Below are positions 1 to 64,000 of a stretch of 64,000 nt of DNA, piece by piece (within the stretch, counting starts at the first letter, position 1; each line of letters opens with the position of its first letter). The stretch covers positions 20,401 through 84,400 of IMG/VR virus record IMGVR_UViG_3300042691_015935; one strand, given 5' to 3'. The position numbers were made by a program, and so were the translations under genes. The DNA comes from a virus. The notes under the pieces were generated by a model, which ran no database searches, was not told the DNA's origin, and worked only from the letters and a program-made list of their open reading frames with translations.

Positions 1-573
1 ATTTAATAAAACAAAATCATATTCACTATCTTCACCTAGATCATTCTCACTACTATGGGAATCACCTGAACCATCTGCTTCTTCTCTTTTGATTCTACAA
101 GTTATTCCACCTAGTTCTTTAATAAACTTACGTTCATGTGAGAATCTCATGTCAGCAATCACTACTGGTGTTTCAATTTGTTTAATCTTATTACTAAGAA
201 AAGTAATCCAAAAATTATTATCAAATAATGTTTTTCTAACAATGTCAGTTCCAATTACTTGCATTATTTCTCTTGGAGAAGAAAATGCTATCTTTTCATC
301 AGTTGGTTGAAACAATGATTCAGTTTTATTAAAGTAATCTAAAATATTATTGTATAAATCTGTTTTATTTAATACTAAAGGTGAACTGAACTTAGTATCT
401 TTTAATGATTCTTCATAGAAGTTTTTCAATGGAATTCCTGTCATTGCTTGACATAAATGTTTTAAGTCGTCACCAAAACTTAATTTAGTATACCCGAATT
501 CCTTTACTAAAATATCAGCAGATGTATCTTTTCCTGAACGTTTTTTACCACCTAAACCAAGAACAAATCCCAT
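1..573 (-). CDS. Deoxynucleoside monophosphate kinase, T4 gp1-like (3' end beyond window)
   Basis: The visible N-terminal 191 residues start MGFVLGLGG and carry a P-loop of the form GGKKRSGKDT at residues 8-17, the signature of phage dNMP kinases, which phosphorylate dNMPs (including modified ones) to diphosphates for DNA synthesis. A region with SPREIMQVIGTD and VIADMRFSHE also fits this family. The start has a strong AGGAGGGG ribosome site. The gene is last in the replication operon, 7 bp after the exonuclease gene. Its C-terminus runs off the left edge. Family assignment is fairly sure; substrate range is inferred. Confidence 0.8.
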   Translation of the reverse strand, partial: MGFVLGLGGKKRSGKDTSADILVKEFGYTKLSFGDDLKHLCQAMTGIPLKNFYEESLKDTKFSSPLVLNKTDLYNNILDYFNKTESLFQPTDEKIAFSSPREIMQVIGTDIVRKTLFDNNFWITFLSNKIKQIETPVVIADMRFSHERKFIKELGGITCRIKREEADGSGDSHSSENDLGEDSEYDFVLLN

Positions 574-580
574 ACCCCTC

Positions 581-1387
581 CTATTTGTTTTTAATTTTAT
601 TGTAAGAATCCATTGCTCTTTTTACTAACTTAGACTTATCGAATTTAGATAAAGTATCAACAAACAATTCTTCCGTCGCTAATACGTCTAATCTATTATA
701 TTTATCCATACTATTAAATGCTCTAATGTTGCCATTCATACACTCTCTATGTAAAGCAAATCCGCTGAATTCTGGGTGATTAGATTTAAAATATTTTTTA
801 TTAAATCTTTGACTCATATACTCTAAACTATAACTTGGTAATTTCATATGACGTTTAGCTATTACTTTAGTATCTAGTTTACCAAAAGAGTTTAATTCTG
901 GAAGCCTATGAACTCCTATTCTAAAATTAATAACCTTAATATCAAAAGAATTTGAATTTTGTCCCAAAACTATATCAGCTTCATTGATTAGTTTCAATAA
1001 CTTTTTAACTAATGTTTTATCATTCATCAATGCTTTACCTTTCTTATTTCTCTGATCAGCATATAATACTTCATCAGACCCTAACCATTTGGCTGACCAA
1101 GATAGAATAAAGGAATCTTCAATCATTTGATTGATACTAAAGTTCTGATCATAAAGACCAAATCCATATAATGACATTGGTGCTGTCTCAATATCAAATA
1201 CTAGAACCTTTGGTGTGTATTCTGGAACTTCTGAACAATGATTGTCAATACAGTGTTTAATAGAGTCAACTGAACGATACGACCCAAATCTTTCACGATA
1301 AGCCTTAGCTATGCTAAATCTAGTCATACCTTTTTCTAAACATCTTTGTACGAAATTAATTTGTACTTTTTTCCATTCTTCTTTCAT
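581..1387 (-). CDS. DEDD-family 3'-5' exonuclease (RNase H fold)
   Basis: The 268-residue protein has an N-terminal segment of about 55 residues that looks helix-turn-helix-like, then an exonuclease domain: motif I FDIETAP near residue 64, motif II GQNSNSFDIKV near 142, and motif III YNRLDV near 230. This is the DEDDy arrangement of polymerase-associated proofreading nucleases. It overlaps the upstream coiled-coil gene by 4 bp (ATGA) and precedes the dNMP kinase, so it belongs to the replication operon. It is likely a DNA exonuclease that helps polymerase or processes host DNA; an RNA substrate cannot be excluded. Confidence 0.8.
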   Translation of the reverse strand: MKEEWKKVQINFVQRCLEKGMTRFSIAKAYRERFGSYRSVDSIKHCIDNHCSEVPEYTPKVLVFDIETAPMSLYGFGLYDQNFSINQMIEDSFILSWSAKWLGSDEVLYADQRNKKGKALMNDKTLVKKLLKLINEADIVLGQNSNSFDIKVINFRIGVHRLPELNSFGKLDTKVIAKRHMKLPSYSLEYMSQRFNKKYFKSNHPEFSGFALHRECMNGNIRAFNSMDKYNRLDVLATEELFVDTLSKFDKSKLVKRAMDSYNKIKNK

Positions 1388-1638
1388 TCAATACTCTCTT
1401 TTTCTATTAAATCATTAATTCTATCTATTTCATCTCTAAAGCTTTTCATTCGACTTGAATACTCTGATCTAATATAGTTTAATTCGTTTGCTATATACTT
1501 TAACCTTGAATCCTTTGTGTCTGGTCTATTTAGAATTTGTAAACACGTTTGTATATTCTTTAAACTAACTTCCATTGCTTTTATACTTCTAATAAGTTCT
1601 TTCTTTCTTTTTCTGGTTGCTAGATTGTGAACACCCAT
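1384..1638 (-). CDS. Small coiled-coil protein, unknown
   Basis: An 84-residue, highly charged helical protein with a basic N-terminus (RKRKKEL) and heptad-like hydrophobics through its length. It is the first gene after a strong promoter at 1656-1684 and overlaps the exonuclease gene by 4 bp. It has an SD-like GGAG just upstream. Not recognised; the context suggests an accessory factor of DNA replication. Confidence 0.6.
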   Translation of the reverse strand: MGVHNLATRKRKKELIRSIKAMEVSLKNIQTCLQILNRPDTKDSRLKYIANELNYIRSEYSSRMKSFRDEIDRINDLIEKESIE

Positions 1639-1655
1639 TAAAACTCCTAGAGTTT

Positions 1656-1684
1656 ACTATACCATACTTTTGTTTATTTGTCAA
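1656..1684 (-). promoter_or_regulatory. Sigma70-type promoter
   Basis: On the minus strand TTGACA (1684-1679), a 17-bp spacer and TATAGT (1661-1656). It overlaps the stop codon of the polymerase gene and would drive the coiled-coil, exonuclease and dNMP kinase genes. It belongs to a set of near-identical promoters in this genome. Confidence 0.85.
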
Positions 1685-3834
1685 GCAATATTTAATACCT
1701 GATCAATAACTTTTAAATTCTTTTTAAGTGAGTAGTTAGGAAAATGTGTTTTAATATCAAAAATTGTATCGAATACTGAAATTGTATCGTATATGTTTTT
1801 ATATAGTCTGGATTTATTATATTCACCTTTAAAGTCTTCAACTAGACACAGAGTGTCGTCTTCTTTGTAGAAAACAAAAAACCTATCGCCTTCCACATAG
1901 TTTGATTCTTTAATAGCGTCTAATACTTTGGTCTCGTTTGTTCTTTCAGATTCCATCATAGTACTTGATAATGTTTTTCTTGCTGCCCATCTTTTGATAT
2001 CTGTAACATTAGAAGCTTCTTTAATATAATTAATATATAGTTGTTTAAGTTCTTCGAATGGACCACCGTAAAGTATGTGTTTTATAATAATTTTAATCAT
2101 TTCTTTTAGGGCAGAACATTTAGTTGAAGCTTTTAATGCTGAACCTTTAACTGTTATTTTATCACCTTCACGATAAGCATAATTTTTTGCTTTTACAACC
2201 ATAATCGAATCATATACTGAATCTAATTCAAACTTAATTTCTTTAGGTAATAACTCATTAATTTCAGTAATTAGTTTATCTATTTCTTGTTTATTAAATT
2301 CTTGTCCATTTTTCCATATAGTTATAGAATCTGTGTCTACTTTAGGAACACTAAATCCTTTTGATTCTGCCCAATTAATGGAATATGTTAGTATTTCTCG
2401 TCCACGTCTGGTTACTTCTGCTGCACCCGCTGGGAAGTTAAAATTTAGTCCTTGTGCACCCATGAATCCATACAGAGAATTTATCAGAATTTTCTGGCTG
2501 GTATCTAGGTGTTTATATAAATTATTGCCTGTCTCTTTTGCTAATTTTTTATTCTTTAATCTTTCAGCCCTTAAATATTCCAATAGTTTGAGCATGTGAC
2601 AATTAGGGTCTTTTTCTTTACTATATATTTGATATTCAAGCATCACAGATGGATATAGTGAAGCAATATCGAAAGACACAGCGTTTTGATACACACCAGG
2701 ATTTCCGTATGAGATTGCTCCTTCGTATTCGACAGGACCATCTTCTTTAGGAATACTATGTTTGTTTTGTAAATAACTTCTAACCATTAGCGAATTTAAT
2801 TGACTACCGCTGGCACTTTCAACAATTAATTGAAAAGTTTTAGGAATCATTTGAGTCATATAAAAGAAAGGGGCAGACATTAAATCATATAATGCTAAAG
2901 AATCGTCACTGTCGTCTTCACAATATACTTTTATTTTTTCCCATTCTTCAGGAATTAAATAATTATGTCTTATTTGACTAGCATCATAATGTACTCTTTT
3001 TTCTTTCTCTAGACCTTCGACTTTAATAATAGATTTTAACGCATATGACTCATATTTTTTAGTTGCAGTATCATATCTGTAAGCTAAAAACATTGTATCA
3101 ATTAGGTCTCTTCCATGTATTTTACATTTATTGTAATGTAAATCTCTACTACCATCTACTCTGAATTTAGATTCACGTTTAGCTCTAGTCATCGCTGAAC
3201 CGTCTCTACCTAGATTAAGTTCATATCCGTGTCTTTCTGAACAGAATAACATATACGGTAAGTCATATCCAAAGATATTGTGACCAATTATTATTGCTGG
3301 GTCCATTGAACAAACCCAAGAACACCAATCTGCAACCATTTCACCACAATTATTATAATCAGTGTAACTGAACAATTTTTTAATTACAATTCCGTTTTTT
3401 CTGAATGTATTAGAAATTAATAATACTTTCGAGTCGTGATTGTGTTCCAACCCTGTGCCTTCTATATCGAAGCTTAACATAGGTAATTCAGTGTTTGTTA
3501 GACCTTTGTAATACGTTAATCCGTCTTTCAACATAAACGCTTCTTGGTCATTATAAACACTATATATATCTTCGTTACGATATTTAATTCTTGCTTCTTC
3601 TAACTCTGATTTATTTTTAAATTGTTTTCCAAACTTATAATGTAAATCACCATCTAATCTAACAAAGTCATTTCCTATCTTCCTATCACTAAGAAGCCAG
3701 AAACGATTAGACATATACTGTAAATGAGTTTTGAAGTTCTCGTCTACAGTATACACTAACGCTTTATCATTTTGAATTTCAATTGAAACAATTCTTTCTA
3801 GAGAATTCTTTCCATAGATTAATGACTGTGACAT
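1681..3834 (-). CDS. Family B DNA polymerase with 3'-5' exonuclease
   Basis: At 717 residues it is a compact family B replicative polymerase. Visible motifs in order: Exo I SFDIEGTGL (about 121), Exo II GHNIFGYDLPYM (about 184), Exo III YCEDDSDDS (about 305), motif A SFDIASLYPSVM (about 388), motif B KILINSLYGFMG (about 455), motif C VDTDSI (about 505) and the KAKNYAY motif. All catalytic acidic residues are present, so it should be active and proofreading. Its start overlaps the stop of a 39-codon gene as TAATG, which suggests translational coupling. It is shorter than T4 gp43 (898 residues). Confidence 0.95.
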   Translation of the reverse strand: MSQSLIYGKNSLERIVSIEIQNDKALVYTVDENFKTHLQYMSNRFWLLSDRKIGNDFVRLDGDLHYKFGKQFKNKSELEEARIKYRNEDIYSVYNDQEAFMLKDGLTYYKGLTNTELPMLSFDIEGTGLEHNHDSKVLLISNTFRKNGIVIKKLFSYTDYNNCGEMVADWCSWVCSMDPAIIIGHNIFGYDLPYMLFCSERHGYELNLGRDGSAMTRAKRESKFRVDGSRDLHYNKCKIHGRDLIDTMFLAYRYDTATKKYESYALKSIIKVEGLEKEKRVHYDASQIRHNYLIPEEWEKIKVYCEDDSDDSLALYDLMSAPFFYMTQMIPKTFQLIVESASGSQLNSLMVRSYLQNKHSIPKEDGPVEYEGAISYGNPGVYQNAVSFDIASLYPSVMLEYQIYSKEKDPNCHMLKLLEYLRAERLKNKKLAKETGNNLYKHLDTSQKILINSLYGFMGAQGLNFNFPAGAAEVTRRGREILTYSINWAESKGFSVPKVDTDSITIWKNGQEFNKQEIDKLITEINELLPKEIKFELDSVYDSIMVVKAKNYAYREGDKITVKGSALKASTKCSALKEMIKIIIKHILYGGPFEELKQLYINYIKEASNVTDIKRWAARKTLSSTMMESERTNETKVLDAIKESNYVEGDRFFVFYKEDDTLCLVEDFKGEYNKSRLYKNIYDTISVFDTIFDIKTHFPNYSLKKNLKVIDQVLNIA

Positions 3835-3953
3835 TAATTCTCTTTAGTTTGTTCTTTTTCTAGTTCTTCTAAAGCTAATTCAAACCATGATTTTTCATCC
3901 GTTGGTTTTCTTAAAATAATGTCGAATAAAGGCATTGGGTTTTGATCTTTCAT
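3834..3953 (-). CDS. Polymerase-operon microprotein, 39 residues
   Basis: A short ORF with a perfect AGGAGG site just before its ATG, ending in TAATG shared with the polymerase start. It begins MKDQNPMPLFD and ends in an acidic helix (ALEELEKEQTKEN). It sits between a strong promoter and the polymerase gene. It could be a polymerase-binding peptide or simply a coupling leader; the sequence does not tell. Confidence 0.6.
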   Translation of the reverse strand: MKDQNPMPLFDIILRKPTDEKSWFELALEELEKEQTKEN

Positions 3954-3971
3954 AGGTCCTCCTAATATGGT

Positions 3972-4000
3972 ACTATATCATAAAACATGATTTTTGTCAA
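3972..4000 (-). promoter_or_regulatory. Sigma70-type promoter for the polymerase operon
   Basis: Minus-strand TTGACA (4000-3995), 17-bp spacer, TATAGT (3977-3972), about 20 bp before the 39-codon leader gene. It lies just after the stop of the primase-helicase gene. The sequence upstream of -35 (AACAC) is shared with the promoter at 24839-24867. Confidence 0.85.
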
Positions 4001-4008
4001 GTGTTATT

Positions 4009-5964
4009 TTAGTCCCATCCTGAATCATTGTCTTTGTTTTCTTTTTTGAGCTTTAATAATTCTTTTAATTCTTGTCTTTCAACATCTTCAAGTTCACTAA
4101 TTTCTCCTGTTTTACCTTTCCACCCGAACTCTAGTCTATCTAATTCACCTAGATCATTCTTTAAAATATTCATTACCATATACTTATCTAACTCTTTAGT
4201 TGATGGAGTATAAAATGGTCTAGATAAACTTATAATACCTCTGAATGATTGATACAAGAATGAACTACCTTTAATTGATGTATAGCTCGTTATCTCTGTG
4301 TCTGGTCCACTTCCCAAGCTAAATTTATTAGGTTGACAAAGAACAATAGCTGCGACATCTAAATCATTCACTAAGTCTTGAATTTCATTTGCTATTTTCT
4401 TAGAAGCAGCAGTATCGTCTGATACGTCAGTATTTACTCTCTCGAAGTAGTCTAACATAACAAATCGGACTTTCTCGCCCGTTGTTTGTTCAACCTCTTG
4501 AATATAATTTCGGATACTAGCAATAGTAGCTGAGCTTCTGTCGTAAAACCAAACGTTTCCATATCGTTCTCTGATCAAGTTCATTAATTCTTTTTGTCTA
4601 GGATTGTTTGTTTTGAAAATGTGGTATACTTCTTCTCTAGGTAATCCTGTTACTTTGTATAATAGCTTTTCAAATAACCTATTTCTGTGCATATCTAACG
4701 ATGCAAACACACTAGTTATACCTTGTTTAGACGTATTCTCTAGTATATTCAAGGCGAGTGCAGTTTTTCCCGCACCAGGGGCAGCTACAATACCGACATT
4801 AGAACCAACCGTAATAGGCATTGTTCTATCTAAGCTTTTAATACCTGTTTTGATTGTATTCTTTTCTATGTTTTGAACAAACGAAACGAATTGTGATTCA
4901 ATTTCACTAATTTTCATTGGTTCAACATCTAAATCAATCTTATTCTTAACACCCATACTAGAAGCATATATTGCTAACCAATTAGTAGGGTCTTTGGTTG
5001 TGAATTGTCCACCTTTCCATGTTTCAGAAAACACTTGACTAATGATTAAATCGATTTCAGAATCAGGAAATTCTTCTTCTCCTGTTCTTTTAGATTGGAT
5101 TTCAGCAACACCAGTTAGTAGATTTTTTACATGTTCTTCTGCGTATCCGACATTTCGATATGTAGCAGCTAGGCATAACATAGCGTGATTTCTTTGACCT
5201 GTTTTAAAGAAACCATTAGCTAATAACCATCTAGCTTCATCTAGATATTTAGGTTTTGTTTTCATGTCGATAGTTGTGTGATCAAAACTATACTCAGCTT
5301 CTGTTTCTTTCTTCTTTTCAGGTACTTTAATATTTTTCATATCATCTGGTAAGTCGACTTGTGTACTTTCAACTTGAATGTTTCTTTGATTTTTAGCTAG
5401 TTCAGTTATCTGAGTGATTGGTAGTTCATCTAACTCATATAAATGAAGTGGAATCTTGTATAATCCAGATTTCTGATGTTTAGTGTTCGGTAAACGAATA
5501 ATTCTATTAGGGTCGTTCACCACCTTATCAAACGTTTTCAAGTCCCCTGCAACATCAAACACAATAGCTTTAAATGTTGACGGAGTAATACTATCATTCA
5601 ACTGTACTTCCAAAGAGAATCCCTTGTTTCCAGTGAAGTGAGCTACAATAGATTGCTCTGGAATACCTCTATCAATCAATCTATGTGCTGTAACAATAGC
5701 ATCTTGTCGAGCAAGTTCTAAACTATCTTTACTATCAAAGTCGAAGTATAATATATTGGTTACAGTATCTTCAATCCCTGAAACAGTTCCAGTAGTAGAT
5801 ACTATTTTTTTATGATTTTGATTATATAAAAACAAACTACGATACCAATCTTTAGATTTATCTTTGATTAAATTCTGATACTCATTAGCTGCGACTAGAT
5901 TAGCTTTACTAGTTAATCCCTCACGGAGATTTACAAACTTCATTTCTTCCTCCAAATTATTCAT
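4009..5964 (-). CDS. Primase-helicase: AEP-like primase fused to DnaB/RecA-type helicase
   Basis: A 651-residue fusion. The N-terminal part has archaeo-eukaryotic-primase features: an acidic FDFD motif near residue 75, FTGNKGFSLEV near 110, and DPNRIIRLPNTKH followed by GLYKIPL near 150-175. The C-terminal part has Walker A APGAGKTA (about 395), Walker B FVMLDY (about 498) and a CQPNK sensor-like motif, as in replicative helicases. It should open the fork and prime DNA synthesis. It ends in an acidic, tryptophan-containing tail (DNDSGWD) resembling that of the annealing-type protein at 6751. Primase chemistry is inferred from motifs. Confidence 0.88.
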   Translation of the reverse strand: MNNLEEEMKFVNLREGLTSKANLVAANEYQNLIKDKSKDWYRSLFLYNQNHKKIVSTTGTVSGIEDTVTNILYFDFDSKDSLELARQDAIVTAHRLIDRGIPEQSIVAHFTGNKGFSLEVQLNDSITPSTFKAIVFDVAGDLKTFDKVVNDPNRIIRLPNTKHQKSGLYKIPLHLYELDELPITQITELAKNQRNIQVESTQVDLPDDMKNIKVPEKKKETEAEYSFDHTTIDMKTKPKYLDEARWLLANGFFKTGQRNHAMLCLAATYRNVGYAEEHVKNLLTGVAEIQSKRTGEEEFPDSEIDLIISQVFSETWKGGQFTTKDPTNWLAIYASSMGVKNKIDLDVEPMKISEIESQFVSFVQNIEKNTIKTGIKSLDRTMPITVGSNVGIVAAPGAGKTALALNILENTSKQGITSVFASLDMHRNRLFEKLLYKVTGLPREEVYHIFKTNNPRQKELMNLIRERYGNVWFYDRSSATIASIRNYIQEVEQTTGEKVRFVMLDYFERVNTDVSDDTAASKKIANEIQDLVNDLDVAAIVLCQPNKFSLGSGPDTEITSYTSIKGSSFLYQSFRGIISLSRPFYTPSTKELDKYMVMNILKNDLGELDRLEFGWKGKTGEISELEDVERQELKELLKLKKENKDNDSGWD

Positions 5965-5985
5965 AATAGTCCTCCCTTTTAATAA

Positions 5986-6050
5986 GCTCCTTAAAGCGTA
6001 ATTACTGCCTTAAGGAGCACTCGATTCGTAGTAGGTGGAGGTATCCTACT
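5986..6050 (-). other. Structured leader before the primase-helicase gene
   Basis: Two inverted repeats lie between the gene ending at 6049 and the primase-helicase start: AGTAGG/CCTACT (6030-6035 with 6045-6050) and a perfect 9-bp stem, 5986-5994 with 6010-6018 (15-nt loop). The second ends 15 nt before the GGGAGG ribosome site. It has no U-run, so an mRNA stability or translation-control structure is more likely than a terminator. Confidence 0.5.
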
Positions 6051-6315
6051 AATCCTTTGTTACTTGTATAATTTCAAACCTAACGTAATCTTTCATTTCA
6101 TTAGCGTAACTAATCTGTTTTTTGGCATAATCTTCTGTTATCTTACCATCATTTAAAGCTTTAGTAATGCCTTCAATTTTTGATTTCTTACTTTCTAACT
6201 GTAAGAATACTTTCTTAGAACCTTCGGGAATTTTAATATCTCTAAAGATTTCAACATAATCTGATTCACCTGCGTTCTTTGATTTCTTAATTTCTCCAAC
6301 TTTTCTTCTAGCCAT
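6049..6315 (-). CDS. Small basic protein of the replication operon, unknown
   Basis: 88 residues, lysine-rich N-terminus (MARRKVGEIKKSK), then a central helical region. It overlaps the upstream gene by 8 bp. Its position between an annealing-type protein and the primase-helicase suggests a DNA-replication role, perhaps DNA binding. No family recognised. Confidence 0.6.
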   Translation of the reverse strand: MARRKVGEIKKSKNAGESDYVEIFRDIKIPEGSKKVFLQLESKKSKIEGITKALNDGKITEDYAKKQISYANEMKDYVRFEIIQVTKD

Positions 6316-6739
6316 TGTTTTCTCCTTCGTTTATAATTTCCAGGTCTTTCTTTTCTTGTTCTGTTAGTTCGACATTAGGGTCTGCTGCTTTTTGTAATAA
6401 GTCTCTTGCTTCGTTATATGTCTGCATCATCATTAAGAACTTACATTCTAAAGCATAGTTACCTAGTTCTAATAACATTTTTTCTGTTTTATTTAACTTG
6501 TAGGCAGCGTCTGTTAAGTCTTTATCTACTAGAGCCTTAAGTAATCTTTTTGCTCCTCTTGACGATAAAAAATCAACACCTTGTCTGAATTTTGTTGAGT
6601 ATAATCCATAACCTAAACTAGCGGTAGCTAATGGGTCATTTGCTCTAGCTTCTGCTTCCTGTAAAAGCTTTTCTTCTTCTACTTTAACGTCTAACTGTTG
6701 CAATTGTTGCTCTTCTGTTACATTATTTTCTTCTGACAT
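6308..6739 (-). CDS. Hypothetical helical protein of the replication operon
   Basis: The start is taken at the ATG of MSEENN (6739) because AAGGA lies 7 nt upstream; an upstream TTG in frame lacks a ribosome site and would overlap the preceding stop. The 143-residue protein has an acidic N-terminus and long helices (KTEKMLLELGNYALECKF). Not recognised. Confidence 0.65.
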   Translation of the reverse strand: MSEENNVTEEQQLQQLDVKVEEEKLLQEAEARANDPLATASLGYGLYSTKFRQGVDFLSSRGAKRLLKALVDKDLTDAAYKLNKTEKMLLELGNYALECKFLMMMQTYNEARDLLQKAADPNVELTEQEKKDLEIINEGENNG

Positions 6740-6750
6740 ATAATTCCTTT

Positions 6751-7257
6751 TTATTGCCAACCATCATCATTTGTTTGTGTTTCTTTAGCTGGCGTAGCTG
6801 GTGGAGATTTACTTGGTTTAGAAAACCCAGAAGGTTTAGGTTGGGCTTCTTGTTGAGGAGGTTTACTAGCTTGTGTATCAGCTAGGGGTGAGTCTACGAT
6901 TCTTTCACCCTCATCCAAATCAGCTAAAGCAAATGCTGTTCCATAATTACAAAGAGCTAAACATCTACCAATTGAACCTGTTTCAGCTTTCTCTGTGTGA
7001 TCTGAAAAATCTTTCTTTGTTTCACGCTTTGTTGCTGAAACTTGTTTGATAATATTACCGTCTTTATCTTTGATTTTGATTGTACTTTTTGCTACAGTTT
7101 GATCTTCTGTTAATAGCAAGAACTCAGTACTGATTTCAAAATTATCTACTTCCTCGTTGAACCACACTAGACGATGTGCAACAAGCATGTAGCTTTTACC
7201 TTTAAGATTAACAAGAGGTAGGTCTGTCCCTTTCTTTGTTTTTACAATCTTACTCAT
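6751..7257 (-). CDS. Putative ssDNA-annealing or ssDNA-binding protein (Erf/Rad52-like)
   Basis: 168 residues. A core of about 120 residues contains the stretch EKAETGSIGRCLALCNYGT, typical of phage single-strand annealing proteins of the Erf/Sak group. It is followed by a Pro/Lys/Ser-rich linker and an acidic tail NDDGWQ, an organisation like SSB tails that recruit partners. It stands upstream of the primase-helicase, which ends in the similar DNDSGWD. A role in recombination or coating ssDNA at forks is likely; which of the two is uncertain. Confidence 0.55.
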   Translation of the reverse strand: MSKIVKTKKGTDLPLVNLKGKSYMLVAHRLVWFNEEVDNFEISTEFLLLTEDQTVAKSTIKIKDKDGNIIKQVSATKRETKKDFSDHTEKAETGSIGRCLALCNYGTAFALADLDEGERIVDSPLADTQASKPPQQEAQPKPSGFSKPSKSPPATPAKETQTNDDGWQ

Positions 7258-7268
7258 ATCTCTCCTTA

Positions 7269-7505
7269 TTAAAATAACCCTTCACGAATTACTGACATTT
7301 TAAATCTTTCAACGGCTACCTGCTTTTCAACATCTTCACCTAAAACTTCTGGTACACCAGCTATACCTGCGTCAATACTAAACGGAACTTTAATAGTTTT
7401 AAAAACGCCGTTATGTTTCACTAAACCAATAGCAACATTACTAAGTTCTGTTAGTTGTTCTGATTCTTGTTCTGTTTCAATTGTTTGTTCTTTCTTTTTT
7501 GACAT
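7269..7505 (-). CDS. Small protein at head of the replication operon, unknown
   Basis: 78 residues, acidic N-terminus then a compact domain (VAIGLVKHNGVFKTIKVPF). First gene after the promoter at 7526-7554, with an AAAGGACG site. Not recognised. Confidence 0.6.
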   Translation of the reverse strand: MSKKKEQTIETEQESEQLTELSNVAIGLVKHNGVFKTIKVPFSIDAGIAGVPEVLGEDVEKQVAVERFKMSVIREGLF

Positions 7506-7525
7506 ATTCGTCCTTTGTTAAAATT

Positions 7526-7554
7526 ACTATATCATACTTTTGTTTATTTGTCAA
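7526..7554 (-). promoter_or_regulatory. Sigma70-type promoter for the replication operon
   Basis: Minus-strand TTGACA (7554-7549), 17-bp spacer, TATAGT (7531-7526). It is almost identical to the promoter at 1656-1684 over the whole 29 bp and carries the AGTTC extension before -35 seen at four other promoters. Confidence 0.85.
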
Positions 7555-7561
7555 GAACTAT

Positions 7562-7726
7562 TTACATTAAAAAATATGCTATTAAAAATACCCACCCAGC
7601 TAAAGTATATGGTCTTCCTTCTGATTGTTGTTCTTTTGATTTAGGGAAAATACCACCTTGTTTAATCATTGCTATAATAAAGAAAACTAAAGCGGTTGCA
7701 TTTAGTAACATTTTGTAATTAGTCAT
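7562..7726 (-). CDS. Small membrane protein, 54 residues
   Basis: The ORF starts in TAATG overlap with the upstream nucleotidyltransferase stop and has a GAGGAGAT site. It has two hydrophobic segments (LLNATALVFFIIAMI and AGWVFLIAYFLM) around a polar loop, so it is a likely two-span membrane protein. Function unknown. Confidence 0.6.
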   Translation of the reverse strand: MTNYKMLLNATALVFFIIAMIKQGGIFPKSKEQQSEGRPYTLAGWVFLIAYFLM

Positions 7727-8709
7727 TATATCTCCTCTTTAATAACTTTTCTATATATATCTAAAATAATATGGTTTATTTCTATACTATCTGGTAAATT
7801 TGAATGTTGTTTAATTTCAAGTAGTTCTTTTAATCCTTTTTCTATTTCAGGTTGAACTATTGTTGTGAAATCTAATTCTCCTTTTTTAACCAATAATATA
7901 AAGTCTCTTTGTTCTTTTTCTAACGGAAAAGCTAAAGAACCTGTTGTCAATAATACCTTTCCTTGGTGTATAACACGTAAGGCATGACTGACAGCTTTCC
8001 AATCTACGCCTTGGTTCATTTTAGCTAATTTACTTCTTGTACCAAATTCATCGTACGCTTTTTGTAAAGAATTGATAACGTAATCAATCGTTGAAAACAT
8101 TGGATACTTTTTACCAATAACTTCAAAATGTTCGTCATATCCTTCATTTAAATCATTTTTAACTTTAGGAACTTGAACAATATGAACATATTCTAATTTA
8201 GTTAGTTCTAATAATTGATTTCTAAAATTAAATAACTTATTAGAATAAGGATAAGTTTCTTTATAATTCTTTAAAGTTTCAAGTACCTTCTCTACTGAAC
8301 CCATTCTAGTCCCACGAATACCGTATTTAGCTGCTTGTTGTTTAGCATATCCAATAAAACTAACTACATTCTTATGTACTAATTCATTTCTTTTTGAAAC
8401 AATCTCATCCCATAGTGGGTGTTTCTCTAGAATAAATTCATCGGGAGTAAACAATAATTCGATTGCTACTGTTTGTCCTTCTTTTAGCATGTTCATAAAC
8501 TTATCTAATGAAAATAATTCAGTGTCTATATCAGAGCTGTTATTTTTATTATTTGAATTATTAGTACTTTGATTAATACTTTTATTAAATTTACCTAGTA
8601 ATATGTCGTCAGCAGATGGTAAGTACACGCCTTTATAATCTTTGTCTGATTTCTCGGTATTTAGTCCAAATAAATGTGACCCAGCTATAGCTTTCATTAT
8701 TATTTTCAT
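7726..8709 (-). CDS. RlaP-like nucleotidyltransferase (DNA polymerase beta superfamily)
   Basis: 327 residues. The N-terminus shows the nucleotidyltransferase signature GSHLFGLNTEKSDKD at 10-24, with the GS and DxD pieces of the catalytic site. This matches predicted nucleotidyltransferases of the RlaP type (RNA ligase-associated polymerase-beta-like), found with RNA ligases in RNA-repair contexts. Downstream helices fit the family. The same arm of this genome encodes an RNA ligase, polynucleotide kinase-phosphatase and macro domain, so a role in adding nucleotides to damaged RNA is plausible but inferred. Confidence 0.75.
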   Translation of the reverse strand: MKIIMKAIAGSHLFGLNTEKSDKDYKGVYLPSADDILLGKFNKSINQSTNNSNNKNNSSDIDTELFSLDKFMNMLKEGQTVAIELLFTPDEFILEKHPLWDEIVSKRNELVHKNVVSFIGYAKQQAAKYGIRGTRMGSVEKVLETLKNYKETYPYSNKLFNFRNQLLELTKLEYVHIVQVPKVKNDLNEGYDEHFEVIGKKYPMFSTIDYVINSLQKAYDEFGTRSKLAKMNQGVDWKAVSHALRVIHQGKVLLTTGSLAFPLEKEQRDFILLVKKGELDFTTIVQPEIEKGLKELLEIKQHSNLPDSIEINHIILDIYRKVIKEEI

Positions 8710-8943
8710 CTAGTTATTCTCCTTCTGGCTCCCATCTACCATCAATTCTACTTGCAGCTCTAGCTCCTCCAATTCCTTTATTTTTATGGAATATAGTATA
8801 TAACTTGGAGGTAACATACCAATTTGTTCTAATCTATTTAAAATTTTATCAGCATCTTGTATATCTCTACCGTCATTGCAATAATGATTTCCTGTAAGTC
8901 TTAATACATTAACTATATTTTGTATAGCTTCACTTCTTTTCAC
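8710..8943 (-). CDS. Hypothetical protein, start ambiguous
   Basis: The frame is open further upstream, but it overlaps the lipoprotein gene; a GTG at 8943 with GGGAG five nt before it seems the best start, giving 77 residues. An ATG at 8955 has no ribosome site. Predicted helical, acidic C-terminal half. Function unknown. Confidence 0.5.
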   Translation of the reverse strand: MKRSEAIQNIVNVLRLTGNHYCNDGRDIQDADKILNRLEQIGMLPPSYILYSIKIKELEELELQVELMVDGSQKENN

Positions 8944-9151
8944 AAACTCTCCCATAATACAAAGAGTCGTATACAACTTCTTTCCCATAGCTCGCATTGT
9001 CTCTACACCTAAAAGTAAAACTTTCTTCAGTAAAATGTATACTATCTAATCCTCTATTACAACTACAAAAATTCTTTGCGAATTTAACTGCTAATTCTTT
9101 TTTATCTACACCACACGATACTAACAACAATAAAATAATTAATTTATACAA
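8930..9151 (-). CDS. Small lipoprotein with several cysteines
   Basis: 73 residues. The N-terminus MYKLIILLLLVSC is a typical lipoprotein signal with lipobox LVSC, so the mature protein would start at Cys13 and be anchored in the host envelope. Further cysteines (FCSCNRG, FRCRD, VCEKK) may form disulfides in the periplasm. It is one of several early phage-encoded lipoproteins here, candidates for superinfection exclusion or envelope modification. Confidence 0.7.
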   Translation of the reverse strand: MYKLIILLLLVSCGVDKKELAVKFAKNFCSCNRGLDSIHFTEESFTFRCRDNASYGKEVVYDSLYYGRVCEKK

Positions 9152-9398
9152 ACAAACCTCCTATTAGACCTGCTAATAAAATTATTAAAGGAATTATTGT
9201 AAGATAAAAGTACAGGATTAACATAAATAAGTTAACGAAAGGAATAAAAGATAGACCAAATAGGTATCTCAAAGCATCTTCTTTATAATCGAATCCATAT
9301 TTCAATACCAAAACACAAAGTAAATTTAGAAGCACAGCAAAGACATAGGCAGTTAAGTTTTCTTTAATGTCTTTCTTTTGTTTCTTTGTTAATTTCAT
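9144..9398 (-). CDS. Membrane protein, 84 residues
   Basis: A basic cytoplasmic N-terminus (KLTKKQKKDIKEN) is followed by two or three hydrophobic segments covering most of the chain and a glycine-rich end (LLAGLIGGLFV). It overlaps its neighbours by a few bp. Inner-membrane protein of unknown role. Confidence 0.6.
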   Translation of the reverse strand: MKLTKKQKKDIKENLTAYVFAVLLNLLCVLVLKYGFDYKEDALRYLFGLSFIPFVNLFMLILYFYLTIIPLIILLAGLIGGLFV

Positions 9399-9634
9399 TT
9401 AAAATCCTCTACTGTATCTAATATTATTGCATCTTTTGGTTGATTCTTTATAAAATCGTCAATCTTATGAAGAGGTATTAATATACTAGGTTGTGTAGCA
9501 TTATCTAACCCTATCAAAAAGAAAGCATAATTATTTATCATACTAACTGATGTTATTGTTTTGTATCCGATAATGTTATTAGTTCCTGCTTCCGTAATTG
9601 GATATAATAGTCCTAGTAAGCTGTATCCGTTCAT
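9395..9634 (-). CDS. Hypothetical protein, 79 residues
   Basis: The start is placed at ATG 9634 because GGAGGAAT lies 6 nt upstream; an earlier ATG lies inside the preceding gene. The chain is mixed beta with GYKTITSVSMINNY and ends in an acidic stretch. Not recognised. Confidence 0.55.
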   Translation of the reverse strand: MNGYSLLGLLYPITEAGTNNIIGYKTITSVSMINNYAFFLIGLDNATQPSILIPLHKIDDFIKNQPKDAIILDTVEDFK

Positions 9635-9636
9635 AA

Positions 9637-9912
9637 TTATTCCTCCATAAAAGCATAGCAATTATACAAACAGTTTTTCTGTTTATCTGTAATATTATAT
9701 CCTTTAATTACTTTATTTGCAATATCTAAATTCATCTGTCTGTATACTTTTGTTATTTTATCTTGATTATCTAATATATGTTTAGCTAGATCGTTTATGC
9801 TCCAAGCTTCTTTAGCTTCAATATATCTATCAGCTAATGATGCTTGGTATTCTAATGATGATTGGTATTCTATGTAATATTCTGCATCTATTAAGTCTCT
9901 AAAAATACTCAT
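9637..9912 (-). CDS. Hypothetical helical protein, 91 residues
   Basis: Tyr- and acid-rich helical protein with a C-terminal segment YNITDKQKNCLYN resembling short motifs at the ends of several phage DNA-metabolism proteins. No confident family. Confidence 0.55.
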   Translation of the reverse strand: MSIFRDLIDAEYYIEYQSSLEYQASLADRYIEAKEAWSINDLAKHILDNQDKITKVYRQMNLDIANKVIKGYNITDKQKNCLYNCYAFMEE

Positions 9913-9913
9913 T

Positions 9914-10162
9914 TTATTTCCTTTTAAATGGTTTGTAGTTTAGTATCTTATATAGTAGTCCATTTTCAAATATAGCAGAATCCCATATCATGATAATTAT
10001 AGCAACAATGGATACAAATAAAACTGCTGGTAAACATGTTAAAGAGAATAAAATATGCTTCATAGCTATACCTTGTATTCCTTCTTCAGTTAAGAATTCT
10101 AGTACTAAGGATGTAGACCAAAAATTATAAGCAAAATAAATAATACTAAGTATAGTAATCAT
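9914..10162 (-). CDS. Membrane protein, 82 residues
   Basis: Two hydrophobic spans (an N-terminal one with YFAYNF, and LPAVLFVSIVAIIIMIW) and a basic C-terminus (YKPFKRK) suggest both ends are cytoplasmic. Part of the run of small membrane proteins at 7.5-10.4 kb. Function unknown. Confidence 0.6.
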   Translation of the reverse strand: MITILSIIYFAYNFWSTSLVLEFLTEEGIQGIAMKHILFSLTCLPAVLFVSIVAIIIMIWDSAIFENGLLYKILNYKPFKRK

Positions 10163-10168
10163 AATTTC

Positions 10169-10237
10169 CTATTTAACCACACAAGAAGCTTTAACTCTAA
10201 TCTTATCTGGTTTATTGTTATTAGTTTCATGTTCCAT
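10169..10237 (-). CDS. Possible microprotein, 22 residues
   Basis: A short ORF (starts MEHETNNNKPDK, ends CVVK) fills the gap between two genes and has AAGGA upstream of its ATG. Too short to judge by composition, so it could be fortuitous. Confidence 0.3.
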   Translation of the reverse strand: MEHETNNNKPDKIRVKASCVVK

Positions 10238-10238
10238 T

Positions 10239-10439
10239 TTAACTATCCTTAGGATAAACCAATCCGATGAAGAAAGACGCTACACTAAATAGACCCAAAA
10301 ACCAAGCACTTGATAATTTTGTTATCAGGTTTAATTCATCTCCTAGTGTTACATTATTGATCTGATAGATACTAATACCAGTAGCTAATACTGCTGACGT
10401 TAGGCTTGTTAGTAGAACTTTTTGTTTAATGTTTTTCAT
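10239..10439 (-). CDS. Small two-span membrane protein
   Basis: 66 residues with a basic start (MKNIKQK), one hydrophobic helix (VLLTSLTSAVLATGISIY) and a second (AWFLGLFSVASFFIGLVY). This hairpin topology is seen in holin-like and membrane-modulating phage proteins; function not assignable. Confidence 0.6.
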   Translation of the reverse strand: MKNIKQKVLLTSLTSAVLATGISIYQINNVTLGDELNLITKLSSAWFLGLFSVASFFIGLVYPKDS

Positions 10440-10449
10440 AAATTCTCCT

Positions 10450-11526
10450 TTATTCTTCTTTTTTGATTACTTGACTATAATCATCTTTGTGACATATTTC
10501 ATAGAAAGCACACTTACCATATGGTTTTATGCACGATTGTAAGTTTCTAGGAAATATACCTGTTTTAATTGCTGAATTAACCATATTCATATTTTCAATA
10601 ACTATCTCTTCTAACTTCTCTGGTATCTCATTAATTATAATTTGTGTGAATATACTAGGATTAAGCTTCTCGTTCCATTCACCCTCACAACGTTCACCTT
10701 CAATGATATTACTGCAAGTTTTATGTCTTCCACCTGTACCATCAAATCCACACTTAGAACATATTTTAATCTTGTTCTTTCTAATGTGTTTATTTAGTAC
10801 AAAGAATCCAGCGTGTCTTGTATGACCGAAGTCTGAGCTTAGTCCATGCACATATAAACTTAATTGTGGGCTAGTTATTACAGCATTATCCTCGTACATT
10901 TTGCTTGATGTTTTAAAGTCTAGAATAATAGGAGCATCGTATCCTTTCCATTTAACGACAGCATCTGCATAACCAATGATACTATCACCTTCACTATTAG
11001 CTAGTTCAACTTTAACTTGCGTACCTAGTACTTCTGTTACATTATTTTTTATCTGTTTAATTGCTTCTTCCACCATCAGAAGCCCTTTAATACGCATTAC
11101 ATGCCAGTTAATGAAGTTTAGTTCTTTCTTCCTAGCTTCTGGTAGGTTGTCATATCCTACTGTGTCTTTAAGCTCATAAAGCTTGTCTACTTGTTCTTTA
11201 GAAGGTAAGTCGTCACCTAGTCCAGATAACTGTTCTAATACTTCATAATCGAAATCAGAATTAGCATATACTATATTAGTTGCAGATATTAATTGAGTTG
11301 ATACACCATTTAGTTTTTGTTCAGTCCAAGTATCCATAAACATTTTCTTAGTTTGGTCTTCGTCTTTTGTTTTAAGAAATGTTTCTAGTGCCTTATCTAA
11401 GGCTGTACCGAATAACAAAGCTGATGAGTGCAAGTTGCCCCTATATCCTTTTTTGTAATGAAGTTCCCAAGCTTTAGAACAATCAGTGTATTTAGTTACT
11501 GATGAGTGAGATAGTTTATTATTCAT
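10450..11526 (-). CDS. PD-(D/E)XK nuclease, RecB/Cas4-like
   Basis: 358 residues. Motifs: conserved start SSVTKYTDCSKAWELHY, then GYADAVV and ILDFKTS (the D...DFK active site, about residues 195-217) and QLSLYVHG, as in RecB-family exonucleases. A treble CxxC zinc-type insertion (CSKCGFDG ... CEGEW) and a C-terminal cysteine cluster (CIKPYGKCAFYEIC) recall the Fe-S cysteines of Cas4/AddB-like nucleases. It probably resects DNA ends during recombination-dependent replication. It overlaps a tiny membrane-peptide gene by 4 bp. Confidence 0.82.
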   Translation of the reverse strand: MNNKLSHSSVTKYTDCSKAWELHYKKGYRGNLHSSALLFGTALDKALETFLKTKDEDQTKKMFMDTWTEQKLNGVSTQLISATNIVYANSDFDYEVLEQLSGLGDDLPSKEQVDKLYELKDTVGYDNLPEARKKELNFINWHVMRIKGLLMVEEAIKQIKNNVTEVLGTQVKVELANSEGDSIIGYADAVVKWKGYDAPIILDFKTSSKMYEDNAVITSPQLSLYVHGLSSDFGHTRHAGFFVLNKHIRKNKIKICSKCGFDGTGGRHKTCSNIIEGERCEGEWNEKLNPSIFTQIIINEIPEKLEEIVIENMNMVNSAIKTGIFPRNLQSCIKPYGKCAFYEICHKDDYSQVIKKEE

Positions 11527-11615
11527 TGTATTCCTGTTTTAGTTATTGTAATAAGCACACCAACTAGAAAACCTAAGATAAATATAATTCCAGCATTAAT
11601 TATTTTTTCTAACAT
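11523..11615 (-). CDS. Single-span membrane microprotein, 30 residues
   Basis: Starts inside the end of the HNH gene (ATGTTAG overlap) and ends in ATGA overlap with the RecB-like nuclease start, a coupling pattern typical of real small genes. Almost the whole chain is one hydrophobic helix (IINAGIIFILGFLVGVLI). Ribosome site weak. Confidence 0.45.
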   Translation of the reverse strand: MLEKIINAGIIFILGFLVGVLITITKTGIQ

Positions 11616-11890
11616 GCTTGTTTCTTTTTAAGAAAGAATTCTAAAATACTTAAATCTGCTTTTGTATGATTGCACTCATTGCAACAAACTACTAGATTAT
11701 CAATTCTATTTGAACCACCGTTAGATAAGGGAACTAAGTGATCAATAGTTACGTAATCTTTTTCTTTTGAATTATGGAATTGCATATTCTTGGAACAATA
11801 TTCACAAACATACTTACCGTTTAATTGAAGATTTCTTTTAATTAGATTTCTTCTGTTCCTTTGATACTGACCGTTTCCACGAGATGCCAT
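11609..11890 (-). CDS. HNH endonuclease
   Basis: 93 residues with the whole HNH motif: CEYC near residue 30, TIDHLVPLSNGGSNRIDNLV (about 48-67) and CNECNHTKAD. Two CxxC pairs bind a structural zinc. The small size is that of free-standing phage HNH enzymes, either homing nucleases or DNA-cutting accessory nucleases. First gene of a transcript from the promoter at 11914-11942. Confidence 0.85.
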   Translation of the reverse strand: MASRGNGQYQRNRRNLIKRNLQLNGKYVCEYCSKNMQFHNSKEKDYVTIDHLVPLSNGGSNRIDNLVVCCNECNHTKADLSILEFFLKKKQAC

Positions 11891-11913
11891 TAATACCTCC
11901 TAATGACATCTCC

Positions 11914-11942
11914 ACTATACCACATTTTCTTTATTTTGTCAA
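11914..11942 (-). promoter_or_regulatory. Sigma70-type promoter
   Basis: Minus-strand TTGACA (11942-11937), 17-bp spacer, TATAGT (11919-11914) with the AGTTC extension before -35. It lies in the 3' end of the preceding gene and drives the HNH and RecB-like nuclease genes. Confidence 0.85.
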
Positions 11943-12116
11943 GAACTTTTTTACGTCTGAATAAGATATGAAGGCTGGAAGGAATTCACCTTCCAGTGTT
12001 AGAGAATAACCAGCTACAGATTCTATTGCTTTAACTTCAATTATCTTTTTATAATCAAGTATGTTGCCGTCTATATCTTTAATTGGGAATTTTTTACCGA
12101 TTAAATGTTCTAACAT
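11931..12116 (-). CDS. Hypothetical protein, 61 residues
   Basis: A small beta-rich protein (GKKFPIKDIDGNILDYKKIIEVKAI) with an AGGAGG-type site. It may be another member of the short SH3-like family in this genome, but the KxGD signature is absent. Confidence 0.55.
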   Translation of the reverse strand: MLEHLIGKKFPIKDIDGNILDYKKIIEVKAIESVAGYSLTLEGEFLPAFISYSDVKKFLTK

Positions 12117-12123
12117 ATTCCTC

Positions 12124-12573
12124 CTAAAAATCTAATCCTAAGCCTAACATTAAAGTACCGTTGCTAATTGCTTGACCGTTGATTGACATTTTATCATCTA
12201 ATAATCTATCAAAGCCGATACCGATTAATTCTTCTTGTTCTGTTCTAACTTTAACAGTGTCTTTCTTTCTATTCACAGAAAACCCGTTAGGTCCAACACC
12301 AGCCATCACTCTAACTCTATTTTTATTTGATTCTTTTTGTTTTTCTTTAAAAATCAGAGGTTTGTCTTTTTTATTATCTTCAGTTAAAATTGCGGAAATA
12401 TTCACTTTGGCTTTTCTTTTAACTACCATGTATTTATTACCATCAAAATTATATGTCTCACCATTCTTTAATGTGACAGTGATTTTTGAATCCTTAAATA
12501 ATTTAGGAACTTCAATTTCTTCAGCAAAACAATTCACAGTAAATACTAATAATATCAATATGATTAATTTCAT
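12124..12573 (-). CDS. Secreted protein, unknown
   Basis: 149 residues with a clear signal peptide (MKLIILILLVFTVNCFAEE, cleavage probably after CFA). The mature part has a lysine-rich middle and ends in ...LGLGLDF; a C-terminal phenylalanine is common in outer-membrane beta proteins. Adjacent to two more exported proteins. Envelope role inferred. Confidence 0.6.
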   Translation of the reverse strand: MKLIILILLVFTVNCFAEEIEVPKLFKDSKITVTLKNGETYNFDGNKYMVVKRKAKVNISAILTEDNKKDKPLIFKEKQKESNKNRVRVMAGVGPNGFSVNRKKDTVKVRTEQEELIGIGFDRLLDDKMSINGQAISNGTLMLGLGLDF

Positions 12574-12583
12574 TTCAAACTCC

Positions 12584-13204
12584 TTAGTTAAATGTTACAA
12601 TTCTAATACCAGAACTACCTAAGCTAAATCCTATCTTATTTCCTGAGAACCAAAAACTTTCTCCGTTTGATAATTCATCAACTTTATGCGAGTTACTACA
12701 ACTAGAAGAAGTAAACACTCCTACGTTATTACCATTCACTTTTGTATAATATGATGTGCCAGAAACTTGAGTACATGAACTAGATGAACTTGAATTAATT
12801 GTTACTAACGTACCTGCGTCACCTTCTGCACCTTGAGGACCAACAGGACCTTGTTCTCCATTTTGACCAGCAGGACCTTGTGGACCCACTTCACCTTCTG
12901 GACCTTGCTCTCCTTGCAGACCTTGTTCACCTTGTAAACCATTTAATCCGTTACAAATAATAATACTGTTTTGATATATGTCACCTTCAGATGCAGTTAA
13001 GCTATCATCTGTGTCTAAGTAAATGTCTGTACTTTTGCCACCAGTTGGACATAATAATCCCTCATCAATAATACTAATTTCAGATACCAATGAATGTGCT
13101 GATTTACCGTTTTCACCGTTGATACCACTTGAACCTTTTTGTAAAGTTAGTTTTCTTTCTTTTCCACAACTAATAACTAAAAACAGTAACATTAATAATT
13201 TCAT
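12584..13204 (-). CDS. Lipoprotein with collagen-like Gly-X-Y repeats
   Basis: 206 residues. Lipobox LVISC at the end of a 13-residue signal, so the protein is lipid-anchored. A collagen-like stretch of repeating G-x-x triplets ([16 protein letters not shown]... ) spans roughly residues 87-130, followed by a Ser-rich segment and a C-terminal beta domain. Such lipoproteins are frequent in Bdellovibrio-like bacteria, which hints at the host or a gene taken from it. It may decorate the infected cell surface. Low-complexity repeats make its origin hard to trace. Confidence 0.7.
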
Positions 13205-13213
13205 CGTTTCTCC

Positions 13214-13402
13214 TTATTTTTCTACACAAATAGCTTTTATTTGTAGTTTTTCTTTGTTTTTACTATTCGATTCTTCTTCCATTCTAATTAATTCACTTAT
13301 TGCTTTTTGACAAAGAGCCGTTTCTTTGAACTCTTGTGTTCCAGATGTTATACTACCACCAGCGTAAAGTATGTAATAAATTAATACTATAGTTGCTTGC
13401 AT
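13214..13402 (-). CDS. Small exported protein, unknown
   Basis: 62 residues with an N-terminal hydrophobic segment (MQATIVLIYYILYAGG) and two later cysteines (LCQK, ICVEK). Likely exported or membrane-anchored; sits beside two other exported proteins. Confidence 0.5.
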   Translation of the reverse strand: MQATIVLIYYILYAGGSITSGTQEFKETALCQKAISELIRMEEESNSKNKEKLQIKAICVEK

Positions 13403-13451
13403 TTAATCCTTTCCAAGTTCTTCCTTTACTAATATTGTAGAAGGATTAACT

Positions 13452-13760
13452 TTATAATTTTTCCAACTTATCTACTTCTTCTTGTACTTTCTTAACCTGC
13501 TTAGTATAACTGGATACTATGCTATTAAGTATATCTATGCCATATCCTTTATTTTGCGCTTTTTCATTTCTTCTTTTTGTAAAATGTTCTAGCTTACCTG
13601 TTAAATGTTTTAGTTTACTTCTTAGTGATTTCAATTTCTTATTCTTCCCACTAATCTTAGAAGGAGCTGACTCCCTATACTGGTCACCTTGAACTAATTC
13701 TAATTCTTGTTGTATCTGATCTTTTGTCTTCTTCACTCTTTGTTTTCTTCCAGATTTCAT
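13452..13760 (-). CDS. Basic coiled-coil protein
   Basis: 102 residues, strongly basic with heptads in the C-terminal half (YTKQVKKVQEEVDKLEKL). Its first 77 bp overlap the end of the upstream gene in another frame; the start has a GGAGAAAAGAAG site inside that gene. Possibly nucleic-acid binding. Not recognised. Confidence 0.55.
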   Translation of the reverse strand: MKSGRKQRVKKTKDQIQQELELVQGDQYRESAPSKISGKNKKLKSLRSKLKHLTGKLEHFTKRRNEKAQNKGYGIDILNSIVSSYTKQVKKVQEEVDKLEKL

Positions 13761-13905
13761 AGAACTTCTTTTCTCCTAATACTTTCTTTGCTTTTTGTAA
13801 AACAATAGGTAATGTTATTGGTTTGTTTTCATTCTCACGTAAAGTTGGCAACACTATTGCTCTAACAAAGAATTTAACTGCGTTCTTAGCTTCTTTTCTT
13901 GTCAT
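13684..13905 (-). CDS. Basic protein, 73 residues
   Basis: Small basic protein (MTRKEAKNAVKFFVRAIVLP...). Immediately downstream of the RNA ligase gene and overlapping the next gene by 77 bp. Candidate nucleic-acid-binding partner; no family assignment. Confidence 0.5.
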   Translation of the reverse strand: MTRKEAKNAVKFFVRAIVLPTLRENENKPITLPIVLQKAKKVLGEKKFYEIWKKTKSEEDKRSDTTRIRISSR

Positions 13906-13912
13906 ATAATCC

Positions 13913-15124
13913 TTAATGAAAGTCTGAGTTATCTTTATCTAAGTATGCTTCTGAAATCCATTTTAATGACTTCCTGTTGTTTGGACAGAACTTATCATTG
14001 TATGATTCAATAGATTTAATAACTACACCTTCTCTGATTTTTTGTTCTGGACAATATACTGAATCACCTTTAGTTAATTCATATACTTTTTCTTTATTAA
14101 AAGGACCTTCGTATAATACTGGAACAACATCAAATCCTCTTTCTTCTGCATACTGACGAACTTCTTTAGGACTTAACCATACGTGTTCACTGTTATCTAA
14201 TGTTTTTTTAACATCAAATAAAACAAAATGATGTCTGTCTTTAAATCCATAATCGTAATTCTTTTGGATTCCTTGACCAATTAGCTCACCATAAATAGTT
14301 TCACCTTCTTTAATCTTATCTTTAGCCTTAACACCTTTTAAAACATTACCATATACATCTTCACCATAGAAACCAGAGTATCCGACTCTGTTAGTAAGTT
14401 CTACGTTATTAGACCCATAACAGAACTCGTATTTAGGTAATAGACCTAGCTTTCCAGAAACGATTCTTTTTAGCATATTTAAGCTCGAAAGAAGAATGGT
14501 CTTAGTATCTCCTTTCCTTGTTTTAAGTTGATTTAAGCACCCAAAGAATTCGTTTAAAGACGGAATTACTGTTGGTAACATAGATGCTCTACAGTTACTT
14601 CCATGCAATTTTTCCTCAACTACAACTAACTCTCCTTCAGTGAATAGGTTTGGAAACCATTTTACGTTTTCTAGTCCGTTATATTTATGAAATAATGGGT
14701 TCTCTAGTGGTTTGTTTCTAGATGTTTTAAGTCTAGGAGTAAACTCAGGAGCAGGTGGTTCGTATTTAATAATACCTAACGATTCAGATAAATCATCCTC
14801 TAGTGAAAACTTAGATACATCAGTAAATTCTGATATTTCTTCTTTAGATATCAGCATACCCTGAGAAGCAAATCCTCTAATACGAATTTGTCTAACTCTT
14901 GAATTATGTAGCTTGATCTTACTTCCTTCTGGAAATAATTTAGATTCTAAGTTATTAGGTAATACTGAATCAATTGGAACGTAGATAATCTCATCTCCCA
15001 CAACGTATTTGTTTTTTGGAATTACCACATGAAATCCATATACGATTGCAATTTCTAATCGTTCAGCGTTTGAGTGAGGATATATCTCTAATATTTGAGT
15101 CAGTGGTGTTTTAAATAATGACAT
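13913..15124 (-). CDS. RNA ligase, Rnl5/DraRnl-like
   Basis: 403 residues. An N-terminal region of about 120 residues looks like an OB fold (ILEIYPHSNAERLEIAIVYG...), followed by a nucleotidyltransferase domain with motif I EEKLHGSN (nucleophile Lys172), motif III-like YGELIG, motif IV EGVVIKS and motif V KSLKWIS. This matches the Deinococcus-type RNA ligase, which seals 3'-OH/5'-phosphate RNA. Together with the kinase-phosphatase and macro domain genes upstream it would form a complete RNA healing and sealing set. Its mRNA has an unusual structured leader (15144-15231). Confidence 0.85.
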   Translation of the reverse strand: MSLFKTPLTQILEIYPHSNAERLEIAIVYGFHVVIPKNKYVVGDEIIYVPIDSVLPNNLESKLFPEGSKIKLHNSRVRQIRIRGFASQGMLISKEEISEFTDVSKFSLEDDLSESLGIIKYEPPAPEFTPRLKTSRNKPLENPLFHKYNGLENVKWFPNLFTEGELVVVEEKLHGSNCRASMLPTVIPSLNEFFGCLNQLKTRKGDTKTILLSSLNMLKRIVSGKLGLLPKYEFCYGSNNVELTNRVGYSGFYGEDVYGNVLKGVKAKDKIKEGETIYGELIGQGIQKNYDYGFKDRHHFVLFDVKKTLDNSEHVWLSPKEVRQYAEERGFDVVPVLYEGPFNKEKVYELTKGDSVYCPEQKIREGVVIKSIESYNDKFCPNNRKSLKWISEAYLDKDNSDFH

Positions 15125-15143
15125 AACCCTCCAGTTATAAAAT

Positions 15144-15231
15144 GAAGTTAGGTAGCGAGTTAAATACTGTCCGAAGTAACTTTAGACGCATTTTGGTTCG
15201 AATCCATAACTAACAGTCTGGACCTAACTTC
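15144..15231 (-). ncRNA. Structured 5' leader of the RNA ligase mRNA
   Basis: A perfect 10-bp closing stem (15222-15231 with 15144-15153; GAAGTTAGGT pairs ACCTAACTTC) encloses two hairpins: 15204-15209 with 15191-15196 (loop of 7), and 15180-15187 with 15169-15176. A short helix, 15213-15217 with 15166-15170, may join them. The first paired base, 15231, is exactly where transcription from the 15238-15266 promoter should start. The segment 15206-15211 can alternatively pair with 15133-15138 next to the GGAGGG site, which suggests translation control. Confidence 0.6.
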
Positions 15232-15237
15232 AAATTC

Positions 15238-15266
15238 ACTATATCACATTTTTTGATTTTTGTCAA
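15238..15266 (-). promoter_or_regulatory. Sigma70-type promoter for the RNA ligase operon
   Basis: Minus-strand TTGACA (15266-15261), 17-bp spacer, TATAGT (15243-15238), AGTTC extension before -35. Predicted start about base 15231, the first base of the structured leader. Confidence 0.85.
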
Positions 15267-15269
15267 GAA

Positions 15270-15731
15270 CTATTTCACGTAAATTAAAATTTCACTATCA
15301 CCTGTTACTTTATTGATTATTTCTTCAATCTTAGTCCAATCTCCTCCACCTAATCCACTGCCAATTTTAGGCATAGCTACAATCTTACCTTTATCCAAGT
15401 ACTTTCTTTTAATTTCATTCATACATTGTTCAATAGCATCATAGTCGATATATTGTTTTCCATCATATCCGTATTTATCCTGTGTGAAACAGTTTAGTAT
15501 TGTTAGTTTATCGGAAACTTTAACAGGTTGAACCATGCCTAGTAATAAGCCTGTTCCAAAGTTCAACAATTTGTAATGTTCACATAATCCGTGATAGTTT
15601 TCCTTCACAACGGGGTATTTTTCTAACATTGTTTTAGCTACACCTGAGCCAAACTTACTCTGACAGTTTACACCATGAGCGATTACTCCCTCTGTTACAT
15701 CAAATAAATCACCTTGTACGTATTTAATCAT
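15270..15731 (-). CDS. Macro domain protein (ADP-ribose binding/processing)
   Basis: 153 residues, a single macro domain: GDLFDVTEGVIAHGVNCQ at the N-terminus, FGSGVAKTMLEKYP, and MPKIGSGLGGGDW near residue 120, the ribose-binding loop. Such proteins hydrolyse ADP-ribose-1''-phosphate or remove ADP-ribose from acceptors. It overlaps the kinase-phosphatase gene by one base, placing it in an RNA-repair context, where it could process ADP-ribose-1''-phosphate. Alternatively it reverses ADP-ribosylation by host defence. Confidence 0.88.
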   Translation of the reverse strand: MIKYVQGDLFDVTEGVIAHGVNCQSKFGSGVAKTMLEKYPVVKENYHGLCEHYKLLNFGTGLLLGMVQPVKVSDKLTILNCFTQDKYGYDGKQYIDYDAIEQCMNEIKRKYLDKGKIVAMPKIGSGLGGGDWTKIEEIINKVTGDSEILIYVK

Positions 15732-16600
15732 TAGAAATCTCCTTTGGCTACTTGTAGTACTTTCAATCCTTTACTTCTTAACATGTCTACTACCTGTTGT
15801 CTATCATCTAGAGCAAAGAATATATTATACTTAGGTAGTATTTCGTATTCTAATAAAACTTCTTTAGTGATATTGTCTTGTCTAAAGTCTCCACTGTATC
15901 GCATAAATAATTCATCATAAGGTATATCATGTTTGTTTAACCATTCTTCTGTTTGTTTTCTGTAATCGTCTGGACGACCTGAACACAATACTATTTTCAT
16001 TCCTGTTTCTTTGTATGTTCTAAGTATATGAATTATTTCCATTATAGGTTTATCTTCTGGCATTGTACTAAAGAATAGTTTCCAATCTTTCTTTCCTTCT
16101 CCACGAACAAAGTTTAATCTATGGCTTAAATCCGCGATAGTACCATCAATATCGCAATATATTGCTTGTTCTTTATCTTTAAGTAATCCCTTTTCAGTAA
16201 TGATTATGTCAGCTTCTTCTGAACTAATAGGTTGAAACTTAGACAGGAAAGTATCAAGTGCAGACCTTGCTTCTTTATAACAGGTAATAGTTGGGTGATT
16301 TGTTCTTTGTTCCATTCTTCTTAGACATTCTTTTGTTTGAACAATAAAAGAAAAGATAGCTGTTTCATAACCGTGTTCCTTTGCAACAGAAAGGTATCTA
16401 TTTCGTTGTTCTTTACTAAAGTTCATACGATCTACAACAATCTTCTGTCCTGCTTCTATTGCGTCTTTAAACGCTTTTAAATGCCCATCTTTACCTTGAT
16501 CGTCTTGAGATATACGAACATATCCTGTTAACTCCAACTTAGAAGCAAATGTTGACTTACCAGAACCAGGAGGACCAACTAATACAATACAATGTTTCAT
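15731..16600 (-). CDS. Polynucleotide 5'-kinase/3'-phosphatase (T4 Pnkp-like)
   Basis: 289 residues in the T4 PseT order: N-terminal kinase with P-loop GPPGSGKST (9-17) and catalytic-type DRMNFS near 57, then a HAD phosphatase with CDIDGTIADLSHR (Asp150, Asp152) and LCSGRPDDYR. It would remove 3'-phosphate or 2',3'-cyclic phosphate and phosphorylate 5'-OH RNA ends, making them fit for RNA ligase. It is directly upstream of the macro domain and RNA ligase genes. Host anticodon nucleases and the phage's own hammerheads both create such ends. Confidence 0.92.
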   Translation of the reverse strand: MKHCIVLVGPPGSGKSTFASKLELTGYVRISQDDQGKDGHLKAFKDAIEAGQKIVVDRMNFSKEQRNRYLSVAKEHGYETAIFSFIVQTKECLRRMEQRTNHPTITCYKEARSALDTFLSKFQPISSEEADIIITEKGLLKDKEQAIYCDIDGTIADLSHRLNFVRGEGKKDWKLFFSTMPEDKPIMEIIHILRTYKETGMKIVLCSGRPDDYRKQTEEWLNKHDIPYDELFMRYSGDFRQDNITKEVLLEYEILPKYNIFFALDDRQQVVDMLRSKGLKVLQVAKGDF

Positions 16601-16601
16601 A

Positions 16602-16829
16602 CTAATCCTTTTTAAATGAATCTATTTTATCACCTAGTATTTCGAATAATTCTGTTATTAGCATTATAATCATAAATAGAAACGCAACAATGTTGACGAG
16701 AGGAATTAAAGCAAACTCTCTTAACTCTTCGCTTTCATAATAATAAGAACCTAATATTACTGATATACTAGGAATTATGTAAACAATAGTCAATGCTGAA
16801 ATGTAAATAAATATGAAATAATCAATCAT
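16602..16829 (-). CDS. Two-span membrane protein, 75 residues
   Basis: Two long hydrophobic helices (IFIYISALTIVYIIPSISVI and IPLVNIVAFLFMIIMLI) and a charged C-terminus (GDKIDSFKKD). Placed between a repeat microprotein and the Pnkp gene. Unknown role. Confidence 0.6.
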   Translation of the reverse strand: MIDYFIFIYISALTIVYIIPSISVILGSYYYESEELREFALIPLVNIVAFLFMIIMLITELFEILGDKIDSFKKD

Positions 16830-16830
16830 A

Positions 16831-16953
16831 TTATTTCCTTTTTCTTAGTTCCTCAATTGTTTTGTTTCTTAGCTGATTGCTGAGCTGATCTCCGAGCTGA
16901 CTGTAGAGCTGTATGTTGAGCTGACTAGCTTTTATTATTTTACTTCTTTTCAT
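16831..16953 (-). CDS. Microprotein with five xQLx tetrapeptide repeats
   Basis: The start is ATG 16953, with AAGGAG 7 nt upstream; the longer frame would run into the tRNA-like gene. The 40-residue chain holds five consecutive tetrapeptides of pattern x-Q-L-x (SQLN, IQLY, SQLG, DQLS, NQLR), encoded by a 12-bp DNA repeat with CAGCT cores. It should form an amphipathic helix or a stacked repeat. Function unknown. Confidence 0.5.
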   Translation of the reverse strand: MKRSKIIKASQLNIQLYSQLGDQLSNQLRNKTIEELRKRK

Positions 16954-16973
16954 ATTATTCTCCTTAAATAAAG

Positions 16974-17051
16974 TGAGATAGCTGAGAATCGAACCCAGTC
17001 TTTCCTCTACCCAACGGGTCATCAAGGATGTTTACCAATCACCACTATCTC
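16974..17051 (-). tRNA. tRNA-like gene with non-canonical anticodon arm
   Basis: A perfect 7-bp acceptor stem (17051-17045 with 16981-16975) plus discriminator A; D arm with GG in the loop; T arm CTGGG/TTCGATT/CTCAG. Between them, 29 nt cannot form a normal 5-bp/7-nt anticodon arm. Instead CCTT/GAGG and a nested ACCC-GTT-GGGT hairpin form, so no standard anticodon with U33 is shown. CCA is not encoded. It is either an aberrant phage tRNA or a tRNA mimic; amino-acid identity undetermined. Confidence 0.55.
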
Positions 17052-17095
17052 ATAAACAGCGAAACTCGCCACTCTCACAACTTCGTATGTGACAC

Positions 17096-17383
17096 CTATT
17101 TATCTAATTTAAATTCATATTCTCCAAACAAGAAATCACTGATATTTATTTCAATCTTGTTGCATGACCAATATTCTCTTCTAACAAAAACCCAACCATG
17201 TCCATTCTTAGACGTGTCTTTGGTACAGTTTTTTACTAGTATTTTAGACAAAGGAGTGGTAGGGAATATAATCCAGTAATCGCTAAGGTCTTTCTTTGTA
17301 TATTCTTCAACTATACGGATTGTATCGTTATAAATATAGAAAGATAAAATACCTAATAAAAATGCACCAATAAACGTTTTCAT
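17096..17383 (-). CDS. Exported or anchored small protein with two cysteines
   Basis: 95 residues starting with a hydrophobic signal-anchor (MKTFIGAFLLGILSFYIY). The rest is polar with Cys in VKNCTKD and WSCNK, suggesting a periplasmic disulfide. Not recognised. Confidence 0.55.
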   Translation of the reverse strand: MKTFIGAFLLGILSFYIYNDTIRIVEEYTKKDLSDYWIIFPTTPLSKILVKNCTKDTSKNGHGWVFVRREYWSCNKIEINISDFLFGEYEFKLDK

Positions 17384-17398
17384 TTTATATTCCTTTGA

Positions 17399-17743
17399 TC
17401 ACTTCATTTTGGGTGATAATAATTGTTTTATTTCAAGCTCTACTTTTATTTTTAAAGCTTCACATATTTCATTCTTCACTAAGATATAGTCTTCATCAAG
17501 TAAAAAGAAAGGATATACTCTAGTGTAGCTTTCAAGTTTCGGATCTTTAAATTTATAATTTTCTTTTCCAACTGCGATTATTTTATATACTAAAGTATAA
17601 GTTTCTGGTGATTCAAATTCATTGCCTTTTGTAGTATCGCTTTTTAATACACAATCACCTACCTTAAACTTAGGTTTGATTACTTCAGTCTTTGGTTCTA
17701 CTGTACAAGACATTAGCAATAATAGTAACAGTATTCTAATCAT
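17399..17743 (-). CDS. Lipoprotein with SH3-like KxGD domain
   Basis: 114 residues. Signal MIRILLLLLLMSC with lipobox LMSC. The mature part contains PKFKVGDCVL, the same start as the many cytoplasmic SH3-like small proteins of this phage (for example 24939, 26119, 27151, 38563, 39080), here exported to the envelope. Its stop overlaps nothing, and its start shares a base with the DenV stop. Role unknown. Confidence 0.62.
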   Translation of the reverse strand: MIRILLLLLLMSCTVEPKTEVIKPKFKVGDCVLKSDTTKGNEFESPETYTLVYKIIAVGKENYKFKDPKLESYTRVYPFFLLDEDYILVKNEICEALKIKVELEIKQLLSPKMK

Positions 17744-18117
17744 TATTTACTCCTCTCAATAATACGTTCCATGTTAATCTTAATTGCTTCTTCAGTTGGA
17801 ACATAGTCATTGTAAAACTGTACGTTATCTGGTACAAATATTGAGCTATCTCTAAAGTTAGGATTATATCCACGTCTTAACATCTCAGTAACTAATTGTT
17901 CAAACCTAGTTTCTAAGAACTTCATCTTATTGTAGAAGAACTTAACATGACCTTTACCTAACGTGTAGGTATTAGGAATCTCATCAAAGCTAAATGACTT
18001 ACCTTTACGATTAAGTGAGGTACGCAAGTTATTAGGTAGCCTAGCAATCTCACGATACTCAGCTACTAGGTGCTTCGTTGACAATTCTGTAACAGGTACT
18101 ACGTTAATACGTGTCAT
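17743..18117 (-). CDS. denV: Pyrimidine dimer DNA glycosylase/AP lyase (endonuclease V)
   Basis: 124 residues, closely similar to T4 DenV from the first residue: MTRIN start with catalytic Thr2, AEYREIARLP with catalytic Glu23, LGKGHVKFFYNKMKFLETR and LRRGYNPNF. The enzyme cuts at cyclobutane pyrimidine dimers and starts base excision repair of UV damage. The protein is slightly shorter than T4 DenV (138) and lacks the aromatic C-terminal WYKYYGKA-type tail, which contacts the lesion in T4; activity may differ. UV exposure of the host habitat is implied. Confidence 0.92.
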   Translation of the reverse strand: MTRINVVPVTELSTKHLVAEYREIARLPNNLRTSLNRKGKSFSFDEIPNTYTLGKGHVKFFYNKMKFLETRFEQLVTEMLRRGYNPNFRDSSIFVPDNVQFYNDYVPTEEAIKINMERIIERSK

Positions 18118-18135
18118 ATTACTTCTCCTTGTGTG

Positions 18136-18164
18136 AGCATATCACATTTAGATAAATTTGTCAA
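18136..18164 (-). promoter_or_regulatory. Sigma70-type promoter for the denV operon
   Basis: Minus-strand TTGACA (18164-18159), 17-bp spacer, TATGCT (18141-18136), AGTTC before -35. Slightly weaker -10 than its relatives. Lies in the 3' end of the preceding gene. Confidence 0.82.
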
Positions 18165-18942
18165 GAACTTTTTTTGTAATGTCGTAAATAGGAGGGTCGT
18201 ACTTTGCTCTTGAGTAATATCTTAGTGCTGAAATAACTCCGTTATCCCCTTCTTCTTGAAAATCATTGAAGATACGATGGAAACGAAAATAGAAACTAAA
18301 CCCTAATCTACTAAACACTGTTTCTTTTGTTAGCTTTGTTTGAATTAAAGCTGAAACTTGATGATATACGGTTGATGTTTGAAAATACTTAGTGTGTGAT
18401 TTGATTACGTGTACAATTAAATGTAGTAGCCAGAAAAAGTCTAGCAAAAATAGAAACAGAACTAAACTCTTCTTCTGAAACAACGCACGATATATAATAG
18501 ACCATGTACTAAGTCCACAAAAATCAGGTAAAAACTTACGCTTGCCTTTTGTTGTGTGAGTATTCTGAAAAAAACTACCACGCTTTAGTATATCTTTCGT
18601 TATTTGTTTAACTCTTTCTTTTTCACCAAGAAAACCTGCCAGTATTATGTAGCCGATGCTGTTATCTCTTGATACTGTTCTGCTGTCTGTCCACAATCTA
18701 CCTTCTTCTGTGTCTTGAATACTATGATATCTACGTAATTTACCGTCTTTCATAAAACGATACATAGCTAAAGCTGAAACAGCGGACGCAGACATTGTGC
18801 TGTTCCATGTATTATCACCCGATACTAATTTTTGGTACACAGAGTTTGTTGTTAAGAAGTTAGAATCAACAGCATTGAAATGATCTGGTGTTTTTTGCAC
18901 CAGAAAACCAAGGTCGTCCATAAATCTATCTAACTTTTTCAT
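18148..18942 (-). CDS. Hypothetical protein with a membrane segment
   Basis: 264 residues. The N-terminal half is soluble (W.DSRTVSRDNSIGYIILAG); a strongly hydrophobic stretch (LVLFLFLLDFFWLLHLIVHV, about 160-180) then suggests one or two membrane passes, and the C-terminal region is basic. It lies between nrdJ-like and denV genes. No family recognised. Confidence 0.6.
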   Translation of the reverse strand: MKKLDRFMDDLGFLVQKTPDHFNAVDSNFLTTNSVYQKLVSGDNTWNSTMSASAVSALAMYRFMKDGKLRRYHSIQDTEEGRLWTDSRTVSRDNSIGYIILAGFLGEKERVKQITKDILKRGSFFQNTHTTKGKRKFLPDFCGLSTWSIIYRALFQKKSLVLFLFLLDFFWLLHLIVHVIKSHTKYFQTSTVYHQVSALIQTKLTKETVFSRLGFSFYFRFHRIFNDFQEEGDNGVISALRYYSRAKYDPPIYDITKKVLDKFI

Positions 18943-18953
18943 ATAACCTCATT

Positions 18954-20576
18954 TTATATACCACATACTCCACCAACACACTGAACTTCGTTTTCTTCAA
19001 ACACCATTCCTTCGTTGGCTAGTGCTTCTTCTAGTGAAACTCTAGTAAGGGGTTGACCTCCTCGGCATCCATCTGGATAACAAGTAAATCCTCTTAGTCT
19101 TTTTGCATATTTCAATAATGTATTTGAATTCTTATCTAATGAACTTTCATTATTGTCGTCTGTTCCCCATGAAGACATATTACATGTTGAACTGATAGAC
19201 ATATCAACGTAGTTCTGAATGTCAGCTTGAAACTTAACACGTTGTCTAAACGAAAGATCGTATGAATCTTTTATGTTCTCAATTTTAACTCCACGTTCAA
19301 GAAGTCTTTTAACTGAACCATCGACAACGTATTGAAATAACCATTTACCTTCTTTAAAGTATCTGCGTTTATATGCTTTACAAAATAAAGGTTCAATTCC
19401 TGTTGTTGTTTCAGCAAGTATCCCTATTGTTCCAGTTGGTGCAATCGCTCTGACACCTTTAGGCACAGACACTCCTAATTCTTTAGCAAACGTGTATGCT
19501 GTATCATTTGATTGTTCTTCATATATAGCTAACCATTTATGTAACTCTGGAGTGCATACGTAGTCTTCGCCACGCATCATTAACCACTCATGAATACCAC
19601 CTAAACCTAATCCAATTCTGTTGTTTTTTAATCCAACTTCTTTTATTTTATCATTAGGTACATCGGAATATATTCCTCCACAAATTAAAAACTTTGTTGA
19701 CATTTCAATATCTTTTCTTAATTGCTTAGTGTCTTTTATTCTGTTTAACCAAATAGTGCCCAGGTTACATTTATCTGAATCGTCTTCACTCACTACTTCA
19801 CAACAAGCGTTGCGTAGTGACTCGTTATCTTTTCTAAAGTTAAAGCTAAATCCTGGTTCTGCTGTACTAAATGCTTGTGAACAATTTCTTCTCCATACTT
19901 CTTTAGCGTGTAAATATAATGGGTGTTCTTTGTTTTCAATTGCCATGAAAAATTCAGTGTCATATATAACTGATATGTTTGTTAACTCCATGTCTAATTT
20001 GAAATTAAAATCTTGTTCTTTTAGTTTCTTTAAATCTTCTGTGTGATTTTTTAAATCAAGAAATTTAAATATGTCAGCATGTTTCCAATTTAATCCTGCC
20101 CAAATAGCTGAACGACGCTGACCTCCTTGCATTATATTTCTTCCAGCTTCATTGACCATTCGCATTAAAGCAATAGGACCTGTACTAAATCCTCCTGTTC
20201 TTTTTACTAAAGCACCTTCATGTCTCAAAGCTGAATAATCAACACCGATTCCTCCACCAGTCATTAGTGCTGAAGTAATTCGATACATTAACTCAGCCCA
20301 TTCTTCACGAGAATCACCTGCTCTAAATAAAAAACAATTATTAACCTGATGGAATGGTCTACCTGCTGAATATAAATATCTACCACCAGGAATAAATCTT
20401 CTATCTTCAATCATGTTTACAATATATTTTTTATCTTCAGGAGAGAGTCTTTGACCACAAACTGCTTCAACTATTCTGTTTGACATGTCAGACCAGTTCT
20501 CTTGACCATTCATTGAATACTTTTGAATAAAAACATCTTGACTAAACTTATTTGAAAATACATCGTACTTTGACAT
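18954..20576 (-). CDS. Ribonucleotide reductase, class II (adenosylcobalamin) type
   Basis: 540 residues, a single-chain reductase. Visible: FIPGGRYLYSAGR, NNCFLF, TGGGIGVDYS, GGFSTGPIALM, the catalytic NACCE (NxCxE) near residue 257, KCNLGTIWLN, APTGTIGILAETTTGIEP and a C-terminal redox pair CVGGVCGI. The absence of an NrdB gene nearby and the overall pattern fit B12-dependent NrdJ, which works with or without oxygen. It supplies deoxynucleotides for phage DNA, with the dNMP kinase at the left edge. A class I large subunit is the alternative, but no small subunit is seen. Confidence 0.85.
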   Translation of the reverse strand: MSKYDVFSNKFSQDVFIQKYSMNGQENWSDMSNRIVEAVCGQRLSPEDKKYIVNMIEDRRFIPGGRYLYSAGRPFHQVNNCFLFRAGDSREEWAELMYRITSALMTGGGIGVDYSALRHEGALVKRTGGFSTGPIALMRMVNEAGRNIMQGGQRRSAIWAGLNWKHADIFKFLDLKNHTEDLKKLKEQDFNFKLDMELTNISVIYDTEFFMAIENKEHPLYLHAKEVWRRNCSQAFSTAEPGFSFNFRKDNESLRNACCEVVSEDDSDKCNLGTIWLNRIKDTKQLRKDIEMSTKFLICGGIYSDVPNDKIKEVGLKNNRIGLGLGGIHEWLMMRGEDYVCTPELHKWLAIYEEQSNDTAYTFAKELGVSVPKGVRAIAPTGTIGILAETTTGIEPLFCKAYKRRYFKEGKWLFQYVVDGSVKRLLERGVKIENIKDSYDLSFRQRVKFQADIQNYVDMSISSTCNMSSWGTDDNNESSLDKNSNTLLKYAKRLRGFTCYPDGCRGGQPLTRVSLEEALANEGMVFEENEVQCVGGVCGI

Positions 20577-20598
20577 TAGTTAAACCTTTATTAATAGA

Positions 20599-20620
20599 GG
20601 AGGAAGTGAATTCTTCCTCC
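20599..20620 (-). other. Intergenic hairpin
   Basis: Perfect 8-bp inverted repeat GGAGGAAG/CTTCCTCC with a 6-nt loop between the NAMPT-like and reductase genes. Only a short T-rich stretch follows, so it is a weak terminator at best; it may protect mRNA or control expression. Confidence 0.5.
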
Positions 20621-20646
20621 TTAGACTAATATAGTTGTTTACGAAA

Positions 20647-22131
20647 TTATGAAGCAGATAATCTTTTTCGAATATCATTTAAAGATTCTTCAATTAAAAA
20701 GTTACCATTTTCAAAAACTGTTTTCAATAAATTCTCTTTAGAGATATTAGAACTTGTATCATCGGAATATTCTAATACACCAGAATTATTTTTGAATACT
20801 GTCACTTTACCTAACGCTGAATTTTTTGTACCGTCGTCTGTCTTAGGTGCTTTGAATATTGCTTTCTCTGTTCCATTAATTGTAACAGATGTTGCTTTCA
20901 TTGCAAAACCTAAAGTGTCTCTTGTGATAAATTGATATGTGTATGAACCGATTCCTAGTACAACATTAGTAGAAGCGAATCCTTTTTGTTTTAATCTCTC
21001 ACAAATTTCTTTACATCTTTCAAGTGTAATCGAGTCACCGTAAATAGCTCCGATTTTAGGATTAAGTATTTTGTATCCTTGTGATGATACTGTTCCACCG
21101 AATGTTTCATATAATAATTCAATAACACCTTTGTTCTCAGGTGAACCTAGAGGAGCTTCAGGGTCTCCACATAGAATGTCAGCAGGGTCTCCACTATCAG
21201 GACGAACCACTACTTTATCTAATGAACCTGCTCCACCATCACGAGCTAGAATTGATTCTTTTAATGAAGGTAAAATGTTTGTTACAACATTAAATAAATC
21301 CCAAGTATCTGACACAATACTAACAATACCTGTTGGATATAGTTCTTCAATGAATCTTCTATATGTTTCTCGTTCGTCTTCATATCCTCCTGCACACATT
21401 ACTGAATGTTCGCTTGCTGGAACTGAACAACCAACTAATTCTTTAGTAACATCTGCATTGTAGTATTGTTCTGCATAATTAATTGCGGGTAATGTATCTG
21501 TTCCAACGAATGATAGTAGGTGTCCAACACCAGATCGTGCTGAGTCTTCAGGTCCACTCTGTCCTCTCATAGAGAAATCGTGTCCTTGAAATTCAACGCC
21601 AGCAGTAGAGCCTGTTGTCTCCAGTGCGTAATTATCTAATACTGAGCGGTAAGCTTTAGCAATACTTGCTGTTGTCGCTGGTTTCCATAGTAGTGATGAA
21701 AGAATAGTTTCAAGATAATTTGTTAACCAAAAGAATTCATCTTTAGTATTCTCGATTGTCATTACTGGAACTCGAAATGGTACTAACGTTCCTTCAGCTA
21801 ATGCTGTTACTTTTAACGGTAAATAACCTAAATCATGTAAGTCTTCTAAGTGTTTTGTTTCAACATTTGGATTAAATAAATAAGCAGATACTTGACGCTT
21901 GTATTCATTAATAATTTCTTCTTTCTGTTTACTAAAGAACTGTGAATTAAATAATTCGTTTAATTCTTTTAATGCACCTTGTGTTCCAAAAGCTACAACG
22001 TTCTCAATTCCGTTGGCATGTTTACCTGAACGTGGTGTCCATGTACTGTATACCTTTGATGTGTTCTTTGGATACTGTACTCTATGACTAAGCTTGTAAC
22101 CGTCACATGCTAATGTTGCAATTAAATTCAT
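20647..22131 (-). CDS. Nicotinamide phosphoribosyltransferase-like enzyme (NAMPT/NadV or Namat)
   Basis: 494 residues matching the whole NAMPT family: start LACDGYKLSHRVQYP, GVEFQGHDFSMRGQSG, GCSVPASEHSVM, IVSDTWDLFNVV, VVRPDSGDPADI and YGDSITLER. NAMPT joins nicotinamide to PRPP, making NMN for NAD salvage. Some phage relatives (Namat of the NARP1 pathway) instead use ADP-ribose pyrophosphate to rebuild NAD+ in one step. The PRPP-synthetase-like gene at 23631 is the expected partner in both cases. Confidence 0.93.
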   Translation of the reverse strand: MNLIATLACDGYKLSHRVQYPKNTSKVYSTWTPRSGKHANGIENVVAFGTQGALKELNELFNSQFFSKQKEEIINEYKRQVSAYLFNPNVETKHLEDLHDLGYLPLKVTALAEGTLVPFRVPVMTIENTKDEFFWLTNYLETILSSLLWKPATTASIAKAYRSVLDNYALETTGSTAGVEFQGHDFSMRGQSGPEDSARSGVGHLLSFVGTDTLPAINYAEQYYNADVTKELVGCSVPASEHSVMCAGGYEDERETYRRFIEELYPTGIVSIVSDTWDLFNVVTNILPSLKESILARDGGAGSLDKVVVRPDSGDPADILCGDPEAPLGSPENKGVIELLYETFGGTVSSQGYKILNPKIGAIYGDSITLERCKEICERLKQKGFASTNVVLGIGSYTYQFITRDTLGFAMKATSVTINGTEKAIFKAPKTDDGTKNSALGKVTVFKNNSGVLEYSDDTSSNISKENLLKTVFENGNFLIEESLNDIRKRLSAS

Positions 22132-22352
22132 TATTTATCTCCTTTGGTAAAATCTTTACCTGTTAATTTCTTTGACGCTTTACTAAAAAACGGAATACCA
22201 AATGCAACAATAGCACATATTATATGTACTGTAATACCTATTACTCTAAATTCTTCATGAGTCATAGGAGTTAGTATCAATAGTAGACCAAAGAAAAACA
22301 AACTACTAGCTATTGTTATTCCTAATTTTAGTTCTCTTTTAACTTCTTTCAT
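22131..22352 (-). CDS. Two-span membrane protein, 73 residues
   Basis: A basic start (MKEVKRELK), two hydrophobic helices (IASSLFFFGLLLILTP and IGITVHIICAIVAFGIPFF) and a basic tail. Overlaps the NAMPT-like gene by one base. Unknown. Confidence 0.6.
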   Translation of the reverse strand: MKEVKRELKLGITIASSLFFFGLLLILTPMTHEEFRVIGITVHIICAIVAFGIPFFSKASKKLTGKDFTKGDK

Positions 22353-22512
22353 TTTTCTCTTTTATTAATCTATTAAATCCTTTAAATAAAAGATACAATA
22401 AAGATACTATCCCTAGTATCGGGAGTTCGTTTGATTTATGGCTTAACATAAAAGGTAAGATAAAACCAAAGTACGCTCCTAAAAATAAAATTATAATAAA
22501 TAGTTTATTCAT
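22339..22512 (-). CDS. Two-span membrane protein, 57 residues
   Basis: Starts in the end of the upstream gene with GGAG 8 nt before the ATG, and ends 14 bp inside the next gene. Two hydrophobic helices (LFIIILFLGAYFGFILPFM and LPILGIVSLLYLLF) and a basic tail. It forms a tandem pair of small membrane proteins with the next gene. Confidence 0.6.
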   Translation of the reverse strand: MNKLFIIILFLGAYFGFILPFMLSHKSNELPILGIVSLLYLLFKGFNRLIKEKNERS

Positions 22513-22708
22513 TATGTTTACTCCAATGTTTTATATTATCTAAATACAATTTATAGTTTTGATTTAGTTCATAGACTATACCATTGTGTTTATTACTTAA
22601 TGATAATTTAACTTTAATATATCTATTGTTTACATCACGATAAGTTACTCTATGTATATGTACAAATAAGTCGCTCTTTTCGTTTGTATATGTTCCAGGA
22701 TATATCAT
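22505..22708 (-). CDS. Hypothetical protein, 67 residues
   Basis: Start at ATG 22708 with AAGGTG 6 nt upstream; the codon two positions earlier is a GTG inside the ribosome site. Beta-rich (HIHRVTYRDVNNRYIKVKL). Preceded by an RNA structure with a possible pseudoknot. Not recognised. Confidence 0.55.
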   Translation of the reverse strand: MIYPGTYTNEKSDLFVHIHRVTYRDVNNRYIKVKLSLSNKHNGIVYELNQNYKLYLDNIKHWSKHNE

Positions 22709-22725
22709 AATCACCTTTTGTTAGA

Positions 22726-22774
22726 TGACGATAGCTCGTCAACCCGACAACTCCTAGATGGTATGTCGCACCAT
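22726..22774 (-). ncRNA. Possible pseudoknot leader RNA
   Basis: On the minus transcript the hairpin ATGGT/ACCAT (22774-22770 with 22762-22758) has a loop containing CGACA, which can pair with TGTCG downstream (22749-22745). A second perfect hairpin TGACGA/TCGTCA (22741-22736 with 22731-22726, loop GCTA) follows, ending 13 nt before the AAGG of the next gene. This nested arrangement in a 71-nt gap suggests a regulatory RNA. No known riboswitch is recognised. Confidence 0.45.
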
Positions 22775-22779
22775 ATTAA

Positions 22780-23634
22780 TTACTTAATGTTAATAAAGGG
22801 AATAGCGTTACTTCCTGTCATAGTTGGAAGTCTTCCGTCCCAACGTTGGATAGCTTCGTACTGGATTAATTCAGATGTTAGTGTTTTTAATTTTAAAGCA
22901 TTAGACTTTGCCTCTGCTTCAGCTATTGCTAACATTGATTTAGCTTTACCTTCAGCTTCTGCAATTTGTTTTTTAGCTTGTGCTTCAGCTTCTCTTAGTT
23001 CGTTCTCTCTTTGTTGTGCTCTTTGTGTTGCTTCAATCTTAGAGTTAAGAGCAGATACAACGTTGTCTGGTAATCTAATAGAACCAATTAAATATACTTT
23101 CTCAATAATAATACCATGCGGTTTTAAACTCTCTCTAACTAATCCTTCAACCTTTAGAAATAAGTCTGTCTTACCAGAACCATAAACAGATTCAACAGTC
23201 ATTGTAGATGCTACAGTATTTAGTGCATCTCTTAAAGCGTTCTTTACTACAACAGCTTTTATTTCATCAATACCTTTCCTATACTTTTGGAATAGTTTGC
23301 TGATCTTAGAATCATCAACAGTGAATGTTACACCCATATCAATGTTACAAGATAGACCTTCTGACGTTTGAAAAGTAAAAGATTCATCTGTTTCAGAGTC
23401 TTCCATTTCGTCTCTCGTGTAGATTTTTGTTTGTTGGAAAGTAGGGAAGATGTATAGTTCCTCATTGATCCCAACCCAATATCTACCTACACCTAGTACT
23501 TCGTGGTCAACACCCTTACTACCGCCTAGTAGGTAAATCTTAACACCAACATTACCTGCTGGAACTTTAGAACAAGACGTTGTGAATAACGTCAGTAACA
23601 ATACAATAAAAAAACCCTTCAGAAAATTAATCAT
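22780..23634 (-). CDS. SPFH/band 7 (prohibitin-like) lipoprotein
   Basis: 284 residues. An N-terminal hydrophobic signal ending in the lipobox FTTSC anchors the protein; the SPFH domain follows (VPAGNVGVKIYLLGG ... GVGRYWVGINEELYIFP), then a long Ala/Glu-rich coiled coil (about 205-250). Such proteins form membrane scaffolds and, in phages, can counter membrane-linked defences or modulate host proteases (FtsH-HflKC). It lies between the PRPP-synthetase-like and NAMPT-like genes and overlaps the former by 4 bp. Function in this phage inferred. Confidence 0.85.
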   Translation of the reverse strand: MINFLKGFFIVLLLTLFTTSCSKVPAGNVGVKIYLLGGSKGVDHEVLGVGRYWVGINEELYIFPTFQQTKIYTRDEMEDSETDESFTFQTSEGLSCNIDMGVTFTVDDSKISKLFQKYRKGIDEIKAVVVKNALRDALNTVASTMTVESVYGSGKTDLFLKVEGLVRESLKPHGIIIEKVYLIGSIRLPDNVVSALNSKIEATQRAQQRENELREAEAQAKKQIAEAEGKAKSMLAIAEAEAKSNALKLKTLTSELIQYEAIQRWDGRLPTMTGSNAIPFINIK

Positions 23635-24398
23635 TCAACTTCTCCTTTGAAATTAAATACTCGTTTAATGCCTTCTTCAAATAATACAAGAGAACCTCTA
23701 GAATAAATACCATGTGTTGTGTATAGATATACTTCGGAAGCTCCCATTTTATATAACTGTTTAGCACATTGAATAAAGGTAGCTCCTCCATCACAAATGT
23801 CGTCCACTATTAAACACTTTTTATTTGTTATAGGATATAGTGAGTCGGCTTCTAATGAAAGAATCTTACCTGTTGATTGTTCTCTTACCTTGTTGAAATA
23901 AATACTAGGTATATTAGTTAATGAATTTAACTTACTATAACGAACACTAGCTCCTTTGTCTGGATAGATAAGTACATCTGTTCCAGTTAATAAAGTAACA
24001 GTTTGAATGTATTTGTAAGGTATTTCATTTATACAATTAGCTATACCATGTTTATCGGAATGAGCATCAATCAAATACACAGTACTAAAGTTAAGTGAAT
24101 TAATCAAATGAGCAAATGGGTGAATACCGAATGTCGAATCATTACTTACCTCCTTATCCTGTCTTCCGTATGGAAGATAGTTAATACGTAGTGTTCCTAG
24201 TTTTTCTGAAACAGAGCCAATCATAAATCGTAATTGAGCGATTGTTATAAGCTCTGACTCTTTATCAAAGTCCCATTCAATTACGTTATTAAACGTTATT
24301 TTCATTTTGTTATACACATCTTCTGGGAGTTTCCAGACTTGTGTACAAGTATCAGGGAATGTTGTTGGAGTTACGTTGTAACCGTTTAGTGTTATCAT
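23631..24398 (-). CDS. Ribose-phosphate pyrophosphokinase-like enzyme (Prs or Adps)
   Basis: 255 residues. Motifs: YLPYGRQDKE (active-site loop), LIDAHSDKHG (metal-binding), and the PRPP loop CLIVDDICDGGATF. It is shorter than bacterial Prs (about 315), as phage members often are. It would supply PRPP to the NAMPT-like enzyme at 20647, or, if it is an Adps, phosphorylate ADP-ribose to ADP-ribose pyrophosphate for NAD+ reconstitution (NARP1). Motifs alone cannot separate these. The pair spans only four intervening genes. Confidence 0.88.
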   Translation of the reverse strand: MITLNGYNVTPTTFPDTCTQVWKLPEDVYNKMKITFNNVIEWDFDKESELITIAQLRFMIGSVSEKLGTLRINYLPYGRQDKEVSNDSTFGIHPFAHLINSLNFSTVYLIDAHSDKHGIANCINEIPYKYIQTVTLLTGTDVLIYPDKGASVRYSKLNSLTNIPSIYFNKVREQSTGKILSLEADSLYPITNKKCLIVDDICDGGATFIQCAKQLYKMGASEVYLYTTHGIYSRGSLVLFEEGIKRVFNFKGEVE

Positions 24399-24406
24399 TT
24401 TACCTT

Positions 24407-24586
24407 TTATTCACAAGGAGCAATAAATTCTATTTTGTTAGATGGATAACTTGTACTATTATAATACAAAGTTAATTCTGTAAAACTGGCATCAAATCCA
24501 TATTTAATATGGTCTTCATTTATTTTGCTGATAAAGATACGATATATTTTTCCTGCATAATTAATTAAATTATAACTATTCTCCAT
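24407..24586 (-). CDS. Hypothetical protein, 59 residues
   Basis: Start at ATG 24586 preceded by GAGG at 6 nt; overlaps the end of the preceding gene by 11 bp. Beta-rich and aromatic (YAGKIYRIFISKI). May belong to the small SH3-like group; not certain. Confidence 0.5.
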   Translation of the reverse strand: MENSYNLINYAGKIYRIFISKINEDHIKYGFDASFTELTLYYNSTSYPSNKIEFIAPCE

Positions 24587-24827
24587 AAGAAACCTCAATA
24601 CTATTAAATTGAGTTTGTGAAATGTTCACATTATCTTGTGCTGTCAAGTTCTGATTATTGAAAGCTTGTAGGTCTTCTAACGCTGTCTTAAGAGCTTCAA
24701 TGGGTATAGCAACATTACCAGTTGGTGAACGAAAAATAACCATTGATGGATCTCCGTGCATCAATCTCACTTCACATTCTACTTCACGTTCGTTTGTTGG
24801 TAAATAAATAAGTAATTCTTTTCTCAT
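24576..24827 (-). CDS. Hypothetical protein, 83 residues
   Basis: An N-terminal beta region (ELLIYLPTNEREVECEVRL) and a helical, Asn/Gln-rich C-terminal part. First gene downstream of the promoter at 24839-24867, with GGAG before its ATG. Not recognised. Confidence 0.55.
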   Translation of the reverse strand: MRKELLIYLPTNEREVECEVRLMHGDPSMVIFRSPTGNVAIPIEALKTALEDLQAFNNQNLTAQDNVNISQTQFNSIEVSYGE

Positions 24828-24838
24828 AATACTCCTTT

Positions 24839-24867
24839 AGTATATCACATATTGTTTAATTTGTCAA
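24839..24867 (-). promoter_or_regulatory. Sigma70-type promoter for the NAD block
   Basis: Minus-strand TTGACA (24867-24862), 17-bp spacer, TATACT (24844-24839). It shares the AACAC sequence before -35 with the promoter at 3972-4000. It would drive the Prs-like, band 7, NAMPT-like and perhaps reductase genes. Confidence 0.85.
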
Positions 24868-24938
24868 GTGTTATTTTATATCTAAGTCCTTAATACAATA
24901 AAGGAAACCTAAATAACATATAGCCATTATAATAAATA

Positions 24939-25199
24939 TTAAGGGCATACACTTTCTCCGATTAATGTTAAGTCTCTGTCAAAGAATATACGAGGATATA
25001 TCTCATCGAATATATCACCTTGTCTTAATAGACAAACTTCATATTTAGTATCTTCTATTGTTCCAACGAATTCATCAAGACATGTTCCTTTTATTTGAAA
25101 AACAAAACCAACGTATGGTGTGTTAGTGATCTCCATACCATCACTATTATAATCTTTTATAACTTGTACTATGTCTCCTGGTTTAAATTTTGTAGCCAT
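24939..25199 (-). CDS. SH3-like KxGD small protein
   Basis: Start chosen at ATG 25199 (AAGGAG upstream); the longer frame overlaps the zinc-ribbon gene. 86 residues beginning MATKFKPGDIVQVIKDY, the recurrent KxGDIVxV opening of this genome's small-protein family, an SH3/KOW-like beta barrel by appearance. Family role unknown. Confidence 0.6.
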   Translation of the reverse strand: MATKFKPGDIVQVIKDYNSDGMEITNTPYVGFVFQIKGTCLDEFVGTIEDTKYEVCLLRQGDIFDEIYPRIFFDRDLTLIGESVCP

Positions 25200-25548
25200 T
25201 TTTATCTGTCTCCTTCTTACAAGATCGACACACATAAAACATATGTCCACCTGCTGTGTTACTAATAATATTAGGACTACCACAACAATGATTCTTTGTT
25301 TCAATATATGATTCGTATTTAAAGAATGGAGGAGGTAAGTCATCTGTTATTTCTTCACAATCACCAATTGAAACCATGAATGATGCACCGAAATCGTAAG
25401 GATCTAATACATCATAATGAGGGAAAGGATATGAATATAATCTTCCTTCTAGTTCAGCACCGAAGCATCTCATTATTGGTGTCATGTGAAACCCTAACTT
25501 AGATGATTCATCATACTTAACTATTCTAATCTTCTTTAGAGTAGACAT
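25183..25548 (-). CDS. Protein with C-terminal zinc ribbon
   Basis: 121 residues. C-terminal half holds HCCGSP ... VCRSCKKE, a probable zinc-binding ribbon. The N-terminal half is not recognised. Overlaps the next gene by 17 bp. Confidence 0.55.
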   Translation of the reverse strand: MSTLKKIRIVKYDESSKLGFHMTPIMRCFGAELEGRLYSYPFPHYDVLDPYDFGASFMVSIGDCEEITDDLPPPFFKYESYIETKNHCCGSPNIISNTAGGHMFYVCRSCKKETDKNGYKI

Positions 25549-25549
25549 A

Positions 25550-26122
25550 TTACCTCCTTAGTTCATATTCAAATCTTAGTTTTCTTTTTTGTTTTAGTAA
25601 TTTAGCAACACCATTCTTGATAAGTTCTTGCAACTTAAGTGCTGTCTTTGTGTACTGATTATCTTTCTTAGCGTATAACTGTCTTAAGTGTATCTTCTTT
25701 CCATTAAGCTCAACAACTCTTGGATTGCTGTTATTCTCTTCACCAACATACTTAAAGTTACTAGCTTTATATATTGTTCCTATGTGTCCAACGTTGGGGT
25801 CTGTATATGAAAGAATAATAGGTGGGCAGTCTTTATTCTTTAATATGTTTAATGTCTTTGCTAAGAAGAATGATTCAGTATTCTTTTCTGTGTTATCAAT
25901 TAAACAAAATCTTCTTAGTTCAATATACTTATCGCTATCTATATTCTTACCCATTGGTTTACCATATAAAGCAACACCTATTAGGTTATTATTTAGGTCA
26001 CGTAAAGTAAATATAAACTTCTGTTGTAGTGATCTATATGATTTTGAATAGTGCCATGTGATAATGAAGTCCATAATTTCTTTAGTTAATGTTTCTTCTT
26101 TTACAATGTATTTAGACTTCAT
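25550..26122 (-). CDS. Mom-like DNA-modification acyltransferase (GNAT fold)
   Basis: 190 residues. Contains the order HYSKSYRS, IGVALYGKPMG, ELRRFCLID, ESFFLAKTL, LSYTDPNVGHIGTIYKASNF, characteristic of the Mom family of phage Mu, which turns adenine into N6-carbamoylmethyladenine and protects phage DNA from restriction. It overlaps the upstream small gene by 4 bp. If active, this phage's DNA would carry modified adenines. The relationship is recognised by motif; the exact modification is unknown. Confidence 0.75.
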   Translation of the reverse strand: MKSKYIVKEETLTKEIMDFIITWHYSKSYRSLQQKFIFTLRDLNNNLIGVALYGKPMGKNIDSDKYIELRRFCLIDNTEKNTESFFLAKTLNILKNKDCPPIILSYTDPNVGHIGTIYKASNFKYVGEENNSNPRVVELNGKKIHLRQLYAKKDNQYTKTALKLQELIKNGVAKLLKQKRKLRFEYELRR

Positions 26123-26349
26123 ATTAAAACTGCTTCCTTTTGTCTAATAATAAAGTGATCTCTATCTCCTCCTTTTGTACTTTTTGCTAGAAAACGAACA
26201 CGTACGTCTCTTTCTTTAAAGGGAACGTTAGTACATACGACAACACAGATGTCACCAACAAAATATAAACCAGCACAACCTTCTTCTTCATCGTCTTGCA
26301 AATTTGGATTAACGTTCTGTATCTGTAAAACATCTCCTATTTTAAACAT
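26119..26349 (-). CDS. SH3-like KxGD small protein
   Basis: 76 residues, MFKIGDVLQIQNV at the start and an internal acidic cluster (DDEEEG). Same architecture as the other KxGD proteins; 4-bp overlap with the Mom-like gene. Function unknown. Confidence 0.58.
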   Translation of the reverse strand: MFKIGDVLQIQNVNPNLQDDEEEGCAGLYFVGDICVVVCTNVPFKERDVRVRFLAKSTKGGDRDHFIIRQKEAVLI

Positions 26350-26467
26350 AAAAATCTCCTATGTAATAAACATCAACACTTACCTTTCTAGTAAACCATA
26401 AATTATTAGTGTCTCTAAACATGATTAAATAATAAATACCTGATTGGTACACATGGACAAAGTGCAT
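26342..26467 (-). CDS. Possible small gene, 41 residues
   Basis: An ORF with an aromatic composition like the neighbouring small proteins (YQSGIYYLIMFRDTNN), ending 8 bp inside the next gene. It lacks a clear ribosome site, so it may be a decayed paralogue. Confidence 0.3.
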   Translation of the reverse strand: MHFVHVYQSGIYYLIMFRDTNNLWFTRKVSVDVYYIGDFYV

Positions 26468-26550
26468 AGAATACCATCTATTAAATAAAATTTATAGATA
26501 TCTAAAGTATTTAAATCGTTGACTTTTTGCATTTTGTTCTCACTTTTTAC

Positions 26551-26614
26551 TTGACAAATAAAAGAAAGTATGGTAACAACTGTTATGGGACAGAGACGAA
26601 TCTACAAATTCGTC
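26551..26614 (+). promoter_or_regulatory. Plus-strand promoter-like sequence with downstream hairpin
   Basis: TTGACA at 26551-26556, and 17 bp on TAACAA (26574-26579), a weak -10, followed by the genome's AACAACTGT motif. Then a perfect 7-bp hairpin GACGAAT/ATTCGTC (26595-26601 with 26608-26614). It points against all surrounding genes and could make a short antisense RNA. The rest of the gap 26350-26639 shows nothing clear. Confidence 0.4.
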
Positions 26615-26639
26615 GATGATGTTATGTGAACTGTTTCAT

Positions 26640-26915
26640 TTAAGGAATGGTCTGTTTAAAGTTACCTTTGAATTTAACACCTAAAGATTCTAAGTACTCT
26701 CTTACTTCTTCTTTAGCTTTACGCAATGATTTATACGATGTCTTGTGTACTGTAGTAAATTGATCATCGTTTAATGTCTCTCTTACTGAATATGTTCTAT
26801 TTGATAAGTTAATACAAACATAATATAAGTTACCATTTGCTGAGAAATATTTACTAAGTAAACAATCACCAGCCTTGGTGTATGTTATCTTTGTTGGAAA
26901 TAAATCTAAAGTCAT
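26640..26915 (-). CDS. Hypothetical protein, 91 residues
   Basis: Start at the second ATG (26915), because AGGAG is 7 nt before it and abuts the first. Beta-rich N-terminus, basic helical C-terminus (SLRKAKEEVREYLESLG). Not recognised. Confidence 0.55.
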   Translation of the reverse strand: MTLDLFPTKITYTKAGDCLLSKYFSANGNLYYVCINLSNRTYSVRETLNDDQFTTVHKTSYKSLRKAKEEVREYLESLGVKFKGNFKQTIP

Positions 26916-27154
26916 AAACATTCTCCTACTTCATAAAGGAAATCTTTATAAAATGAAGTACCATCTATCATCTCTTGTCTGGTTACTTGTATATAAGAAT
27001 CATTAAATGATTTAAATTCAACGTCACCGTCGGAGTGAATATCTTTAAGTAAACAATATAAAATAATGTAAGTACTGTTTGTATTATACATGTAACACAT
27101 GTAACAGTAAAATTTATCTTCTCTTATGTCTTTAATGTTTGTTATTCTTTTCAT
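26912..27154 (-). CDS. Hypothetical SH3-like small protein
   Basis: 80 residues, aromatic and beta-rich (DKFYCYMCYMYNTNSTYIILYCLL), ending in YEVGECL, the same 'VGE' ending as at 27151 and 34707. Likely in the paralogous small-protein set. 4-bp overlaps on both sides. Confidence 0.52.
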   Translation of the reverse strand: MKRITNIKDIREDKFYCYMCYMYNTNSTYIILYCLLKDIHSDGDVEFKSFNDSYIQVTRQEMIDGTSFYKDFLYEVGECL

Positions 27155-27351
27155 ACTACCTCACCCACTTTATTTAACATTATATCTTTGAAATCACCAA
27201 ATGATCTATCTGATTTAATATCTGTACCAATATAATAATAAGATATATAGCTTCCCACTATGGATTCAATTAATACTAAAGCTAATTGAAACTTATCTCT
27301 TAGAGCATCTGTTTCGCTCATTTGTACAATATCTCCAACTTTAATATTCAT
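27151..27351 (-). CDS. SH3-like KxGD small protein
   Basis: 66 residues, MNIKVGDIVQMSE start and KVGEVV end. Member of the KxGD family. Overlaps the transglycosylase gene end by 11 bp. Confidence 0.57.
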   Translation of the reverse strand: MNIKVGDIVQMSETDALRDKFQLALVLIESIVGSYISYYYIGTDIKSDRSFGDFKDIMLNKVGEVV

Positions 27352-27727
27352 TTAATACCTTCCTATAATATAAATCATTTAATGGGTTATCTATTCTTGA
27401 ACCACCTACAACACCACGATTATAACAAACAACGAATGTTTTATTTTGTTTGTGTTTACATCTTTTACTAAAATAACTAAGTAATTGTATACCTCTGTGT
27501 ACATTAGTACATGGGTCTAGTAGTTGTTCGTGTGTCTCGATAACAAATTCGGGGCGTATTTGCATCAGACCAACTTCGCCTATACTACCTATTACCTGTG
27601 AATTAAAACGTGACTCAACGCTAATTAAAGCGTACACAAGACGTTCATTAACATTATACTTTTCTGAATACATTTGAATACAAGAAGAAAGAAACCAAGA
27701 ATTAATCAGACTCACCAAAGACTGCAT
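27341..27727 (-). CDS. Lytic transglycosylase (SLT domain)
   Basis: 128 residues. Catalytic Glu in ALISVESRFN, followed by GSIGEVGLMQIRP and CYNRGVVGG, the three motifs of the SLT fold. The N-terminal hydrophobic stretch with SSC may be a signal or lipoprotein anchor. It cleaves peptidoglycan. Being in the early arm, away from the M15 endolysin, it may open the wall for early functions or act against competing phages. The start is the second of two adjacent ATGs (AGGAGG spacing). Confidence 0.82.
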   Translation of the reverse strand: MQSLVSLINSWFLSSCIQMYSEKYNVNERLVYALISVESRFNSQVIGSIGEVGLMQIRPEFVIETHEQLLDPCTNVHRGIQLLSYFSKRCKHKQNKTFVVCYNRGVVGGSRIDNPLNDLYYRKVLNEY

Positions 27728-27887
27728 CATATACCTCCTGTAATGTATCGTAATCTATCTGACCTCCACCGATATTTATTATCAGTTCATCAGGTAATAC
27801 TACCATTACATTTGATCTATCTAACTCAGCAATTAATGAATTCGAGTTAAATACTGTGTGCTTATCTTTAAGGAATTGAATGACCAT
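27702..27887 (-). CDS. Hypothetical protein, 61 residues
   Basis: Compact acidic protein (GGGQIDYDTLQEVYDAVFGESD), overlapping the transglycosylase start by 26 bp. A TTAACAACTGT motif (27910-27900) precedes it. Not recognised. Confidence 0.5.
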   Translation of the reverse strand: MVIQFLKDKHTVFNSNSLIAELDRSNVMVVLPDELIINIGGGQIDYDTLQEVYDAVFGESD

Positions 27888-27920
27888 AAGACCTCACACA
27901 CAGTTGTTAAGTTAATAATT

Positions 27921-28043
27921 TCAAGCTCTTAGAAGCTTGCTTAGAATTAGAGCTACGAATACAAAAACCAACAAACCATTTGACAGTAAACTTAATACAG
28001 CTATACCAGACAAACGTAATAATAGTTTAGTAATGTCGCTCAT
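27921..28043 (-). CDS. Membrane protein with uncertain start
   Basis: From ATG 28043 it gives 40 residues; the hydrophobic frame extends upstream (FLLGILATFIL) to near 28090 without any ATG, GTG or TTG but behind a strong GGGAGGT. Two hydrophobic helices overall. Either the start is non-canonical or a frame change has occurred. Confidence 0.45.
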   Translation of the reverse strand: MSDITKLLLRLSGIAVLSLLSNGLLVFVFVALILSKLLRA

Positions 28044-28083
28044 TAAAATGAATGTTGCTAGAATCCCTAGCAGGAATAAAATA

Positions 28084-28185
28084 CTAGTCGATTTGTACCT
28101 CCCTATTGTAAAAGATTTTACTTAGCGTATTAGCTAGCTTTAAAAATAGAAACAAAACTACACCTATAACTAATACCTTTTGCAT
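28084..28185 (-). CDS. Single-span membrane microprotein, 33 residues
   Basis: TAGGAGGTAT before the ATG is a strong ribosome site. One hydrophobic helix (VLVIGVVLFLFLKL) and a polar end. Its 3' end contains the GGGAGGT that precedes the next membrane frame. Confidence 0.5.
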   Translation of the reverse strand: MQKVLVIGVVLFLFLKLANTLSKIFYNREVQID

Positions 28186-28192
28186 ATACCTC

Positions 28193-28552
28193 CTATTGTA
28201 CTGTGTCTTTTTTACCAAATGGAATAACATTACTAATGTCGTCGAATGTTCCGTTATCACCTTCTGTTAAGATTGATTCGTTCAGTAGTGCTTCTTCAAT
28301 CTGTTCAATTTGTTCTGGAGTATCAGCAACCATTAACTGTAATGCTGTTGACTCGATCACTTTGTATTCTTCTGGAGTTAACTGTGACTTCATTTGATTT
28401 AAGTAATCGGTTTGAACATCAAGTAAACACTGTAGTAATACAATGAACGGACCTTGTTCTTCAATTAGTTGAGGCGTTGTCAGTGACACTTCATTTGCTT
28501 TATGTTTAATCATACTAAGCAATGAATTTAAAACGATCTGGTATTGATTCAT
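28193..28552 (-). CDS. Hypothetical helical acidic protein, 119 residues
   Basis: Start at ATG 28552 (AAAGGAGG upstream). Helical with Gln/Glu-rich C-terminal part (PEQIEQIEEALLNE). No family recognised. Confidence 0.55.
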   Translation of the reverse strand: MNQYQIVLNSLLSMIKHKANEVSLTTPQLIEEQGPFIVLLQCLLDVQTDYLNQMKSQLTPEEYKVIESTALQLMVADTPEQIEQIEEALLNESILTEGDNGTFDDISNVIPFGKKDTVQ

Positions 28553-28569
28553 AATCCTCCTTTGTTGGA

Positions 28570-28824
28570 TTAAGCTATTAAGTCTACTTCTAATGGGTGA
28601 ACCCACCAATATTCAGTAGTTTGTGTTACTCTCTTAACTCTTAATGTATGTGTATCAGGATTTGCAATAACTATTAACACATCACCTAACTTAAATCTGT
28701 TATAAATACTAAGTACTGATCTTTCATTATTAAACTCTACTGTATCAAATGTATTATCTAGGTCATCATAATCCTTAACACACCTTTTCACTTGAACTAT
28801 ACTACCTTTTTTAAATGTTCTCAT
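28570..28824 (-). CDS. SH3-like small protein (KKGSIVQV type)
   Basis: 84 residues, MRTFKKGSIVQVKRC at the start and FKLGDVLIVIANPD in the middle, that is two KxG(D/S) signatures, suggesting a duplicated or longer barrel. 4-bp overlap with the zincin gene. Confidence 0.57.
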   Translation of the reverse strand: MRTFKKGSIVQVKRCVKDYDDLDNTFDTVEFNNERSVLSIYNRFKLGDVLIVIANPDTHTLRVKRVTQTTEYWWVHPLEVDLIA

Positions 28825-29363
28825 ATTGTTACACCCTTCATAATTTTTTGTACATTTCTCAACACCTTCTTATCGAAGTCACTACACAAATACTCACATA
28901 CATCAGTTAAATCTTGAATGATGTTATCCTCTAAGTATAATGTTGTATCTAGTATTGGGATATCCTTCAAGCTTCTTATGTCACGTTTAAGAAGAAAGAA
29001 TAAGTCTGACCTCTTAGATTGATCTAAAACATTCCACAACAATACTAGACAACCAGCGTGTGCTAGTATCTCTTCGTGTAATATATCTACTCTATCTTGT
29101 ACTTTATGTTTGATATTATAAAGAGATGGTCTATCTAATCTATCCTTGTGACCAGTTGAATGTATTAACTCGTGCATCAGTGTCACATAACCCCAATTCT
29201 TATTAGAAGAAAGCTTCTCGTTTATTACTATAATATCAAGTGGAATCATATACTTACCAAATGAATCTATCTTATCACTGTTAAATATCTTAGGGAAAAC
29301 AAAGTCATCATAGTTTAATGAACCACCTATTAGTTTATCCAATGCGTGTAGTTGAATGTTCAT
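28821..29363 (-). CDS. Zincin-like metallopeptidase (ArdC C-terminal domain type)
   Basis: 180 residues from ATG 29363 (AAAGGAG). HExxH motif in LMHELIHSTGHKDRLDRP and a downstream glutamate in DILHEEILAHAG match the metallopeptidase domain found at the C-terminus of ArdC antirestriction proteins. The ssDNA-binding ArdC N-domain is missing. It overlaps the ATP-grasp gene by 29 bp and so may work with the amide-bond cluster, for example trimming a peptide modification. Confidence 0.7.
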   Translation of the reverse strand: MNIQLHALDKLIGGSLNYDDFVFPKIFNSDKIDSFGKYMIPLDIIVINEKLSSNKNWGYVTLMHELIHSTGHKDRLDRPSLYNIKHKVQDRVDILHEEILAHAGCLVLLWNVLDQSKRSDLFFLLKRDIRSLKDIPILDTTLYLEDNIIQDLTDVCEYLCSDFDKKVLRNVQKIMKGVTI

Positions 29364-30135
29364 TTGTTCTCCTTTGTTCATTGATGTATTGTATGATATT
29401 GTTAACCCATATATCTAAGTTAAGTGAGTTAAGTCCTGGACTAGAATTAACTTCAATAACATAGAACCGTTTCTTATCCCTATCAAATATAATATCAACT
29501 CCACCGAATAATAAACCCAAACCTTGTACAGCTTTAATACACATTTGTTGTGCATTTAAATTACATGTTGATATCTCTGGATTACATTTTCTGAATTGAC
29601 AGTTATGTGATTTATATATCTTAACACTAGAATCATTAGGTATCTTCTCATACACACCTAGAATCTTACCATTGAATACATGTACTCTATACTCTTTCTT
29701 ATTAACAATAGGTCTTGTAATATATAAATCAGTATCTCTTATTGTGTTGTCATATCTAACAACCATATCTCTACCACGTACATAGAAATATCCGTTAGTA
29801 TCTTTGTATCTGTTAATATCAAATGTTGATCTATCACCTTCAATTAAATCAAAGTATTTAGGTGTTCTAACTCCTTCGATCTGTTTTAGATTCTTAATCA
29901 TATCGTGTTTGTTAGATGCTTTACGCACAGCTTGTTTATCATTAAGTGTTAATGTCTGGTTGCTGTCATTGGTTCTACTCTCGCCCCATCTAACGAATAC
30001 ATTGCTATGTTTAGGAGTCATGTATTCTCTAACCCTGCGTACTTTCCTAAAGGCTCTTGAATTTTTTAATTTAAGATACAATAACTTACCTGTCTTACAT
30101 GATTTATTTGAGTAAGAAAAGTTTAATGTTGTCAT
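29335..30135 (-). CDS. ATP-grasp ligase (COOH-NH2 ligase type)
   Basis: 266 residues. ATP-grasp features: YVRGRDMVVRYDN (phosphate-loop region), KKEYRVHVFNGKILG, and the metal-binding end FGGVDIIFD ... FYVIEVNSSPGL with E and N ligands. Such enzymes join a carboxylate to an amine. It lies 1.2 kb from a class II glutamine amidotransferase and an amidoligase on the same transcript, a combination known from phage and bacterial gene clusters predicted to modify peptides or the cell wall. Confidence 0.85.
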   Translation of the reverse strand: MTTLNFSYSNKSCKTGKLLYLKLKNSRAFRKVRRVREYMTPKHSNVFVRWGESRTNDSNQTLTLNDKQAVRKASNKHDMIKNLKQIEGVRTPKYFDLIEGDRSTFDINRYKDTNGYFYVRGRDMVVRYDNTIRDTDLYITRPIVNKKEYRVHVFNGKILGVYEKIPNDSSVKIYKSHNCQFRKCNPEISTCNLNAQQMCIKAVQGLGLLFGGVDIIFDRDKKRFYVIEVNSSPGLNSLNLDIWVNNIIQYINEQRRTNEHSTTRIG

Positions 30136-30365
30136 ACAGCATCTCCTAATTTTATAAATAGTTCTTGAGAGTATATTGATATACTGCCACGTAATAATCT
30201 ATTTTCGTATCCTTTTATTGGACAAAGTTTAAATATTCTTATATTGGTTGGTAATATATTATACACTAAAAAAATCCTCCCTTGAAGAAGTGAACCAAAA
30301 CTTGTTGGTGAAACCTTAATATATAAACAACCTTTCACTAATTCATTTACCTTAAGTACTTTCAT
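30132..30365 (-). CDS. Tandem small-protein paralogue 1 (77 residues)
   Basis: Starts MKVLKVNELVKGCLYIKV and aligns with the next two proteins at MKx(V/I)LKY(P/E)(E/D)L..xKLYMK. Predicted all-beta. 4-bp overlaps on both sides. Function unknown. Confidence 0.55.
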   Translation of the reverse strand: MKVLKVNELVKGCLYIKVSPTSFGSLLQGRIFLVYNILPTNIRIFKLCPIKGYENRLLRGSISIYSQELFIKLGDAV

Positions 30366-30595
30366 TCTACACTCCCTATTTCAATGAACTCAGGAAGTTT
30401 ATCACCTGGTATATAGTGTGTTCTAGTAAATCCTCTGATTATATAAGGTCTTAACACAATTATTTTCTTTTGTTCAGGGTTAGATGTAATCTCTGTAACT
30501 ATAAATATTTCACCTGACATAAGATAACCATTACCATTTACCTTCATATATACTTTGTTTACTAGTAGTTCTGGATATTTAATTACTTTCTTCAT
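30362..30595 (-). CDS. Tandem small-protein paralogue 2 (77 residues)
   Basis: MKKVIKYPELLVNKVYMKVNG start, EFIEIGSVE end. A 31-bp exact DNA repeat (30361-30391 and 30591-30621) covers the end of this gene and the end of the next, so the pair arose by recent duplication. Confidence 0.57.
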   Translation of the reverse strand: MKKVIKYPELLVNKVYMKVNGNGYLMSGEIFIVTEITSNPEQKKIIVLRPYIIRGFTRTHYIPGDKLPEFIEIGSVE

Positions 30596-30807
30596 TCTAC
30601 ACTCCCTATTTCAATGAACTCTGCTCTAGTATCAGCTGGAACATAATAACAATCCTCTATTTTATTACCAACATAACTTCTTGTTTTTTTGCGATAAGGA
30701 GTGATTTCTCTAATGTAAAAATAATTAGTTAGACAAAGGTAATGATCACTATTTAATTTCATATACAGTTTACCCATACACAAATCTTCGTATTTAAGAA
30801 TCTTCAT
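30592..30807 (-). CDS. Tandem small-protein paralogue 3 (71 residues)
   Basis: Start at ATG 30807 (GGAGGTAG upstream). MKILKYEDLCMGKLYMKL start, EFIEIGSVE end identical to paralogue 2. Middle divergent. Beta-rich. Confidence 0.56.
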   Translation of the reverse strand: MKILKYEDLCMGKLYMKLNSDHYLCLTNYFYIREITPYRKKTRSYVGNKIEDCYYVPADTRAEFIEIGSVE

Positions 30808-31027
30808 TACTACCTCCACACTCACATACTAGTTTTAATAATTGTCTTTCTTTGAAGTTTGAGTATGATCTTTGAAAGGTTTCACCTTCTCCTCCTAAGT
30901 ATATATATTCAACTTTGTCACTCCAAGGATTAGAGTATGTTACATAAATTAATCTGTAAGTATTACTTCGACTGAAGTAAGGATTAGTACCTTCCGTGGT
31001 AAGATAAATACTATTTGATTTAATCAT
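30794..31027 (-). CDS. Hypothetical small protein, 77 residues
   Basis: Tyr/Ser-rich beta protein (TYRLIYVTYSNPWSDKVEYIYL), possibly a diverged member of the same set. C-terminal CECGG may bind metal. Confidence 0.5.
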   Translation of the reverse strand: MIKSNSIYLTTEGTNPYFSRSNTYRLIYVTYSNPWSDKVEYIYLGGEGETFQRSYSNFKERQLLKLVCECGGSNEDS

Positions 31028-31028
31028 A

Positions 31029-31310
31029 CTAAGCCCTTTGTTTAAACTTCAATCTCTTCTTTGTCTTTCTAATCCTATCTTTAATAATCTCTAATACATT
31101 ACCTATAGATTCATATTCTGCTGGATTATAGAAGTCCCATTGTTCATCAGGTATTACACCTGTTTCTTGGAACTCATACATTGTATCACTGAGTGAATAC
31201 ATGTCTTCAATAGCTGAGTCTAAAGCCTCCAACAAATCATCATCTGTTAGATGTTCTACGTCCCTTGCTTTCAAGGGAGTATCTTCTGTTTGATGTTCTT
31301 GTTTTATCAT
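31029..31310 (-). CDS. Hypothetical acidic protein, 93 residues
   Basis: Acidic helical protein with a basic C-terminal end (KDRIRKTKKRLKFKQRA). It directly follows the glutamine amidotransferase gene. Not recognised; possibly the substrate or a partner of the amide-bond enzymes. Confidence 0.5.
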   Translation of the reverse strand: MIKQEHQTEDTPLKARDVEHLTDDDLLEALDSAIEDMYSLSDTMYEFQETGVIPDEQWDFYNPAEYESIGNVLEIIKDRIRKTKKRLKFKQRA

Positions 31311-31325
31311 ACAATCCTCCTTTAA

Positions 31326-32399
31326 TTAAGCATAAGAAACACTGTCGTCATTGTTATAAGCATCATACAATAGCTTAAGTTTAGTATCGTAATCCATACT
31401 GTTTAATACATCTTGTTCATCTTTAGATAAGGTTAAACAATATTGCAACAAAACAGATGACATAGCACTCACTACTGTCATGTCGATCTCACTAGCTTTA
31501 GATGTCGAAGACGTTGACGATTCCTCTCTTCCGTTCGAGTAAAGCCAGTTCGAACACGAGCTTGATTGTTGACTGGCAAACCTTCTTGAAGAAGAATATG
31601 ATTGACGATGAACAAATGTTCTATTAATATCTGTAACACTAATAGGTTCACCTGTGATAGCATCAACTCTCAATAGTTTATTATCGAATAAAGGGAAGCA
31701 TAATGGCTTCTTCCATTTCAATTTCTCACAAGTATTCTTAATGATATCATCACTTGTACAAATAATAAAGCCACCGATCTCTTCAACTTGAGCAATAAAA
31801 AGTGGAGCATTGTATTTAAACACATCAAGAATTCTTCTACCATCTGATTGTTTACTAAGAGTAGCAACACCCCAATAACCCTCTAGAGCATCAGTTGTTT
31901 CCTGAATCTTACTTGAGTTATTAGCAACATCATTCTTTAGGTACTCATTCAAGATTGTTTCAGAATCACACGTTGAAATAATATTAGTTAACTTATGTGA
32001 GTTATTGATAACTCCATTATGAATCAATGCTGTGTCATCAATAATAAAAGGGTGAACATTCTGAAATGTTCTAGCACAAGTAGCCCATCTTGTATGGAAT
32101 ATAATTGATTTAACATTCTCGAAATTAATATTTCCTGTAGATGAATACTCTGTTTCATCAAGAGCTGTAGGAACTTTATCTTTAATGACACCCTGATACT
32201 TAGCTAACTCAGTCAGTGGTTTTAAGAAAGCTTTAGACACATCAAGAAATCTTTCAGAAAACATATTCCCGTCACCATCAATAGCCGCATAACCTAATCC
32301 GTGATTATCAGATTTAGTCATGTCAGCTTTAGATGCGAACATAAATTGTTTTGCTTTCAAACCATTTTGAATACCAAACATCACCATTACTTTACACAT
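31326..32399 (-). CDS. Class II glutamine amidotransferase (Ntn hydrolase)
   Basis: 357 residues. Cys2 directly after the initiator Met (MCKVMVMFG) is the Ntn nucleophile; HTRWATCARTFQNVHPF near residue 101 and ALIHNGVINN near 129 are the glutamine-binding motifs shared with GlmS and AsnB amidotransferase domains. No synthetase domain follows; a Ser-rich linker and a helical tail do. It should release ammonia from glutamine, which the neighbouring amidoligase or ATP-grasp enzyme could use. Confidence 0.88.
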   Translation of the reverse strand: MCKVMVMFGIQNGLKAKQFMFASKADMTKSDNHGLGYAAIDGDGNMFSERFLDVSKAFLKPLTELAKYQGVIKDKVPTALDETEYSSTGNINFENVKSIIFHTRWATCARTFQNVHPFIIDDTALIHNGVINNSHKLTNIISTCDSETILNEYLKNDVANNSSKIQETTDALEGYWGVATLSKQSDGRRILDVFKYNAPLFIAQVEEIGGFIICTSDDIIKNTCEKLKWKKPLCFPLFDNKLLRVDAITGEPISVTDINRTFVHRQSYSSSRRFASQQSSSCSNWLYSNGREESSTSSTSKASEIDMTVVSAMSSVLLQYCLTLSKDEQDVLNSMDYDTKLKLLYDAYNNDDSVSYA

Positions 32400-32408
32400 A
32401 CTTACTCC

Positions 32409-33884
32409 TTATGCAAATTTTAAAATACGGTTATTAATATAATCTAAAGATTGACTTGGGATACCTTCGATATAATTAGGAATCGTTTCAACTTTTCTAG
32501 GAGAAGATTCTAATTTAGAAGTAGCATTAACAATAGGTAAAATAAAGTTAATCCAATTTAACATATCATCAGTATCTACTGTGCCCTCATGAACTCTAAT
32601 CTCTAATGTTTTATGTCGAGCATAAGACATAGGATTGATAACTAAGTATCTGTCAGATCGTCTACCTCCTGATGTCATGTTTGCTTTGTATTGATAGTCT
32701 TCAATGTTCGGTGACTCAGTTGGTCTACAATAAGTGTTTGATCTTCTTTGTTCTGGTTGTGACTCAACTAAAAACTTTTGAAGCTTAACTAGATTATGAA
32801 ATGCAATTGCTACATCTCTCTTTCTCATATCAAAATGAACATGCAATCCACAACTATTATTTACTGAACACTGTGCTTCTTGTAATGCAACACCTAATCT
32901 ATTTAGGATTTCGATACGATTGTTTTCTGGAACTAATACTCTGATTTCGTGAGTGAAAGGGTATCCATCTGAAGTTCTAAGTGAACCATCTGATGTAACA
33001 TTAGTCCATTTCTGTAACTTGTTTTTAATTAACACCTCTTTTAATTTACCAACGTCAGACTTAGAAATTAATTCAATCTCAATACCAATGAATGAATCGT
33101 TGTTGTATGGTTTCTTTTCATCATTGATTAGATTCTTTTGAATGTGTTCATACATTTTTAAATACTGTCCATTAGTTTGAGCAACACCATTGTACAATTC
33201 AATAGCACCAAACCTAGTTTCTTTCTTTGTCGGACTAGACTTAACTGCTAATCTTTGTTCACGAAGTTTTTTATTAAGAGCTTGATGTGCTTTTAATTTA
33301 ATAGCCTTCAAATCTTTCTTAACGATAGTCACACCATTCTGAACTACTTCAACAGTAGGCATTGGAATTTCTACTTCCAATAGTTTCTTCCCTACTGTAC
33401 GTGATGCTCTAACTTTAAGTTCTTGATTCATTAACTTACTTAGCTTCTCACGATTCTCTTTAATCTTTTTAGATAAAGTATTTTCTTTATCAGTTTTACC
33501 TTTAACACCTAGTCGTTGTTGTTCCTTATCAAGAGCTTCTAACTTCTTAGTTTCTTTTAGTAAAGTGAAGAACATTGTGTTCTTATTTTCTTTAACACTA
33601 AATACTTTAATCTTTAAGTCTTTAGGAAATATAACTTTCTTGTATCTTTCAAATACTAAGTTATCTTTCAACACAATGAACTCTGTTCCTTCTTTAATTA
33701 ATATCTTTTTACTATCTAACGTAAATGAAATATCTTCGTTCAATATACAACGAACATATTTATTGTTCTTATCAAACTCACCAATGTATTCAATCTCTTT
33801 TCCAACAAAATAAGGTCCGAGTTTATTCTCTTTGTCCTTATTAATTTTGTAGATAGCACCTAACTCAAATACTTTTGTTTCCAT
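32409..33884 (-). CDS. Amidoligase (glutamine-synthetase/GCS-fold, amidoligase_2 family)
   Basis: 491 residues from ATG 33884 (GGAGG upstream). The N-terminal 80 residues look SH3-like (LGAIYKINKD, VGKEIEYIGEF), a Lys-rich coiled region follows, and the C-terminal 230 residues are the ligase: FIGIEIELIS (metal-binding Glu), NNSCGLHVHFDMR and KTLEIRVHEGTVD. The family makes amide bonds with ATP. Next to a glutamine amidotransferase and ATP-grasp ligase it forms a predicted peptide-modification system. Substrate unknown. Confidence 0.85.
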   Translation of the reverse strand: METKVFELGAIYKINKDKENKLGPYFVGKEIEYIGEFDKNNKYVRCILNEDISFTLDSKKILIKEGTEFIVLKDNLVFERYKKVIFPKDLKIKVFSVKENKNTMFFTLLKETKKLEALDKEQQRLGVKGKTDKENTLSKKIKENREKLSKLMNQELKVRASRTVGKKLLEVEIPMPTVEVVQNGVTIVKKDLKAIKLKAHQALNKKLREQRLAVKSSPTKKETRFGAIELYNGVAQTNGQYLKMYEHIQKNLINDEKKPYNNDSFIGIEIELISKSDVGKLKEVLIKNKLQKWTNVTSDGSLRTSDGYPFTHEIRVLVPENNRIEILNRLGVALQEAQCSVNNSCGLHVHFDMRKRDVAIAFHNLVKLQKFLVESQPEQRRSNTYCRPTESPNIEDYQYKANMTSGGRRSDRYLVINPMSYARHKTLEIRVHEGTVDTDDMLNWINFILPIVNATSKLESSPRKVETIPNYIEGIPSQSLDYINNRILKFA

Positions 33885-33885
33885 A

Positions 33886-34089
33886 TTACTTACCTCCAAT
33901 ATTTAATGAAACATCTTCATGTTCCATTAGTTTAGTTTTAATATCTTCGTTCTTTGATTCATAAACTCTGTGTAATCTTGACTGCCAATCAATTGCTTCT
34001 TCTAATGTTAATCGCTTCGGACATCTATCATAAACTTTCCACCCTTTATTGTTTAGATTGTAACTAATATAGTACTTAGTGTTATCCAT
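33886..34089 (-). CDS. Hypothetical protein, 67 residues
   Basis: Starts MDNTKYYISYNLNNKGWKVYD; a beta hairpin then helix (LTLEEAIDWQSRLHRVYESK). Directly upstream of the amidoligase gene with 1 bp between. Could be a partner; unknown. Confidence 0.52.
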   Translation of the reverse strand: MDNTKYYISYNLNNKGWKVYDRCPKRLTLEEAIDWQSRLHRVYESKNEDIKTKLMEHEDVSLNIGGK

Positions 34090-34097
34090 GTTGCCTC

Positions 34098-34283
34098 CTA
34101 ATATTTAATAACTTCTACTATTTCATCATCTATACAATATAAATTAGTATCAAAGTTAATAATATCTACCTTGGTACTATTACCGTTAGGTGATATCCAT
34201 TTAATAATAGCTAGTCTAGTGATGTGAATACCTCTGAAATATCCTTTTACTTTAATAACTGAACCTTCTTTATATAGTTTCAT
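34098..34283 (-). CDS. SH3-like small protein (KEGSVIKV)
   Basis: 61 residues beginning MKLYKEGSVIKVKGYF, a KxGS variant of the family signature. All-beta. 4-bp overlap upstream. Confidence 0.57.
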   Translation of the reverse strand: MKLYKEGSVIKVKGYFRGIHITRLAIIKWISPNGNSTKVDIINFDTNLYCIDDEIVEVIKY

Positions 34284-34474
34284 GATACCTCCTCTACGTC
34301 TTCATATGTCAACCATATTTCTTGCTTACCAATAACAAGAACCTTAACCCAAGAAACTTCACGTCCAGTAAACGTAACGTGTTTTACAACACCTAAACGA
34401 TTAATAAAATCTTTAGGGTTTAGTTTAGTGTAAGTTTCTGGAATCTTAAGAATCTTCACTACTTTGTTTTTCAT
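34280..34474 (-). CDS. SH3-like small protein
   Basis: 64 residues; beta-rich, ends EIWLTYEDVEEVS. Same size and place as the other family members but with a diverged start (MKNKVVKILKIPETY). 4-bp overlaps on both sides. Confidence 0.52.
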   Translation of the reverse strand: MKNKVVKILKIPETYTKLNPKDFINRLGVVKHVTFTGREVSWVKVLVIGKQEIWLTYEDVEEVS

Positions 34475-34719
34475 TCTTTCCTCCTATATACGTTTATTTT
34501 GTTATGTAGATACCATTGATAATCTTGGTTTAAATAATCCATTAATTTTTGTTTATAACCATGACTACCTGTGTTTAAATTATAACTATTATAATACGTG
34601 TTATTGTAACAACATTCAATCAATGTAGACTCAGGTCGTTTAGTAATTAAAAATCCTTTATTTTGTAATGCTAACATGTGACAATAATTATAACATTGTA
34701 TATCAGTTAATTCCCACAT
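34471..34719 (-). CDS. Hypothetical Tyr/Asn-rich protein, 82 residues
   Basis: Rich in Tyr, Asn and Cys (ECCYNNTYYNSYNLNTGSHG). Helical ends. Not recognised. Confidence 0.5.
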   Translation of the reverse strand: MWELTDIQCYNYCHMLALQNKGFLITKRPESTLIECCYNNTYYNSYNLNTGSHGYKQKLMDYLNQDYQWYLHNKINVYRRKE

Positions 34720-34943
34720 ACAGCTTCTCCTATTTTTTTAAGCTTTATAATGAAAAATGAATGTTCAGTGAACGTGAACCACTGACGGATACCTAACATC
34801 TCTACCTTGTAAAATCTATTTGATCCATATACATAACATTTTATTACAATAATTATATCGTAATCTTGATCTATTAAAACATCACCTTCGTAATACTTAA
34901 AACCTTTAATCTTCGTAAAGTAAAACTTCTTCAAGAGAAACAT
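34707..34943 (-). CDS. SH3-like small protein, start uncertain
   Basis: From ATG 34943 it has 78 residues with FKYYEGDVLIDQDYDIIIVIK, a YEGD version of the signature, and ends KKIGEAVCGN. The start region overlaps the upstream gene and has no good ribosome site, so translation may be coupled. Confidence 0.5.
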   Translation of the reverse strand: MFLLKKFYFTKIKGFKYYEGDVLIDQDYDIIIVIKCYVYGSNRFYKVEMLGIRQWFTFTEHSFFIIKLKKIGEAVCGN

Positions 34944-35118
34944 CTTCCAAGCTAGATAAGTTAGCATATAGTTGACGTAACTTTTTAATCTTATCACGTT
35001 CATGTTTACCTCTGTTTGATAAAATAGACTGAGCTTGTTGATGTGTTAAGTTTGGTTTATACAAATTGTATTTAATTAATAATCGTTTTTGCTTTGTCGT
35101 TAAAAGTTTTTCACGCAT
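34906..35118 (-). CDS. Hypothetical helical basic protein, 70 residues
   Basis: ATG 35118 has TTGGAGGT upstream. Helical, with LTHQQAQSILSNRGKHERDK resembling a small helix-turn-helix or nucleic-acid-binding unit, and an acidic end. Not assigned. Confidence 0.5.
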   Translation of the reverse strand: MREKLLTTKQKRLLIKYNLYKPNLTHQQAQSILSNRGKHERDKIKKLRQLYANLSSLEDVSLEEVLLYED

Positions 35119-35143
35119 TGTCACCTCCAAAATAGAAACAAAA

Positions 35144-35260
35144 CTAACATCTACTCACCAACGCATCACCTATATAGTACCCAAACATAAATACTTTATA
35201 GATAAAATAAACAGTTAGTAATCCTAATAATAAACTTAATCCTTTTAATATGTTAACCAT
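35144..35260 (-). CDS. Single-span membrane microprotein, 38 residues
   Basis: GGAGGTAATAG before the ATG; hydrophobic helix LLLGLLTVYFIYKVFMF. Starts 8 bp inside the end of the upstream gene. Confidence 0.5.
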   Translation of the reverse strand: MVNILKGLSLLLGLLTVYFIYKVFMFGYYIGDALVSRC

Positions 35261-35435
35261 CTATTACCTCCAATGGTATCATGAATAAAATAGTATCATA
35301 CAATGAAACCTGTTCATAAGTTCTAATTTTAGATTCAGTGACTGATTGAAAGTAACCATATACACCATATTTGTCTCGTCTATTAAATTTACAATACATA
35401 CCATCATATCCCTTATGTATAACTAAGTAGTACAT
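35253..35435 (-). CDS. MYYxVI paralogue 1 (60 residues)
   Basis: MYYLVIHKGYDGMYCKF start and ILFMIPLEV end; aligns with the next two proteins. A 29-bp DNA repeat (35264-35292 versus 35437-35465, one mismatch) shows the tandem duplication. Beta-rich, unknown role. Confidence 0.55.
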   Translation of the reverse strand: MYYLVIHKGYDGMYCKFNRRDKYGVYGYFQSVTESKIRTYEQVSLYDTILFMIPLEVIDG

Positions 35436-35626
35436 GTTACCTCCATTGGTATCATGAATAAAATATTTTCTTTAAAACTGAATTGACATAAATCTCCTAA
35501 TGGTATATTATTCACTGTTGCTTTAACAGTGACAGGTCGGAAGTACCCACTTAAAGTATAATTATTTTCACCAATTACTTTACAGTACATAGCTTCACAT
35601 GTATCATGTATAATTAAATAGTACAT
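35423..35626 (-). CDS. MYYxVI paralogue 2 (67 residues)
   Basis: MYYLIIHDTCEAMYCKV start, ILFMIPMEVTCTT end. Shares both ends with paralogue 1 while the middle has diverged. GGTAAC-type site upstream. Overlaps paralogue 1 by 13 bp. Confidence 0.55.
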   Translation of the reverse strand: MYYLIIHDTCEAMYCKVIGENNYTLSGYFRPVTVKATVNNIPLGDLCQFSFKENILFMIPMEVTCTT

Positions 35627-35817
35627 ACAACCTTCATTGGTATGACATAACTAATAAATTGTTTTCGTATAAATGAAATACCTATTAGGTGTTCATTTAA
35701 ATAACAACCGACACTATACATACCAGAATATTTATCATGTGTAACTACGAGGTCTTTACAAAAACTATAGCCTATACTATCATCATTAGAACTTCGCCAT
35801 ATCACTATGTAATACAT
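35614..35817 (-). CDS. MYYxVI paralogue 3 (67 residues)
   Basis: Start at ATG 35817 with AGAGGAG upstream. MYYIVIWRSSNDD start and YVIPMKVVCTI end. Most diverged of the three. Confidence 0.54.
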   Translation of the reverse strand: MYYIVIWRSSNDDSIGYSFCKDLVVTHDKYSGMYSVGCYLNEHLIGISFIRKQFISYVIPMKVVCTI

Positions 35818-35980
35818 CTTTACTCTCCTCTGATAAAGGGAATTCAATCAAAGCTATATACCTAACACCTATCTCTTTTAACTTAATAGATGTGTCAGTG
35901 AACTCCTTTAAATATGAGTCGTTGTTCACAATGTATGGATATACTATCTTTGTTTTATCTGGACGTTGTTCTAAAATCAT
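35786..35980 (-). CDS. Hypothetical protein, 64 residues
   Basis: TAGGAGAG before ATG 35980. Mixed alpha/beta (YIALIEFPLSEESKDVL). Overlaps the next gene by 32 bp in another frame. Confidence 0.5.
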   Translation of the reverse strand: MILEQRPDKTKIVYPYIVNNDSYLKEFTDTSIKLKEIGVRYIALIEFPLSEESKDVLHSDMAKF

Positions 35981-36182
35981 TTATCTCTCCTATTATAGAA
36001 TAGTATTCAATATTTTTTATTCTGTAATCAACCCAAGAGTAACATTTAGAACCATCTAATCCAAAAAAATAACCTCTAACAAACCAATCATTGATACATG
36101 AGTCCTCAAATGTTGTATTAAATGGAATAAATATATATGAAACAAACCAATGATCACTGTTCATAAAATAAACTGTTTTCAT
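35955..36182 (-). CDS. Hypothetical aromatic small protein
   Basis: ATG 36182 chosen; the codon three before is a TTG without site. 75 residues, MKTVYFMNSDHWFVSYIF start and an aromatic middle (CYSWVDYRIKNIEYYS) similar in style to the MYYxVI group. Weak ribosome site. Confidence 0.48.
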   Translation of the reverse strand: MKTVYFMNSDHWFVSYIFIPFNTTFEDSCINDWFVRGYFFGLDGSKCYSWVDYRIKNIEYYSIIGEINDFRTTSR

Positions 36183-36183
36183 A

Positions 36184-36372
36184 TTAACCAACGTTTGTTA
36201 TTTCAATTAAGTCTCCATCTACTTCAAGTAATAACTTATCTTTCTGCCAATCACGTTCACTTATAGTGTACTGATATGAGTCCCATAATTCTTGTTTTAA
36301 TTCTGTAACATTACAAATAAATTCAAATGGTTTCTCAAGCATTTCAGTTACAATAACAATTTTCTTTTTCAT
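36184..36372 (-). CDS. Hypothetical protein, 62 residues
   Basis: Starts MKKKIVIVTEMLEKPFEF; ends in an acidic beta strand (LLLEVDGDLIEITNVG). AAGGAG before its ATG. Not recognised. Confidence 0.52.
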   Translation of the reverse strand: MKKKIVIVTEMLEKPFEFICNVTELKQELWDSYQYTISERDWQKDKLLLEVDGDLIEITNVG

Positions 36373-36385
36373 TTAAAACTCCTTA

Positions 36386-36568
36386 TTACCAAAGGTTTCC
36401 ATATCTACCTTGTTTAATGTTACGTTGAATCTCGTATTCACTTACTATATTCTTAAGTCTTTCTACTTCTTTTTGTAGTTTAACTATTTCTTTTCTCAAT
36501 TGAATTACTTCATCATTACAGTTACATTCGGTATAATGTAATCCACATTCATTACAAAAACCACTCAT
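36386..36568 (-). CDS. Zinc-knuckle plus leucine-zipper protein, 60 residues
   Basis: Start at ATG 36568 (CGGAGATG). CNECGLHYTECNC at the N-terminus is a likely zinc site; heptads (IVKLQKEVERLKNIVSEY) make a dimerising coiled coil. Ends in GNLW. A small DNA- or protein-binding regulator is possible. Confidence 0.55.
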   Translation of the reverse strand: MSGFCNECGLHYTECNCNDEVIQLRKEIVKLQKEVERLKNIVSEYEIQRNIKQGRYGNLW

Positions 36569-36923
36569 CTTCATCTCCGTAATTAGGGTTAATAATCTTT
36601 TGTATCTCGCTTAATTTAACTGTTTGGTAATTGAGCTTATTCCTAGCATCTTCTAAGTATAATATCAAACTACTTATTAAACCATTGTATGAGTTCTCAA
36701 TGGTGCTTCCACAACCTGAATGAATATAATTACCTTTGCTATCATAAACTCTAACGAAAAAAGGATTATACACATCACACGAGTGATCATAACCTTGATT
36801 AAATAATAGTTCTTCATACACCCCATTGTGTTTCATATATCTAACTTTATAAGAGTTAATTCTCTTATTCTTTTCTTTATTTTTTCTTAGTTCTTTTAGA
36901 ATATTTTCATCATTAATCCTCAT
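36552..36923 (-). CDS. Hypothetical protein, 123 residues
   Basis: Basic helical start, central beta domain (YKVRYMKHNGVYEELLF), C-terminal helix and an acidic aromatic tail DEDEWFL, similar in character to the tails of the replication proteins. Upstream neighbour is the DNA ligase. Confidence 0.52.
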   Translation of the reverse strand: MRINDENILKELRKNKEKNKRINSYKVRYMKHNGVYEELLFNQGYDHSCDVYNPFFVRVYDSKGNYIHSGCGSTIENSYNGLISSLILYLEDARNKLNYQTVKLSEIQKIINPNYGDEDEWFL

Positions 36924-36931
36924 CTAATCTC

Positions 36932-37807
36932 CTATAAATCATTAACATTTCTGAACCCTTTATAAACAGGAAACCTAGGCTTCTCCTTCATACCAGAAGG
37001 TTGAAATGTATAAGTTATTATTTGGTTAATGCAACCACTTCGTTGTTCCCATATTAGTTTACGTTGCTCATCATTAAACCCTGTACCAATATCAAACACC
37101 ACATCAGTATTAATATCCTTAACTGTTATCGAACCTAGCGTGTTGGCAGGAATTAAATTCTCTTTATGTGAGCTACGTTTAGTGTTACCTAACTCATCTA
37201 TCGTTGCTTCATTGTTATTAATCATCTTCTCATTGAATGATATGATCGTTGCCTCACTATCTTCAAAGCGTTTAATCTTTAATAGATACTGTTCTTTAAC
37301 TGTTGATCTACCACATTTATATGGAGAGTTAATTGATCTAACCATTACACCTTCATATCCTGCTGATATCCATACTTCTTCTGTTACATTTAAGTCATTA
37401 ATATTTTTAACCATCATTGGTTCGAGAGACACGACATTCTTAATACCTAACTCCTTAACTTTACTAATATATTGTTCAACACGTTGTTGATATGGTGTGT
37501 TGATTGAATCCTTAACCCAATCAAATACAAAGTAAGCGAACTCTGGTTCACCATCTTCACTCATAACAAGTGATTGTGTTTCATTGAATGTTTTATTAGG
37601 ACATATAATCTCACCATCAAATCCGTCTGGTAGCTGTGATAATTTTTGTTGAATATATTTATTTGGAATCTCAATAAACTTACGAGACAAAGCTCTACCA
37701 TTAATTATTAAACAACGAATACCATCTAGCTTAGGTGTAGCCAATACAGGAAACTGTAAGTTATTAATATCACCTACGTTACAAGCGAGCATTGGTTTAG
37801 TTATCAT
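36932..37807 (-). CDS. ATP-dependent DNA ligase
   Basis: 291 residues. Motif I ATPKLDGIR (nucleophile Lys near 26), DGEI, FAYFVFDW, EGVMVR and LLKIKRF (motif V), then an OB domain. Size and pattern match T7-type minimal ligases. It seals nicks during phage DNA replication. 1-bp overlap with the upstream zinc-binding gene. Confidence 0.92.
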   Translation of the reverse strand: MITKPMLACNVGDINNLQFPVLATPKLDGIRCLIINGRALSRKFIEIPNKYIQQKLSQLPDGFDGEIICPNKTFNETQSLVMSEDGEPEFAYFVFDWVKDSINTPYQQRVEQYISKVKELGIKNVVSLEPMMVKNINDLNVTEEVWISAGYEGVMVRSINSPYKCGRSTVKEQYLLKIKRFEDSEATIISFNEKMINNNEATIDELGNTKRSSHKENLIPANTLGSITVKDINTDVVFDIGTGFNDEQRKLIWEQRSGCINQIITYTFQPSGMKEKPRFPVYKGFRNVNDL

Positions 37808-38109
37808 TAGTCTCTCCTTCTAGTGTGTCCTTGAACAGCACGGACAAGTCCATTTGATTTAGCCATACTTGAATTAACCTTGAGATTATTACCCAAGTTA
37901 GAACCCTTGTTCCTTAGCTTAGTTGCATTGATAATGTATTGTGTTAGTCTAGGGTCAGAGTTAATCTGTATATCACACCCTGTCTTATGATCGTAGATCA
38001 TGTTACCAGTGTAACAATCTACATCACTAGCACAGTCCGAACACTCGTCAATCTTACCCTTCTTATTCTTACTAACTTCAATCTCACCATCACAATGACG
38101 ACAATACAT
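37807..38109 (-). CDS. Zinc-ribbon protein
   Basis: 100 residues. CRHCDGE ... CSDCASDVDC in the first 32 residues makes a zinc ribbon; the C-terminal half is basic (KLRNKGSNLGNNLKV, GHTRRRD). A nucleic-acid-binding role next to DNA ligase is likely; no exact family. Confidence 0.6.
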   Translation of the reverse strand: MYCRHCDGEIEVSKNKKGKIDECSDCASDVDCYTGNMIYDHKTGCDIQINSDPRLTQYIINATKLRNKGSNLGNNLKVNSSMAKSNGLVRAVQGHTRRRD

Positions 38110-38118
38110 ATTACCTCC

Positions 38119-38280
38119 TTAGTTAAATAAGGAAAGAATATCCTTAATGATTTGTTGCTTAACATCTCTATCTTTTTTCTTACTAACCTTTAATCTTCTA
38201 TCATATAATTTAAGAGCTTCAATAATAACACTAGCTTCAACTGTACCCTTAACAATCTCTTTTCTTTTTGTTTGTTGCAT
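38119..38280 (-). CDS. Small basic helical protein, 53 residues
   Basis: ATG 38280 is preferred (AAAGGA 6 nt upstream) over ATG 38286. Sequence MQQTKRKEIVKGTVEASVII ... then basic helix (RRLKVSKKKDRD). Unknown. Confidence 0.55.
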   Translation of the reverse strand: MQQTKRKEIVKGTVEASVIIEALKLYDRRLKVSKKKDRDVKQQIIKDILSLFN

Positions 38281-38297
38281 ACTCATTCCTTTGTTTA

Positions 38298-38474
38298 TTA
38301 AAGTTTAAATAACTTCTCTCTCCAATATTCATTTATATAATTAATACAACATCTTAAATCTTGTTTATACATTCCATGTACTGAAAATATTCCTTTTCTT
38401 TTTATAGATATATTAATCCCTTGATAATAAGTTTGATATATACCATTAACACATTGCCACTTTAATGTAATCAT
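38298..38474 (-). CDS. Hypothetical small protein, 58 residues
   Basis: Strong AAGGAG site. MITLKWQCVNGIYQTYYQG start, aromatic and beta-rich like its neighbours, ending in a helix. Unknown. Confidence 0.52.
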   Translation of the reverse strand: MITLKWQCVNGIYQTYYQGINISIKRKGIFSVHGMYKQDLRCCINYINEYWREKLFKL

Positions 38475-38482
38475 ATAACTCC

Positions 38483-38566
38483 TTAGAATGTTGATGCTGA
38501 TAGTTGTATTAAGCTGATGAATCCGTGAAGAAAAAGAAACCAGAATACAATGTATATTTGTGTCAT
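38483..38566 (-). CDS. Membrane microprotein, 27 residues
   Basis: TAGGAGAG site before the ATG; almost all hydrophobic (IYIVFWFLFLHGFISLI). Overlaps the upstream gene by 4 bp (ATGA), supporting real translation. Confidence 0.48.
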   Translation of the reverse strand: MTQIYIVFWFLFLHGFISLIQLSASTF

Positions 38567-38775
38567 GTTATCTCTCCTAGTTTACAGTGTATATAAGAAT
38601 CAAATGTATTTTTATATCTTGTCCAATTACAAAAACCCACTAAGTTTACATAGCTATATACAAATTTTATAGGTGTTTCATCTTGTATAACAATAATGGT
38701 TGCTTTAAATACAGGATCCCAATCTTCTTCACCCATATTAGTTAGTAAAATATCACCCACTTTATACTTATTCAT
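38563..38775 (-). CDS. SH3-like KxGD small protein
   Basis: 70 residues, MNKYKVGDILLTNMGEEDW start and KLGEIT end. Clear KxGD member. 8-bp overlap with the upstream gene. Confidence 0.58.
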   Translation of the reverse strand: MNKYKVGDILLTNMGEEDWDPVFKATIIVIQDETPIKFVYSYVNLVGFCNWTRYKNTFDSYIHCKLGEIT

Positions 38776-38965
38776 ATGTAACTCCTACCTTCATAATAAC
38801 ATACGAACCGAAATTATTTATACTTTTCATTTGTATATTATCTTTCTTAGCTATATATTTATATGTTACAATATTATCTCTTATATTAGTTATTACTATA
38901 AGAGACATTTCATAACTACAATCTACCTTTGTTCCCATTAAATATAACTCACCTACCTCATACAT
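38768..38965 (-). CDS. SH3-like small protein (YEVGELY)
   Basis: 65 residues, MYEVGELYLMGTKVD start; beta-rich. Tandem with the KxGD protein downstream. Confidence 0.55.
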   Translation of the reverse strand: MYEVGELYLMGTKVDCSYEMSLIVITNIRDNIVTYKYIAKKDNIQMKSINNFGSYVIMKVGVTYE

Positions 38966-39078
38966 AACATAACCTTATGTTTCAATAACTTCAAGCGTAG
39001 AGACACATCTATGTTATGTTCTTTTAATAACTTAAGCAACATAAGCTCTGAGCGTAGTGCTTTAATATAAGTTTCCAT
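38953..39078 (-). CDS. Helical microprotein, 41 residues
   Basis: AGGAGG site 6 nt before the ATG. Leucine-rich basic helix (LMLLKLLKEHNIDVSLRLKL). Its end overlaps the next gene by 13 bp. Confidence 0.52.
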   Translation of the reverse strand: METYIKALRSELMLLKLLKEHNIDVSLRLKLLKHKVMLCMR

Positions 39079-39079
39079 A

Positions 39080-39394
39080 TTACACCTCCTGTTTACAGTC
39101 GGGACATACCCATATCATGAAGTTAGTTAACACTTTGTTATGATATTTTCTTGGGTGTGTACAGGTTGTTTGTTGTACTTGAGGGACGGACGTTGGTTCT
39201 TTAAACAGTTCATATAACTTATCAATTGTTTCAAGAAAAAATAAAAATTTTTCACCTACTTGTTTTGTTTTACTATTGTAGTGAATTCTCTGAACTTTAT
39301 ATATATTATTAACTTCTATAATTTCATAGATTGAATTATATAATTTGTTTTTATGAATAATTATATCCCCAACTTTAAACTTTGGCGTTGTCAT
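39080..39394 (-). CDS. SH3-like KxGD protein with C-terminal zinc ribbon
   Basis: 104 residues: MTTPKFKVGDIIIHKNK SH3-like part, then a Pro/Gln linker and CTHPRKYH ... WVCPDCKQEV, a one-ribbon zinc site. It is the longest cytoplasmic member of the family and lies just downstream of the type II hammerhead ribozyme, whose 3' product starts its mRNA. Confidence 0.62.
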   Translation of the reverse strand: MTTPKFKVGDIIIHKNKLYNSIYEIIEVNNIYKVQRIHYNSKTKQVGEKFLFFLETIDKLYELFKEPTSVPQVQQTTCTHPRKYHNKVLTNFMIWVCPDCKQEV

Positions 39395-39407
39395 TCAATC
39401 CTCCTAT

Positions 39408-39470
39408 GGACTCGTCAGGTTACACATAATGTAACGACGACCGACTAATTCTAGTCAGGTCGTTTCGTCC
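39408..39470 (-). ncRNA. Hammerhead ribozyme, type II (HHR-C)
   Basis: All core elements on the minus strand: GAAA (39466-39463), stem III 39462-39458 and 39456-39452 with 39438-39442 and 39443-39447 (one bulge), cleavage triplet GTC ending at 39436, stem I GTTACA/TGTAAC (39435-39430 with 39424-39419), CTGACGA (39418-39412) and stem II GTCC/GGAC (39411-39408 with 39470-39467), left open. Cleavage falls between 39436 and 39435. The next gene's AGGAGG starts 3 nt after stem II. Confidence 0.85.
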
Positions 39471-39545
39471 TTAATTATATTTAGATACCACTAGATGTAC
39501 TAAAGGTAAACAAATAAACACTACCCCTAATAATAAATCCTCCAC
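39471..39545 (-). CDS. Possible membrane microprotein, 24 residues
   Basis: GTG start with AGGA 5 nt upstream, hydrophobic (LLLGVVFICLPLVHLVV), stop directly abutting HHR-C. Too short for certainty. Confidence 0.35.
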   Translation of the reverse strand: MEDLLLGVVFICLPLVHLVVSKYN

Positions 39546-39547
39546 TA

Positions 39548-39871
39548 TTATCCTACCTTCTTATCCATATCTTGTGGATTAAATGCTTTGATTTCTTTTC
39601 TTGATAACTTATCATTGTTATCTTGAACGAATTGTTGGATTGTTGCTAGGTTCTCAATAAACTTTTCAAATTGTTGAACATACATATTGATTGGAAACCT
39701 ACCACCTAACCCATAGATAGTTAATCCACCACCTTTGTTAATCTCAACCCTTACAGTGTTACCCACTAGGTTGTTAAGAATCTTTAATTGTTCTTGTTGC
39801 TTCTTTAACTGCTCGATAAGAGCTTGTTTTTCTTCAAGTAATTGTTTCGCTGTTTTTGTTGCAGTTGTCAT
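39548..39871 (-). CDS. Coiled-coil protein, 107 residues
   Basis: N-terminal coiled coil (LLEEKQALIEQLKKQQEQLKI within 10-32), then a beta segment NTVRVEINKGGGLTIYGLGG and a helical end. AAAGGAG before the ATG. It is the gene between HHR-B and HHR-C, so its mRNA would be excised with 5'-OH and cyclic phosphate ends. Not recognised. Confidence 0.58.
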   Translation of the reverse strand: MTTATKTAKQLLEEKQALIEQLKKQQEQLKILNNLVGNTVRVEINKGGGLTIYGLGGRFPINMYVQQFEKFIENLATIQQFVQDNNDKLSRKEIKAFNPQDMDKKVG

Positions 39872-39913
39872 AATAGTTCTCCTTTGTAGCGTAATGCTAC
39901 GTTGTTAATTAGT

Positions 39914-39973
39914 TAAGCTGTTTCGGTGTGACATTACACCTCGTCAGTCAGACTTATAGCCTGAGACAGCTTA
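39914..39973 (-). ncRNA. Hammerhead ribozyme, type III (HHR-B)
   Basis: Minus strand: stem III TAAGCTGT/ACAGCTTA, 8 bp (39973-39966 with 39921-39914); cleavage after C39965 (GTC); stem I TCAGGC/GTCTGA (39964-39959 with 39953-39948); CTGACGA (39947-39941); stem II GGTGT/ACACC (39940-39936 with 39929-39925); GAAA (39924-39921). Every invariant core position is present. It lies in the leader of the gene at 39871. Confidence 0.9.
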
Positions 39974-40254
39974 GGGAATAGTGTTTGCGATCACTACTCC
40001 CACTACTGTATGTTATCAGCTCGACGTTATCCTCCCATAGGTACATTAATCCTATGGTTCTTATATCGAACCGACTAGCTAGACTCTTCACTGTTTTACA
40101 GCTTATACCATATAGGTAGTCTAGATGCAAAGACGTTGCTTCTCGGTAATGTAGTTCTCGCTACAAAACTCCACAACACCCAACGGGTTATGTCTAATAA
40201 CAGTTACTAGCCGTCTAGCCAAGTGTTAAGGTACACCTGCCCTTTTCTAGTAAC
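39974..40254 (-). ncRNA. Hairpin-rich non-coding RNA between two hammerheads
   Basis: No gene fits this 281-nt stretch, but it contains at least eight inverted repeats: 40203-40210/40247-40254 (8 bp), 40178-40181/40185-40188, 40150-40154/40161-40165, 40127-40130/40136-40139, 40079-40085/40118-40124, 40035-40041/40051-40057 (7 bp), 40056-40060/40068-40072 and 39974-39983/39992-40001. The last abuts stem III of HHR-B. It would be the 3' part of the RNA released by HHR-A and HHR-B. Function unknown. Confidence 0.6.
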
Positions 40255-40266
40255 CTATAGTTTATA

Positions 40267-40551
40267 CTAGATAAAACTTATGCCATTTTCTACCTTTACA
40301 AGGTTAACGCTTTGCTTCGTTAAGAGCTTTTTTAAGCGTTTAATTTCAGACATAAGTCTATCTTTAGAGGATTTTCCTTTGACAAAAAATCCACGTTGAA
40401 ACAAGTTTATATCGTTCGGGCAGTTGGTTATAACATACCCCGAATGAAACACTTTTTTAGTTGCGTTTACAGCTTGACGCTTCAACGCTTGTTGTTTATA
40501 ACCTGTATTAGCTCTTTTACAAGCCAACGCAGTTTTACTTAATGTTCTCAT
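40267..40551 (-). CDS. Basic protein, 94 residues
   Basis: Strongly basic (MRTLSKTALACKRANTGYK, KKLLTKQSVNLVK) with a central YVITNCPNDIN segment. The AGGAG ribosome site (40567-40563) lies inside stem III of HHR-A and would be freed by cleavage. Likely RNA- or DNA-binding by charge; not recognised. Confidence 0.58.
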   Translation of the reverse strand: MRTLSKTALACKRANTGYKQQALKRQAVNATKKVFHSGYVITNCPNDINLFQRGFFVKGKSSKDRLMSEIKRLKKLLTKQSVNLVKVENGISFI

Positions 40552-40562
40552 AAGACGTTATA

Positions 40563-40623
40563 CTCCTATTTCGGGTGACAACACCCATCATCAGTAGGGA
40601 CTCAATTATCCCTAGATAGGGAG
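40563..40623 (-). ncRNA. Hammerhead ribozyme, type III (HHR-A)
   Basis: Minus strand: stem III CCTAT/ATAGG (40620-40616 with 40569-40565); cleavage after C40615; stem I TAGGGA/TCCCTA (40614-40609 with 40600-40595); CTGATGA (40594-40588); stem II GGGTG/CACCC with TTGT loop (40586-40582 with 40577-40573); GAAA (40572-40569). The next gene's ribosome site is part of stem III. A separate GCGAGT/ACTCGC hairpin (40623-40628/40634-40639) lies just upstream. Confidence 0.88.
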
Positions 40624-40685
40624 CGAGTGGTTAACTCGCCCAAAGATTCATGGCTAGGATAAATACTAGAGAGAGTTTTATAATA

Positions 40686-40868
40686 TTAACTAGCATGGTT
40701 ATACTCATTCATTTTAGCATAAGCTTCACTTAGAGTCTTGAATGTTATTTCTTCTTTTTCAGACTCATGATTCTTGAAGTAATGTAATATATATACATTA
40801 AGTTCTTGATTATATACTAGTTTACATAAGAAGCCACTAATAGGGTTACTTAACATTTTGATAATCAT
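40686..40868 (-). CDS. First leftward gene, 60-residue protein
   Basis: TAGGAGAATCAC before the ATG. Beta then helical (FKTLSEAYAKMNEYNHAS). It is the first gene of the leftward arm, upstream of HHR-A, so it may be expressed very early. Not recognised. Confidence 0.55.
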   Translation of the reverse strand: MIIKMLSNPISGFLCKLVYNQELNVYILHYFKNHESEKEEITFKTLSEAYAKMNEYNHAS

Positions 40869-41572
40869 GTGATTCTCCTAGTTTAAGTATATATTTAATT
40901 ATATATACAAGAATTTAATTTTAATCTCGACTTGTCAGGTCGATGCCGAGCTATCATTCAAGCCCCATGCCAACTCATTTTCTGAACAAAATCAAGCACT
41001 TAGCTGTGGTTCACAATGACACCAGTATCGAAAAGTCACCAAAAACAGAGCCAAAATGCCACCAAAGCCAGTATCAAAACAACACCATCTCAACAAATTC
41101 AAGCACTTAGAGCTAAGTACCTGAAATCTCGTAGCATGGTATAATAAGAACCCGTGCGTGTGTATTAATACCCGTATGCGTGTGCATATGCCCCTGCGTG
41201 TGTTTTTATATACCTGCGTGAGCGTACGTGCGAGCGTGTGCGTGCATGGGTGTGCAGGTGCGTGTAGGCGTGAGCGTGTGTGTGCATGATGCGTAGGCGT
41301 GTGTGCGAGCGTGTGCGTGCGTATGTGTGCTAGGGGGGGGGTACACCCTTCGTGGTTCAGGGTGACATTGACCGAGTACATTCACTCACTTTACCCTCTC
41401 AACTATAGAAACCAGTAACCCTTCACCCTACTACTCATTCACAACCTTTATAACAACTCTTAGTATAATAGCCTCTAAAACGAACAAAAACAGGGTTATT
41501 TGATACTTTAGTATATAGACCTAATAGTTAGTATTAAAGCTTCTAAAACCTCTTTAAAAGGATATTAAGCTT
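40869..41572. other. Divergent non-coding region, candidate origin/control region
   Basis: About 700 bp separate the leftward and rightward arms. Contents: an AT-rich segment (40880-40925) where leftward promoters are likely; repeated words at 40985-41120 (TCAAGCACTTAG twice, CCAGTATC twice, ACTTAGAGCTAAGT palindrome); a GT/GC alternating tract to 41341; and an AT-rich segment with TATAAT at 41464-41469 facing the rightward genes. The only ORF (40992-41381) is low-complexity and not credible. Confidence 0.6.
41153..41341. repeat. GT/GC alternating purine-pyrimidine tract ending in G9
   Basis: About 190 bp of irregular GTGCGTGTG-type repeats in an otherwise AT-rich genome, with G confined to the plus strand and C to the minus, ending in nine Gs (41333-41341). 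Alternating purine-pyrimidine favours Z-DNA; strand asymmetry favours R-loop or unwinding structures. Likely part of an origin or replication/transcription switch. Confidence 0.8.
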
Positions 41573-42157
41573 ATGTTTAGTATATTTGATTTAAGTAATC
41601 TAGACAATGTTCCATTACAGGGTATAATAGCTCTTATAAACGATTCTGATAAGAAGGTATACCTAACACAGGGTTCTAACATTCCAGTGCTTCTAGGCAA
41701 GATTATAAGCGAAATAAAGCAGGGTATTCATACTCACCAAGAATTATGTGATGATTATAAGAAATTAAAAGCTATGGTTATAGAAACACAAACCGACATT
41801 ACACATAGGTACTTACACATGTCTTACTGGTATGATTACTTTGAAGCTAATGGATATAAGCTATATACTAAAAAGAATCATTTGAGTTATAAGGTTAGTA
41901 AAGGTTTAGTACATGTAGGAAGAAGTAGTACAAAGCTAGTCGTTGAAGTTTATTTAGTAAATAGTAGATGTGAAAAGACAGTAGTAGGAGTATTCGAAAC
42001 AATACAACAAGCTGATGAGTTTATAGAAACTTACTACACACAGGACAATAAATATAAGCTACCAATACTAGCTAACAACAAGTTGACTATGGCACACTAT
42101 CTATCAAAAACGAGTCGAAGGAGCGAAGCGACTGACGCAGTTACTATGGATAGGTAG
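41573..42157 (+). CDS. First rightward gene, 194-residue protein
   Basis: The chain starts MFSIFDLSNLDNVPLQGI, has a central mixed domain (YLHMSYWYDYFEANGYK, LSYKVSKGLVHVG) and a basic polar end. AAAGGAT lies 11 nt before the ATG. Being next to the origin-like tract it could be a replication or regulatory protein. Not recognised. Confidence 0.6.
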   Translation: MFSIFDLSNLDNVPLQGIIALINDSDKKVYLTQGSNIPVLLGKIISEIKQGIHTHQELCDDYKKLKAMVIETQTDITHRYLHMSYWYDYFEANGYKLYTKKNHLSYKVSKGLVHVGRSSTKLVVEVYLVNSRCEKTVVGVFETIQQADEFIETYYTQDNKYKLPILANNKLTMAHYLSKTSRRSEATDAVTMDR

Positions 42158-42247
42158 ATAGTTAGTAATTAAAAACTAAACACCAACCAAGTTGTTATTT
42201 AGGTACATATTTACTTATATTATATTATTATATGTATAGGTAATATT

Positions 42248-42303
42248 TTGACCCACCTACTGGTTCTGGATTGACCCACCTCTGGGTCTAGTTTGACCCA
42301 CCT
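42248..42303 (+). promoter_or_regulatory. Three direct repeats TTGACCCACCT
   Basis: Exact 11-bp repeats at 42248-42258, 42271-42281 and 42293-42303, spaced 23 and 22 bp, about two helical turns, so a protein could bind the same face of the DNA. They lie upstream of the rightward promoter at 42330-42358 and are candidates for an activator or repressor array. Confidence 0.8.
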
Positions 42304-42329
42304 AAAGTGAATGTTTTTGAAAAAAGTTC

Positions 42330-42358
42330 TTGACAAAAATATAAAAGTGTGGTATTGT
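42330..42358 (+). promoter_or_regulatory. Rightward sigma70-type promoter
   Basis: AGTTC extension, TTGACA (42330-42335), 17-bp spacer, TATTGT (42353-42358). Predicted start about 42365 within AAACAACTAT, so that motif would begin the transcript. Upstream iterons suggest regulation. It leads into 42420 and the genes beyond. Confidence 0.82.
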
Positions 42359-42419
42359 AGAAACAACTATTAGCAACAAACTATGCCTAGAAATAAGGGT
42401 AGTTTCTATAAGGAGATTT

Positions 42420-42848
42420 ATGAGTCCAGAAGTTAAAACAGTTTTAATTAGTTTAGTAACATTATTAGTTTATAGATCAATTGAACAAATGGTTAACAGT
42501 TATTTGTTTAGAAAACAGATGAACGGGTTTACAGCTAGGTTAGCTGAACAAAGCGGATTAAGCAATTACGTTGGTGGAGATGTTAACTTATCTGTTAAAG
42601 AAAGAGCTATTAAACGTATCAATGCTTTAGGTACGGATAATAGTGGTATTGTTTTAAATAAGGATAAAGCTTATCTAGGAAAGAACACAGAACATGGACC
42701 AGTTTATGAGGACGTAGATGTTGCTTTCTTTGAAGGAGTTGAATTACCCTTAAGTCATGAAGAACATGAGGAAGTAGCCAAAGCTTTTAATAATCAAGCA
42801 TTTAGAGAAAGAAAAGAACAAGAAAAACAAACCCTGACAAGGCTGTAG
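42420..42848 (+). CDS. Membrane-anchored hypothetical protein, 142 residues
   Basis: N-terminal hydrophobic helix (TVLISLVTLLVYRSIEQM), then a polar chain with VGGDVNLSVKERAIKRINALG and an acidic, helical end. AAGGAG before its ATG. Not recognised. Confidence 0.58.
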   Translation: MSPEVKTVLISLVTLLVYRSIEQMVNSYLFRKQMNGFTARLAEQSGLSNYVGGDVNLSVKERAIKRINALGTDNSGIVLNKDKAYLGKNTEHGPVYEDVDVAFFEGVELPLSHEEHEEVAKAFNNQAFRERKEQEKQTLTRL

Positions 42849-42849
42849 T

Positions 42850-42996
42850 ATGTTGTTTGTTATATTCGTATATGCAATAATAACAGCTAGTTTGGAACGT
42901 TCACAGATTCAAACTAACGCCGTAAATAACGAAGAGTTAATCAGGAGACAACATGAAGAGCAAAGACTTAGAATCCTCAACAGAGACAGGTACTAG
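42850..42996 (+). CDS. Small membrane protein with polar coil, 48 residues
   Basis: Starts one base after the previous stop. Hydrophobic N-terminus (MLFVIFVYAIITASL) followed by a charged helical tail (EELIRRQHEEQRLRILNRD), an i-spanin-like layout. Overlaps the next gene by 44 bp in another frame. Confidence 0.45.
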   Translation: MLFVIFVYAIITASLERSQIQTNAVNNEELIRRQHEEQRLRILNRDRY

Positions 42997-43324
42997 TATT
43001 TCTGGGACGGTATATAAATCACTAACCGAAGTGTGTATTAATTTACTTGGAACAGAACTAACTGTGAAAAAGATATCACTAGATTTAGATTATGATTCGT
43101 TTTGTACATTTTTAAGAGATGATCAAACTATAAATGGAAGCCCATTTCTTTACTTGCGTGAAGGGTCATCAACAAACAAGATAAGGCTAAATTATTACAA
43201 CCTTTATGGTGTATGTGAAGTCATTATACAATGTGATGTAGATTCTGAAAAAAAGAGAATTAAAGAAGAGATGACTAGACTATCTGAACAATTGAAAAAA
43301 CTAGATAAGGACTTTAATGATTAA
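42953..43324 (+). CDS. Hypothetical protein, 123 residues
   Basis: Ser/Thr-rich start, a central beta domain with Cys residues, and a C-terminal coiled coil (EEMTRLSEQLKKLDKDF). AGGAGAC before its ATG. Not recognised. Confidence 0.55.
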   Translation: MKSKDLESSTETGTSISGTVYKSLTEVCINLLGTELTVKKISLDLDYDSFCTFLRDDQTINGSPFLYLREGSSTNKIRLNYYNLYGVCEVIIQCDVDSEKKRIKEEMTRLSEQLKKLDKDFND

Positions 43325-43610
43325 ACCTGACTATAAACTTATTTATGGTATTATTAAAGGGTTAGAAGCGTTAGAAGAAACCCACGGTATAGACTTATAT
43401 GCTAATGAGATAGTTGAAATGACTAGTATATTGACTCCGTTGATTAGTGTGGACATGCCTGACTCACTAAGTAATTGGAATGATTATTTTAATATGGCTT
43501 TTAAAAAAGCTTTAAACGAAGACAGGTATTTAAAAAGAGATGAAATACAAACGTTTATAATTCATTGTTTTGACATTGACGTTAGTATTAGACTTTTAGA
43601 GGATTTATAG
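43317..43610 (+). CDS. Hypothetical helical acidic protein, 97 residues
   Basis: All-helical by appearance (LIYGIIKGLEALEETHGIDLY). Overlaps its upstream neighbour by 8 bp and shares its stop with the GTG of the next gene. Not recognised. Confidence 0.55.
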   Translation: MIKPDYKLIYGIIKGLEALEETHGIDLYANEIVEMTSILTPLISVDMPDSLSNWNDYFNMAFKKALNEDRYLKRDEIQTFIIHCFDIDVSIRLLEDL

Positions 43611-43762
43611 TGTATTTATTAATTATTTTAGCAACAGTTGGGTTTATAACATCAGCAATAGGGGCAAGCATGTTACAAAAAACACCAGTTAAGGGACTCC
43701 AACTTATTATACTAGGTCATGTGATAATGGCTACAACTATTGTTTTTAAAGGACTTGTATGA
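43610..43762 (+). CDS. Small two-span membrane protein, holin-like, 50 residues
   Basis: GTG start overlapping the upstream stop (TAGTG) with AGAGGA 7 nt before. Two hydrophobic helices (YLLIILATVGFITSAIGA and LQLIILGHVIMATTIVF). Ends in ATGA overlap with the next gene. Size and topology fit a small holin, but no proof. Confidence 0.52.
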   Translation: MYLLIILATVGFITSAIGASMLQKTPVKGLQLIILGHVIMATTIVFKGLV

Positions 43763-44103
43763 AGATTAAAGGTATTAAAAAAATACATTTTCATCCTTTT
43801 GATTATAAACTCAAGTTCACAAAAGATAAAAGGTTTATTAAACGCGACTACGGTGAAACTAATTTAACTGATAAATGGATTAAAATAGGTGACGTTAACG
43901 ACGAAAAGATCATTAAACACTTCATATTACACGAAGCATTACATGTATTATTAGAAGAAGTTATTGAAAATACAGCAAAAATTAAAGATTTAGAAGACAG
44001 GGAAGAGGCAATAGTTAGAATGGTATCGCCTAGATTACAGCAATTTATTGAATCTAACCCTGATTTAATTAAATGTTACTTACCAGAGGACGACAATGAG
44101 TAA
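43759..44103 (+). CDS. Zincin (HExxH) metallopeptidase-like protein
   Basis: 114 residues. HFILHEALHVLLEE carries HEALH, the zinc/catalytic motif; the surrounding size and the acidic C-terminus fit small phage SprT-like zincins. Substrate unknown. Confidence 0.65.
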   Translation: MKIKGIKKIHFHPFDYKLKFTKDKRFIKRDYGETNLTDKWIKIGDVNDEKIIKHFILHEALHVLLEEVIENTAKIKDLEDREEAIVRMVSPRLQQFIESNPDLIKCYLPEDDNE

Positions 44104-44284
44104 ATCTAGAACTTGTTCTTGTCCATATTGCGGGTTTACAGTTGAGATTCCTGAAGATCACGAAAAGGAACATGATAAAATTTGTTGCATGAACTGTAAT
44201 AAAGCGTTTCCTGTTCCACCAAAGAAAACTAATTATGGTTTTCCTATGAGCTTTGATATTGATAATAAAGACTGGAATGAATGA
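44096..44284 (+). CDS. Zinc-finger protein, 62 residues
   Basis: CSCPYCGF and CCMNCNKAF give a two-knuckle zinc ribbon; the end NKDWNE is acidic and aromatic. Overlaps both neighbours. A transcription-related role is possible. Confidence 0.6.
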   Translation: MSKSRTCSCPYCGFTVEIPEDHEKEHDKICCMNCNKAFPVPPKKTNYGFPMSFDIDNKDWNE

Positions 44285-44595
44285 AGGGAAAGACATATTT
44301 AAACAGTTTAAGAAAAGGATATTTTAAAGTACCTTTTCAAATAAAATCAATGGGTTTAAGTAGCAAAGCTCTTATGGTTTACTTTTATTTATGTTCATAC
44401 AGTGAAGATTTTAATCCTTCTGTTCGTTATCTAGCTTCGGAGTTAGGTATTTCTAAGGTGACGGTTAAAGATTGTTTAGATGAATTAGTTACTAAACAGA
44501 TAATAGTATTACTTAAACAAGGAAATAGAACCAAACCGAATGAATATATGTTTAACTCACCGAAAAAATGGAGAAAAGATGGGAATAATATCTAA
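44281..44595 (+). CDS. Winged helix-turn-helix protein
   Basis: 104 residues: helix-turn-helix visible in PSVRYLASELGISKVTVKDCLDELV (within 44-68), flanked by FKVPFQIKSMGLSSKALMVY, typical of phage replication-initiation/regulatory wHTH domains. It may bind the iterons or the origin tract. DNA binding is well supported, target inferred. Confidence 0.72.
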   Translation: MKGKTYLNSLRKGYFKVPFQIKSMGLSSKALMVYFYLCSYSEDFNPSVRYLASELGISKVTVKDCLDELVTKQIIVLLKQGNRTKPNEYMFNSPKKWRKDGNNI

Positions 44596-44758
44596 TATAT
44601 TGAGATCAGTTATTGTTGTTATATGTGCTTTAATGGTTTTAACTGGTTTAAGACAAAGACATGATAATATAATTAAAATAATGAAGGCATCAGATGAAAA
44701 AAATAAGAGAAAAACTTGTATTCAAAGCCCCGAAAACAAGAAAGCCAATTGCGAATAA
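44579..44758 (+). CDS. Membrane protein, 59 residues
   Basis: Start at ATG 44579 (GGAGAAAAG just before). One hydrophobic helix (ILRSVIVVICALMVLTGL) then a basic tail. Overlaps the preceding gene by 17 bp. Confidence 0.52.
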   Translation: MGIISNILRSVIVVICALMVLTGLRQRHDNIIKIMKASDEKNKRKTCIQSPENKKANCE

Positions 44759-44852
44759 AACAAATTCGTCTCATAAATCTAAAAAAGACTATAAACGCTT
44801 AAAATTTCGTAACAGTAAGCTCAGAACTACTTTGACTGATATAGATAATTAA
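44694..44852 (+). CDS. Basic protein, 52 residues
   Basis: Almost a fifth of the residues are Lys/Arg (MKKIREKLVFKAPKTRK, RLKFRNSKLR). GAAGG upstream. Overlaps the preceding gene by 65 bp. Probably nucleic-acid binding. Confidence 0.5.
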   Translation: MKKIREKLVFKAPKTRKPIANKTNSSHKSKKDYKRLKFRNSKLRTTLTDIDN

Positions 44853-44859
44853 CAACTGT
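44849..44859 (+). promoter_or_regulatory. TTAACAACTGT motif
   Basis: One copy of a motif seen upstream of several rightward genes (others: 45889, 48220, 57074, 58182, 59952). Here preceded by TATAGATAA and followed 27 bp later by a gene. Function proposed: transcription start or RNA-processing signal. Confidence 0.45.
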
Positions 44860-44886
44860 TTCTATATAACTAGGGAAAGGAAGTTT

Positions 44887-45108
44887 ATGGCTGAAGAAAT
44901 CAACATGTCAACATGTAGGGTGTGTGGCGAGATTAAGACTCGGATTCAAGATGGTGAATTCGATTCGAAGAATAAGAGGTGGGTAGATGAAACAGGAAAA
45001 CAATGGAACGGAAGAAAGTGTCCAGACTGTGTTGTCCAAATCCAAAGAGAAAAACAAAAACAAAGAAGAGCCAAAGCAAAAGAAAGGCTCAAAAAACTCT
45101 TTGAATAA
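44887..45108 (+). CDS. Zinc-ribbon protein with basic C-terminus
   Basis: 73 residues, CRVCGEIK and KCPDCVVQ around a linker, then a basic helix (KQKQRRAKAKERLKKLF). AAAGGAAG before the ATG. Probably binds nucleic acid. Confidence 0.62.
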   Translation: MAEEINMSTCRVCGEIKTRIQDGEFDSKNKRWVDETGKQWNGRKCPDCVVQIQREKQKQRRAKAKERLKKLFE

Positions 45109-45169
45109 GTGTCCATTTTGTGAAGTATCTTGTGGTTATGCTCATTGTTCTTTCAACAATAAGGATTAA
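45101..45169 (+). CDS. Possible zinc microprotein, 22 residues
   Basis: In another frame than its neighbour, from a TTG overlapping the upstream stop: NKCPFCEVSCGYAHC holds four Cys and a His in zinc-finger spacing. The start is uncertain; a longer frame from ATG 44987 also reaches here. Confidence 0.35.
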   Translation: MNKCPFCEVSCGYAHCSFNNKD

Positions 45170-45171
45170 AG

Positions 45172-45477
45172 ATGTCAGAAGACTTAGAGTATTCAACCGC
45201 AGAACTAATAATTGCTCATATAGAAGAAACAAACGATATTATTGGAAACATTCGGGAATTTCAAGAACTGATCAACAACGTGTCCGATCCATCGTTGAAG
45301 ATTTTATACGAGGAAGACATAACCTCAGAATCAAAGCAACTAATGAAAGTGTGTCAGAACCTAAAGTTCCTATTGACTAATTACTTGGTTGAATGTAAGA
45401 ACAATAATAGACCAGTAGATATTAATTTTTATCGTGTTTTTAAAGAGTTAGATAAGCTAGGAGATTTAAATGAATAG
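45172..45477 (+). CDS. Hypothetical helical protein, 101 residues
   Basis: All-helical acidic protein (LIIAHIEETNDIIGNIREF). AAGGAT upstream; 8-bp overlap with the endolysin gene. Not recognised. Confidence 0.55.
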   Translation: MSEDLEYSTAELIIAHIEETNDIIGNIREFQELINNVSDPSLKILYEEDITSESKQLMKVCQNLKFLLTNYLVECKNNNRPVDINFYRVFKELDKLGDLNE

Positions 45478-45892
45478 TAATAAGTACTTCATTTGGAATA
45501 AAGGCGATGATATTCAATTAAGTAAGAACTTTAATTCAAAAGAATTCGATTGTCAGTGTTCTAGACCTGCTTGTATTGAACAAAGAATATCAATAGACCT
45601 AATCGATAAACTAGAATTTATCAGGAAAGAGGTAAATCAACCTCTAACTGTAACATCTGGATTTCGTTGTTTTAATCACCAACAAGATTTAAAAGACAAA
45701 GGAACTGTTAGTACTGTTATTGCTCAGAAATCAACTCACGTATTAGGTGATGCTGTTGATATTAAGATACCGAAGAATAATACAGTTGAAACGTTTCTAG
45801 AAAGATGTGAAAAACATTTCGAAAGTATCGGTTTAGCTAAAACATTTTTACATTTAGATTTGAGAAAGGGTAAAAGACGTTGGAATTATTAA
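45470..45892 (+). CDS. Endolysin, M15-family peptidase (VanY-like/L-Ala-D-Glu type)
   Basis: 140 residues, one domain: FNSKEFDC, TSGFRCFNHQ, QKSTHVLGDAVDI (His90, Asp97) and FLHLDLR (His128), the zinc ligands and catalytic frame of the peptidase M15 fold. It cuts peptidoglycan peptide stems. No signal peptide, so it needs a holin; small membrane proteins nearby are candidates. It ends in a short basic tail. Confidence 0.88.
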   Translation: MNSNKYFIWNKGDDIQLSKNFNSKEFDCQCSRPACIEQRISIDLIDKLEFIRKEVNQPLTVTSGFRCFNHQQDLKDKGTVSTVIAQKSTHVLGDAVDIKIPKNNTVETFLERCEKHFESIGLAKTFLHLDLRKGKRRWNY

Positions 45893-45984
45893 CAACTTTC
45901 TATAAGATTCGACGTTTAGCAATGCCGAATGTTCCTATTGGAACGATTAATAATAAAGCGGTTCACGCAACCCACGGGTCTTAA
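45880..45984 (+). CDS. Possible small gene, TTG start, 34 residues
   Basis: Overlaps the endolysin end; AAAGGG 9 nt before TTG. The N-terminal half contains a TTAACAACTTT copy, so the ORF may be fortuitous. Confidence 0.3.
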   Translation: MELLTTFYKIRRLAMPNVPIGTINNKAVHATHGS

Positions 45985-45997
45985 AAATTAGGTAGTT

Positions 45998-46282
45998 ATG
46001 GAAAAAATCAAATCATTGATACCAGGAACTCTTTTCGTCTTATTTTGCATAAAGTCATTATTTATCTCTCCAAGTGCTTCAGAAGTAGCAATTTGTTTCA
46101 TTTTAGCAGCAATTACTGCTATATTTACGTATATAGAGAAGATAACTACTGTTAAAAGTTTAGAATTAAAAATTGAAGAAAATAATAAAAAAGTTGATGA
46201 GTATCTAGAATCAGTTAATGCTTTAAGAAATAGTGTTGACTCTGTAAAGATGTCAATTGGTATGAGGAATAACCGTGGCTAA
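45998..46282 (+). CDS. Holin-like membrane protein with coiled coil, 94 residues
   Basis: Two hydrophobic helices (LIPGTLFVLFCIKSLFI and VAICFILAAITAIFTYI) and a C-terminal coiled coil of about 40 residues. Directly between the endolysin and terminase. A holin is likely by topology and place. Confidence 0.6.
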   Translation: MEKIKSLIPGTLFVLFCIKSLFISPSASEVAICFILAAITAIFTYIEKITTVKSLELKIEENNKKVDEYLESVNALRNSVDSVKMSIGMRNNRG

Positions 46283-46727
46283 TAACACATTAGATCAGTT
46301 ATCTAAGAAATTCTCTACAGTTGAAGAATTACAAACATATTGTGATTCTCAATTCAAAATTATCCAGAAATTAACTAAACAATTAAATGATTCTAAGAAA
46401 GAAATTGACGAGTTAAAAGAAAAATATATTAAGTTAAAGGAAGCAAAGCCTTCACCTGAAGCTATTAAGTTAAGTAATGGGTCATTAGGTCAATTAGGTG
46501 TAACAGACGAAGAAGCTATATGTGTTATGCAGTTAAACTTCCTAAAACAAATAGCGGTTGTTAGAGAATTGACACTAGAAGAATCTAAGAAAGTTGAGAT
46601 TTACGTTAAAACACTTAATACTATTAGAAATGTACCTAAAAAGATAGAGTTAGAAACTAAAGACATGAGTAATGAACAATTAATTAAGCTCATTGAAGCA
46701 TCGGTTGATAGTTTTGATAAACAATAA
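46275..46727 (+). CDS. Terminase small subunit (putative)
   Basis: 150 residues directly before the large terminase, 1-bp overlap. N-terminal coiled coil (IIQKLTKQLNDSKKEIDELK), then a helical domain. Such proteins bind the packaging site and ring up as a DNA guide. Identified by size and place; no sequence motif is diagnostic. Confidence 0.65.
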   Translation: MANNTLDQLSKKFSTVEELQTYCDSQFKIIQKLTKQLNDSKKEIDELKEKYIKLKEAKPSPEAIKLSNGSLGQLGVTDEEAICVMQLNFLKQIAVVRELTLEESKKVEIYVKTLNTIRNVPKKIELETKDMSNEQLIKLIEASVDSFDKQ

Positions 46728-48211
46728 TGGAACAAACCAAACTTCCTAAGATATCTAAGCAACAAGCTAAATACGAGCTTTGGCGAAGAGGGGAATTATC
46801 TTGGAAGATGCACTCAGTTCAAAAAGAACTACATAATCTATACAAAAATTCAGGTGAAAATCAGATAATGGTGTGGTTACTATCTAGACAAACAGGTAAG
46901 TCTTTTTGTTTAGCATTACTTGCTTGTATGGAATGTGTCACAAAACCAAATGCTATCGTAAAACTACTAACAGACACCAAAGTACATGCTCAAACTATAT
47001 TTGAACCTTTATTCCGTGAGATTCTAGAGGATTGTCCTGAAGATATTAAGCCTGAATATAATAAAAGTTCCTATATTTACTACTTTCCAAATGGCTCCCA
47101 GATACAACTAGCTGGTTCAGATGGTGGACACGCAGAAAGACTAAGAGGTCAGAAATCTACACTAGTTCTTATTGACGAAGCTGGTTTCTGTGATAAATTA
47201 AAGTATAACGTTCTATCTATTCTATTACCAACTACAACACATACTGGCGGTAGAATCATAATGGCTTCAACTCCACCAGAAGACCCTGAACATGAGTTTC
47301 TTGATTTCATTGAAAAAGCAGAAATGGAAGAAACCTTAATTAAAAAGACAGTATTCGATAATCCTCTTTTAAGTAAGGAACAAATAGACACTATTATATC
47401 TAGATTCCCGTTAGGAATTAATGACCCTCAGTTTAGACGTGAGTATATGTGTGAAATTCTTAGAAGTGAGGAGAAGTCTGTATTTCCTGAATTAAATGAG
47501 GAAAAAATGCAAAGGATAGTTGGTGAATGGGATAAGCCTGTGTTCTTTAATTCATATGTTGGTATGGATTTAGGATTTGATGACTTTACTGCTGTTATAT
47601 TCCTGTATTATGATTTTATGAAAGACAAGATAGTGGTAGAAGATGAGATAGTAATTGAAGGTAAGAACTTGAAATTAGACGAGTTTGGTCAAACTATTTT
47701 AGATAAAGAAAAACAGTTGTGGACAAATCCTTTAACTAACGAACTAATAGCTCCAGATGTCAGATGTAGTGATATCAATAAGATAGTGACAAATGAGATA
47801 GCTAGACACACAGGGTATAAAGTATATTTTGGTGTTCCAAAAGGTAAATTTGATGAGAAAGGTTCTTCTACTAACAAACTAAGAGTATTATTAGCTAATG
47901 AAAAGGTAATAATTAATCCTAGATGTAAGACATTAATCAGACATCTAAAGAATGTACAGTGGAAGAAAAGAACATCAAATAACACTAAATTAGAGTTTAA
48001 AAGATCAATAGATGACGGACATTATGATACAGTAGATGCTTTAATTTATGCGGTTAATTCTATATCATATACAAAGAATCCATACCCTGCTGGATATAAC
48101 GTAAATATGCAGAATCTTTATGTTTATGATAAGGATTCGTTTGAGGCAAGAAACGGTAATTATCAAACTAATAATATCCAAGTGTTAAAGAAACTATTCA
48201 ATAGAAAATAA
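46727..48211 (+). CDS. Terminase large subunit
   Basis: 494 residues. Adenine/Walker A region LLSRQTGKS (51-59), Walker B TLVLIDEAG (145-153), then a nuclease domain with GMDLGFDDF (about 279) and a DTVDALIYA motif (about 445). This is the ATPase that packages DNA into the prohead and cuts it. It is complete and well conserved in all motifs. Confidence 0.95.
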   Translation: MEQTKLPKISKQQAKYELWRRGELSWKMHSVQKELHNLYKNSGENQIMVWLLSRQTGKSFCLALLACMECVTKPNAIVKLLTDTKVHAQTIFEPLFREILEDCPEDIKPEYNKSSYIYYFPNGSQIQLAGSDGGHAERLRGQKSTLVLIDEAGFCDKLKYNVLSILLPTTTHTGGRIIMASTPPEDPEHEFLDFIEKAEMEETLIKKTVFDNPLLSKEQIDTIISRFPLGINDPQFRREYMCEILRSEEKSVFPELNEEKMQRIVGEWDKPVFFNSYVGMDLGFDDFTAVIFLYYDFMKDKIVVEDEIVIEGKNLKLDEFGQTILDKEKQLWTNPLTNELIAPDVRCSDINKIVTNEIARHTGYKVYFGVPKGKFDEKGSSTNKLRVLLANEKVIINPRCKTLIRHLKNVQWKKRTSNNTKLEFKRSIDDGHYDTVDALIYAVNSISYTKNPYPAGYNVNMQNLYVYDKDSFEARNGNYQTNNIQVLKKLFNRK

Positions 48212-48219
48212 TTCTATAC

Positions 48220-48230
48220 TTAACAACTAT
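48220..48230 (+). promoter_or_regulatory. TTAACAACTAT motif
   Basis: Copy of the recurrent motif, overlapping a TATACT (48215-48220), 29 bp before the protease gene. No -35 is visible. Confidence 0.5.
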
Positions 48231-48259
48231 AAAAAGCAATTTAAACAAAAGGTTAAGTT

Positions 48260-49000
48260 ATGTTAAAGTTACTAGGCAGCTCATTAAAATGGTTAAGTCT
48301 GTCATTATTGGTTCTTTTTATTTCAGTTAATGCTAATAGATTACACGAATCTTATTTGTTAGATTATATTGGAAACCAAGTAGTTATGGTTACAAATGGT
48401 AATGGAGGAGGAACTGGATTTCATGTTGAAGCTCCTTCAGGAGATGTTTATATTTTAAGCAATAGACATGTGTGTGCTGTAAAGGATGATAATAACTTTG
48501 TAACTATCATTACACAAGATGGTAGATCACATAAGAAAAAAGTAATTAAGGAATATAAAAAACACGACTTATGTTTAATTGAACCTGTTCGTGGATACTC
48601 TGGATTGGAATTAACTGAACAAAATGATTTACATTCTAAATTATATATTGTAGGTCATCCAGGATTAAGACCACTTACTTTATCTAGTGGACATTATATT
48701 GGAGACGACACAATTTCAATTTCTTCTCCTAATGTTGAAAAGAAAAACTGTAATGGTAAATTTGAAAAGATTCCAGAAAACTCACTTGAATACTTCTTTT
48801 TTGGATTACAATCAATATGTGTTAATTATTTTGATAGTTATATGACAGATGCTCCTGTTTATGGTGGAAATAGCGGTTCACCGATGGTTGATGCTAGAGG
48901 TAACGTTTGGGGAGTAGTATTCGCTAAATCAATGAACGCTGTTCACAATGGTTATATTGTTCCTATTGATTTTGTTAAGGATTTTTTAAAGAAATATTAA
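48260..49000 (+). CDS. Exported trypsin-like serine protease
   Basis: 246 residues. Signal peptide MLKLLGSSLKWLSLSLLVLFISVNA, then a chymotrypsin-fold protease with triad His70 (SNRHVC), Asp103 (HDLCLI) and Ser205 (GGNSGSP), GTGFHV before it. It resembles DegP/trypsin-like envelope proteases. Placed between terminase and portal genes where phages usually keep a prohead protease, yet it has an export signal. It could cut host envelope proteins or a competitor's receptor. Confidence 0.85.
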   Translation: MLKLLGSSLKWLSLSLLVLFISVNANRLHESYLLDYIGNQVVMVTNGNGGGTGFHVEAPSGDVYILSNRHVCAVKDDNNFVTIITQDGRSHKKKVIKEYKKHDLCLIEPVRGYSGLELTEQNDLHSKLYIVGHPGLRPLTLSSGHYIGDDTISISSPNVEKKNCNGKFEKIPENSLEYFFFGLQSICVNYFDSYMTDAPVYGGNSGSPMVDARGNVWGVVFAKSMNAVHNGYIVPIDFVKDFLKKY

Positions 49001-49012
49001 TTAGGATTCCAA

Positions 49013-51052
49013 ATGGACGATAATAAAAATAATCCAATGGACCAATATTTTGCTCGTAAAAAAGCAGAAGAATGTGCCCACGCATTATTACAGAAAGGAA
49101 GAACCTTCTTTAATATATTAGAAGGTAATTCTTACATCTATAAAATTCAAAATATGTGGAGAGCATACTCTGGTTCATATAGCACAGAGAACGGTGAAGG
49201 TCATCAAATATCATTTACTGGTGAACAAGGTGAGTTAGTTAAACTACCTGTTAATCACTTTTCTAATCTAGCAAGACATACATATAATATGGTTACAGCT
49301 AATCGTCCTATTATGGAAGCTAGAGCAATCAATACTGATTATAAATCATTATCCCAAACATATTTAGCTAATGGTATATTAGACTACTATATGCGTGAAA
49401 AGGGATTAGAAGATGTTCTAAATAAAGCAGTAGAGTATGCCATCGTTTTAGGTTCTGGTTATGTTAAACTAGAATGGAACGCTACTTCAGGAGAAGCAGT
49501 AGATGTTGACCCTGAAACAGGTGAATTACATTATACAGGTGAAATTGAATTTAAACCAGTTGACCCTCTTAACGTTATATTTGATGGAACAAAAGAAACA
49601 TGGAACCATGAATGGATTGTTATTAGATCATTTCAAAATAAGTTCAATCTAATGGCTAAGTTCCCAGAATATGCACAGAAGATTTCAGAACTGGATACTA
49701 AAAACGCAAATTCTTTATATCGTTTATCTTTGTGGTCAAACGATGACACAGTTGATGTCCCTGTATATGAATTCTATCATAAGAAAACAGAAGCTATGCC
49801 TGAAGGTAGATACATGTTATTCTGTTCAGATGATATCGTTCTTTTAGACACACCAATGCCATACAATAATATTCCAGTACATAGAATTGTTCCAAGAGAA
49901 ATACTAGGAACTTGTTACGGATATTCAGACATGTTTGATGTTTTCCCTATTCAAGAAATGATCAACGCTACTTATTCAGCTATAGCTACAAATCAAAACG
50001 CTTTTGCTGTTCAGAATGTTTATATACCAAGAGAAGCAGATATCAATATCACTTCCATTGCTGGTGGTATGCAAGTATTTGAAGGTAATGCTAAACCTGA
50101 ATCATTAAATCTAACAGAAACACCTGCTGAAGTTTATAAATTCTTAGAAATTTTAATTCAATCAGCTGAAACTATGTCTGGTATTAGTTCTGTCACTAGA
50201 GGAAATCCAGAAGCATCTTTAGAATCAGGTGCTGCATTAGCATTGGTTCAATCTATGTCTTTACAGTTCATTAATGGATTACAACAAAGTTATGTTAAGA
50301 TGGTTGAATCTGTTGGTACAGCTCTAATACAAATTTTAAAAGATTATGCTCATACACCGAAGTTAGTTGCTTTAGTTGGTAGAAATAATAGATCGTTACT
50401 AAAACAATTTACAGGTAAAGAAATAGCTAACATTAATAGAGTTGTAGTTGATATTGGTAACCCTTTATCAAGAACAATTGCTGGTCGTGTTCAAATGGCA
50501 GATCAGTTAGCACAAATGAAACTATTAAAGAATCCTCAACAATATTTCCAAGTAATGAATACTGGTAAAATTGACGTTCTTTTTGAGGGAGAAATTAGTG
50601 AATTATTACTAATTAAATCTGAGAACGAAAGCTTGTTGTCTGGAGAAAAAGTATACGCTTCTATTTTAGATCAACATAGAGCACATATATTAGAACATAA
50701 ATCAGTCATGGCTGACCCTGATTTAAGAAAAGACCAAACGTTGGTACAGAATGTACAAGAACATATTAAAGAGCATATTGATTTATTAAGAAATGGAGAT
50801 GCAGATTTGTTACAATTGATTGGTGAACAACCTCTTAATCCTCCACAACAAGCAGGTAATCCTGAACTTCCTCCAGGTCCAATGAATAATCAAGAAGTAA
50901 TTGAAGGAAGTCCTATACCAGGTGTACAACAAGCACCTAATCAAACAAAACAAATGGATGACATGGGACAATCTAGTCCTCCAGCGGTAGATGCTTCATT
51001 ATTGCCTAATCCAGATATCCAAGCAAATCAAGCACCAGGAGGAGTTAAATAA
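49013..51052 (+). CDS. Portal protein
   Basis: 679 residues, following the terminase and protease genes. Long helical, acidic protein; recognisable portal-like signature with stem region and the sequence YSDMFDVFPIQEMINATYS (about 304-322). C-terminus is Pro/Gln-rich and disordered. It is longer than T7 portal and near P22 portal in size. It forms the ring for DNA entry and tail attachment. Confidence 0.85.
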   Translation: MDDNKNNPMDQYFARKKAEECAHALLQKGRTFFNILEGNSYIYKIQNMWRAYSGSYSTENGEGHQISFTGEQGELVKLPVNHFSNLARHTYNMVTANRPIMEARAINTDYKSLSQTYLANGILDYYMREKGLEDVLNKAVEYAIVLGSGYVKLEWNATSGEAVDVDPETGELHYTGEIEFKPVDPLNVIFDGTKETWNHEWIVIRSFQNKFNLMAKFPEYAQKISELDTKNANSLYRLSLWSNDDTVDVPVYEFYHKKTEAMPEGRYMLFCSDDIVLLDTPMPYNNIPVHRIVPREILGTCYGYSDMFDVFPIQEMINATYSAIATNQNAFAVQNVYIPREADINITSIAGGMQVFEGNAKPESLNLTETPAEVYKFLEILIQSAETMSGISSVTRGNPEASLESGAALALVQSMSLQFINGLQQSYVKMVESVGTALIQILKDYAHTPKLVALVGRNNRSLLKQFTGKEIANINRVVVDIGNPLSRTIAGRVQMADQLAQMKLLKNPQQYFQVMNTGKIDVLFEGEISELLLIKSENESLLSGEKVYASILDQHRAHILEHKSVMADPDLRKDQTLVQNVQEHIKEHIDLLRNGDADLLQLIGEQPLNPPQQAGNPELPPGPMNNQEVIEGSPIPGVQQAPNQTKQMDDMGQSSPPAVDASLLPNPDIQANQAPGGVK

Positions 51053-51780
51053 TGAGTAATCCTCGTTCTTTATTAGACCCAGGTCAGATTATTCAACATT
51101 CTTATGATGAAGCTGCTCAACGTATTAGGGTTGATTCTGAAGCAACTGTAGTAAACGCTGACATAGATATACAATTAGATGCTAGTGAAGATAATGTTGC
51201 TATTCAAGACACAGATGGTGATCAGTTAGAAATTAATGCTGACGGGTCGATTAATGTTAAATCACCAGAAATAGAAGGTAAATTAGACGATGTAATAAAT
51301 GAATTACAAGATATTAACTCAGAACTTAATACACAGAGTTCTTTGTTAACTAGTTTAGATTCAAAAGATTTTGCAACATCAGCTAAACAAGATACAGGTA
51401 ACAATAGTTTAAATAGTATAGATTCTAAAATGAATTCTCTTGGTCAAAAAACAATGGCAGGTTCAATGCCTGTTGTTCTTCCGTCTGATCAAACAATTAA
51501 TGTTCAAACACAAAATCCAATGATAATGGCTGGAACTATTGATGGTCAACCAAACGGAACATCATATGTTACAGTTAATAATTTATTTGAACAAATACTA
51601 AAAACACATGACAGAGATCAACAAATTACTTATGCTGATTTCGGAACAAAAGACCAAAGAATAACTGAGATAGAATACACAAGTTCTACTTTTCCTGGTG
51701 TAACAGCTAAAAAAACAATAAGTTATACACTAGTTAGTGGAAAATATAGAAGAGATAGTATCACACGATCTGTAGTTTAA
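51052..51780 (+). CDS. Virion-associated protein, unknown
   Basis: 242 residues, start codon overlapping the portal stop. N-terminal beta part, coiled coil (DDVINELQDINSELNTQSS), then a beta C-terminal domain with GTIDGQPNGTSYVTVNNLFEQ. Such proteins in this position are structural in phages; role unknown. Confidence 0.6.
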   Translation: MSNPRSLLDPGQIIQHSYDEAAQRIRVDSEATVVNADIDIQLDASEDNVAIQDTDGDQLEINADGSINVKSPEIEGKLDDVINELQDINSELNTQSSLLTSLDSKDFATSAKQDTGNNSLNSIDSKMNSLGQKTMAGSMPVVLPSDQTINVQTQNPMIMAGTIDGQPNGTSYVTVNNLFEQILKTHDRDQQITYADFGTKDQRITEIEYTSSTFPGVTAKKTISYTLVSGKYRRDSITRSVV

Positions 51781-51792
51781 GGAGAATATATA

Positions 51793-54072
51793 ATGAAGTT
51801 AATTAAAGCAGGATTACTTGACAACGTAGTTGGTTCATATGACCAAACAAAAACTACAACTCAAGGAAGAGTTTCACAAAAGACAATAAGCGGAGATGAT
51901 TATTTAGGTCCTCCATTATCTAAATTCAATGATTTAATTACAGACCTAGCTCTAACTCCTTCTGGTCCAATATTTAAAACATCAAATAATAGAGTATTCG
52001 TTCCATTCTTAGTAGTAGCTGGTACATTTGGTGTAGCACTATATAATCATAATGCAACAACAAATTCTAATACCTACATTGGACAAATAAGATTCAGTAT
52101 TCCAAATACAGCAGCAACAACTCATACTATTAGAGCATTTAAAGTTATAGATACAGGAACTACTGGATGGAAAATATTCATTAGTACAACTGGTTCTGTA
52201 TTATTTAATGGTGCTACATTTCTAGTTAATTCAGTGGATTTAGCTGACTTTATAGCATCTCCTCCTACTTTTGGATTTGCAACAGGAAATGATCAAAAGG
52301 CTGTTTATAAATTACACGACAATAATAGCGTGATGTCTGCATCTACAACAATAACTGTAGCATCTCCTGGTAAAGTAAATTATGTTTCTCACCCTTTTCA
52401 TGTAAACGACCCTGTTATTTTTATATACGGAACTTTACCAACAGGTTTAGCTTTAAACACAACATATTATGTTAGAAATCCATCAGCAAACGATTTTGAA
52501 TTATCTGCTACAGTAGGTGGAGCTTCTATAAATACTACAGGAGCAGGAGGAACTGCTCAAATTTCTGGAGTATATTACCAAACTTCAATAGCTGGTTCTA
52601 TTTTAGATTTATCAGGAAATAAATTATATGTGCATAATGGTGTAGCAGCTACTCATCAATACCATGTTTATAACACAAATACTGCTCCAACATATTCTAA
52701 ACAATCAGCATTGGTTGTAGATGATGTAGGTGACACTATTCAATATACAGCACATCCTTTTCAAAATAACGATCCTATTTTTATTACAGACTTGGTTGGT
52801 GGAACTGGATTAACAAATAATACAAACTATTTCGTAAGAAATGCAACAGCTAATACATTTCAATTATCAGCTACTTCTGGTGGAGCTGTTATAAATATAA
52901 CAGTAGCAGGAACAGCTTCTGTTGGTAGATCATTTGGAACAACTAGTGCATTATTTTCTCATAAGACTGCAAATTTACCAGCATTAACTGGTACACTTCT
53001 TGCATCCGACTCAGAAGATTTTGCTCAACCACAACATACTACAAATTCTGGATTTAATTGTGCATTCTTTGCTACAACAATTAACTTATATTTAGGTAGA
53101 TTATCAGAACTAACAGCAGGAGCTACAACTTGGGCATCTCTTGTAACTTCAAATTTATTAGGTACAACTAATCAAATAACAGCACCTACAGCGTCTTTAG
53201 CAACATGGTCTAACGTATTAGATTCTGCATTTTTTATTACTAACGCATCAATTATCATACAAAAGAAAGTAGTAAACAATCAACTAGAGTATATTTTTGG
53301 TGGAGTTTCAAATAACTTTTACGAAGCATTTTCTATACCAGAGACAGTTGAACTTGAAGGTTTATCTTTTACTGGTATGGATGTAGAAGATGGTGTTTTA
53401 TTCATGATAGGAAGTACAACAGGACAAAGAGGATTATTCACTGTTGATTTAAGATCAGACTCTGTACATGATTATTCTTATATGGTAACTCCTGTATTAA
53501 ACACTCCTTCTGCTGTTTATAAAGTAGTAACTAGTGTTGAGGCATTATTTGAGAAAACAGGAAATATAAAAGTACAATATAGGACTTCAGGTTTTGGAAG
53601 TATTTCTGGAGGATGGACAAACGTAACATCTTTTTCTGACTTATCAGGACTAGCAACTGGAGCACAAGTTCAGTTTAAGATTCTATTTAATATGCAATCA
53701 GAAGGAAGTTCTACTCCTGCACAAGTTAGTGAGTTATATTTAGGATATAGCACAATTACTGAATCTTCTGAAAATTGGGAGTTCTCTGATGATAATTCAG
53801 TAAATACTGTACCATCTAGAATTGCATATAGATTGAAAAATGTTTATGCTACTTCGGTTCCTACATTGTATTTTAGAGCACATGATTTATCGGACACTCT
53901 ATTAACTACTAAAAATACAGTAACAAATGTTAGTGAATTCGAATACTCAACAGATAATGGCTTTACTTGGCTTCCATTAGGAACTATACCTAACACAGTA
54001 GGAACTTTAGTAAGATATTCACTACCTAGTGGTTTTGGTGTAGACATAAGACCTTCTATTAAAGAGGAATAA
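51793..54072 (+). CDS. Large virion structural protein (appendage-like)
   Basis: 759 residues, Ser/Thr/Ala/Gly-rich beta protein. Two internal repeats of a roughly 55-residue domain start at HPFHVNDPVIFIYG and HPFQNNDPIFITDL, each with NTTYYVRN/NTNYFVRN and ELSATVGG/QLSATSGG. This repeated domain is common in phage tail or fibre proteins. The C-terminal region is beta-rich. Likely an exposed appendage. Confidence 0.65.
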   Translation: MKLIKAGLLDNVVGSYDQTKTTTQGRVSQKTISGDDYLGPPLSKFNDLITDLALTPSGPIFKTSNNRVFVPFLVVAGTFGVALYNHNATTNSNTYIGQIRFSIPNTAATTHTIRAFKVIDTGTTGWKIFISTTGSVLFNGATFLVNSVDLADFIASPPTFGFATGNDQKAVYKLHDNNSVMSASTTITVASPGKVNYVSHPFHVNDPVIFIYGTLPTGLALNTTYYVRNPSANDFELSATVGGASINTTGAGGTAQISGVYYQTSIAGSILDLSGNKLYVHNGVAATHQYHVYNTNTAPTYSKQSALVVDDVGDTIQYTAHPFQNNDPIFITDLVGGTGLTNNTNYFVRNATANTFQLSATSGGAVINITVAGTASVGRSFGTTSALFSHKTANLPALTGTLLASDSEDFAQPQHTTNSGFNCAFFATTINLYLGRLSELTAGATTWASLVTSNLLGTTNQITAPTASLATWSNVLDSAFFITNASIIIQKKVVNNQLEYIFGGVSNNFYEAFSIPETVELEGLSFTGMDVEDGVLFMIGSTTGQRGLFTVDLRSDSVHDYSYMVTPVLNTPSAVYKVVTSVEALFEKTGNIKVQYRTSGFGSISGGWTNVTSFSDLSGLATGAQVQFKILFNMQSEGSSTPAQVSELYLGYSTITESSENWEFSDDNSVNTVPSRIAYRLKNVYATSVPTLYFRAHDLSDTLLTTKNTVTNVSEFEYSTDNGFTWLPLGTIPNTVGTLVRYSLPSGFGVDIRPSIKEE

Positions 54073-54074
54073 AA

Positions 54075-55424
54075 ATGTCAGATATATTAGTTACCGATAG
54101 AGCATATATCTCAATTCCTGATGCTTGTGTGGACGATCTAACTCCTCCAACATTTGCGGGACTTGATACATTAGATGTTGAATCTAGAGGTCAAATTAGA
54201 GCAACATGGTTAGCAGGAACTGATATTAGTAACCCTGTAAGATATGAGATTTACATACAAGCTTCTACTAATGTTGGACTATTTAATACTGCAAACATAG
54301 TAGCTATTACTCCTAATTTACAATATGATATATTTACAATGCCAGATGGTTCATTTTTAGTAAATGGAACCACATATCACGTAGGAGTTAGAGCAATTGA
54401 CGCTCTATCTAATAGAGATGCCAACTTAGTTTCTGATTCTGTCATTTCCACTGGTATTTTAACTTCTATTGATGTATACAATGTTAATGGGGCATTTGCA
54501 ATAAGTGCTTCTAACCAATTTCAAGGTACATTATGGTGTTTAAAGAACTCAGGACTAGCTACATCAAGTAATGCCACAATGGGAACAGCTTCTTATCAGG
54601 TATATGATAAAGCAGGAAATCCTGTAGTAGGTATGACTCAATCTGGTATTTCTGCTGATTCTAATGGACAATATAAAATTACAGCTATATCTAACTCTCT
54701 AAGTGAATCATTAGAGCATTACATGGTTAAAATCGATATTACAGTAGATGGAGCAATTAGGTCTGGATATGTAGCTCTTATTCAAAAAGCACCAGAATAT
54801 AATATCGAAGGTGTTATGTCTATCGATAGTGCTTCTGATTTACAAGGTTCTTTCTGGATTACTGAGAATGAGAAGATTAAAACTTCAGGTCTTGGAACAG
54901 CTTCATATACTATTTATGATGCTGCTGGTAATGCTGTAGTAGGAATGACTGAATCTGGAATTTCTGCTGACGGTAATGGTTTATTTAAGATTACTCCAGT
55001 AGCTTCTGCTCTTAATCAAGAATTATCTTTATATTCTGTAAAAGTAACAATAAATGCAGATGGTATTAATAGAAGTGATTTCTTACCTATCCAAGGTAAA
55101 ATACCTTCTTATGAATGTAAAGCTGTATTTTCAATAAATGCTTCTAATCAATTAGAGGCTACGTTATGGGGAACAGCAGATGGAATTATACGATCTGGAG
55201 CAAGCTTAGGAACTGCTTCTTATACTATATACGATGTTGATGGAGTAGCTGTTGTTGGTCTTACTGAGTCAGGAATTGTTGCAGATGGTAATGGTAGATT
55301 TCAAATTACTCCAGTAAGTGCTATATTACTTACAGACTTAACACATTTTACAGCAACAATTAATATTGAAATAGATGGAGTAGTAAGACAGAGTATTAAA
55401 GGCTTTACTCTTTTAGGAACATAA
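54075..55424 (+). CDS. Virion protein with three Ig-like repeats
   Basis: 449 residues. N-terminal fibronectin-type segment (DLTPPTFAGLDTL, ATWLAGTD) then three tandem domains of about 95 residues, each with GTASYxxYDxxGxxVVG(M/L)T(Q/E)SGI and NGxxKITxxS. Ig-like domains often help phage heads or tails stick to cell surfaces or glycans. Start overlaps the previous gene by 2 bp spacing. Decoration or adhesion role inferred. Confidence 0.7.
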   Translation: MSDILVTDRAYISIPDACVDDLTPPTFAGLDTLDVESRGQIRATWLAGTDISNPVRYEIYIQASTNVGLFNTANIVAITPNLQYDIFTMPDGSFLVNGTTYHVGVRAIDALSNRDANLVSDSVISTGILTSIDVYNVNGAFAISASNQFQGTLWCLKNSGLATSSNATMGTASYQVYDKAGNPVVGMTQSGISADSNGQYKITAISNSLSESLEHYMVKIDITVDGAIRSGYVALIQKAPEYNIEGVMSIDSASDLQGSFWITENEKIKTSGLGTASYTIYDAAGNAVVGMTESGISADGNGLFKITPVASALNQELSLYSVKVTINADGINRSDFLPIQGKIPSYECKAVFSINASNQLEATLWGTADGIIRSGASLGTASYTIYDVDGVAVVGLTESGIVADGNGRFQITPVSAILLTDLTHFTATINIEIDGVVRQSIKGFTLLGT

Positions 55425-55975
55425 TGGCAACAAGAAAGTTAATAGCTGACATTTCTTCTGAAGATAGTCAAATCCTTAAAATGGATTCTATTAGTCGTTA
55501 CATTGTAAACAGTAACAATGATTGGCAATTTATATTTAATGCTAATTCAGATTTTACAAATAGTGTTCAGATTCCTAAAATTGCAGCAGAGTTCGATACT
55601 GAAAATTTAAGTAAGATTAGAATGACTGCTTATTTATATAATACAACTAATGGAACTATAGATAATGCATCTAGTTGTAGCTTTAAGATATTTAGAGTAG
55701 AAAAATTAGTAAATCCTAGATGGAATGATAACTTAGTGACTACTATTTCTGGAACACAGGAAGCTAATAGTTATTATTTTGCAGATATAGATACAAGCTC
55801 AGTAACTGGAGCTAATTTAGATGGAGATACTACTTTAATGATAGAAGCTACTATTGTTAGATTAGGAAGATCGTATAAAGACAGAGTATATGTTAATCAT
55901 CTTGGAGTTTATGATAGTATTATCAGATTAAGACAAGATGTTGAATGGTTAGATATTTCTAAGTTAGACGAATAA
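55424..55975 (+). CDS. Virion protein, 183 residues
   Basis: Beta-rich protein, start overlapping the Ig-repeat stop. Possible partner or trimeric fibre segment; contains a TNGTIDNASSCSFKIFRVEKL stretch in the middle. Not recognised. Confidence 0.55.
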   Translation: MATRKLIADISSEDSQILKMDSISRYIVNSNNDWQFIFNANSDFTNSVQIPKIAAEFDTENLSKIRMTAYLYNTTNGTIDNASSCSFKIFRVEKLVNPRWNDNLVTTISGTQEANSYYFADIDTSSVTGANLDGDTTLMIEATIVRLGRSYKDRVYVNHLGVYDSIIRLRQDVEWLDISKLDE

Positions 55976-55986
55976 AAGGATAAAAA

Positions 55987-56442
55987 ATGAGATTACATGC
56001 TTTTCTAAGAGAAAATGTAGTAGTAAAAGTAGAGTCTATTGACGAGGCTCAATATGCTGAACAGATAAAAGATTACCAAAACATTATTGATGTACAAGAT
56101 TTATTAATAACTCCTTCAGTTGGTTATATTTTAAGTGGTAATCAATTAGTTCCAGGAGTGGGACAATCTGTAAGTGTTAAGCAAATGATTATTGCAAAAC
56201 TTACAAACTATCAAGCAGTCGCTCCGGCATTACTAAAAGATTTGTATGCTGATAATACGTTAATGGGAATAACAGCAGCTCAATCTGATGCTATGTTTGA
56301 TGAATATCAAGACGTTATTGTTAGATTATCACAAGGTGCATTTCCTACTGCTATTTATAGATTACAACAGAAAACACCTTCTGGATTTGTAACACAAGAG
56401 TTAATTGATAATTGGATAATTAGAATTCAAGTCTATTTATAA
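55987..56442 (+). CDS. Virion protein, 151 residues
   Basis: Mixed alpha/beta (LITPSVGYILSGNQLVPGV, FPTAIYRLQQKTP). Placed in the structural operon; structural role inferred from place only. Confidence 0.55.
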   Translation: MRLHAFLRENVVVKVESIDEAQYAEQIKDYQNIIDVQDLLITPSVGYILSGNQLVPGVGQSVSVKQMIIAKLTNYQAVAPALLKDLYADNTLMGITAAQSDAMFDEYQDVIVRLSQGAFPTAIYRLQQKTPSGFVTQELIDNWIIRIQVYL

Positions 56443-56444
56443 TA

Positions 56445-56942
56445 ATGAAAAAAATAATAATAGGATTCTCAAAAACAGATCAGATATTTTCTAAAGCTAT
56501 TATGTGTTTAGAAGATATTGATTTTTCTCATGTCTACTTTAATTTTTATTCTGAATCACTAGAAAGGAATATTATATATCATGCTAGTTTCTTTAATGGT
56601 GTTAGTTTTATAAATAAAGAAAGATTTTTGGAAGTATCAGAAATAGTTCACGAAGTTGAAATACAATACACAGACGAAGAATATAAAAAACTAATGCAGT
56701 ATATGATTGATAAAGCTGGTATAAAATATGGTAAATTACAAATTTTAGGTATGGGATTATCTAGAGTATTAAGGAAAATAGGAATTAAAATAGCTAATCC
56801 TGTAAAAGACGGTAGCTTAACTCAAGTATGTAGTGAGATTGTTGGTGAAGGATTAAAACGTAAAGGACTTATAGATAAATCTGTTGATTTTGAAGAAGAA
56901 GGTCCAGGATATATTTACAATGCGATTAAGAATAAGAGATAA
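56445..56942 (+). CDS. NlpC/P60-superfamily-like protein (permuted)
   Basis: 165 residues. HVYFNFY (His in DFSHVYF near 31) and QVCSEIVGEGL (Cys near 128) suggest the circularly permuted papain-like fold of YiiX/NlpC-P60 relatives, which cut peptidoglycan or other amide bonds. Role here may be virion-associated wall digestion. Motif-level evidence only. Confidence 0.6.
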   Translation: MKKIIIGFSKTDQIFSKAIMCLEDIDFSHVYFNFYSESLERNIIYHASFFNGVSFINKERFLEVSEIVHEVEIQYTDEEYKKLMQYMIDKAGIKYGKLQILGMGLSRVLRKIGIKIANPVKDGSLTQVCSEIVGEGLKRKGLIDKSVDFEEEGPGYIYNAIKNKR

Positions 56943-57087
56943 GAGATTATCTAAAACTAATTCAGTTAAACAGAACAAAATCAATAATGTTCGTAGTAAA
57001 TATTATTTTTATAAGAAAATATCATTAGCTTTAATTATATTAAACATTATATCGTTTATTGTATTATATAAACTAACAACTATTTAA
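56920..57087 (+). CDS. Basic membrane-tail protein, 55 residues
   Basis: A highly basic start (MRLRIRDKRLSKTN) and a C-terminal hydrophobic helix (ISLALIILNIISFIVLYKL). ATG 56920 chosen because the longer frame overlaps more; it overlaps the preceding gene by 23 bp. Confidence 0.48.
   Translation: MRLRIRDKRLSKTNSVKQNKINNVRSKYYFYKKISLALIILNIISFIVLYKLTTI
57074..57083 (+). promoter_or_regulatory. TAACAACTAT motif
   Basis: Copy of the recurrent motif after TATATAAAC, 71 bp before the scaffold gene. It overlaps the stop of the preceding gene. Candidate start of a capsid transcript. Confidence 0.45.
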
Positions 57088-57153
57088 TGAACTACCCAAT
57101 AACGGGCGTTCAAACTAACCTCTATCCAATAAGGACGAGTGTAGGAGAAAAAT

Positions 57154-58131
57154 ATGTCAGAAGAAACAAGTGCTCCAGTGGAAGCATCCGCTGAAGTTCA
57201 AGAACAAGCCCCTGTAGAAGGTCAAGAACAAGTAGCTCAAGAACAGGTTCAAACAGAACAGTCTAAACAAGAAGCAAAGAAAGAAGCTGAAGTTAAGAAG
57301 AAACTTAAACAGTTAAAGATTAAATTTAACGGTAGAGAGTTTAACGAAGAACTTCCTTTCGAAATCGACGATGACCCTAAAGCTATTGAGTACATGACCA
57401 AACAACTTCAATTCGCTAAGATGGCAACACATAGTGCACAAGAGAAAGCATTGTTAGAGAAAGACGTAATGTCGTTCTTTCAACAATTAAAAGAGAATCC
57501 AAGAAAAGCTCTTAATAATCCAAATTTCGGTGTTGACCTAAAGAAACTAGCTACTGAGATTTTAGAAGAAGAGATTGCTAATTCAAGAAAGTCTCCAGAA
57601 CAATTAAAAATTGAAGAATATGAAAGAAAGTTAAAAGAGTTTGAAGAAGAAAAGAAAGTAAAAGAAGAAGAGCTTAGACAAACCAAGTATCAGAAATTAG
57701 TAGATGATCAGTATTCTTATTATGATAACGAAATGAGCAAAGCTATCAGTAAGTTGGGATTACCTGATAGTCCTTATGTTATTAAGAAAGCAACTGACTA
57801 TATTATCTATAGTATTGAAAATAACAAAGATGTCGATGTTGAAGCTATCATGAATGTTGTCAAAGATGAATATTCTAATGACATTAAAGATATGTTACCT
57901 AGAATGAGTCCAGCTCAACTTAAAGATTTCTTTCAAACAATGAGTCCTGAGATTATAGAAGAAATTATTGGTGAAGAAAAGATTGATCAAATCCGCAAGA
58001 AGAAGCTAGCTCAAGCTCGTCAAAAACAAGCACCAGCTAAGCCTAATATACTAGATACGGGTAAAACAGGAAATGAACAATCTAATAAGAAAGTTGAAGT
58101 TAAGTCTTATAGAGACTTCTTTGGTGTATAA
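57154..58131 (+). CDS. Scaffolding protein (putative)
   Basis: 325 residues, very acidic and Glu/Gln/Lys-rich. N-terminal low-complexity part, a long helical coiled coil (QLKIEEYERKLKEFEEEKK) and a C-terminal region ending KSYRDFFGV, typical of scaffolds that bind the capsid protein by a basic C-terminal helix. Sits just before the decoration and capsid genes. Role inferred from place and composition. Confidence 0.7.
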   Translation: MSEETSAPVEASAEVQEQAPVEGQEQVAQEQVQTEQSKQEAKKEAEVKKKLKQLKIKFNGREFNEELPFEIDDDPKAIEYMTKQLQFAKMATHSAQEKALLEKDVMSFFQQLKENPRKALNNPNFGVDLKKLATEILEEEIANSRKSPEQLKIEEYERKLKEFEEEKKVKEEELRQTKYQKLVDDQYSYYDNEMSKAISKLGLPDSPYVIKKATDYIIYSIENNKDVDVEAIMNVVKDEYSNDIKDMLPRMSPAQLKDFFQTMSPEIIEEIIGEEKIDQIRKKKLAQARQKQAPAKPNILDTGKTGNEQSNKKVEVKSYRDFFGV

Positions 58132-58322
58132 GTTATTGATTTTATTAGATAAGTGAATATTTATTATAAGTTATTGATTTTTTAACAACTATTTACGTAT
58201 CGAAGTGTTTTCTTCTCTCGATGACTTGTTATAACCTTAAGTGGGTAACAATATCTGAACAGTAGTTTGTAAACATCTGAGTACGTTAGAATAATGGTCT
58301 TGTAAATTAAGGAGAAATTAAA
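58127..58322 (+). promoter_or_regulatory. Capsid operon control region
   Basis: A 191-bp gap. TATAAGTTATTGATTTT occurs twice (58127-58143, 58165-58181), the second followed by TTAACAACTAT (58182-58192). Downstream are ATCGA/TCGAT and TTGTTA/TAACAA inverted repeats. This is the likely regulated start for the most abundant virion transcript. Confidence 0.55.
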
Positions 58323-58607
58323 ATGAGTTTTCAAGCAAAAAATTCTGCCATACAGGATAGACAACTAAAAGTTCAAGAGTTAGTTATTCCACATGGTAGT
58401 TCACTGTACGAAGTAGACGGTGGAGATGTAGTAATTGATATTGGCGAAAACGTCAAATCAGTAGAGTGTTGTCATTTATCAGATGATTCAGCAGGAGAAA
58501 TTGTTGTTATCCCTCAAGCGGATATCAGTATTTCTGGTTCTGAAATCACAGCAACGGTAACGATCGCTGCTAATGATAGATTAATTTTAAAATATATCGT
58601 TGAGTAA
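58323..58607 (+). CDS. Small capsid decoration-like protein
   Basis: 94 residues, all-beta (IPHGSSLYEVDGGDVVIDIG), ahead of the capsid protein. Size and place are those of decoration or stabilisation proteins. AAGGAG before the ATG. Identification by context. Confidence 0.55.
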   Translation: MSFQAKNSAIQDRQLKVQELVIPHGSSLYEVDGGDVVIDIGENVKSVECCHLSDDSAGEIVVIPQADISISGSEITATVTIAANDRLILKYIVE

Positions 58608-58622
58608 TAGAGGAGAAATACA

Positions 58623-59882
58623 ATGAGTAATACAGCAAACGAATTATCGACGCTGAATGGATTTTTTAAAGAAACTTATGCAGATAAGCTTAAAGAATTG
58701 ATTCCAGATGGCGTTAAATTATTAAACAAAATTAAGTTCATGGCTAAACAAAAACAGCCAGGTAACTTCTTTCACCAACCATTAATCCTTGGTATGGAGC
58801 ACGGTGTGACTTTCGCTGGTTCAGACGAAGACGCATTTAACTTAAATCCACCAGTTGCTGGTCAGATTAAAGATGCTTCTGTTAAAGGTTCACCACTAGT
58901 AATGAGATCATTATTAGGATACGTTGCAGCTTCAAGAGCAGCACAAGGTGGAGCACAAGCTTTCGAAGACGCTACTAAATTTTTAGTTGCTAACATGCTT
59001 CGATCAATGGCTAAGAAATTAGAAATCCAAATGCTTTATGGTCAAAAATCATACGGTGCGATTTCTGCTGTTTCTGGTGCTACTTTAACAATTAAGACTT
59101 CTGAATGGGCACCTGGTATTTGGGCTGGTGCAGAAAATATGCCGATTGAAATCAGAACGTATCAAGCTGCTGGTGACACACCATCGTCTTCTTCTTCTGT
59201 AGGTGAAGCTATCGTTAAATCTGTTGATTTAAATGCTAGAACAATCACTCTTCAAGCTGCTGTTTCTGGTATCACAGTTACTGCTAACCAAGAAGATGTT
59301 ATTTTCCACAAAGGTGCTTTCGGTAACGAATTCCCTGGTATCCACAAAATTATCTCTCAATCAACTGGTTCTTTATTTGGAATCAACGTTGGAGATTACA
59401 ATATGTATCGTGGTAACACATACGATGCAGGTTCTGCTAACCTTTCATTTGCTAAGTTAAACCAAGCTTTAACAAGAGCAGTTGAAAAAGGATTAGACGG
59501 AAAAGTTCTAGTTCTTTGTAACCCTCGTACATGGGCTTCAATGCTTAATAACGAGTTAACTTTAAGACAATACGATCAGTCTTATTCAAGTGCTAAATTA
59601 GAAAACGGTTCTAAAACATTGAAGTTTTTCTCACAAAATGGGGAAATGGAGATTGAACCTTCTATTTACGTAAAAGAAGGATATTGTTATATTCTTTCTC
59701 TTGAAGATTGGACAAGAATCGGTTCAAGCGATGTTTCTTTCAAACGTCCAGGTAAAGGCGATGAGTTTTTCCGTGACCTTGAGAACTCAGCAGCTTATGA
59801 ATTAAGACTATTTACTGACCAGTGTATCTTCACAAGTTCAGTTGGTAGAAACGTTTTAGTTCACGGAATTGTCAATTCATAA
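58623..59882 (+). CDS. Major capsid protein
   Basis: 419 residues following the decoration gene, with GAGGAGA site. HK97-type pattern: N-terminal helix, QGGAQAFEDATKFLVAN, MLYGQKSYG, a G-loop-like region and SLEDWTRIGSSDVSFKRPGKGDEF near the C-terminus. Strong AT-poor, preferred codons (many GCT, GGT, AAC) mark high expression. A rho-independent terminator follows. Confidence 0.85.
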   Translation: MSNTANELSTLNGFFKETYADKLKELIPDGVKLLNKIKFMAKQKQPGNFFHQPLILGMEHGVTFAGSDEDAFNLNPPVAGQIKDASVKGSPLVMRSLLGYVAASRAAQGGAQAFEDATKFLVANMLRSMAKKLEIQMLYGQKSYGAISAVSGATLTIKTSEWAPGIWAGAENMPIEIRTYQAAGDTPSSSSSVGEAIVKSVDLNARTITLQAAVSGITVTANQEDVIFHKGAFGNEFPGIHKIISQSTGSLFGINVGDYNMYRGNTYDAGSANLSFAKLNQALTRAVEKGLDGKVLVLCNPRTWASMLNNELTLRQYDQSYSSAKLENGSKTLKFFSQNGEMEIEPSIYVKEGYCYILSLEDWTRIGSSDVSFKRPGKGDEFFRDLENSAAYELRLFTDQCIFTSSVGRNVLVHGIVNS

Positions 59883-59907
59883 TTGGTTCCAATTGAATGT
59901 TCTTACT

Positions 59908-59936
59908 AAGCCCGATGCAATGTCGGGCTTTTTTAT
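59908..59936 (+). terminator. Rho-independent terminator after the capsid gene
   Basis: Perfect 8-bp stem AAGCCCGA/TCGGGCTT (59908-59915 with 59923-59930), 7-nt loop, followed by a T-run. It would end the capsid transcript, allowing high capsid output. Confidence 0.92.
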
Positions 59937-59951
59937 TTTAAGAGTCCTATA

Positions 59952-59962
59952 TTAACAACTAT
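59952..59962 (+). promoter_or_regulatory. TTAACAACTAT motif
   Basis: Copy of the recurrent motif after CCTATA, 16 bp past the capsid terminator and 29 bp before the next gene. Its place between a terminator and a new gene is the best argument that it marks a transcription start. Confidence 0.55.
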
Positions 59963-59990
59963 ATGAGCAATCATTGCCTTTTGGAGTACT

Positions 59991-60488
59991 ATGCCTACAA
60001 TTAATATTAAAGGAACTATTCTAGAGCTACCTGATTCAGCTAGTTCGCCTAATTGGGCACCAAACGTCGTTGAATTCTTTAAACTTGTAGCAGACGCAAT
60101 TAATGGTATTTCTGGAGCATTTGATGTTGCTCCTCAAGCTTTTAACATTGACGCATATAATAATGCAACAGACGAAGATGTTGATGGTTTACTTTTCCCC
60201 CCTTCAGACGTTAGAAGTTCAACAATCATTTATGCTGTTTATAGACAGACAGAAGAAACAACTTTAGGACAAGGTGATAACCAAGCTGTCTCTGAAGCTG
60301 GAATACTAACAATTAGTTACAACGATTCTACTGGAGTGTGGTCAATGTCAAGAGAAGGCGTTGATAATGGTAAAATCAATTTTTCAATAGATTCAAACGG
60401 GCAAGTTAAATTTAGCACTGACCCATTAACAGGAATCAATCACACTGGAATAATAACATTTAGAGCATTAGCTGTATTAAATACTTAG
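59991..60488 (+). CDS. Virion protein, 165 residues
   Basis: Beta-rich (TINIKGTILELPDSASSPNW), then a C-terminal beta segment. First gene after the capsid terminator; likely a fibre-related or head-tail protein. Not recognised. Confidence 0.55.
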   Translation: MPTINIKGTILELPDSASSPNWAPNVVEFFKLVADAINGISGAFDVAPQAFNIDAYNNATDEDVDGLLFPPSDVRSSTIIYAVYRQTEETTLGQGDNQAVSEAGILTISYNDSTGVWSMSREGVDNGKINFSIDSNGQVKFSTDPLTGINHTGIITFRALAVLNT

Positions 60489-60495
60489 GAGTAAT

Positions 60496-63339
60496 ATGAT
60501 GGTTTTTAAAAAAATATGGAAAGGTTTGCAAATTGTTGCTGAATCTGTTCTAGATTTAAATACTAAAGGTCAAATACAGGTTGACGATTCGACTGGTAAA
60601 GCTCATTATCATAATGGAACGAGTGCTTCACCTATTGTAACAGAAGCACATACTGCAACTTTAACTAATAAAACAATTGATGCTGATAACAATCCAATTA
60701 CAAACATAGATAATGATAGTATTAAAGCTGCCGCTGGTATCGTAGAATCTAAACTAGCTTTAGACCACTCTACCTCTAGTTTAAACACAGCAATTAATAA
60801 TCACATTAATGATACAACTGATGCACATGATGCTTCCGCTATCTCTAACTCTCCAACTGGAAACTTAGCAGCTACAGATGTACAAGGAGCATTAAACGAA
60901 CTACAAGGTGATATCGACACACTAAATACAGATATGACTGCTGTTGAAGGTGATGTTGCTGATTTAATAACTCTTTCTGGAGTTGCAGCTAATTCAACAG
61001 ATTTAGGAACATTTACAGGAACTACAATTCCTGATAACAGTGATGTAAAAGAAGCACTACAAGCTTTAGAAACCGAAGTTGAATCTAAGATTGATTCTGC
61101 TGACTTAACTAACCACATGTCAGATACTACTACTCACGGAACTACTGGAGATATTGTAGGCACTTCTGACACACAAACATTAACTAATAAAACAATAGTT
61201 GCAACTAATAACACAATTACAACTGCTGCTTCAGGTAACTTAACATCAACTGAGCTAAACGCTGCTTTAGATGAGTTACAAGATGATATTGATACAAGAG
61301 CGACAAGTTCTGCACTAACTACCCACACTTCAGCATCTTCTGGAGTACATGGAGTAACTGGTTCTGTTGTAGGAACATCTGATGCTCAAGTATTAACAAA
61401 CAAAGATATTGATGGTGGAACTGCTTCTAACTCAAATAGAATTACTCTACCTAAAGCATCTAAATCTACATTAGACGGACTTACAAGAAAAGAAGCTACA
61501 TTAGTTTACGCTTCTGATTTAGATAAAGTATATTATGATGATGGTACAAATTTAAGAGCAGTAGGTTCTGGAACAGGTTCTAGTATTAATTATATTGAGA
61601 ATGGAGATGCAGAAGTAGGAACTATTGGATGGACAACTTATGATGATGGAGCAGCTATTCCTGTAGATGGAACTGGAGGTTCTTTAAATAGATTAACATT
61701 TTCTCAAAATACTACGAATCCTCTTAGAGGTGCTGCTGATTATAAAATGAGCGTACTTGGATTAGCTGGAGCAACTGGAGAAGGTGTTAGTTATAGTTTT
61801 TCTGTAGATGACGCAGATTTAGCTAAACAACTAGTAATAAGTTTTGATTATATAGCTAATGATTCCGACTATACTGATGGATTGTTATCTGTATTTATAA
61901 TTGCCGATCCAAATGGAACCCCTTCAGTTATTAGAGTCAACGGAGAAAGTATAGTAGCTGGAAGCGGAACACATTACGCAAGATTTCAAACTCTACCAAA
62001 TGTAAATGACTATAGACTATGTATTCACATAACAGCAGATACTATTGCAGCTTATGACTTTTATTTTGATAACGTACAAGTTGGACCTAAAGCTATTGTT
62101 TACGGAAGTCCTATGACTGATTGGACTTCATATACTCCAGGATTAACATCTACTACTAATGTTAGCTTAAACGAAGCTAGATATCGTAGAGTTGGTGGAA
62201 ATATGGAAATTGAAGGCAGATTAAATTGGTCTGGAGTAGGAGCTGGGGCGAACTTTACTGTAGATATACCTACTAATGTTTTAATGGACAGTTCCCTAGT
62301 TAATACTACATCTGGTGAAACTCATTTTGGAACAGCAACTTGGACAGATAGTGGAACATCTTTTAAATCTCTTCATGTTAGGAGAAGTAATAATACATCA
62401 TTTAGCTTTTGGGAAATAGGAGCTAATAACATTTGGGATGGAACTCAAGCCGCTTCTGGAGATGTTTTAAGTTATCATATAAGTATACCTATTGCAGGAT
62501 GGTCAGCTAATTCTGCAATGTCAGAAGATTTTAGTGGACGTGATGTAAGAGTTACTTGCTCAGGAAATTCTGGAATAGCAATTACAGCTAATTCTACGCT
62601 AGTTACATTTACAGAAGTAGAGGATACCACAGCTTCATTTTCTGGAACTACATTTACAGCTCCTGAAAAGGGAGAATACTTATTTACTGGATCTACAAAA
62701 TATACTACAAATGTAGCTAGATTTACAAGACCTGTAGTTAATGGAACTCACAATGGTGAATTCTCTGGAATTTTTAGCAGTACAGCAACGGTAAATCCAT
62801 TCACTTTTAAGTTAAAATTAGAAAAAGGAGATACTGTAGCATTTCAAGAAACAGTAGGAGGTACACTAGACAATACATCAGCCCATGTGCTTAAAATAGA
62901 AAAGCTTCAGTCAGCTCAACAAATATTTGAAACAGAAACTGTAGCAGCAATTTATAACAACTGCGTACAAAATATAAGCACTTCAACAGATACAGTTCTA
63001 ACTTTTGATAATATGTTACAAGATACTCATGGAGCATATAATACTTCAACTGGAGAATTTACAGCACCACACTCAGGATACTATCAAGTAAATGCTAGTG
63101 CAGGAATAACTTCAGGATCGGCAGACACTGGCAGAGCTTATTTATACATTGTAGGTCCAGATGATACTGTATATGGAACTAGAATATTAATGACAACTAT
63201 AACAATAACATTTGAAGTCGCTAGTGTAATATATTTATCTAAAGGGCAGACAATAACTATTAATATATCTCAAACATCGGGAACAACAAGGGCAATGTCT
63301 GATGCTTTTTGTAATTTATCAATAATAAGGGTGAAATAA
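60496..63339 (+). CDS. Long tail fibre/head fibre with C1q-like domains
   Basis: 947 residues. The N-terminal shaft has repeats such as LTNKTIDADNNPITN, NLAATDVQGALNELQGDID and similar units (typical phage fibre shafts). The C-terminal third contains two C1q/TNF-like trimeric domains: SFSGTTFTAPEKGEYLFTGS and YNTSTGEFTAPHSGYYQVNA, followed by the matching end strands. Such domains bind sugars or proteins on the host surface, so this is the likely receptor-binding protein. Confidence 0.8.
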   Translation: MMVFKKIWKGLQIVAESVLDLNTKGQIQVDDSTGKAHYHNGTSASPIVTEAHTATLTNKTIDADNNPITNIDNDSIKAAAGIVESKLALDHSTSSLNTAINNHINDTTDAHDASAISNSPTGNLAATDVQGALNELQGDIDTLNTDMTAVEGDVADLITLSGVAANSTDLGTFTGTTIPDNSDVKEALQALETEVESKIDSADLTNHMSDTTTHGTTGDIVGTSDTQTLTNKTIVATNNTITTAASGNLTSTELNAALDELQDDIDTRATSSALTTHTSASSGVHGVTGSVVGTSDAQVLTNKDIDGGTASNSNRITLPKASKSTLDGLTRKEATLVYASDLDKVYYDDGTNLRAVGSGTGSSINYIENGDAEVGTIGWTTYDDGAAIPVDGTGGSLNRLTFSQNTTNPLRGAADYKMSVLGLAGATGEGVSYSFSVDDADLAKQLVISFDYIANDSDYTDGLLSVFIIADPNGTPSVIRVNGESIVAGSGTHYARFQTLPNVNDYRLCIHITADTIAAYDFYFDNVQVGPKAIVYGSPMTDWTSYTPGLTSTTNVSLNEARYRRVGGNMEIEGRLNWSGVGAGANFTVDIPTNVLMDSSLVNTTSGETHFGTATWTDSGTSFKSLHVRRSNNTSFSFWEIGANNIWDGTQAASGDVLSYHISIPIAGWSANSAMSEDFSGRDVRVTCSGNSGIAITANSTLVTFTEVEDTTASFSGTTFTAPEKGEYLFTGSTKYTTNVARFTRPVVNGTHNGEFSGIFSSTATVNPFTFKLKLEKGDTVAFQETVGGTLDNTSAHVLKIEKLQSAQQIFETETVAAIYNNCVQNISTSTDTVLTFDNMLQDTHGAYNTSTGEFTAPHSGYYQVNASAGITSGSADTGRAYLYIVGPDDTVYGTRILMTTITITFEVASVIYLSKGQTITINISQTSGTTRAMSDAFCNLSIIRVK

Positions 63340-63340
63340 T

Positions 63341-63793
63341 ATGTTTAAAGTAAATATTGAATGTTTAACAAAAGACATCTCTTGGTCAAAAGAACTTCCA
63401 ACAGAACAAGAAGCTCAAGCTTTTCTAAACTCACAAATAGGTAAACCTCACAGATTACCTCAGCGTGATAAGCTTGTATCTGAGTGTTCTCAAGAGGAAC
63501 TAGATTCAGCTCTTTCTATTAGCAACGAAGTGCTGGATGAGAATAATGAAGTAATTCAACCAGCAATGGCAACATTGCCAGCTACGTTTACGTACAGTAT
63601 TGTTGACATTACAGCTCAGAAAGCACAGGAAGAGACTAATAGAAACGCTAGGAAGTTCTTAGCTGATACTGATTACAAGATTACACGACACTCAGAAGAT
63701 TTATTAGCTGGAAGAACTCCTGCTATGAGTCAGCAAGAGTTAGAAGATTTAATGACACAAAGACAAGCTGCTAGAAATAGTATTGTCGATTAA
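63341..63793 (+). CDS. Tail fibre assembly/chaperone-like protein
   Basis: 150 residues. N-terminal beta part, then ARKFLADTDYKITRHSEDLLAG and a helical end, a pattern seen in fibre-assembly proteins next to tail fibre genes. The 1-bp gap from the fibre gene supports this. Moderate certainty. Confidence 0.55.
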   Translation: MFKVNIECLTKDISWSKELPTEQEAQAFLNSQIGKPHRLPQRDKLVSECSQEELDSALSISNEVLDENNEVIQPAMATLPATFTYSIVDITAQKAQEETNRNARKFLADTDYKITRHSEDLLAGRTPAMSQQELEDLMTQRQAARNSIVD

Positions 63794-63804
63794 AAGGAAT
63801 AAAG

Positions 63805-64000
63805 ATGAATTTAGTTATCCACCAATTAAACAAAAAATTATTCGAAAATCATGACATGACAACGGATGAATCAAGTGAAGTAATTAACATTAATAACTTT
63901 GCTTTATTTGCTATTCAATATGTCACTGATTCTTTTGCTGGTACAGGATTCGATGTTAATCTCGAAGTATCAAATGATGGTGAAAACTTTGCTATAATGG
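63805..64000 (+). CDS. Virion protein, 5' part only
   Basis: Begins MNLVIHQLNKKLFENHD and continues beta-rich to the window edge; AAAAGGAAT before its ATG. The C-terminus is outside. Likely structural by place. Confidence 0.6.
   Translation, partial: MNLVIHQLNKKLFENHDMTTDESSEVININNFALFAIQYVTDSFAGTGFDVNLEVSNDGENFAIM

Follow-up and report, generated by a model that had tools for sequence, protein, structure and literature searches.

The 64-kb stretch of DNA analysed here (the window) is part of an IMG/VR viral record of 84.4 kb and carries phage genes, such as those for a DNA ligase and an endolysin. Within 1.2 kb of one strand, a descriptor scan finds three hammerhead motifs: HHR-A (type III, 40563-40623), HHR-B (type III, 39914-39974, predicted to cleave between 39965 and 39964) and HHR-C (type II, 39408-39470, predicted to cleave between 39436 and 39435). 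All lie on the minus strand, as do the features around them. HHR-A comes first in the series and directly precedes ORF-A (40267-40551, 94 codons), followed by a structured noncoding stretch (39976-40266), HHR-B and ORF-B (39548-39871, 107 amino acids). The set of three hammerheads is kept in a second phage, L002, known from an 84.9-kb record.

Read directly, the minus strand from 40623 to 40563 is CTCCCTATC^TAGGGATAATTGAGTCCCTA-CTGATGA-T-GGGTGTTGTCACCC-GAAATAGGAG, after which 11 nucleotides lead to the ATG at 40551. The 5' strand of stem III (CTCCCTAT, 40623-40616) is followed by C17 (40615), with cleavage predicted between 40615 and 40614. Stem I pairs TAGGGAT (40614-40608) with GTCCCTA (40601-40595), the core CTGATGA occupies 40594-40588, an extra U (40587) stands between A9 and stem II, and stem II (GGGTG, 40586-40582, with CACCC, 40577-40573), GAAA (40572-40569) and the 3' strand of stem III (ATAGGAG, 40569-40563) complete the motif. 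HHR-A carries C3-U4-G5-A6-N7-G8-A9, G12-A13-A14, the A15.1-U16.1 pair and H17 in the correct order and opens at stem III, and by its sequence it is a genuine type III hammerhead with a predicted ability to cleave. The AGGAG at 40567-40563, which serves ORF-A as its SD, lies in stem III, and its partner strand at 40616-40623 lies upstream of the predicted cut and is held by about five base pairs, just as the original prediction had described. In L002 the AGGAG is kept in stem III. The stem has five contiguous pairs, A15.1-U16.1 included, which take in AGG alone of the AGGAG; the whole motif is paired only when one C is bulged (seven pairs), an arrangement that agrees with the positions originally assigned to the stem. 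For the motif alone, the five- and seven-pair forms have nearly equal computed energies (-20.4 and -20.7).

Because Rfam at its gathering score gave no hammerhead in the window, we used a hammerhead descriptor written for the purpose, which covers all three circular permutations and permits one insertion; without the insertion it misses HHR-A because of the extra U. Rfam at E<=1 also gave no hammerhead across positions 33000-43000, and even at E<=10 the matches listed where HHR-A lies included none to a hammerhead family. The descriptor score makes HHR-A on its own only moderately significant, as its value of 15 was equalled by 2 hits in 60 random 64-kb windows when a one-nucleotide insertion was allowed. 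What we take to be the decisive evidence comes from L002, which keeps the core, the extra U, stem I, stem III, the AGGAG and the 11-nucleotide spacing, and in which stem II has changed in a compensatory manner from GGGTG/CACCC to GAGTC/GACTC. The L002 copy matches the Rfam family RF00008 at 25.7 bits (E = 0.008; gathering score, 48.5), and HHR-B of L002 reaches 46.7 bits (E = 8.9e-9), also below the gathering score. Across about 38 nucleotides covering stems I and III and loop I, HHR-A does not differ between the two phages, whereas HHR-B and HHR-C diverge, with nearly every stem rewritten in L002 and the folding retained (the HHR-C counterpart, for example, lies at L002 positions 7069-7128). 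Being invariant between the sole two copies, HHR-A stems I and III give no covariation, and compensatory support among its helices comes from stem II. A further search for relatives of ORF-A or ORF-B returned L002 only, annotated phages held no DNA related to the window, and of 42 stretches found by a pattern search for HHR-A-like sites, the sole hammerhead was L017, which is the L002 contig.

The surroundings of HHR-A are conserved as well. Directly 5' of stem III lies a hairpin, P0 (40622-40640), that folds at about -10 kcal/mol in the window and in L002, its sequence rewritten yet its pairing kept. It holds the stop codon (40633-40631) of a tiny membrane-like open reading frame of 21 amino acids (40631-40696), read by eye as MLVNIIKLSLVFILAMNLWAS in the window and, at equal length, MLANIIKISLAIILLSNLIGS in L002, where the stop lies within the corresponding hairpin. 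This frame ends 7 nucleotides before stem III, and because it ends inside the upstream hairpin in both phages, a ribosome that stops there would extend as far as stem III. Another tiny hydrophobic frame (24 amino acids, about 39545-39471), which has an L002 counterpart, ends right before HHR-C. A second hairpin stands directly 5' of HHR-B (39974-40001), with a folding energy of -14.3 kcal/mol in the window and -17.3 kcal/mol, from a different sequence, in L002. The SD associated with HHR-B lies outside the ribozyme, about 29 nucleotides downstream, and that of HHR-C (AGGAGG) lies just outside it on the 3' side. ORF-A is 73% identical to its L002 homologue over the full length without gaps, and it has no PHROG or phage-record match and no significant Pfam match; ORF-B, by reading, has a homologous 104-amino-acid frame in L002. 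The noncoding stretch of about 290 nucleotides between ORF-A and HHR-B is strongly folded (z = -3.5, compared with -5.0 for L002 positions 6286-6578), and a two-sequence consensus fold contains 18 pairs in which both sides have changed. No Rfam family was found for this stretch, and a reading of it as a group I intron was dropped, given the lack of an Rfam match and helices unlike those of such an intron. Cleavage by HHR-B would set the 3' end of this structured RNA. Farther upstream, repeats resembling CACACGC and CACGCA (about 41170-41385) lie near the point from which gene directions diverge, where the sign of the GC skew also flips.

The original prediction went on to propose that cleavage of HHR-A exposes the ribosome site of ORF-A. 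Nearest-neighbor calculations do not bear out strong masking that cleavage would relieve: when stems I and II are kept paired, 0.3 kcal/mol is needed to open the AGGAG in the intact window RNA and 3.1 kcal/mol in the cleaved product (0.7 and 1.3 kcal/mol in L002), and in unconstrained ensembles the corresponding values are 3.5 and 3.7 in the window and 1.7 and 1.2 in L002, all computed without tertiary contacts, which would favor the intact fold. By the same nearest-neighbor measure, free of tertiary contacts, the intact ribozyme does not make the SD distinctly more costly to open than the product does, and because, with stems I and II in place, opening costs less in the intact form, no unmasking is predicted for HHR-A. 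Departure of the upstream fragment fared better. Only weak binding is predicted for the cut 5' fragment (-3.1 kcal/mol in the window and -2.3 in L002, or -4.1 and -7.4 when the upstream sequence is extended), so it is plausible that the anti-SD strand leaves after the cut. The AGGAG is also unusually far from its start codon, at 11 nucleotides: its aligned spacing of 10 is the maximum among the 31 window genes with an SD (range, 1 to 10, most between 3 and 8) and occurs once. We recognized no ligand-binding part or aptamer in HHR-A, and nothing points to regulated cleavage. Of the proposed one-way translation switch, then, the geometry and its conservation are borne out; its strength and regulation are not.

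The same arrangement was sought in other phages with two scans. A biased pattern (CTGATGAG..CGAAA-N1-3-AGGAG) found 12 contigs with a type III hammerhead match, compared with 0 for a control in which CTCCT replaced AGGAG; for type I, the counts were 12 and 9. We rejected this excess as proof of selected masking: its p value is 0.07 without close relatives, and an excess is expected anyway because a gene behind the ribozyme needs an SD there. A less biased scan accepted an SD anywhere within 30 nucleotides of a type III hammerhead. Among the matches listed, which include at least 23 distinct phage type III hammerheads, the SD lies 3 to 11 nucleotides beyond stem III in 20 of 23 and touches or overlaps the stem in 3 of 23, making overlap a minority arrangement among the phage type III hammerheads listed. 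Full or near-full burial of the SD, in stems of 8 to 11 base pairs, was found in eight cases (L052, L062, L064, L071, L073, L077, L078 and L214, of which L052, L073, L077 and L078 are close relatives). In each of the eight, the SD is harder to open before cleavage, with costs of 5.5 to 9.0 kcal/mol in the intact form versus 0.2 to 1.8 kcal/mol in the product, and seven of them head hammerhead arrays. The mechanism of the original prediction fits these eight better than it fits HHR-A, with strand release as the problem, the cut strand being predicted to hold tightly (-8 to -16 kcal/mol). A different layout is seen in L049, L053, L061, L080 and others, where AGGAG lies within the closed stem III of a type I hammerhead and the gene is preceded by an A+T-rich leader that lacks an SD.

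Arrays show a consistent order. The hammerhead that overlaps an SD comes first in 11 of the 11 arrays that hold at least one other hammerhead, a call made in L078, L081 and L258 with less than 150 nucleotides of upstream sequence. In all the arrays found to combine types III and II, type III stands ahead of type II; the patterns by which the array loci were chosen included an SD. L191 and L235, two arrays made up mostly of type I, start without a type III. Scanning genome contigs gave one array (L258) and two matches without a hammerhead. Upstream hairpins set the type III class apart: a hairpin ends within 4 nucleotides upstream of 28 of 47 distinct phage type III hammerheads (60%), compared with 42 of 141 control offsets (30%; Fisher p = 0.0004, uncorrected for kinship), and types I and II have no such excess. 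The type III-first order and the hairpins before type III copies together suggest that hairpin-ended products have been selected for. A type II ribozyme would supply its own 3' hairpin in the form of its closed stem III; a type III ribozyme would need an added hairpin or would have to stand in a leader whose upstream piece is dispensable. Type III-first order fits with type II ribozymes leaving both products hairpin-capped. Long arrays occur in metagenomic phages (L081, L073, L077, L078, L052 and L258), in which the first hammerhead is a type III with the SD inside and the rest are type II, and also in Streptomyces phages (L136 to L140; NC_054667, NC_054671, NC_054661, NC_054657 and NC_054665). 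The arrays in these phages reach 12 hammerheads in about 10 kb, often with one before each gene.

We favor, with a probability of about 0.6, a reading in which the hammerheads constitutively punctuate phage mRNA into hairpin-ended pieces, with exposure of the ribosome site secondary in this virus. Computational comparison of the two phages establishes the ribozyme fold, its conservation, the overlap with the SD and the flanking hairpins, and from these we infer cleavage in the cell, protection of mRNA by the hairpins and any effect on translation. HHR-A would cut the leftward transcript just before ORF-A as part of the A, B, C series. Upstream RNA would end in a hairpin at each site, formed by P0 or its equivalent plus a short tail at HHR-A and HHR-B and by the closed stem III at the type II HHR-C, and downstream mRNA would carry a 5'-OH and open with the hairpin of stem I. 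ORF-A begins immediately after HHR-A, and for that reason its SD and the 3' strand of stem III have bases in common; an intact HHR-A and a bound ribosome would thus be mutually exclusive, and the cut would remove the partner strand. Since only about five base pairs hold the SD, HHR-A probably acts in ordinary, constitutive processing and affects translation modestly, rather than serving as a strong switch. In favor of punctuation are the compensatory changes in HHR-A stem II, in P0 and in the stems of HHR-B and HHR-C, the Rfam matches of the L002 copies, the hairpins before type III hammerheads, the order of types in mixed III/II arrays and the usual position of phage type III hammerheads, 3 to 11 nucleotides ahead of an SD that they leave uncovered. 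The extra U in the core, the odd SD spacing, the invariance of stems I and III, the choice of array loci by SD-containing patterns and the order of the L191 and L235 arrays count against punctuation.

That intact HHR-A instead blocks the ribosome site of ORF-A until cleavage irreversibly starts translation seems unlikely to us. The conserved position of the AGGAG in stem III, the weak binding of the cut strand, the strong masking by the same layout in the eight buried-SD hammerheads and the operation of engineered anti-RBS hammerhead switches, as outlined in PMC8496063, all speak for such a switch, but at HHR-A itself opening is cheaper in the intact form, AGG alone falls within the contiguous stem, no ligand-binding part or regulated cleavage is apparent, and the SD lies outside stem III in most of the type III hammerheads among the matches listed. 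Across phages, we would venture, as a doubtful but slightly broader proposal, that in several lineages a type III ribozyme uses the SD of an array's first gene as one of its strands, which would restrict translation to messages that have cut themselves, a natural counterpart of the anti-RBS switch of which HHR-A would be a weak member. Translational coupling is quite improbable: a ribosome ending the 21-amino-acid frame would open P0 and cover the 5' strand of stem III, delaying cleavage or freeing the AGGAG uncut, as the placement of the stop codon in both phages and the conserved length and hydrophobic pattern of the frame would allow, but only two sequences bear on it, and the similar frame before HHR-C stands where no SD is covered. 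We give similarly little credence to HHR-A as an inactive remnant whose invariant CCCTA/TAGGG repeats serve as a DNA-level operator or other site. The identity of stems I and III and loop I where HHR-B and HHR-C diverge, the extra U and the inverted repeat TAGGGA..TCCCTA are what such a remnant would explain; against it, stem II is compensated, the core is intact, and the extra U is also present in phage hammerheads that are standard in other respects.

Constitutive punctuation has precedents. Phage and prophage hammerheads flank genes, and clusters of them have been reported to cut in vitro for three arrays and in E. coli for one, from A. tumefaciens (PMC3088659). Those clusters, including the A. 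tumefaciens ardA triple array (Perreault et al. 2011, PMC3088659), likewise mix types on one strand with each hammerhead beside a gene, and cutting of long phage RNAs into shorter messages was proposed for them, as here; relative to the clusters as presented in that source, the window differs in that its first hammerhead shares a stem III strand with an SD and in having a hairpin immediately 5' of each type III copy. HHphage, from haloviruses HF1 and HF2, is a hammerhead variant 13 nucleotides before a phage start codon (helicase), much like HHR-A, and a 5' end was reported near its cleavage site (PMC3088659). It differs in its core insertion near C3 and its high-salt host, and the portion of PMC3088659 that treats it does not describe an overlap with an SD. 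In engineered anti-RBS aptazymes (Ogawa and Maeda 2007, as reviewed in PMC8496063), an anti-RBS strand 5' of the cut is paired to the RBS and is lost once the RNA is cleaved, the geometry seen in HHR-A. Those constructs, as that review presents them, are synthetic and ligand controlled, whereas HHR-A has no recognizable aptamer and a much weaker mask. We found no description in the open-license literature of a natural hammerhead in which a stem III strand is the SD. The overlap of ribozyme and ribosome site looks like a recurring phage design, with a lock in this virus that would be too weak for a strong switch. The role of phage and prophage hammerheads has been called an open question (PMC6155905), and the conserved overlap, with strongly masked examples elsewhere, makes one proposed role directly testable. 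Array type order and the hairpins before type III copies yield a second, independent prediction, namely, hairpin-capped mRNA ends.

HHR-A shares its core, three stems and type III opening with RF00008 (Hammerhead_3) and differs from that family in the extra U after A9. A one-nucleotide insertion at this point is needed by 21 of the 230 distinct hammerheads that we collected, and in every one of the 21 that nucleotide is U. Because the same insertion, always U, recurs among phage hammerheads, the extra U is probably a tolerated variant and no argument for a dead HHR-A. PMC6155905 cites a hammerhead from a viroid whose core also has one additional nucleotide, which may lie at a different position from that in HHR-A. 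HHR-A and its L002 counterpart account for 2 of the 21 cases, many others are type II hammerheads in Streptomyces phages, and the set includes copies in L136, L137, L154 and L242.

Follow-up and report, generated by a model that had tools for sequence, protein, structure and literature searches.

A conserved hub at the gene divergence point of an uncultured tailed phage: a candidate early transcription start region and replication origin

The window that we analyzed is a stretch of 64,000 nucleotides, positions 20401 to 84400 of a virus record of 84,400 bp. The ends of the record share a 69-bp overlap, which gives a closed map of 84,331 bp: this phage contig is circular-mapping, at about 84.3 kb. 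The genome has a G+C content of about 32% and contains the gene set of a tailed phage, with a P22-like portal, the large subunit of terminase, a family B polymerase, an ATP-dependent ligase, and a DnaB-type helicase with a primase-like N-terminus. All of its genes fall into two diverging sets, and the only major divergence point of the contig is a noncoding gap of 1,021 bp between the last leftward ORF (40267-40551, - strand) and the first rightward ORF (41573-42157, + strand). This gap holds an unusual tract:

41153..41341, + strand, G-rich: GT/GC tract of alternating purines and pyrimidines, the variable core of the hub described below (composition, simulation, and orthologous tracts in the relatives L002 and L014)
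41333..41341, + strand: G9 run; the 84.4-kb record has no other run of seven or more G or C

A sequence-only reading had placed a GT/GC tract with nine Gs at the center from which the two arms diverge. It was right about the place: the tract covers 41153-41332 and is followed by G9 at exactly 41333-41341, inside the divergent gap. The strand bias that it described is also there, with G and T strongly favored on the + strand: the 189 bp contain 78 G, 55 T, 33 C, and 23 A (59% G+C versus about 32% for the genome). Purines and pyrimidines alternate at 78% of the steps. In the best 100 bp, the alternation reaches 0.848, as compared to a genome mean of 0.475 (standard deviation 0.057). We also simulated 64 kb 100 times with a first-order Markov model of the same dinucleotide composition: the maximum was 0.665 on average and at most 0.707. 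Perfect alternation, too, is longest in the tract, where both of the top stretches of the window (22 and 19 nt) are found. Thus, its alternation is above that of all 100 simulations, but it is interrupted: the sequence is a degenerate mosaic of TGCG, GTGT, and GCAT with no pure repeat.

A search of 50,697 phage records, at the sensitivity that we used, found no DNA similar to the window, and the terminase, the portal, and the protein encoded at the hub have no close kin among those records. The nearest named kin for the terminase and the portal is a Silvanigrella phage (27-29% identity). A search with the terminase turned up L002, a close relative at 89% identity, along with some 80 loci that are more distant; comparisons of the hub took in about 20 relatives (22-23 loci, depending on the analysis). 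Another locus, L147 (LNDT01000004.1), is a prophage-like segment in a metagenome-assembled genome from the Bdellovibrionales, with a terminase that is 34% identical, a similar major head protein, and an integrase-like ORF; it is a clue to the host of the phage family. A Bdellovibrionota-like host is plausible, and distant kin alone point to it. Elsewhere in the window, a NAMPT-like gene and a phosphoribosyl-pyrophosphate-synthase-like gene, identified by eye, lie near each other (20647-22131 and 23631-24398). This pair hints at a phage pathway for NAD salvage.

In L002, a tract of the same composition lies at the same place (4805-4950), and its exact sequence differs while the flanks are strongly conserved. 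An antisense ORF that crosses the tract in the window (40992-41381) was treated as spurious because L002 has no ORF of at least 80 aa there. L014 (57%) also has the tract, at about 4316-4425. Alternation is clearly strong in the window and in L002 and L014, and partly so in L043; in relatives at about 50%, the tract is variable. The sole Rfam match was to mir-297 in the GT repeat (E = 0.96), which we attribute to chance. Searched for in viral contigs, the exact 17-mer GACATTGACCGAGTACA gave, outside L002, only chance matches in unrelated contigs.

What is conserved lies next to the tract. Relatives at about 50% have, at the same spot, a run of 6-12 Gs and then a conserved block that ends with TATAGAAAC or TAGTAAC. 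In the window, this element is as follows:

41332..41413, + strand: conserved G-run block, from the G-run to TATAGAAAC (profile R1, one full match per genome)

Profile R1 was built from 12 training sequences and uses sequence only; it matches the window, which is among those 12 rows, with E = 8.6e-11 over 1.14 Mb (6.4e-12 in its own record). It also finds the block in loci outside the training set: L040 (5.6e-12), L042 (4.8e-8), L005 (6.5e-7), L047 (2.5e-6), and L054 and L086 (both 8e-5). Each complete record has a single full match, which is always oriented toward TerL. L030 carries C6 in place of the G-run of the other loci: at about 1590 it reads CCCCCCTATGGGACAA where L014 shows GGGGGGTATGGGACAA, so that the homopolymer seems to be strand-flipped with its flank kept. 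RNAalifold predicts zero pairs in the G-run block, that is, no conserved RNA structure.

In another relative, L069 (905-1800), a G7 block with GGGTTACTTT is followed by a strong sigma-70 promoter (TTGACA-17-TATAGT) and then by about 700 bp of noncoding DNA. The latter opens with a tRNA-like GTAGATGGG..CATCTAC, for which ARAGORN makes no call. Most genes to the right of this G7 block run leftward.

These comparisons bear on whether the alternating structure is itself functional, as a Z-DNA or supercoil-buffer element. The alternation is far beyond chance in the window, and the most alternating 100 bp lie within 300 bp to the left of the G-run block in 11 of 23 loci. However, alternation is unremarkable in L004, L040, L054, L019, and L066, the block and the outward-facing boxes described below persist in most of these five loci, and in many relatives the alternation arises partly from TGGCAT..TTGCA and TATATA motifs. 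We consider such an element very improbable, and Z-DNA as the primary function of the tract is not supported. Of the features of a Z-DNA element, the long alternating tract is present, but the things that are conserved seem to be the G-run block, the flanking iterons and dyads, and the outward boxes, rather than the potential to form Z-DNA as such. The proposed fork barrier or supercoil buffer gained no support from any of the tests that we ran.

To the left of the tract is a module of repeats and candidate sites:

40957..40972, - strand (leftward): degenerate sigma-54-type site, TGGCATG-GGGC-TTGAA, with one mismatch
40981..41003, + strand: copy 1 of a direct repeat; the second copy is at 41088-41110, and the spacing of 107 bp is identical in L002
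40990-41002: IHF-like AATCAAGCACTTA, inside copy 1 of the direct repeat
41008..41087, + strand: iteron array of three 17-bp GTATCAAAAYGCCACCA-like units in 23-bp steps (41025, 41048, and 41071), with a partial unit at 41008 (TRF and repeat search)
41098..41125, no strand: dyad TTCAAGCACTTAGAGCTAAGTACCTGAA, conserved in L002 and L014
41137..41145, + strand: extended -10-like TGGTATAAT, identified by sequence and not conserved as such in L002

The iteron units have zero further copies in the genome at up to 2 mismatches. Direct repeats about two helical turns apart and confined to one noncoding locus, as in iteron-type origins, are present in both the window and L002. The array is the same in L002, and L014, L023, and L030 have related units. 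For the dyad, GCTAAGTA is enriched in 8 of 22 loci. As a prediction only, a rightward transcript from TGGTATAAT would begin at about the left edge of the tract.

The full sigma-54 consensus has GG at -24 and GC at -12 with a fixed spacing (TGGYAYR-N4-TTGCW). Across the left modules of the relatives, we found 42 sites with TGGYAY-N5-TTGCW in 22 hubs, versus about 0.24 expected per strand; each of the other spacings of these two elements, from 0 to 15, gave 0-2 sites. GG and TGC elements mark sigma-54 -24/-12 promoters (PMC3844500). The sites in the relatives occur in both orientations. Some of those in L038 and L043 are stacked every 16-19 bp, an arrangement that resembles iterons more than promoters. 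The window has only one such site at the divergent center, which has TTGAA instead of the strict motif and is not significant on its own. Of 18 such sites beyond the hubs, 17 are in coding DNA, which gives no evidence for further promoters of this type. For the relatives, we give the putative use of sigma-54 an even chance.

To the right of the block, a short motif recurs:

41404..41412, + strand: first TATAGWAACA-type box, at a fixed distance of +68 to +75 from the G-run
41779..41787, + strand: TATAGAAAC box inside the first rightward gene
42022..42030, + strand: TATAGAAAC box inside the first rightward gene

The number of boxes in the window alone is ordinary, and the evidence for them comes from the family. 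In 23 loci, exact TATAGWAACA occurs 55 times on the + strand within 1.5 kb to the right of the block and 0 times on that strand in the 12 kb to the left; the six copies on the - strand, at up to 3 kb to the left, also point outward. Boxes within genes use both of the frames in which TAG is not a codon (32 and 49 copies), and another 46 copies are noncoding. This implies selection on the boxes at the level of DNA or RNA, and we therefore rejected the idea that they are protein-level repeats (of YRN or IET residues). Canonical sigma-70 or T7-like promoters were rejected as well, as the boxes lack a conserved -35 and are located inside genes. We noticed no RNA polymerase gene among the large ORFs.

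The boxes, of which TATAGAAACA and TATAGTAACA are examples, come in two versions, GAAAC and GTAAC. The ratio of GAAAC to GTAAC boxes is 0:9 in L056, 0:7 in L058, and 9:0 in L053, which shows, at the level of sequence, that the array evolves in concert inside each genome. Because the whole set of a genome switches variant together, one shared reader seems to be implied. Both orientation fixed to transcription and homogeneity within a genome, which are features of stoperators, are seen in the boxes.

A candidate for the reader is encoded right there:

41573..42157, + strand: gene for a degenerate GIY-YIG protein of 194 aa (profile and predicted structure), conserved at the hub across the family

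Nearly all loci have one copy of this gene, which usually starts about 160-370 bp to the right of the block. Pfam and PHROGs put no name on the window's member. A profile of 17 members matches the GIY-YIG catalytic domain of I-TevI (E = 1.6e-6), and so does the predicted structure (Foldseek E = 5e-4, probability 1.00), so by these models the protein has an I-TevI-like GIY-YIG fold that was previously unannotated. In the alignment, 16 of 17 members have lost the equivalent of the catalytic Arg27 (I-TevI numbering), and all 17 have lost that of Glu75; because these residues are lost, it should not be a homing endonuclease. For the C-terminal domain, which consists of three strands and a helix, Foldseek gave no significant match. 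We considered an AP2-like identity for this domain, which rested on a likeness of topology without such a match, and did not retain it.

The distribution of box variants requires 2 changes on the tree of the GIY-YIG protein and 3 on the terminase tree, which is suggestive of this protein as their reader. Two observations speak against it. In L015 and L019, boxes occur and a GIY-YIG gene is not detectable, and L004 is the one relative with a GIY-YIG-like gene but without exact TATAGWAACA boxes; to the right of its hub (2228-3359) are long arrays of 12-bp GGGATCAAGTGT-type repeats that code for NQVxDQV repeats. Two proteins with this fold offer precedents for a role in regulation or at origins: I-TevI also represses transcription from its own promoter (PMC2988022), and Odn of ICP1, an origin-directed nuclease from the GIY-YIG superfamily, binds origin iterons (PMC8263062). 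We view the GIY-YIG protein as a tentative candidate for the reader. Among the hub-adjacent genes that we tested, none was identified as a known initiator, and the GIY-YIG-like protein is a candidate initiator.

Just beyond this gene (42247-42358), three 22-bp repeats (TTTGACCCACCTACTGGGTCTAG) lie immediately upstream of a strong sigma-70-type promoter (TTGACA-17-TATTGT, with TG before the -10). The repeats and the promoter are conserved in L002, and the repeats look like a set of operators for the rightward operon that follows.

Overall, the presence of an ordered, single-copy cis hub at the divergence point, conserved in the family, is well supported by these sequence comparisons. From left to right, it consists of iterons and dyads (with sigma-54-spaced sites in relatives), the alternating or GT tract, the G-run block, and the outward boxes. 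Our best reading is that the hub spans about 1.3 kb (about 40.95-42.05 kb of the window), with the tract as its central, fast-evolving segment.

The hub could instead mark a genome terminus or packaging site, if terminase cut at or near the G-run. The contigs of L061 (1-12) and L005 start exactly at or just after the G-run, and those of L022 and L024 start close by. However, the window's contig and others pass through the G-run and close elsewhere, with overlaps of 22-127 bp, like circular assemblies; the terminase gene is about 5 kb from the G-run; and assemblies commonly break at homopolymers or low-complexity DNA. The starts of these four contigs beside the G-run or the GT tract are probably such breaks. 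We consider a terminus to be very unlikely.

The sequence-only reading had also suggested an origin or a transcription switch, with a GC-skew plot as a check. In the window's genome, the cumulative GC skew has its minimum 202 bp to the left of the G-run and its maximum 39.5 kb away, where the genes converge at about 17 kb of the contig. In 8 of 9 full records, the minimum is at the gene divergence, 110-358 bp to the left of the block, and in most full records the genes converge about half a genome from the hub. The plot thus does put the minimum at the hub, but skew follows gene direction: the third-position sense skew is small and has the same value in a misoriented block of genes in G007. 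Because skew tracks gene orientation, it is not an independent sign of replication, and we rejected it as proof of an origin. The suggestion of an origin or a switch is backed by the position of the hub at the divergence and skew minimum in these 8 records, although the skew cannot decide for an origin.

We propose that the tract and the hub form a divergent transcription start region that doubles as a replication origin, with a probability of roughly 0.55. That the hub is a divergent transcription start region seems probable; that it is also an origin is only slightly favored. The combined reading rests on the G-rich leader of the predicted transcript together with the iterons and dyads.

Its main rival is a hub that is purely transcriptional, with divergent early promoters and an operator or antitermination array (read as DNA or nascent RNA), and with a replication start at another place. 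This fits the boxes, which point outward on both arms as transcription does, the division of all the genes into two diverging sets, and the site arrays, which match the sigma-54 -24/-12 consensus and spacing. Also, the relative of the adjacent protein that has a solved structure, I-TevI, autorepresses its own promoter (PMC2988022). On the other hand, origins, too, typically have iterons, dyads, and IHF-like sites gathered at one locus and a lone G-run block antipodal to gene convergence, and the 16-19-bp repeats of sigma-54-type sites in L038 and L043 are too tight for independent promoters. We regard a purely transcriptional hub as possible, and less probable than the combined reading.

If the hub is both a start region and an origin, then all transcription of this tailed phage would diverge from it, and the circularized genome would replicate bidirectionally from it. 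RNA polymerase would start at the hub, and many relatives may use sigma-54 for this at the -24/-12 sites: in the window, TGGTATAAT would start the transcript, and in several relatives sigma-54-type sites would place its start a short way upstream of the G-run. The rightward transcript would have a G-rich 5' leader because the tract and the G-run are on the non-template strand, and such a leader would favor an R-loop or a G-quadruplex. In this way, the leader could keep the duplex open and provide an entry or a primer for the DnaB-type helicase-primase and the family B polymerase. Priming by an R-loop is a doubtful part of this scheme. The boxes would be read, and the switch set, by a trans-acting factor of the phage, for which the adjacent GIY-YIG-like protein is a possible candidate. 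A more specific version seems improbable: a domesticated, catalytically dead, homing-endonuclease-like GIY-YIG protein would bind boxes in and around its own gene as an origin and early switch, beside a sigma-54-driven transcript whose G-run leader would form the R-loop that primes replication.

A large family of uncultured phages thereby gains a precisely located control hub that can be recognized in sequence by its G-run block and boxes, and this hub is a candidate origin open to testing. If the sigma-54-type sites are promoters, early transcription in these phages would be tied to an enhancer-dependent host sigma factor; in the open-access papers that we searched, we found no report of phage early transcription run through sigma-54. 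If the inactive GIY-YIG protein reads the boxes, it would clearly exemplify the conversion of a homing-endonuclease fold to the regulation of replication or transcription.

How does the hub compare to known systems? In lambda-type origins, the O iterons lie inside the O gene and the origin is transcriptionally activated. The hub is similar in having iterons, asymmetric repeated boxes at one locus that reach into the adjacent early gene, and predicted rightward transcription through the site. Unlike lambda, no O-like initiator was found at the hub, the boxes are irregular over about 1 kb and mirrored on the left arm, and there is a G-run block and an alternating tract. With R-loop-primed origins (ColE1 RNA II, T4 oriF, and mitochondrial CSB II), the hub shares a non-template G-run in the predicted leader beside the presumed origin. 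Unlike those origins, one relative (L030) has C6 for the G-run, and the transcript, the hybrid, and the priming are predictions for the hub.

The stoperators of mycobacteriophage L5 and Cluster A (PMC9283540, PMC6550527) are likewise many short asymmetric motifs in one orientation, homogeneous within each genome, but the boxes are within about 1.5 kb of the center rather than genome-wide, and no repressor of that family was identified. I-TevI and Odn (PMC2988022, PMC8263062) share the GIY-YIG superfamily fold with the hub protein, which differs in that its catalytic residues are lost, its C-terminal domain is another one, and its gene is in place across the family instead of being a mobile insert. 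We do not class the hub with any of these systems; by analogy, it would work like a lambda-type origin within an early control region, with traits of stoperator arrays and R-loop origins.
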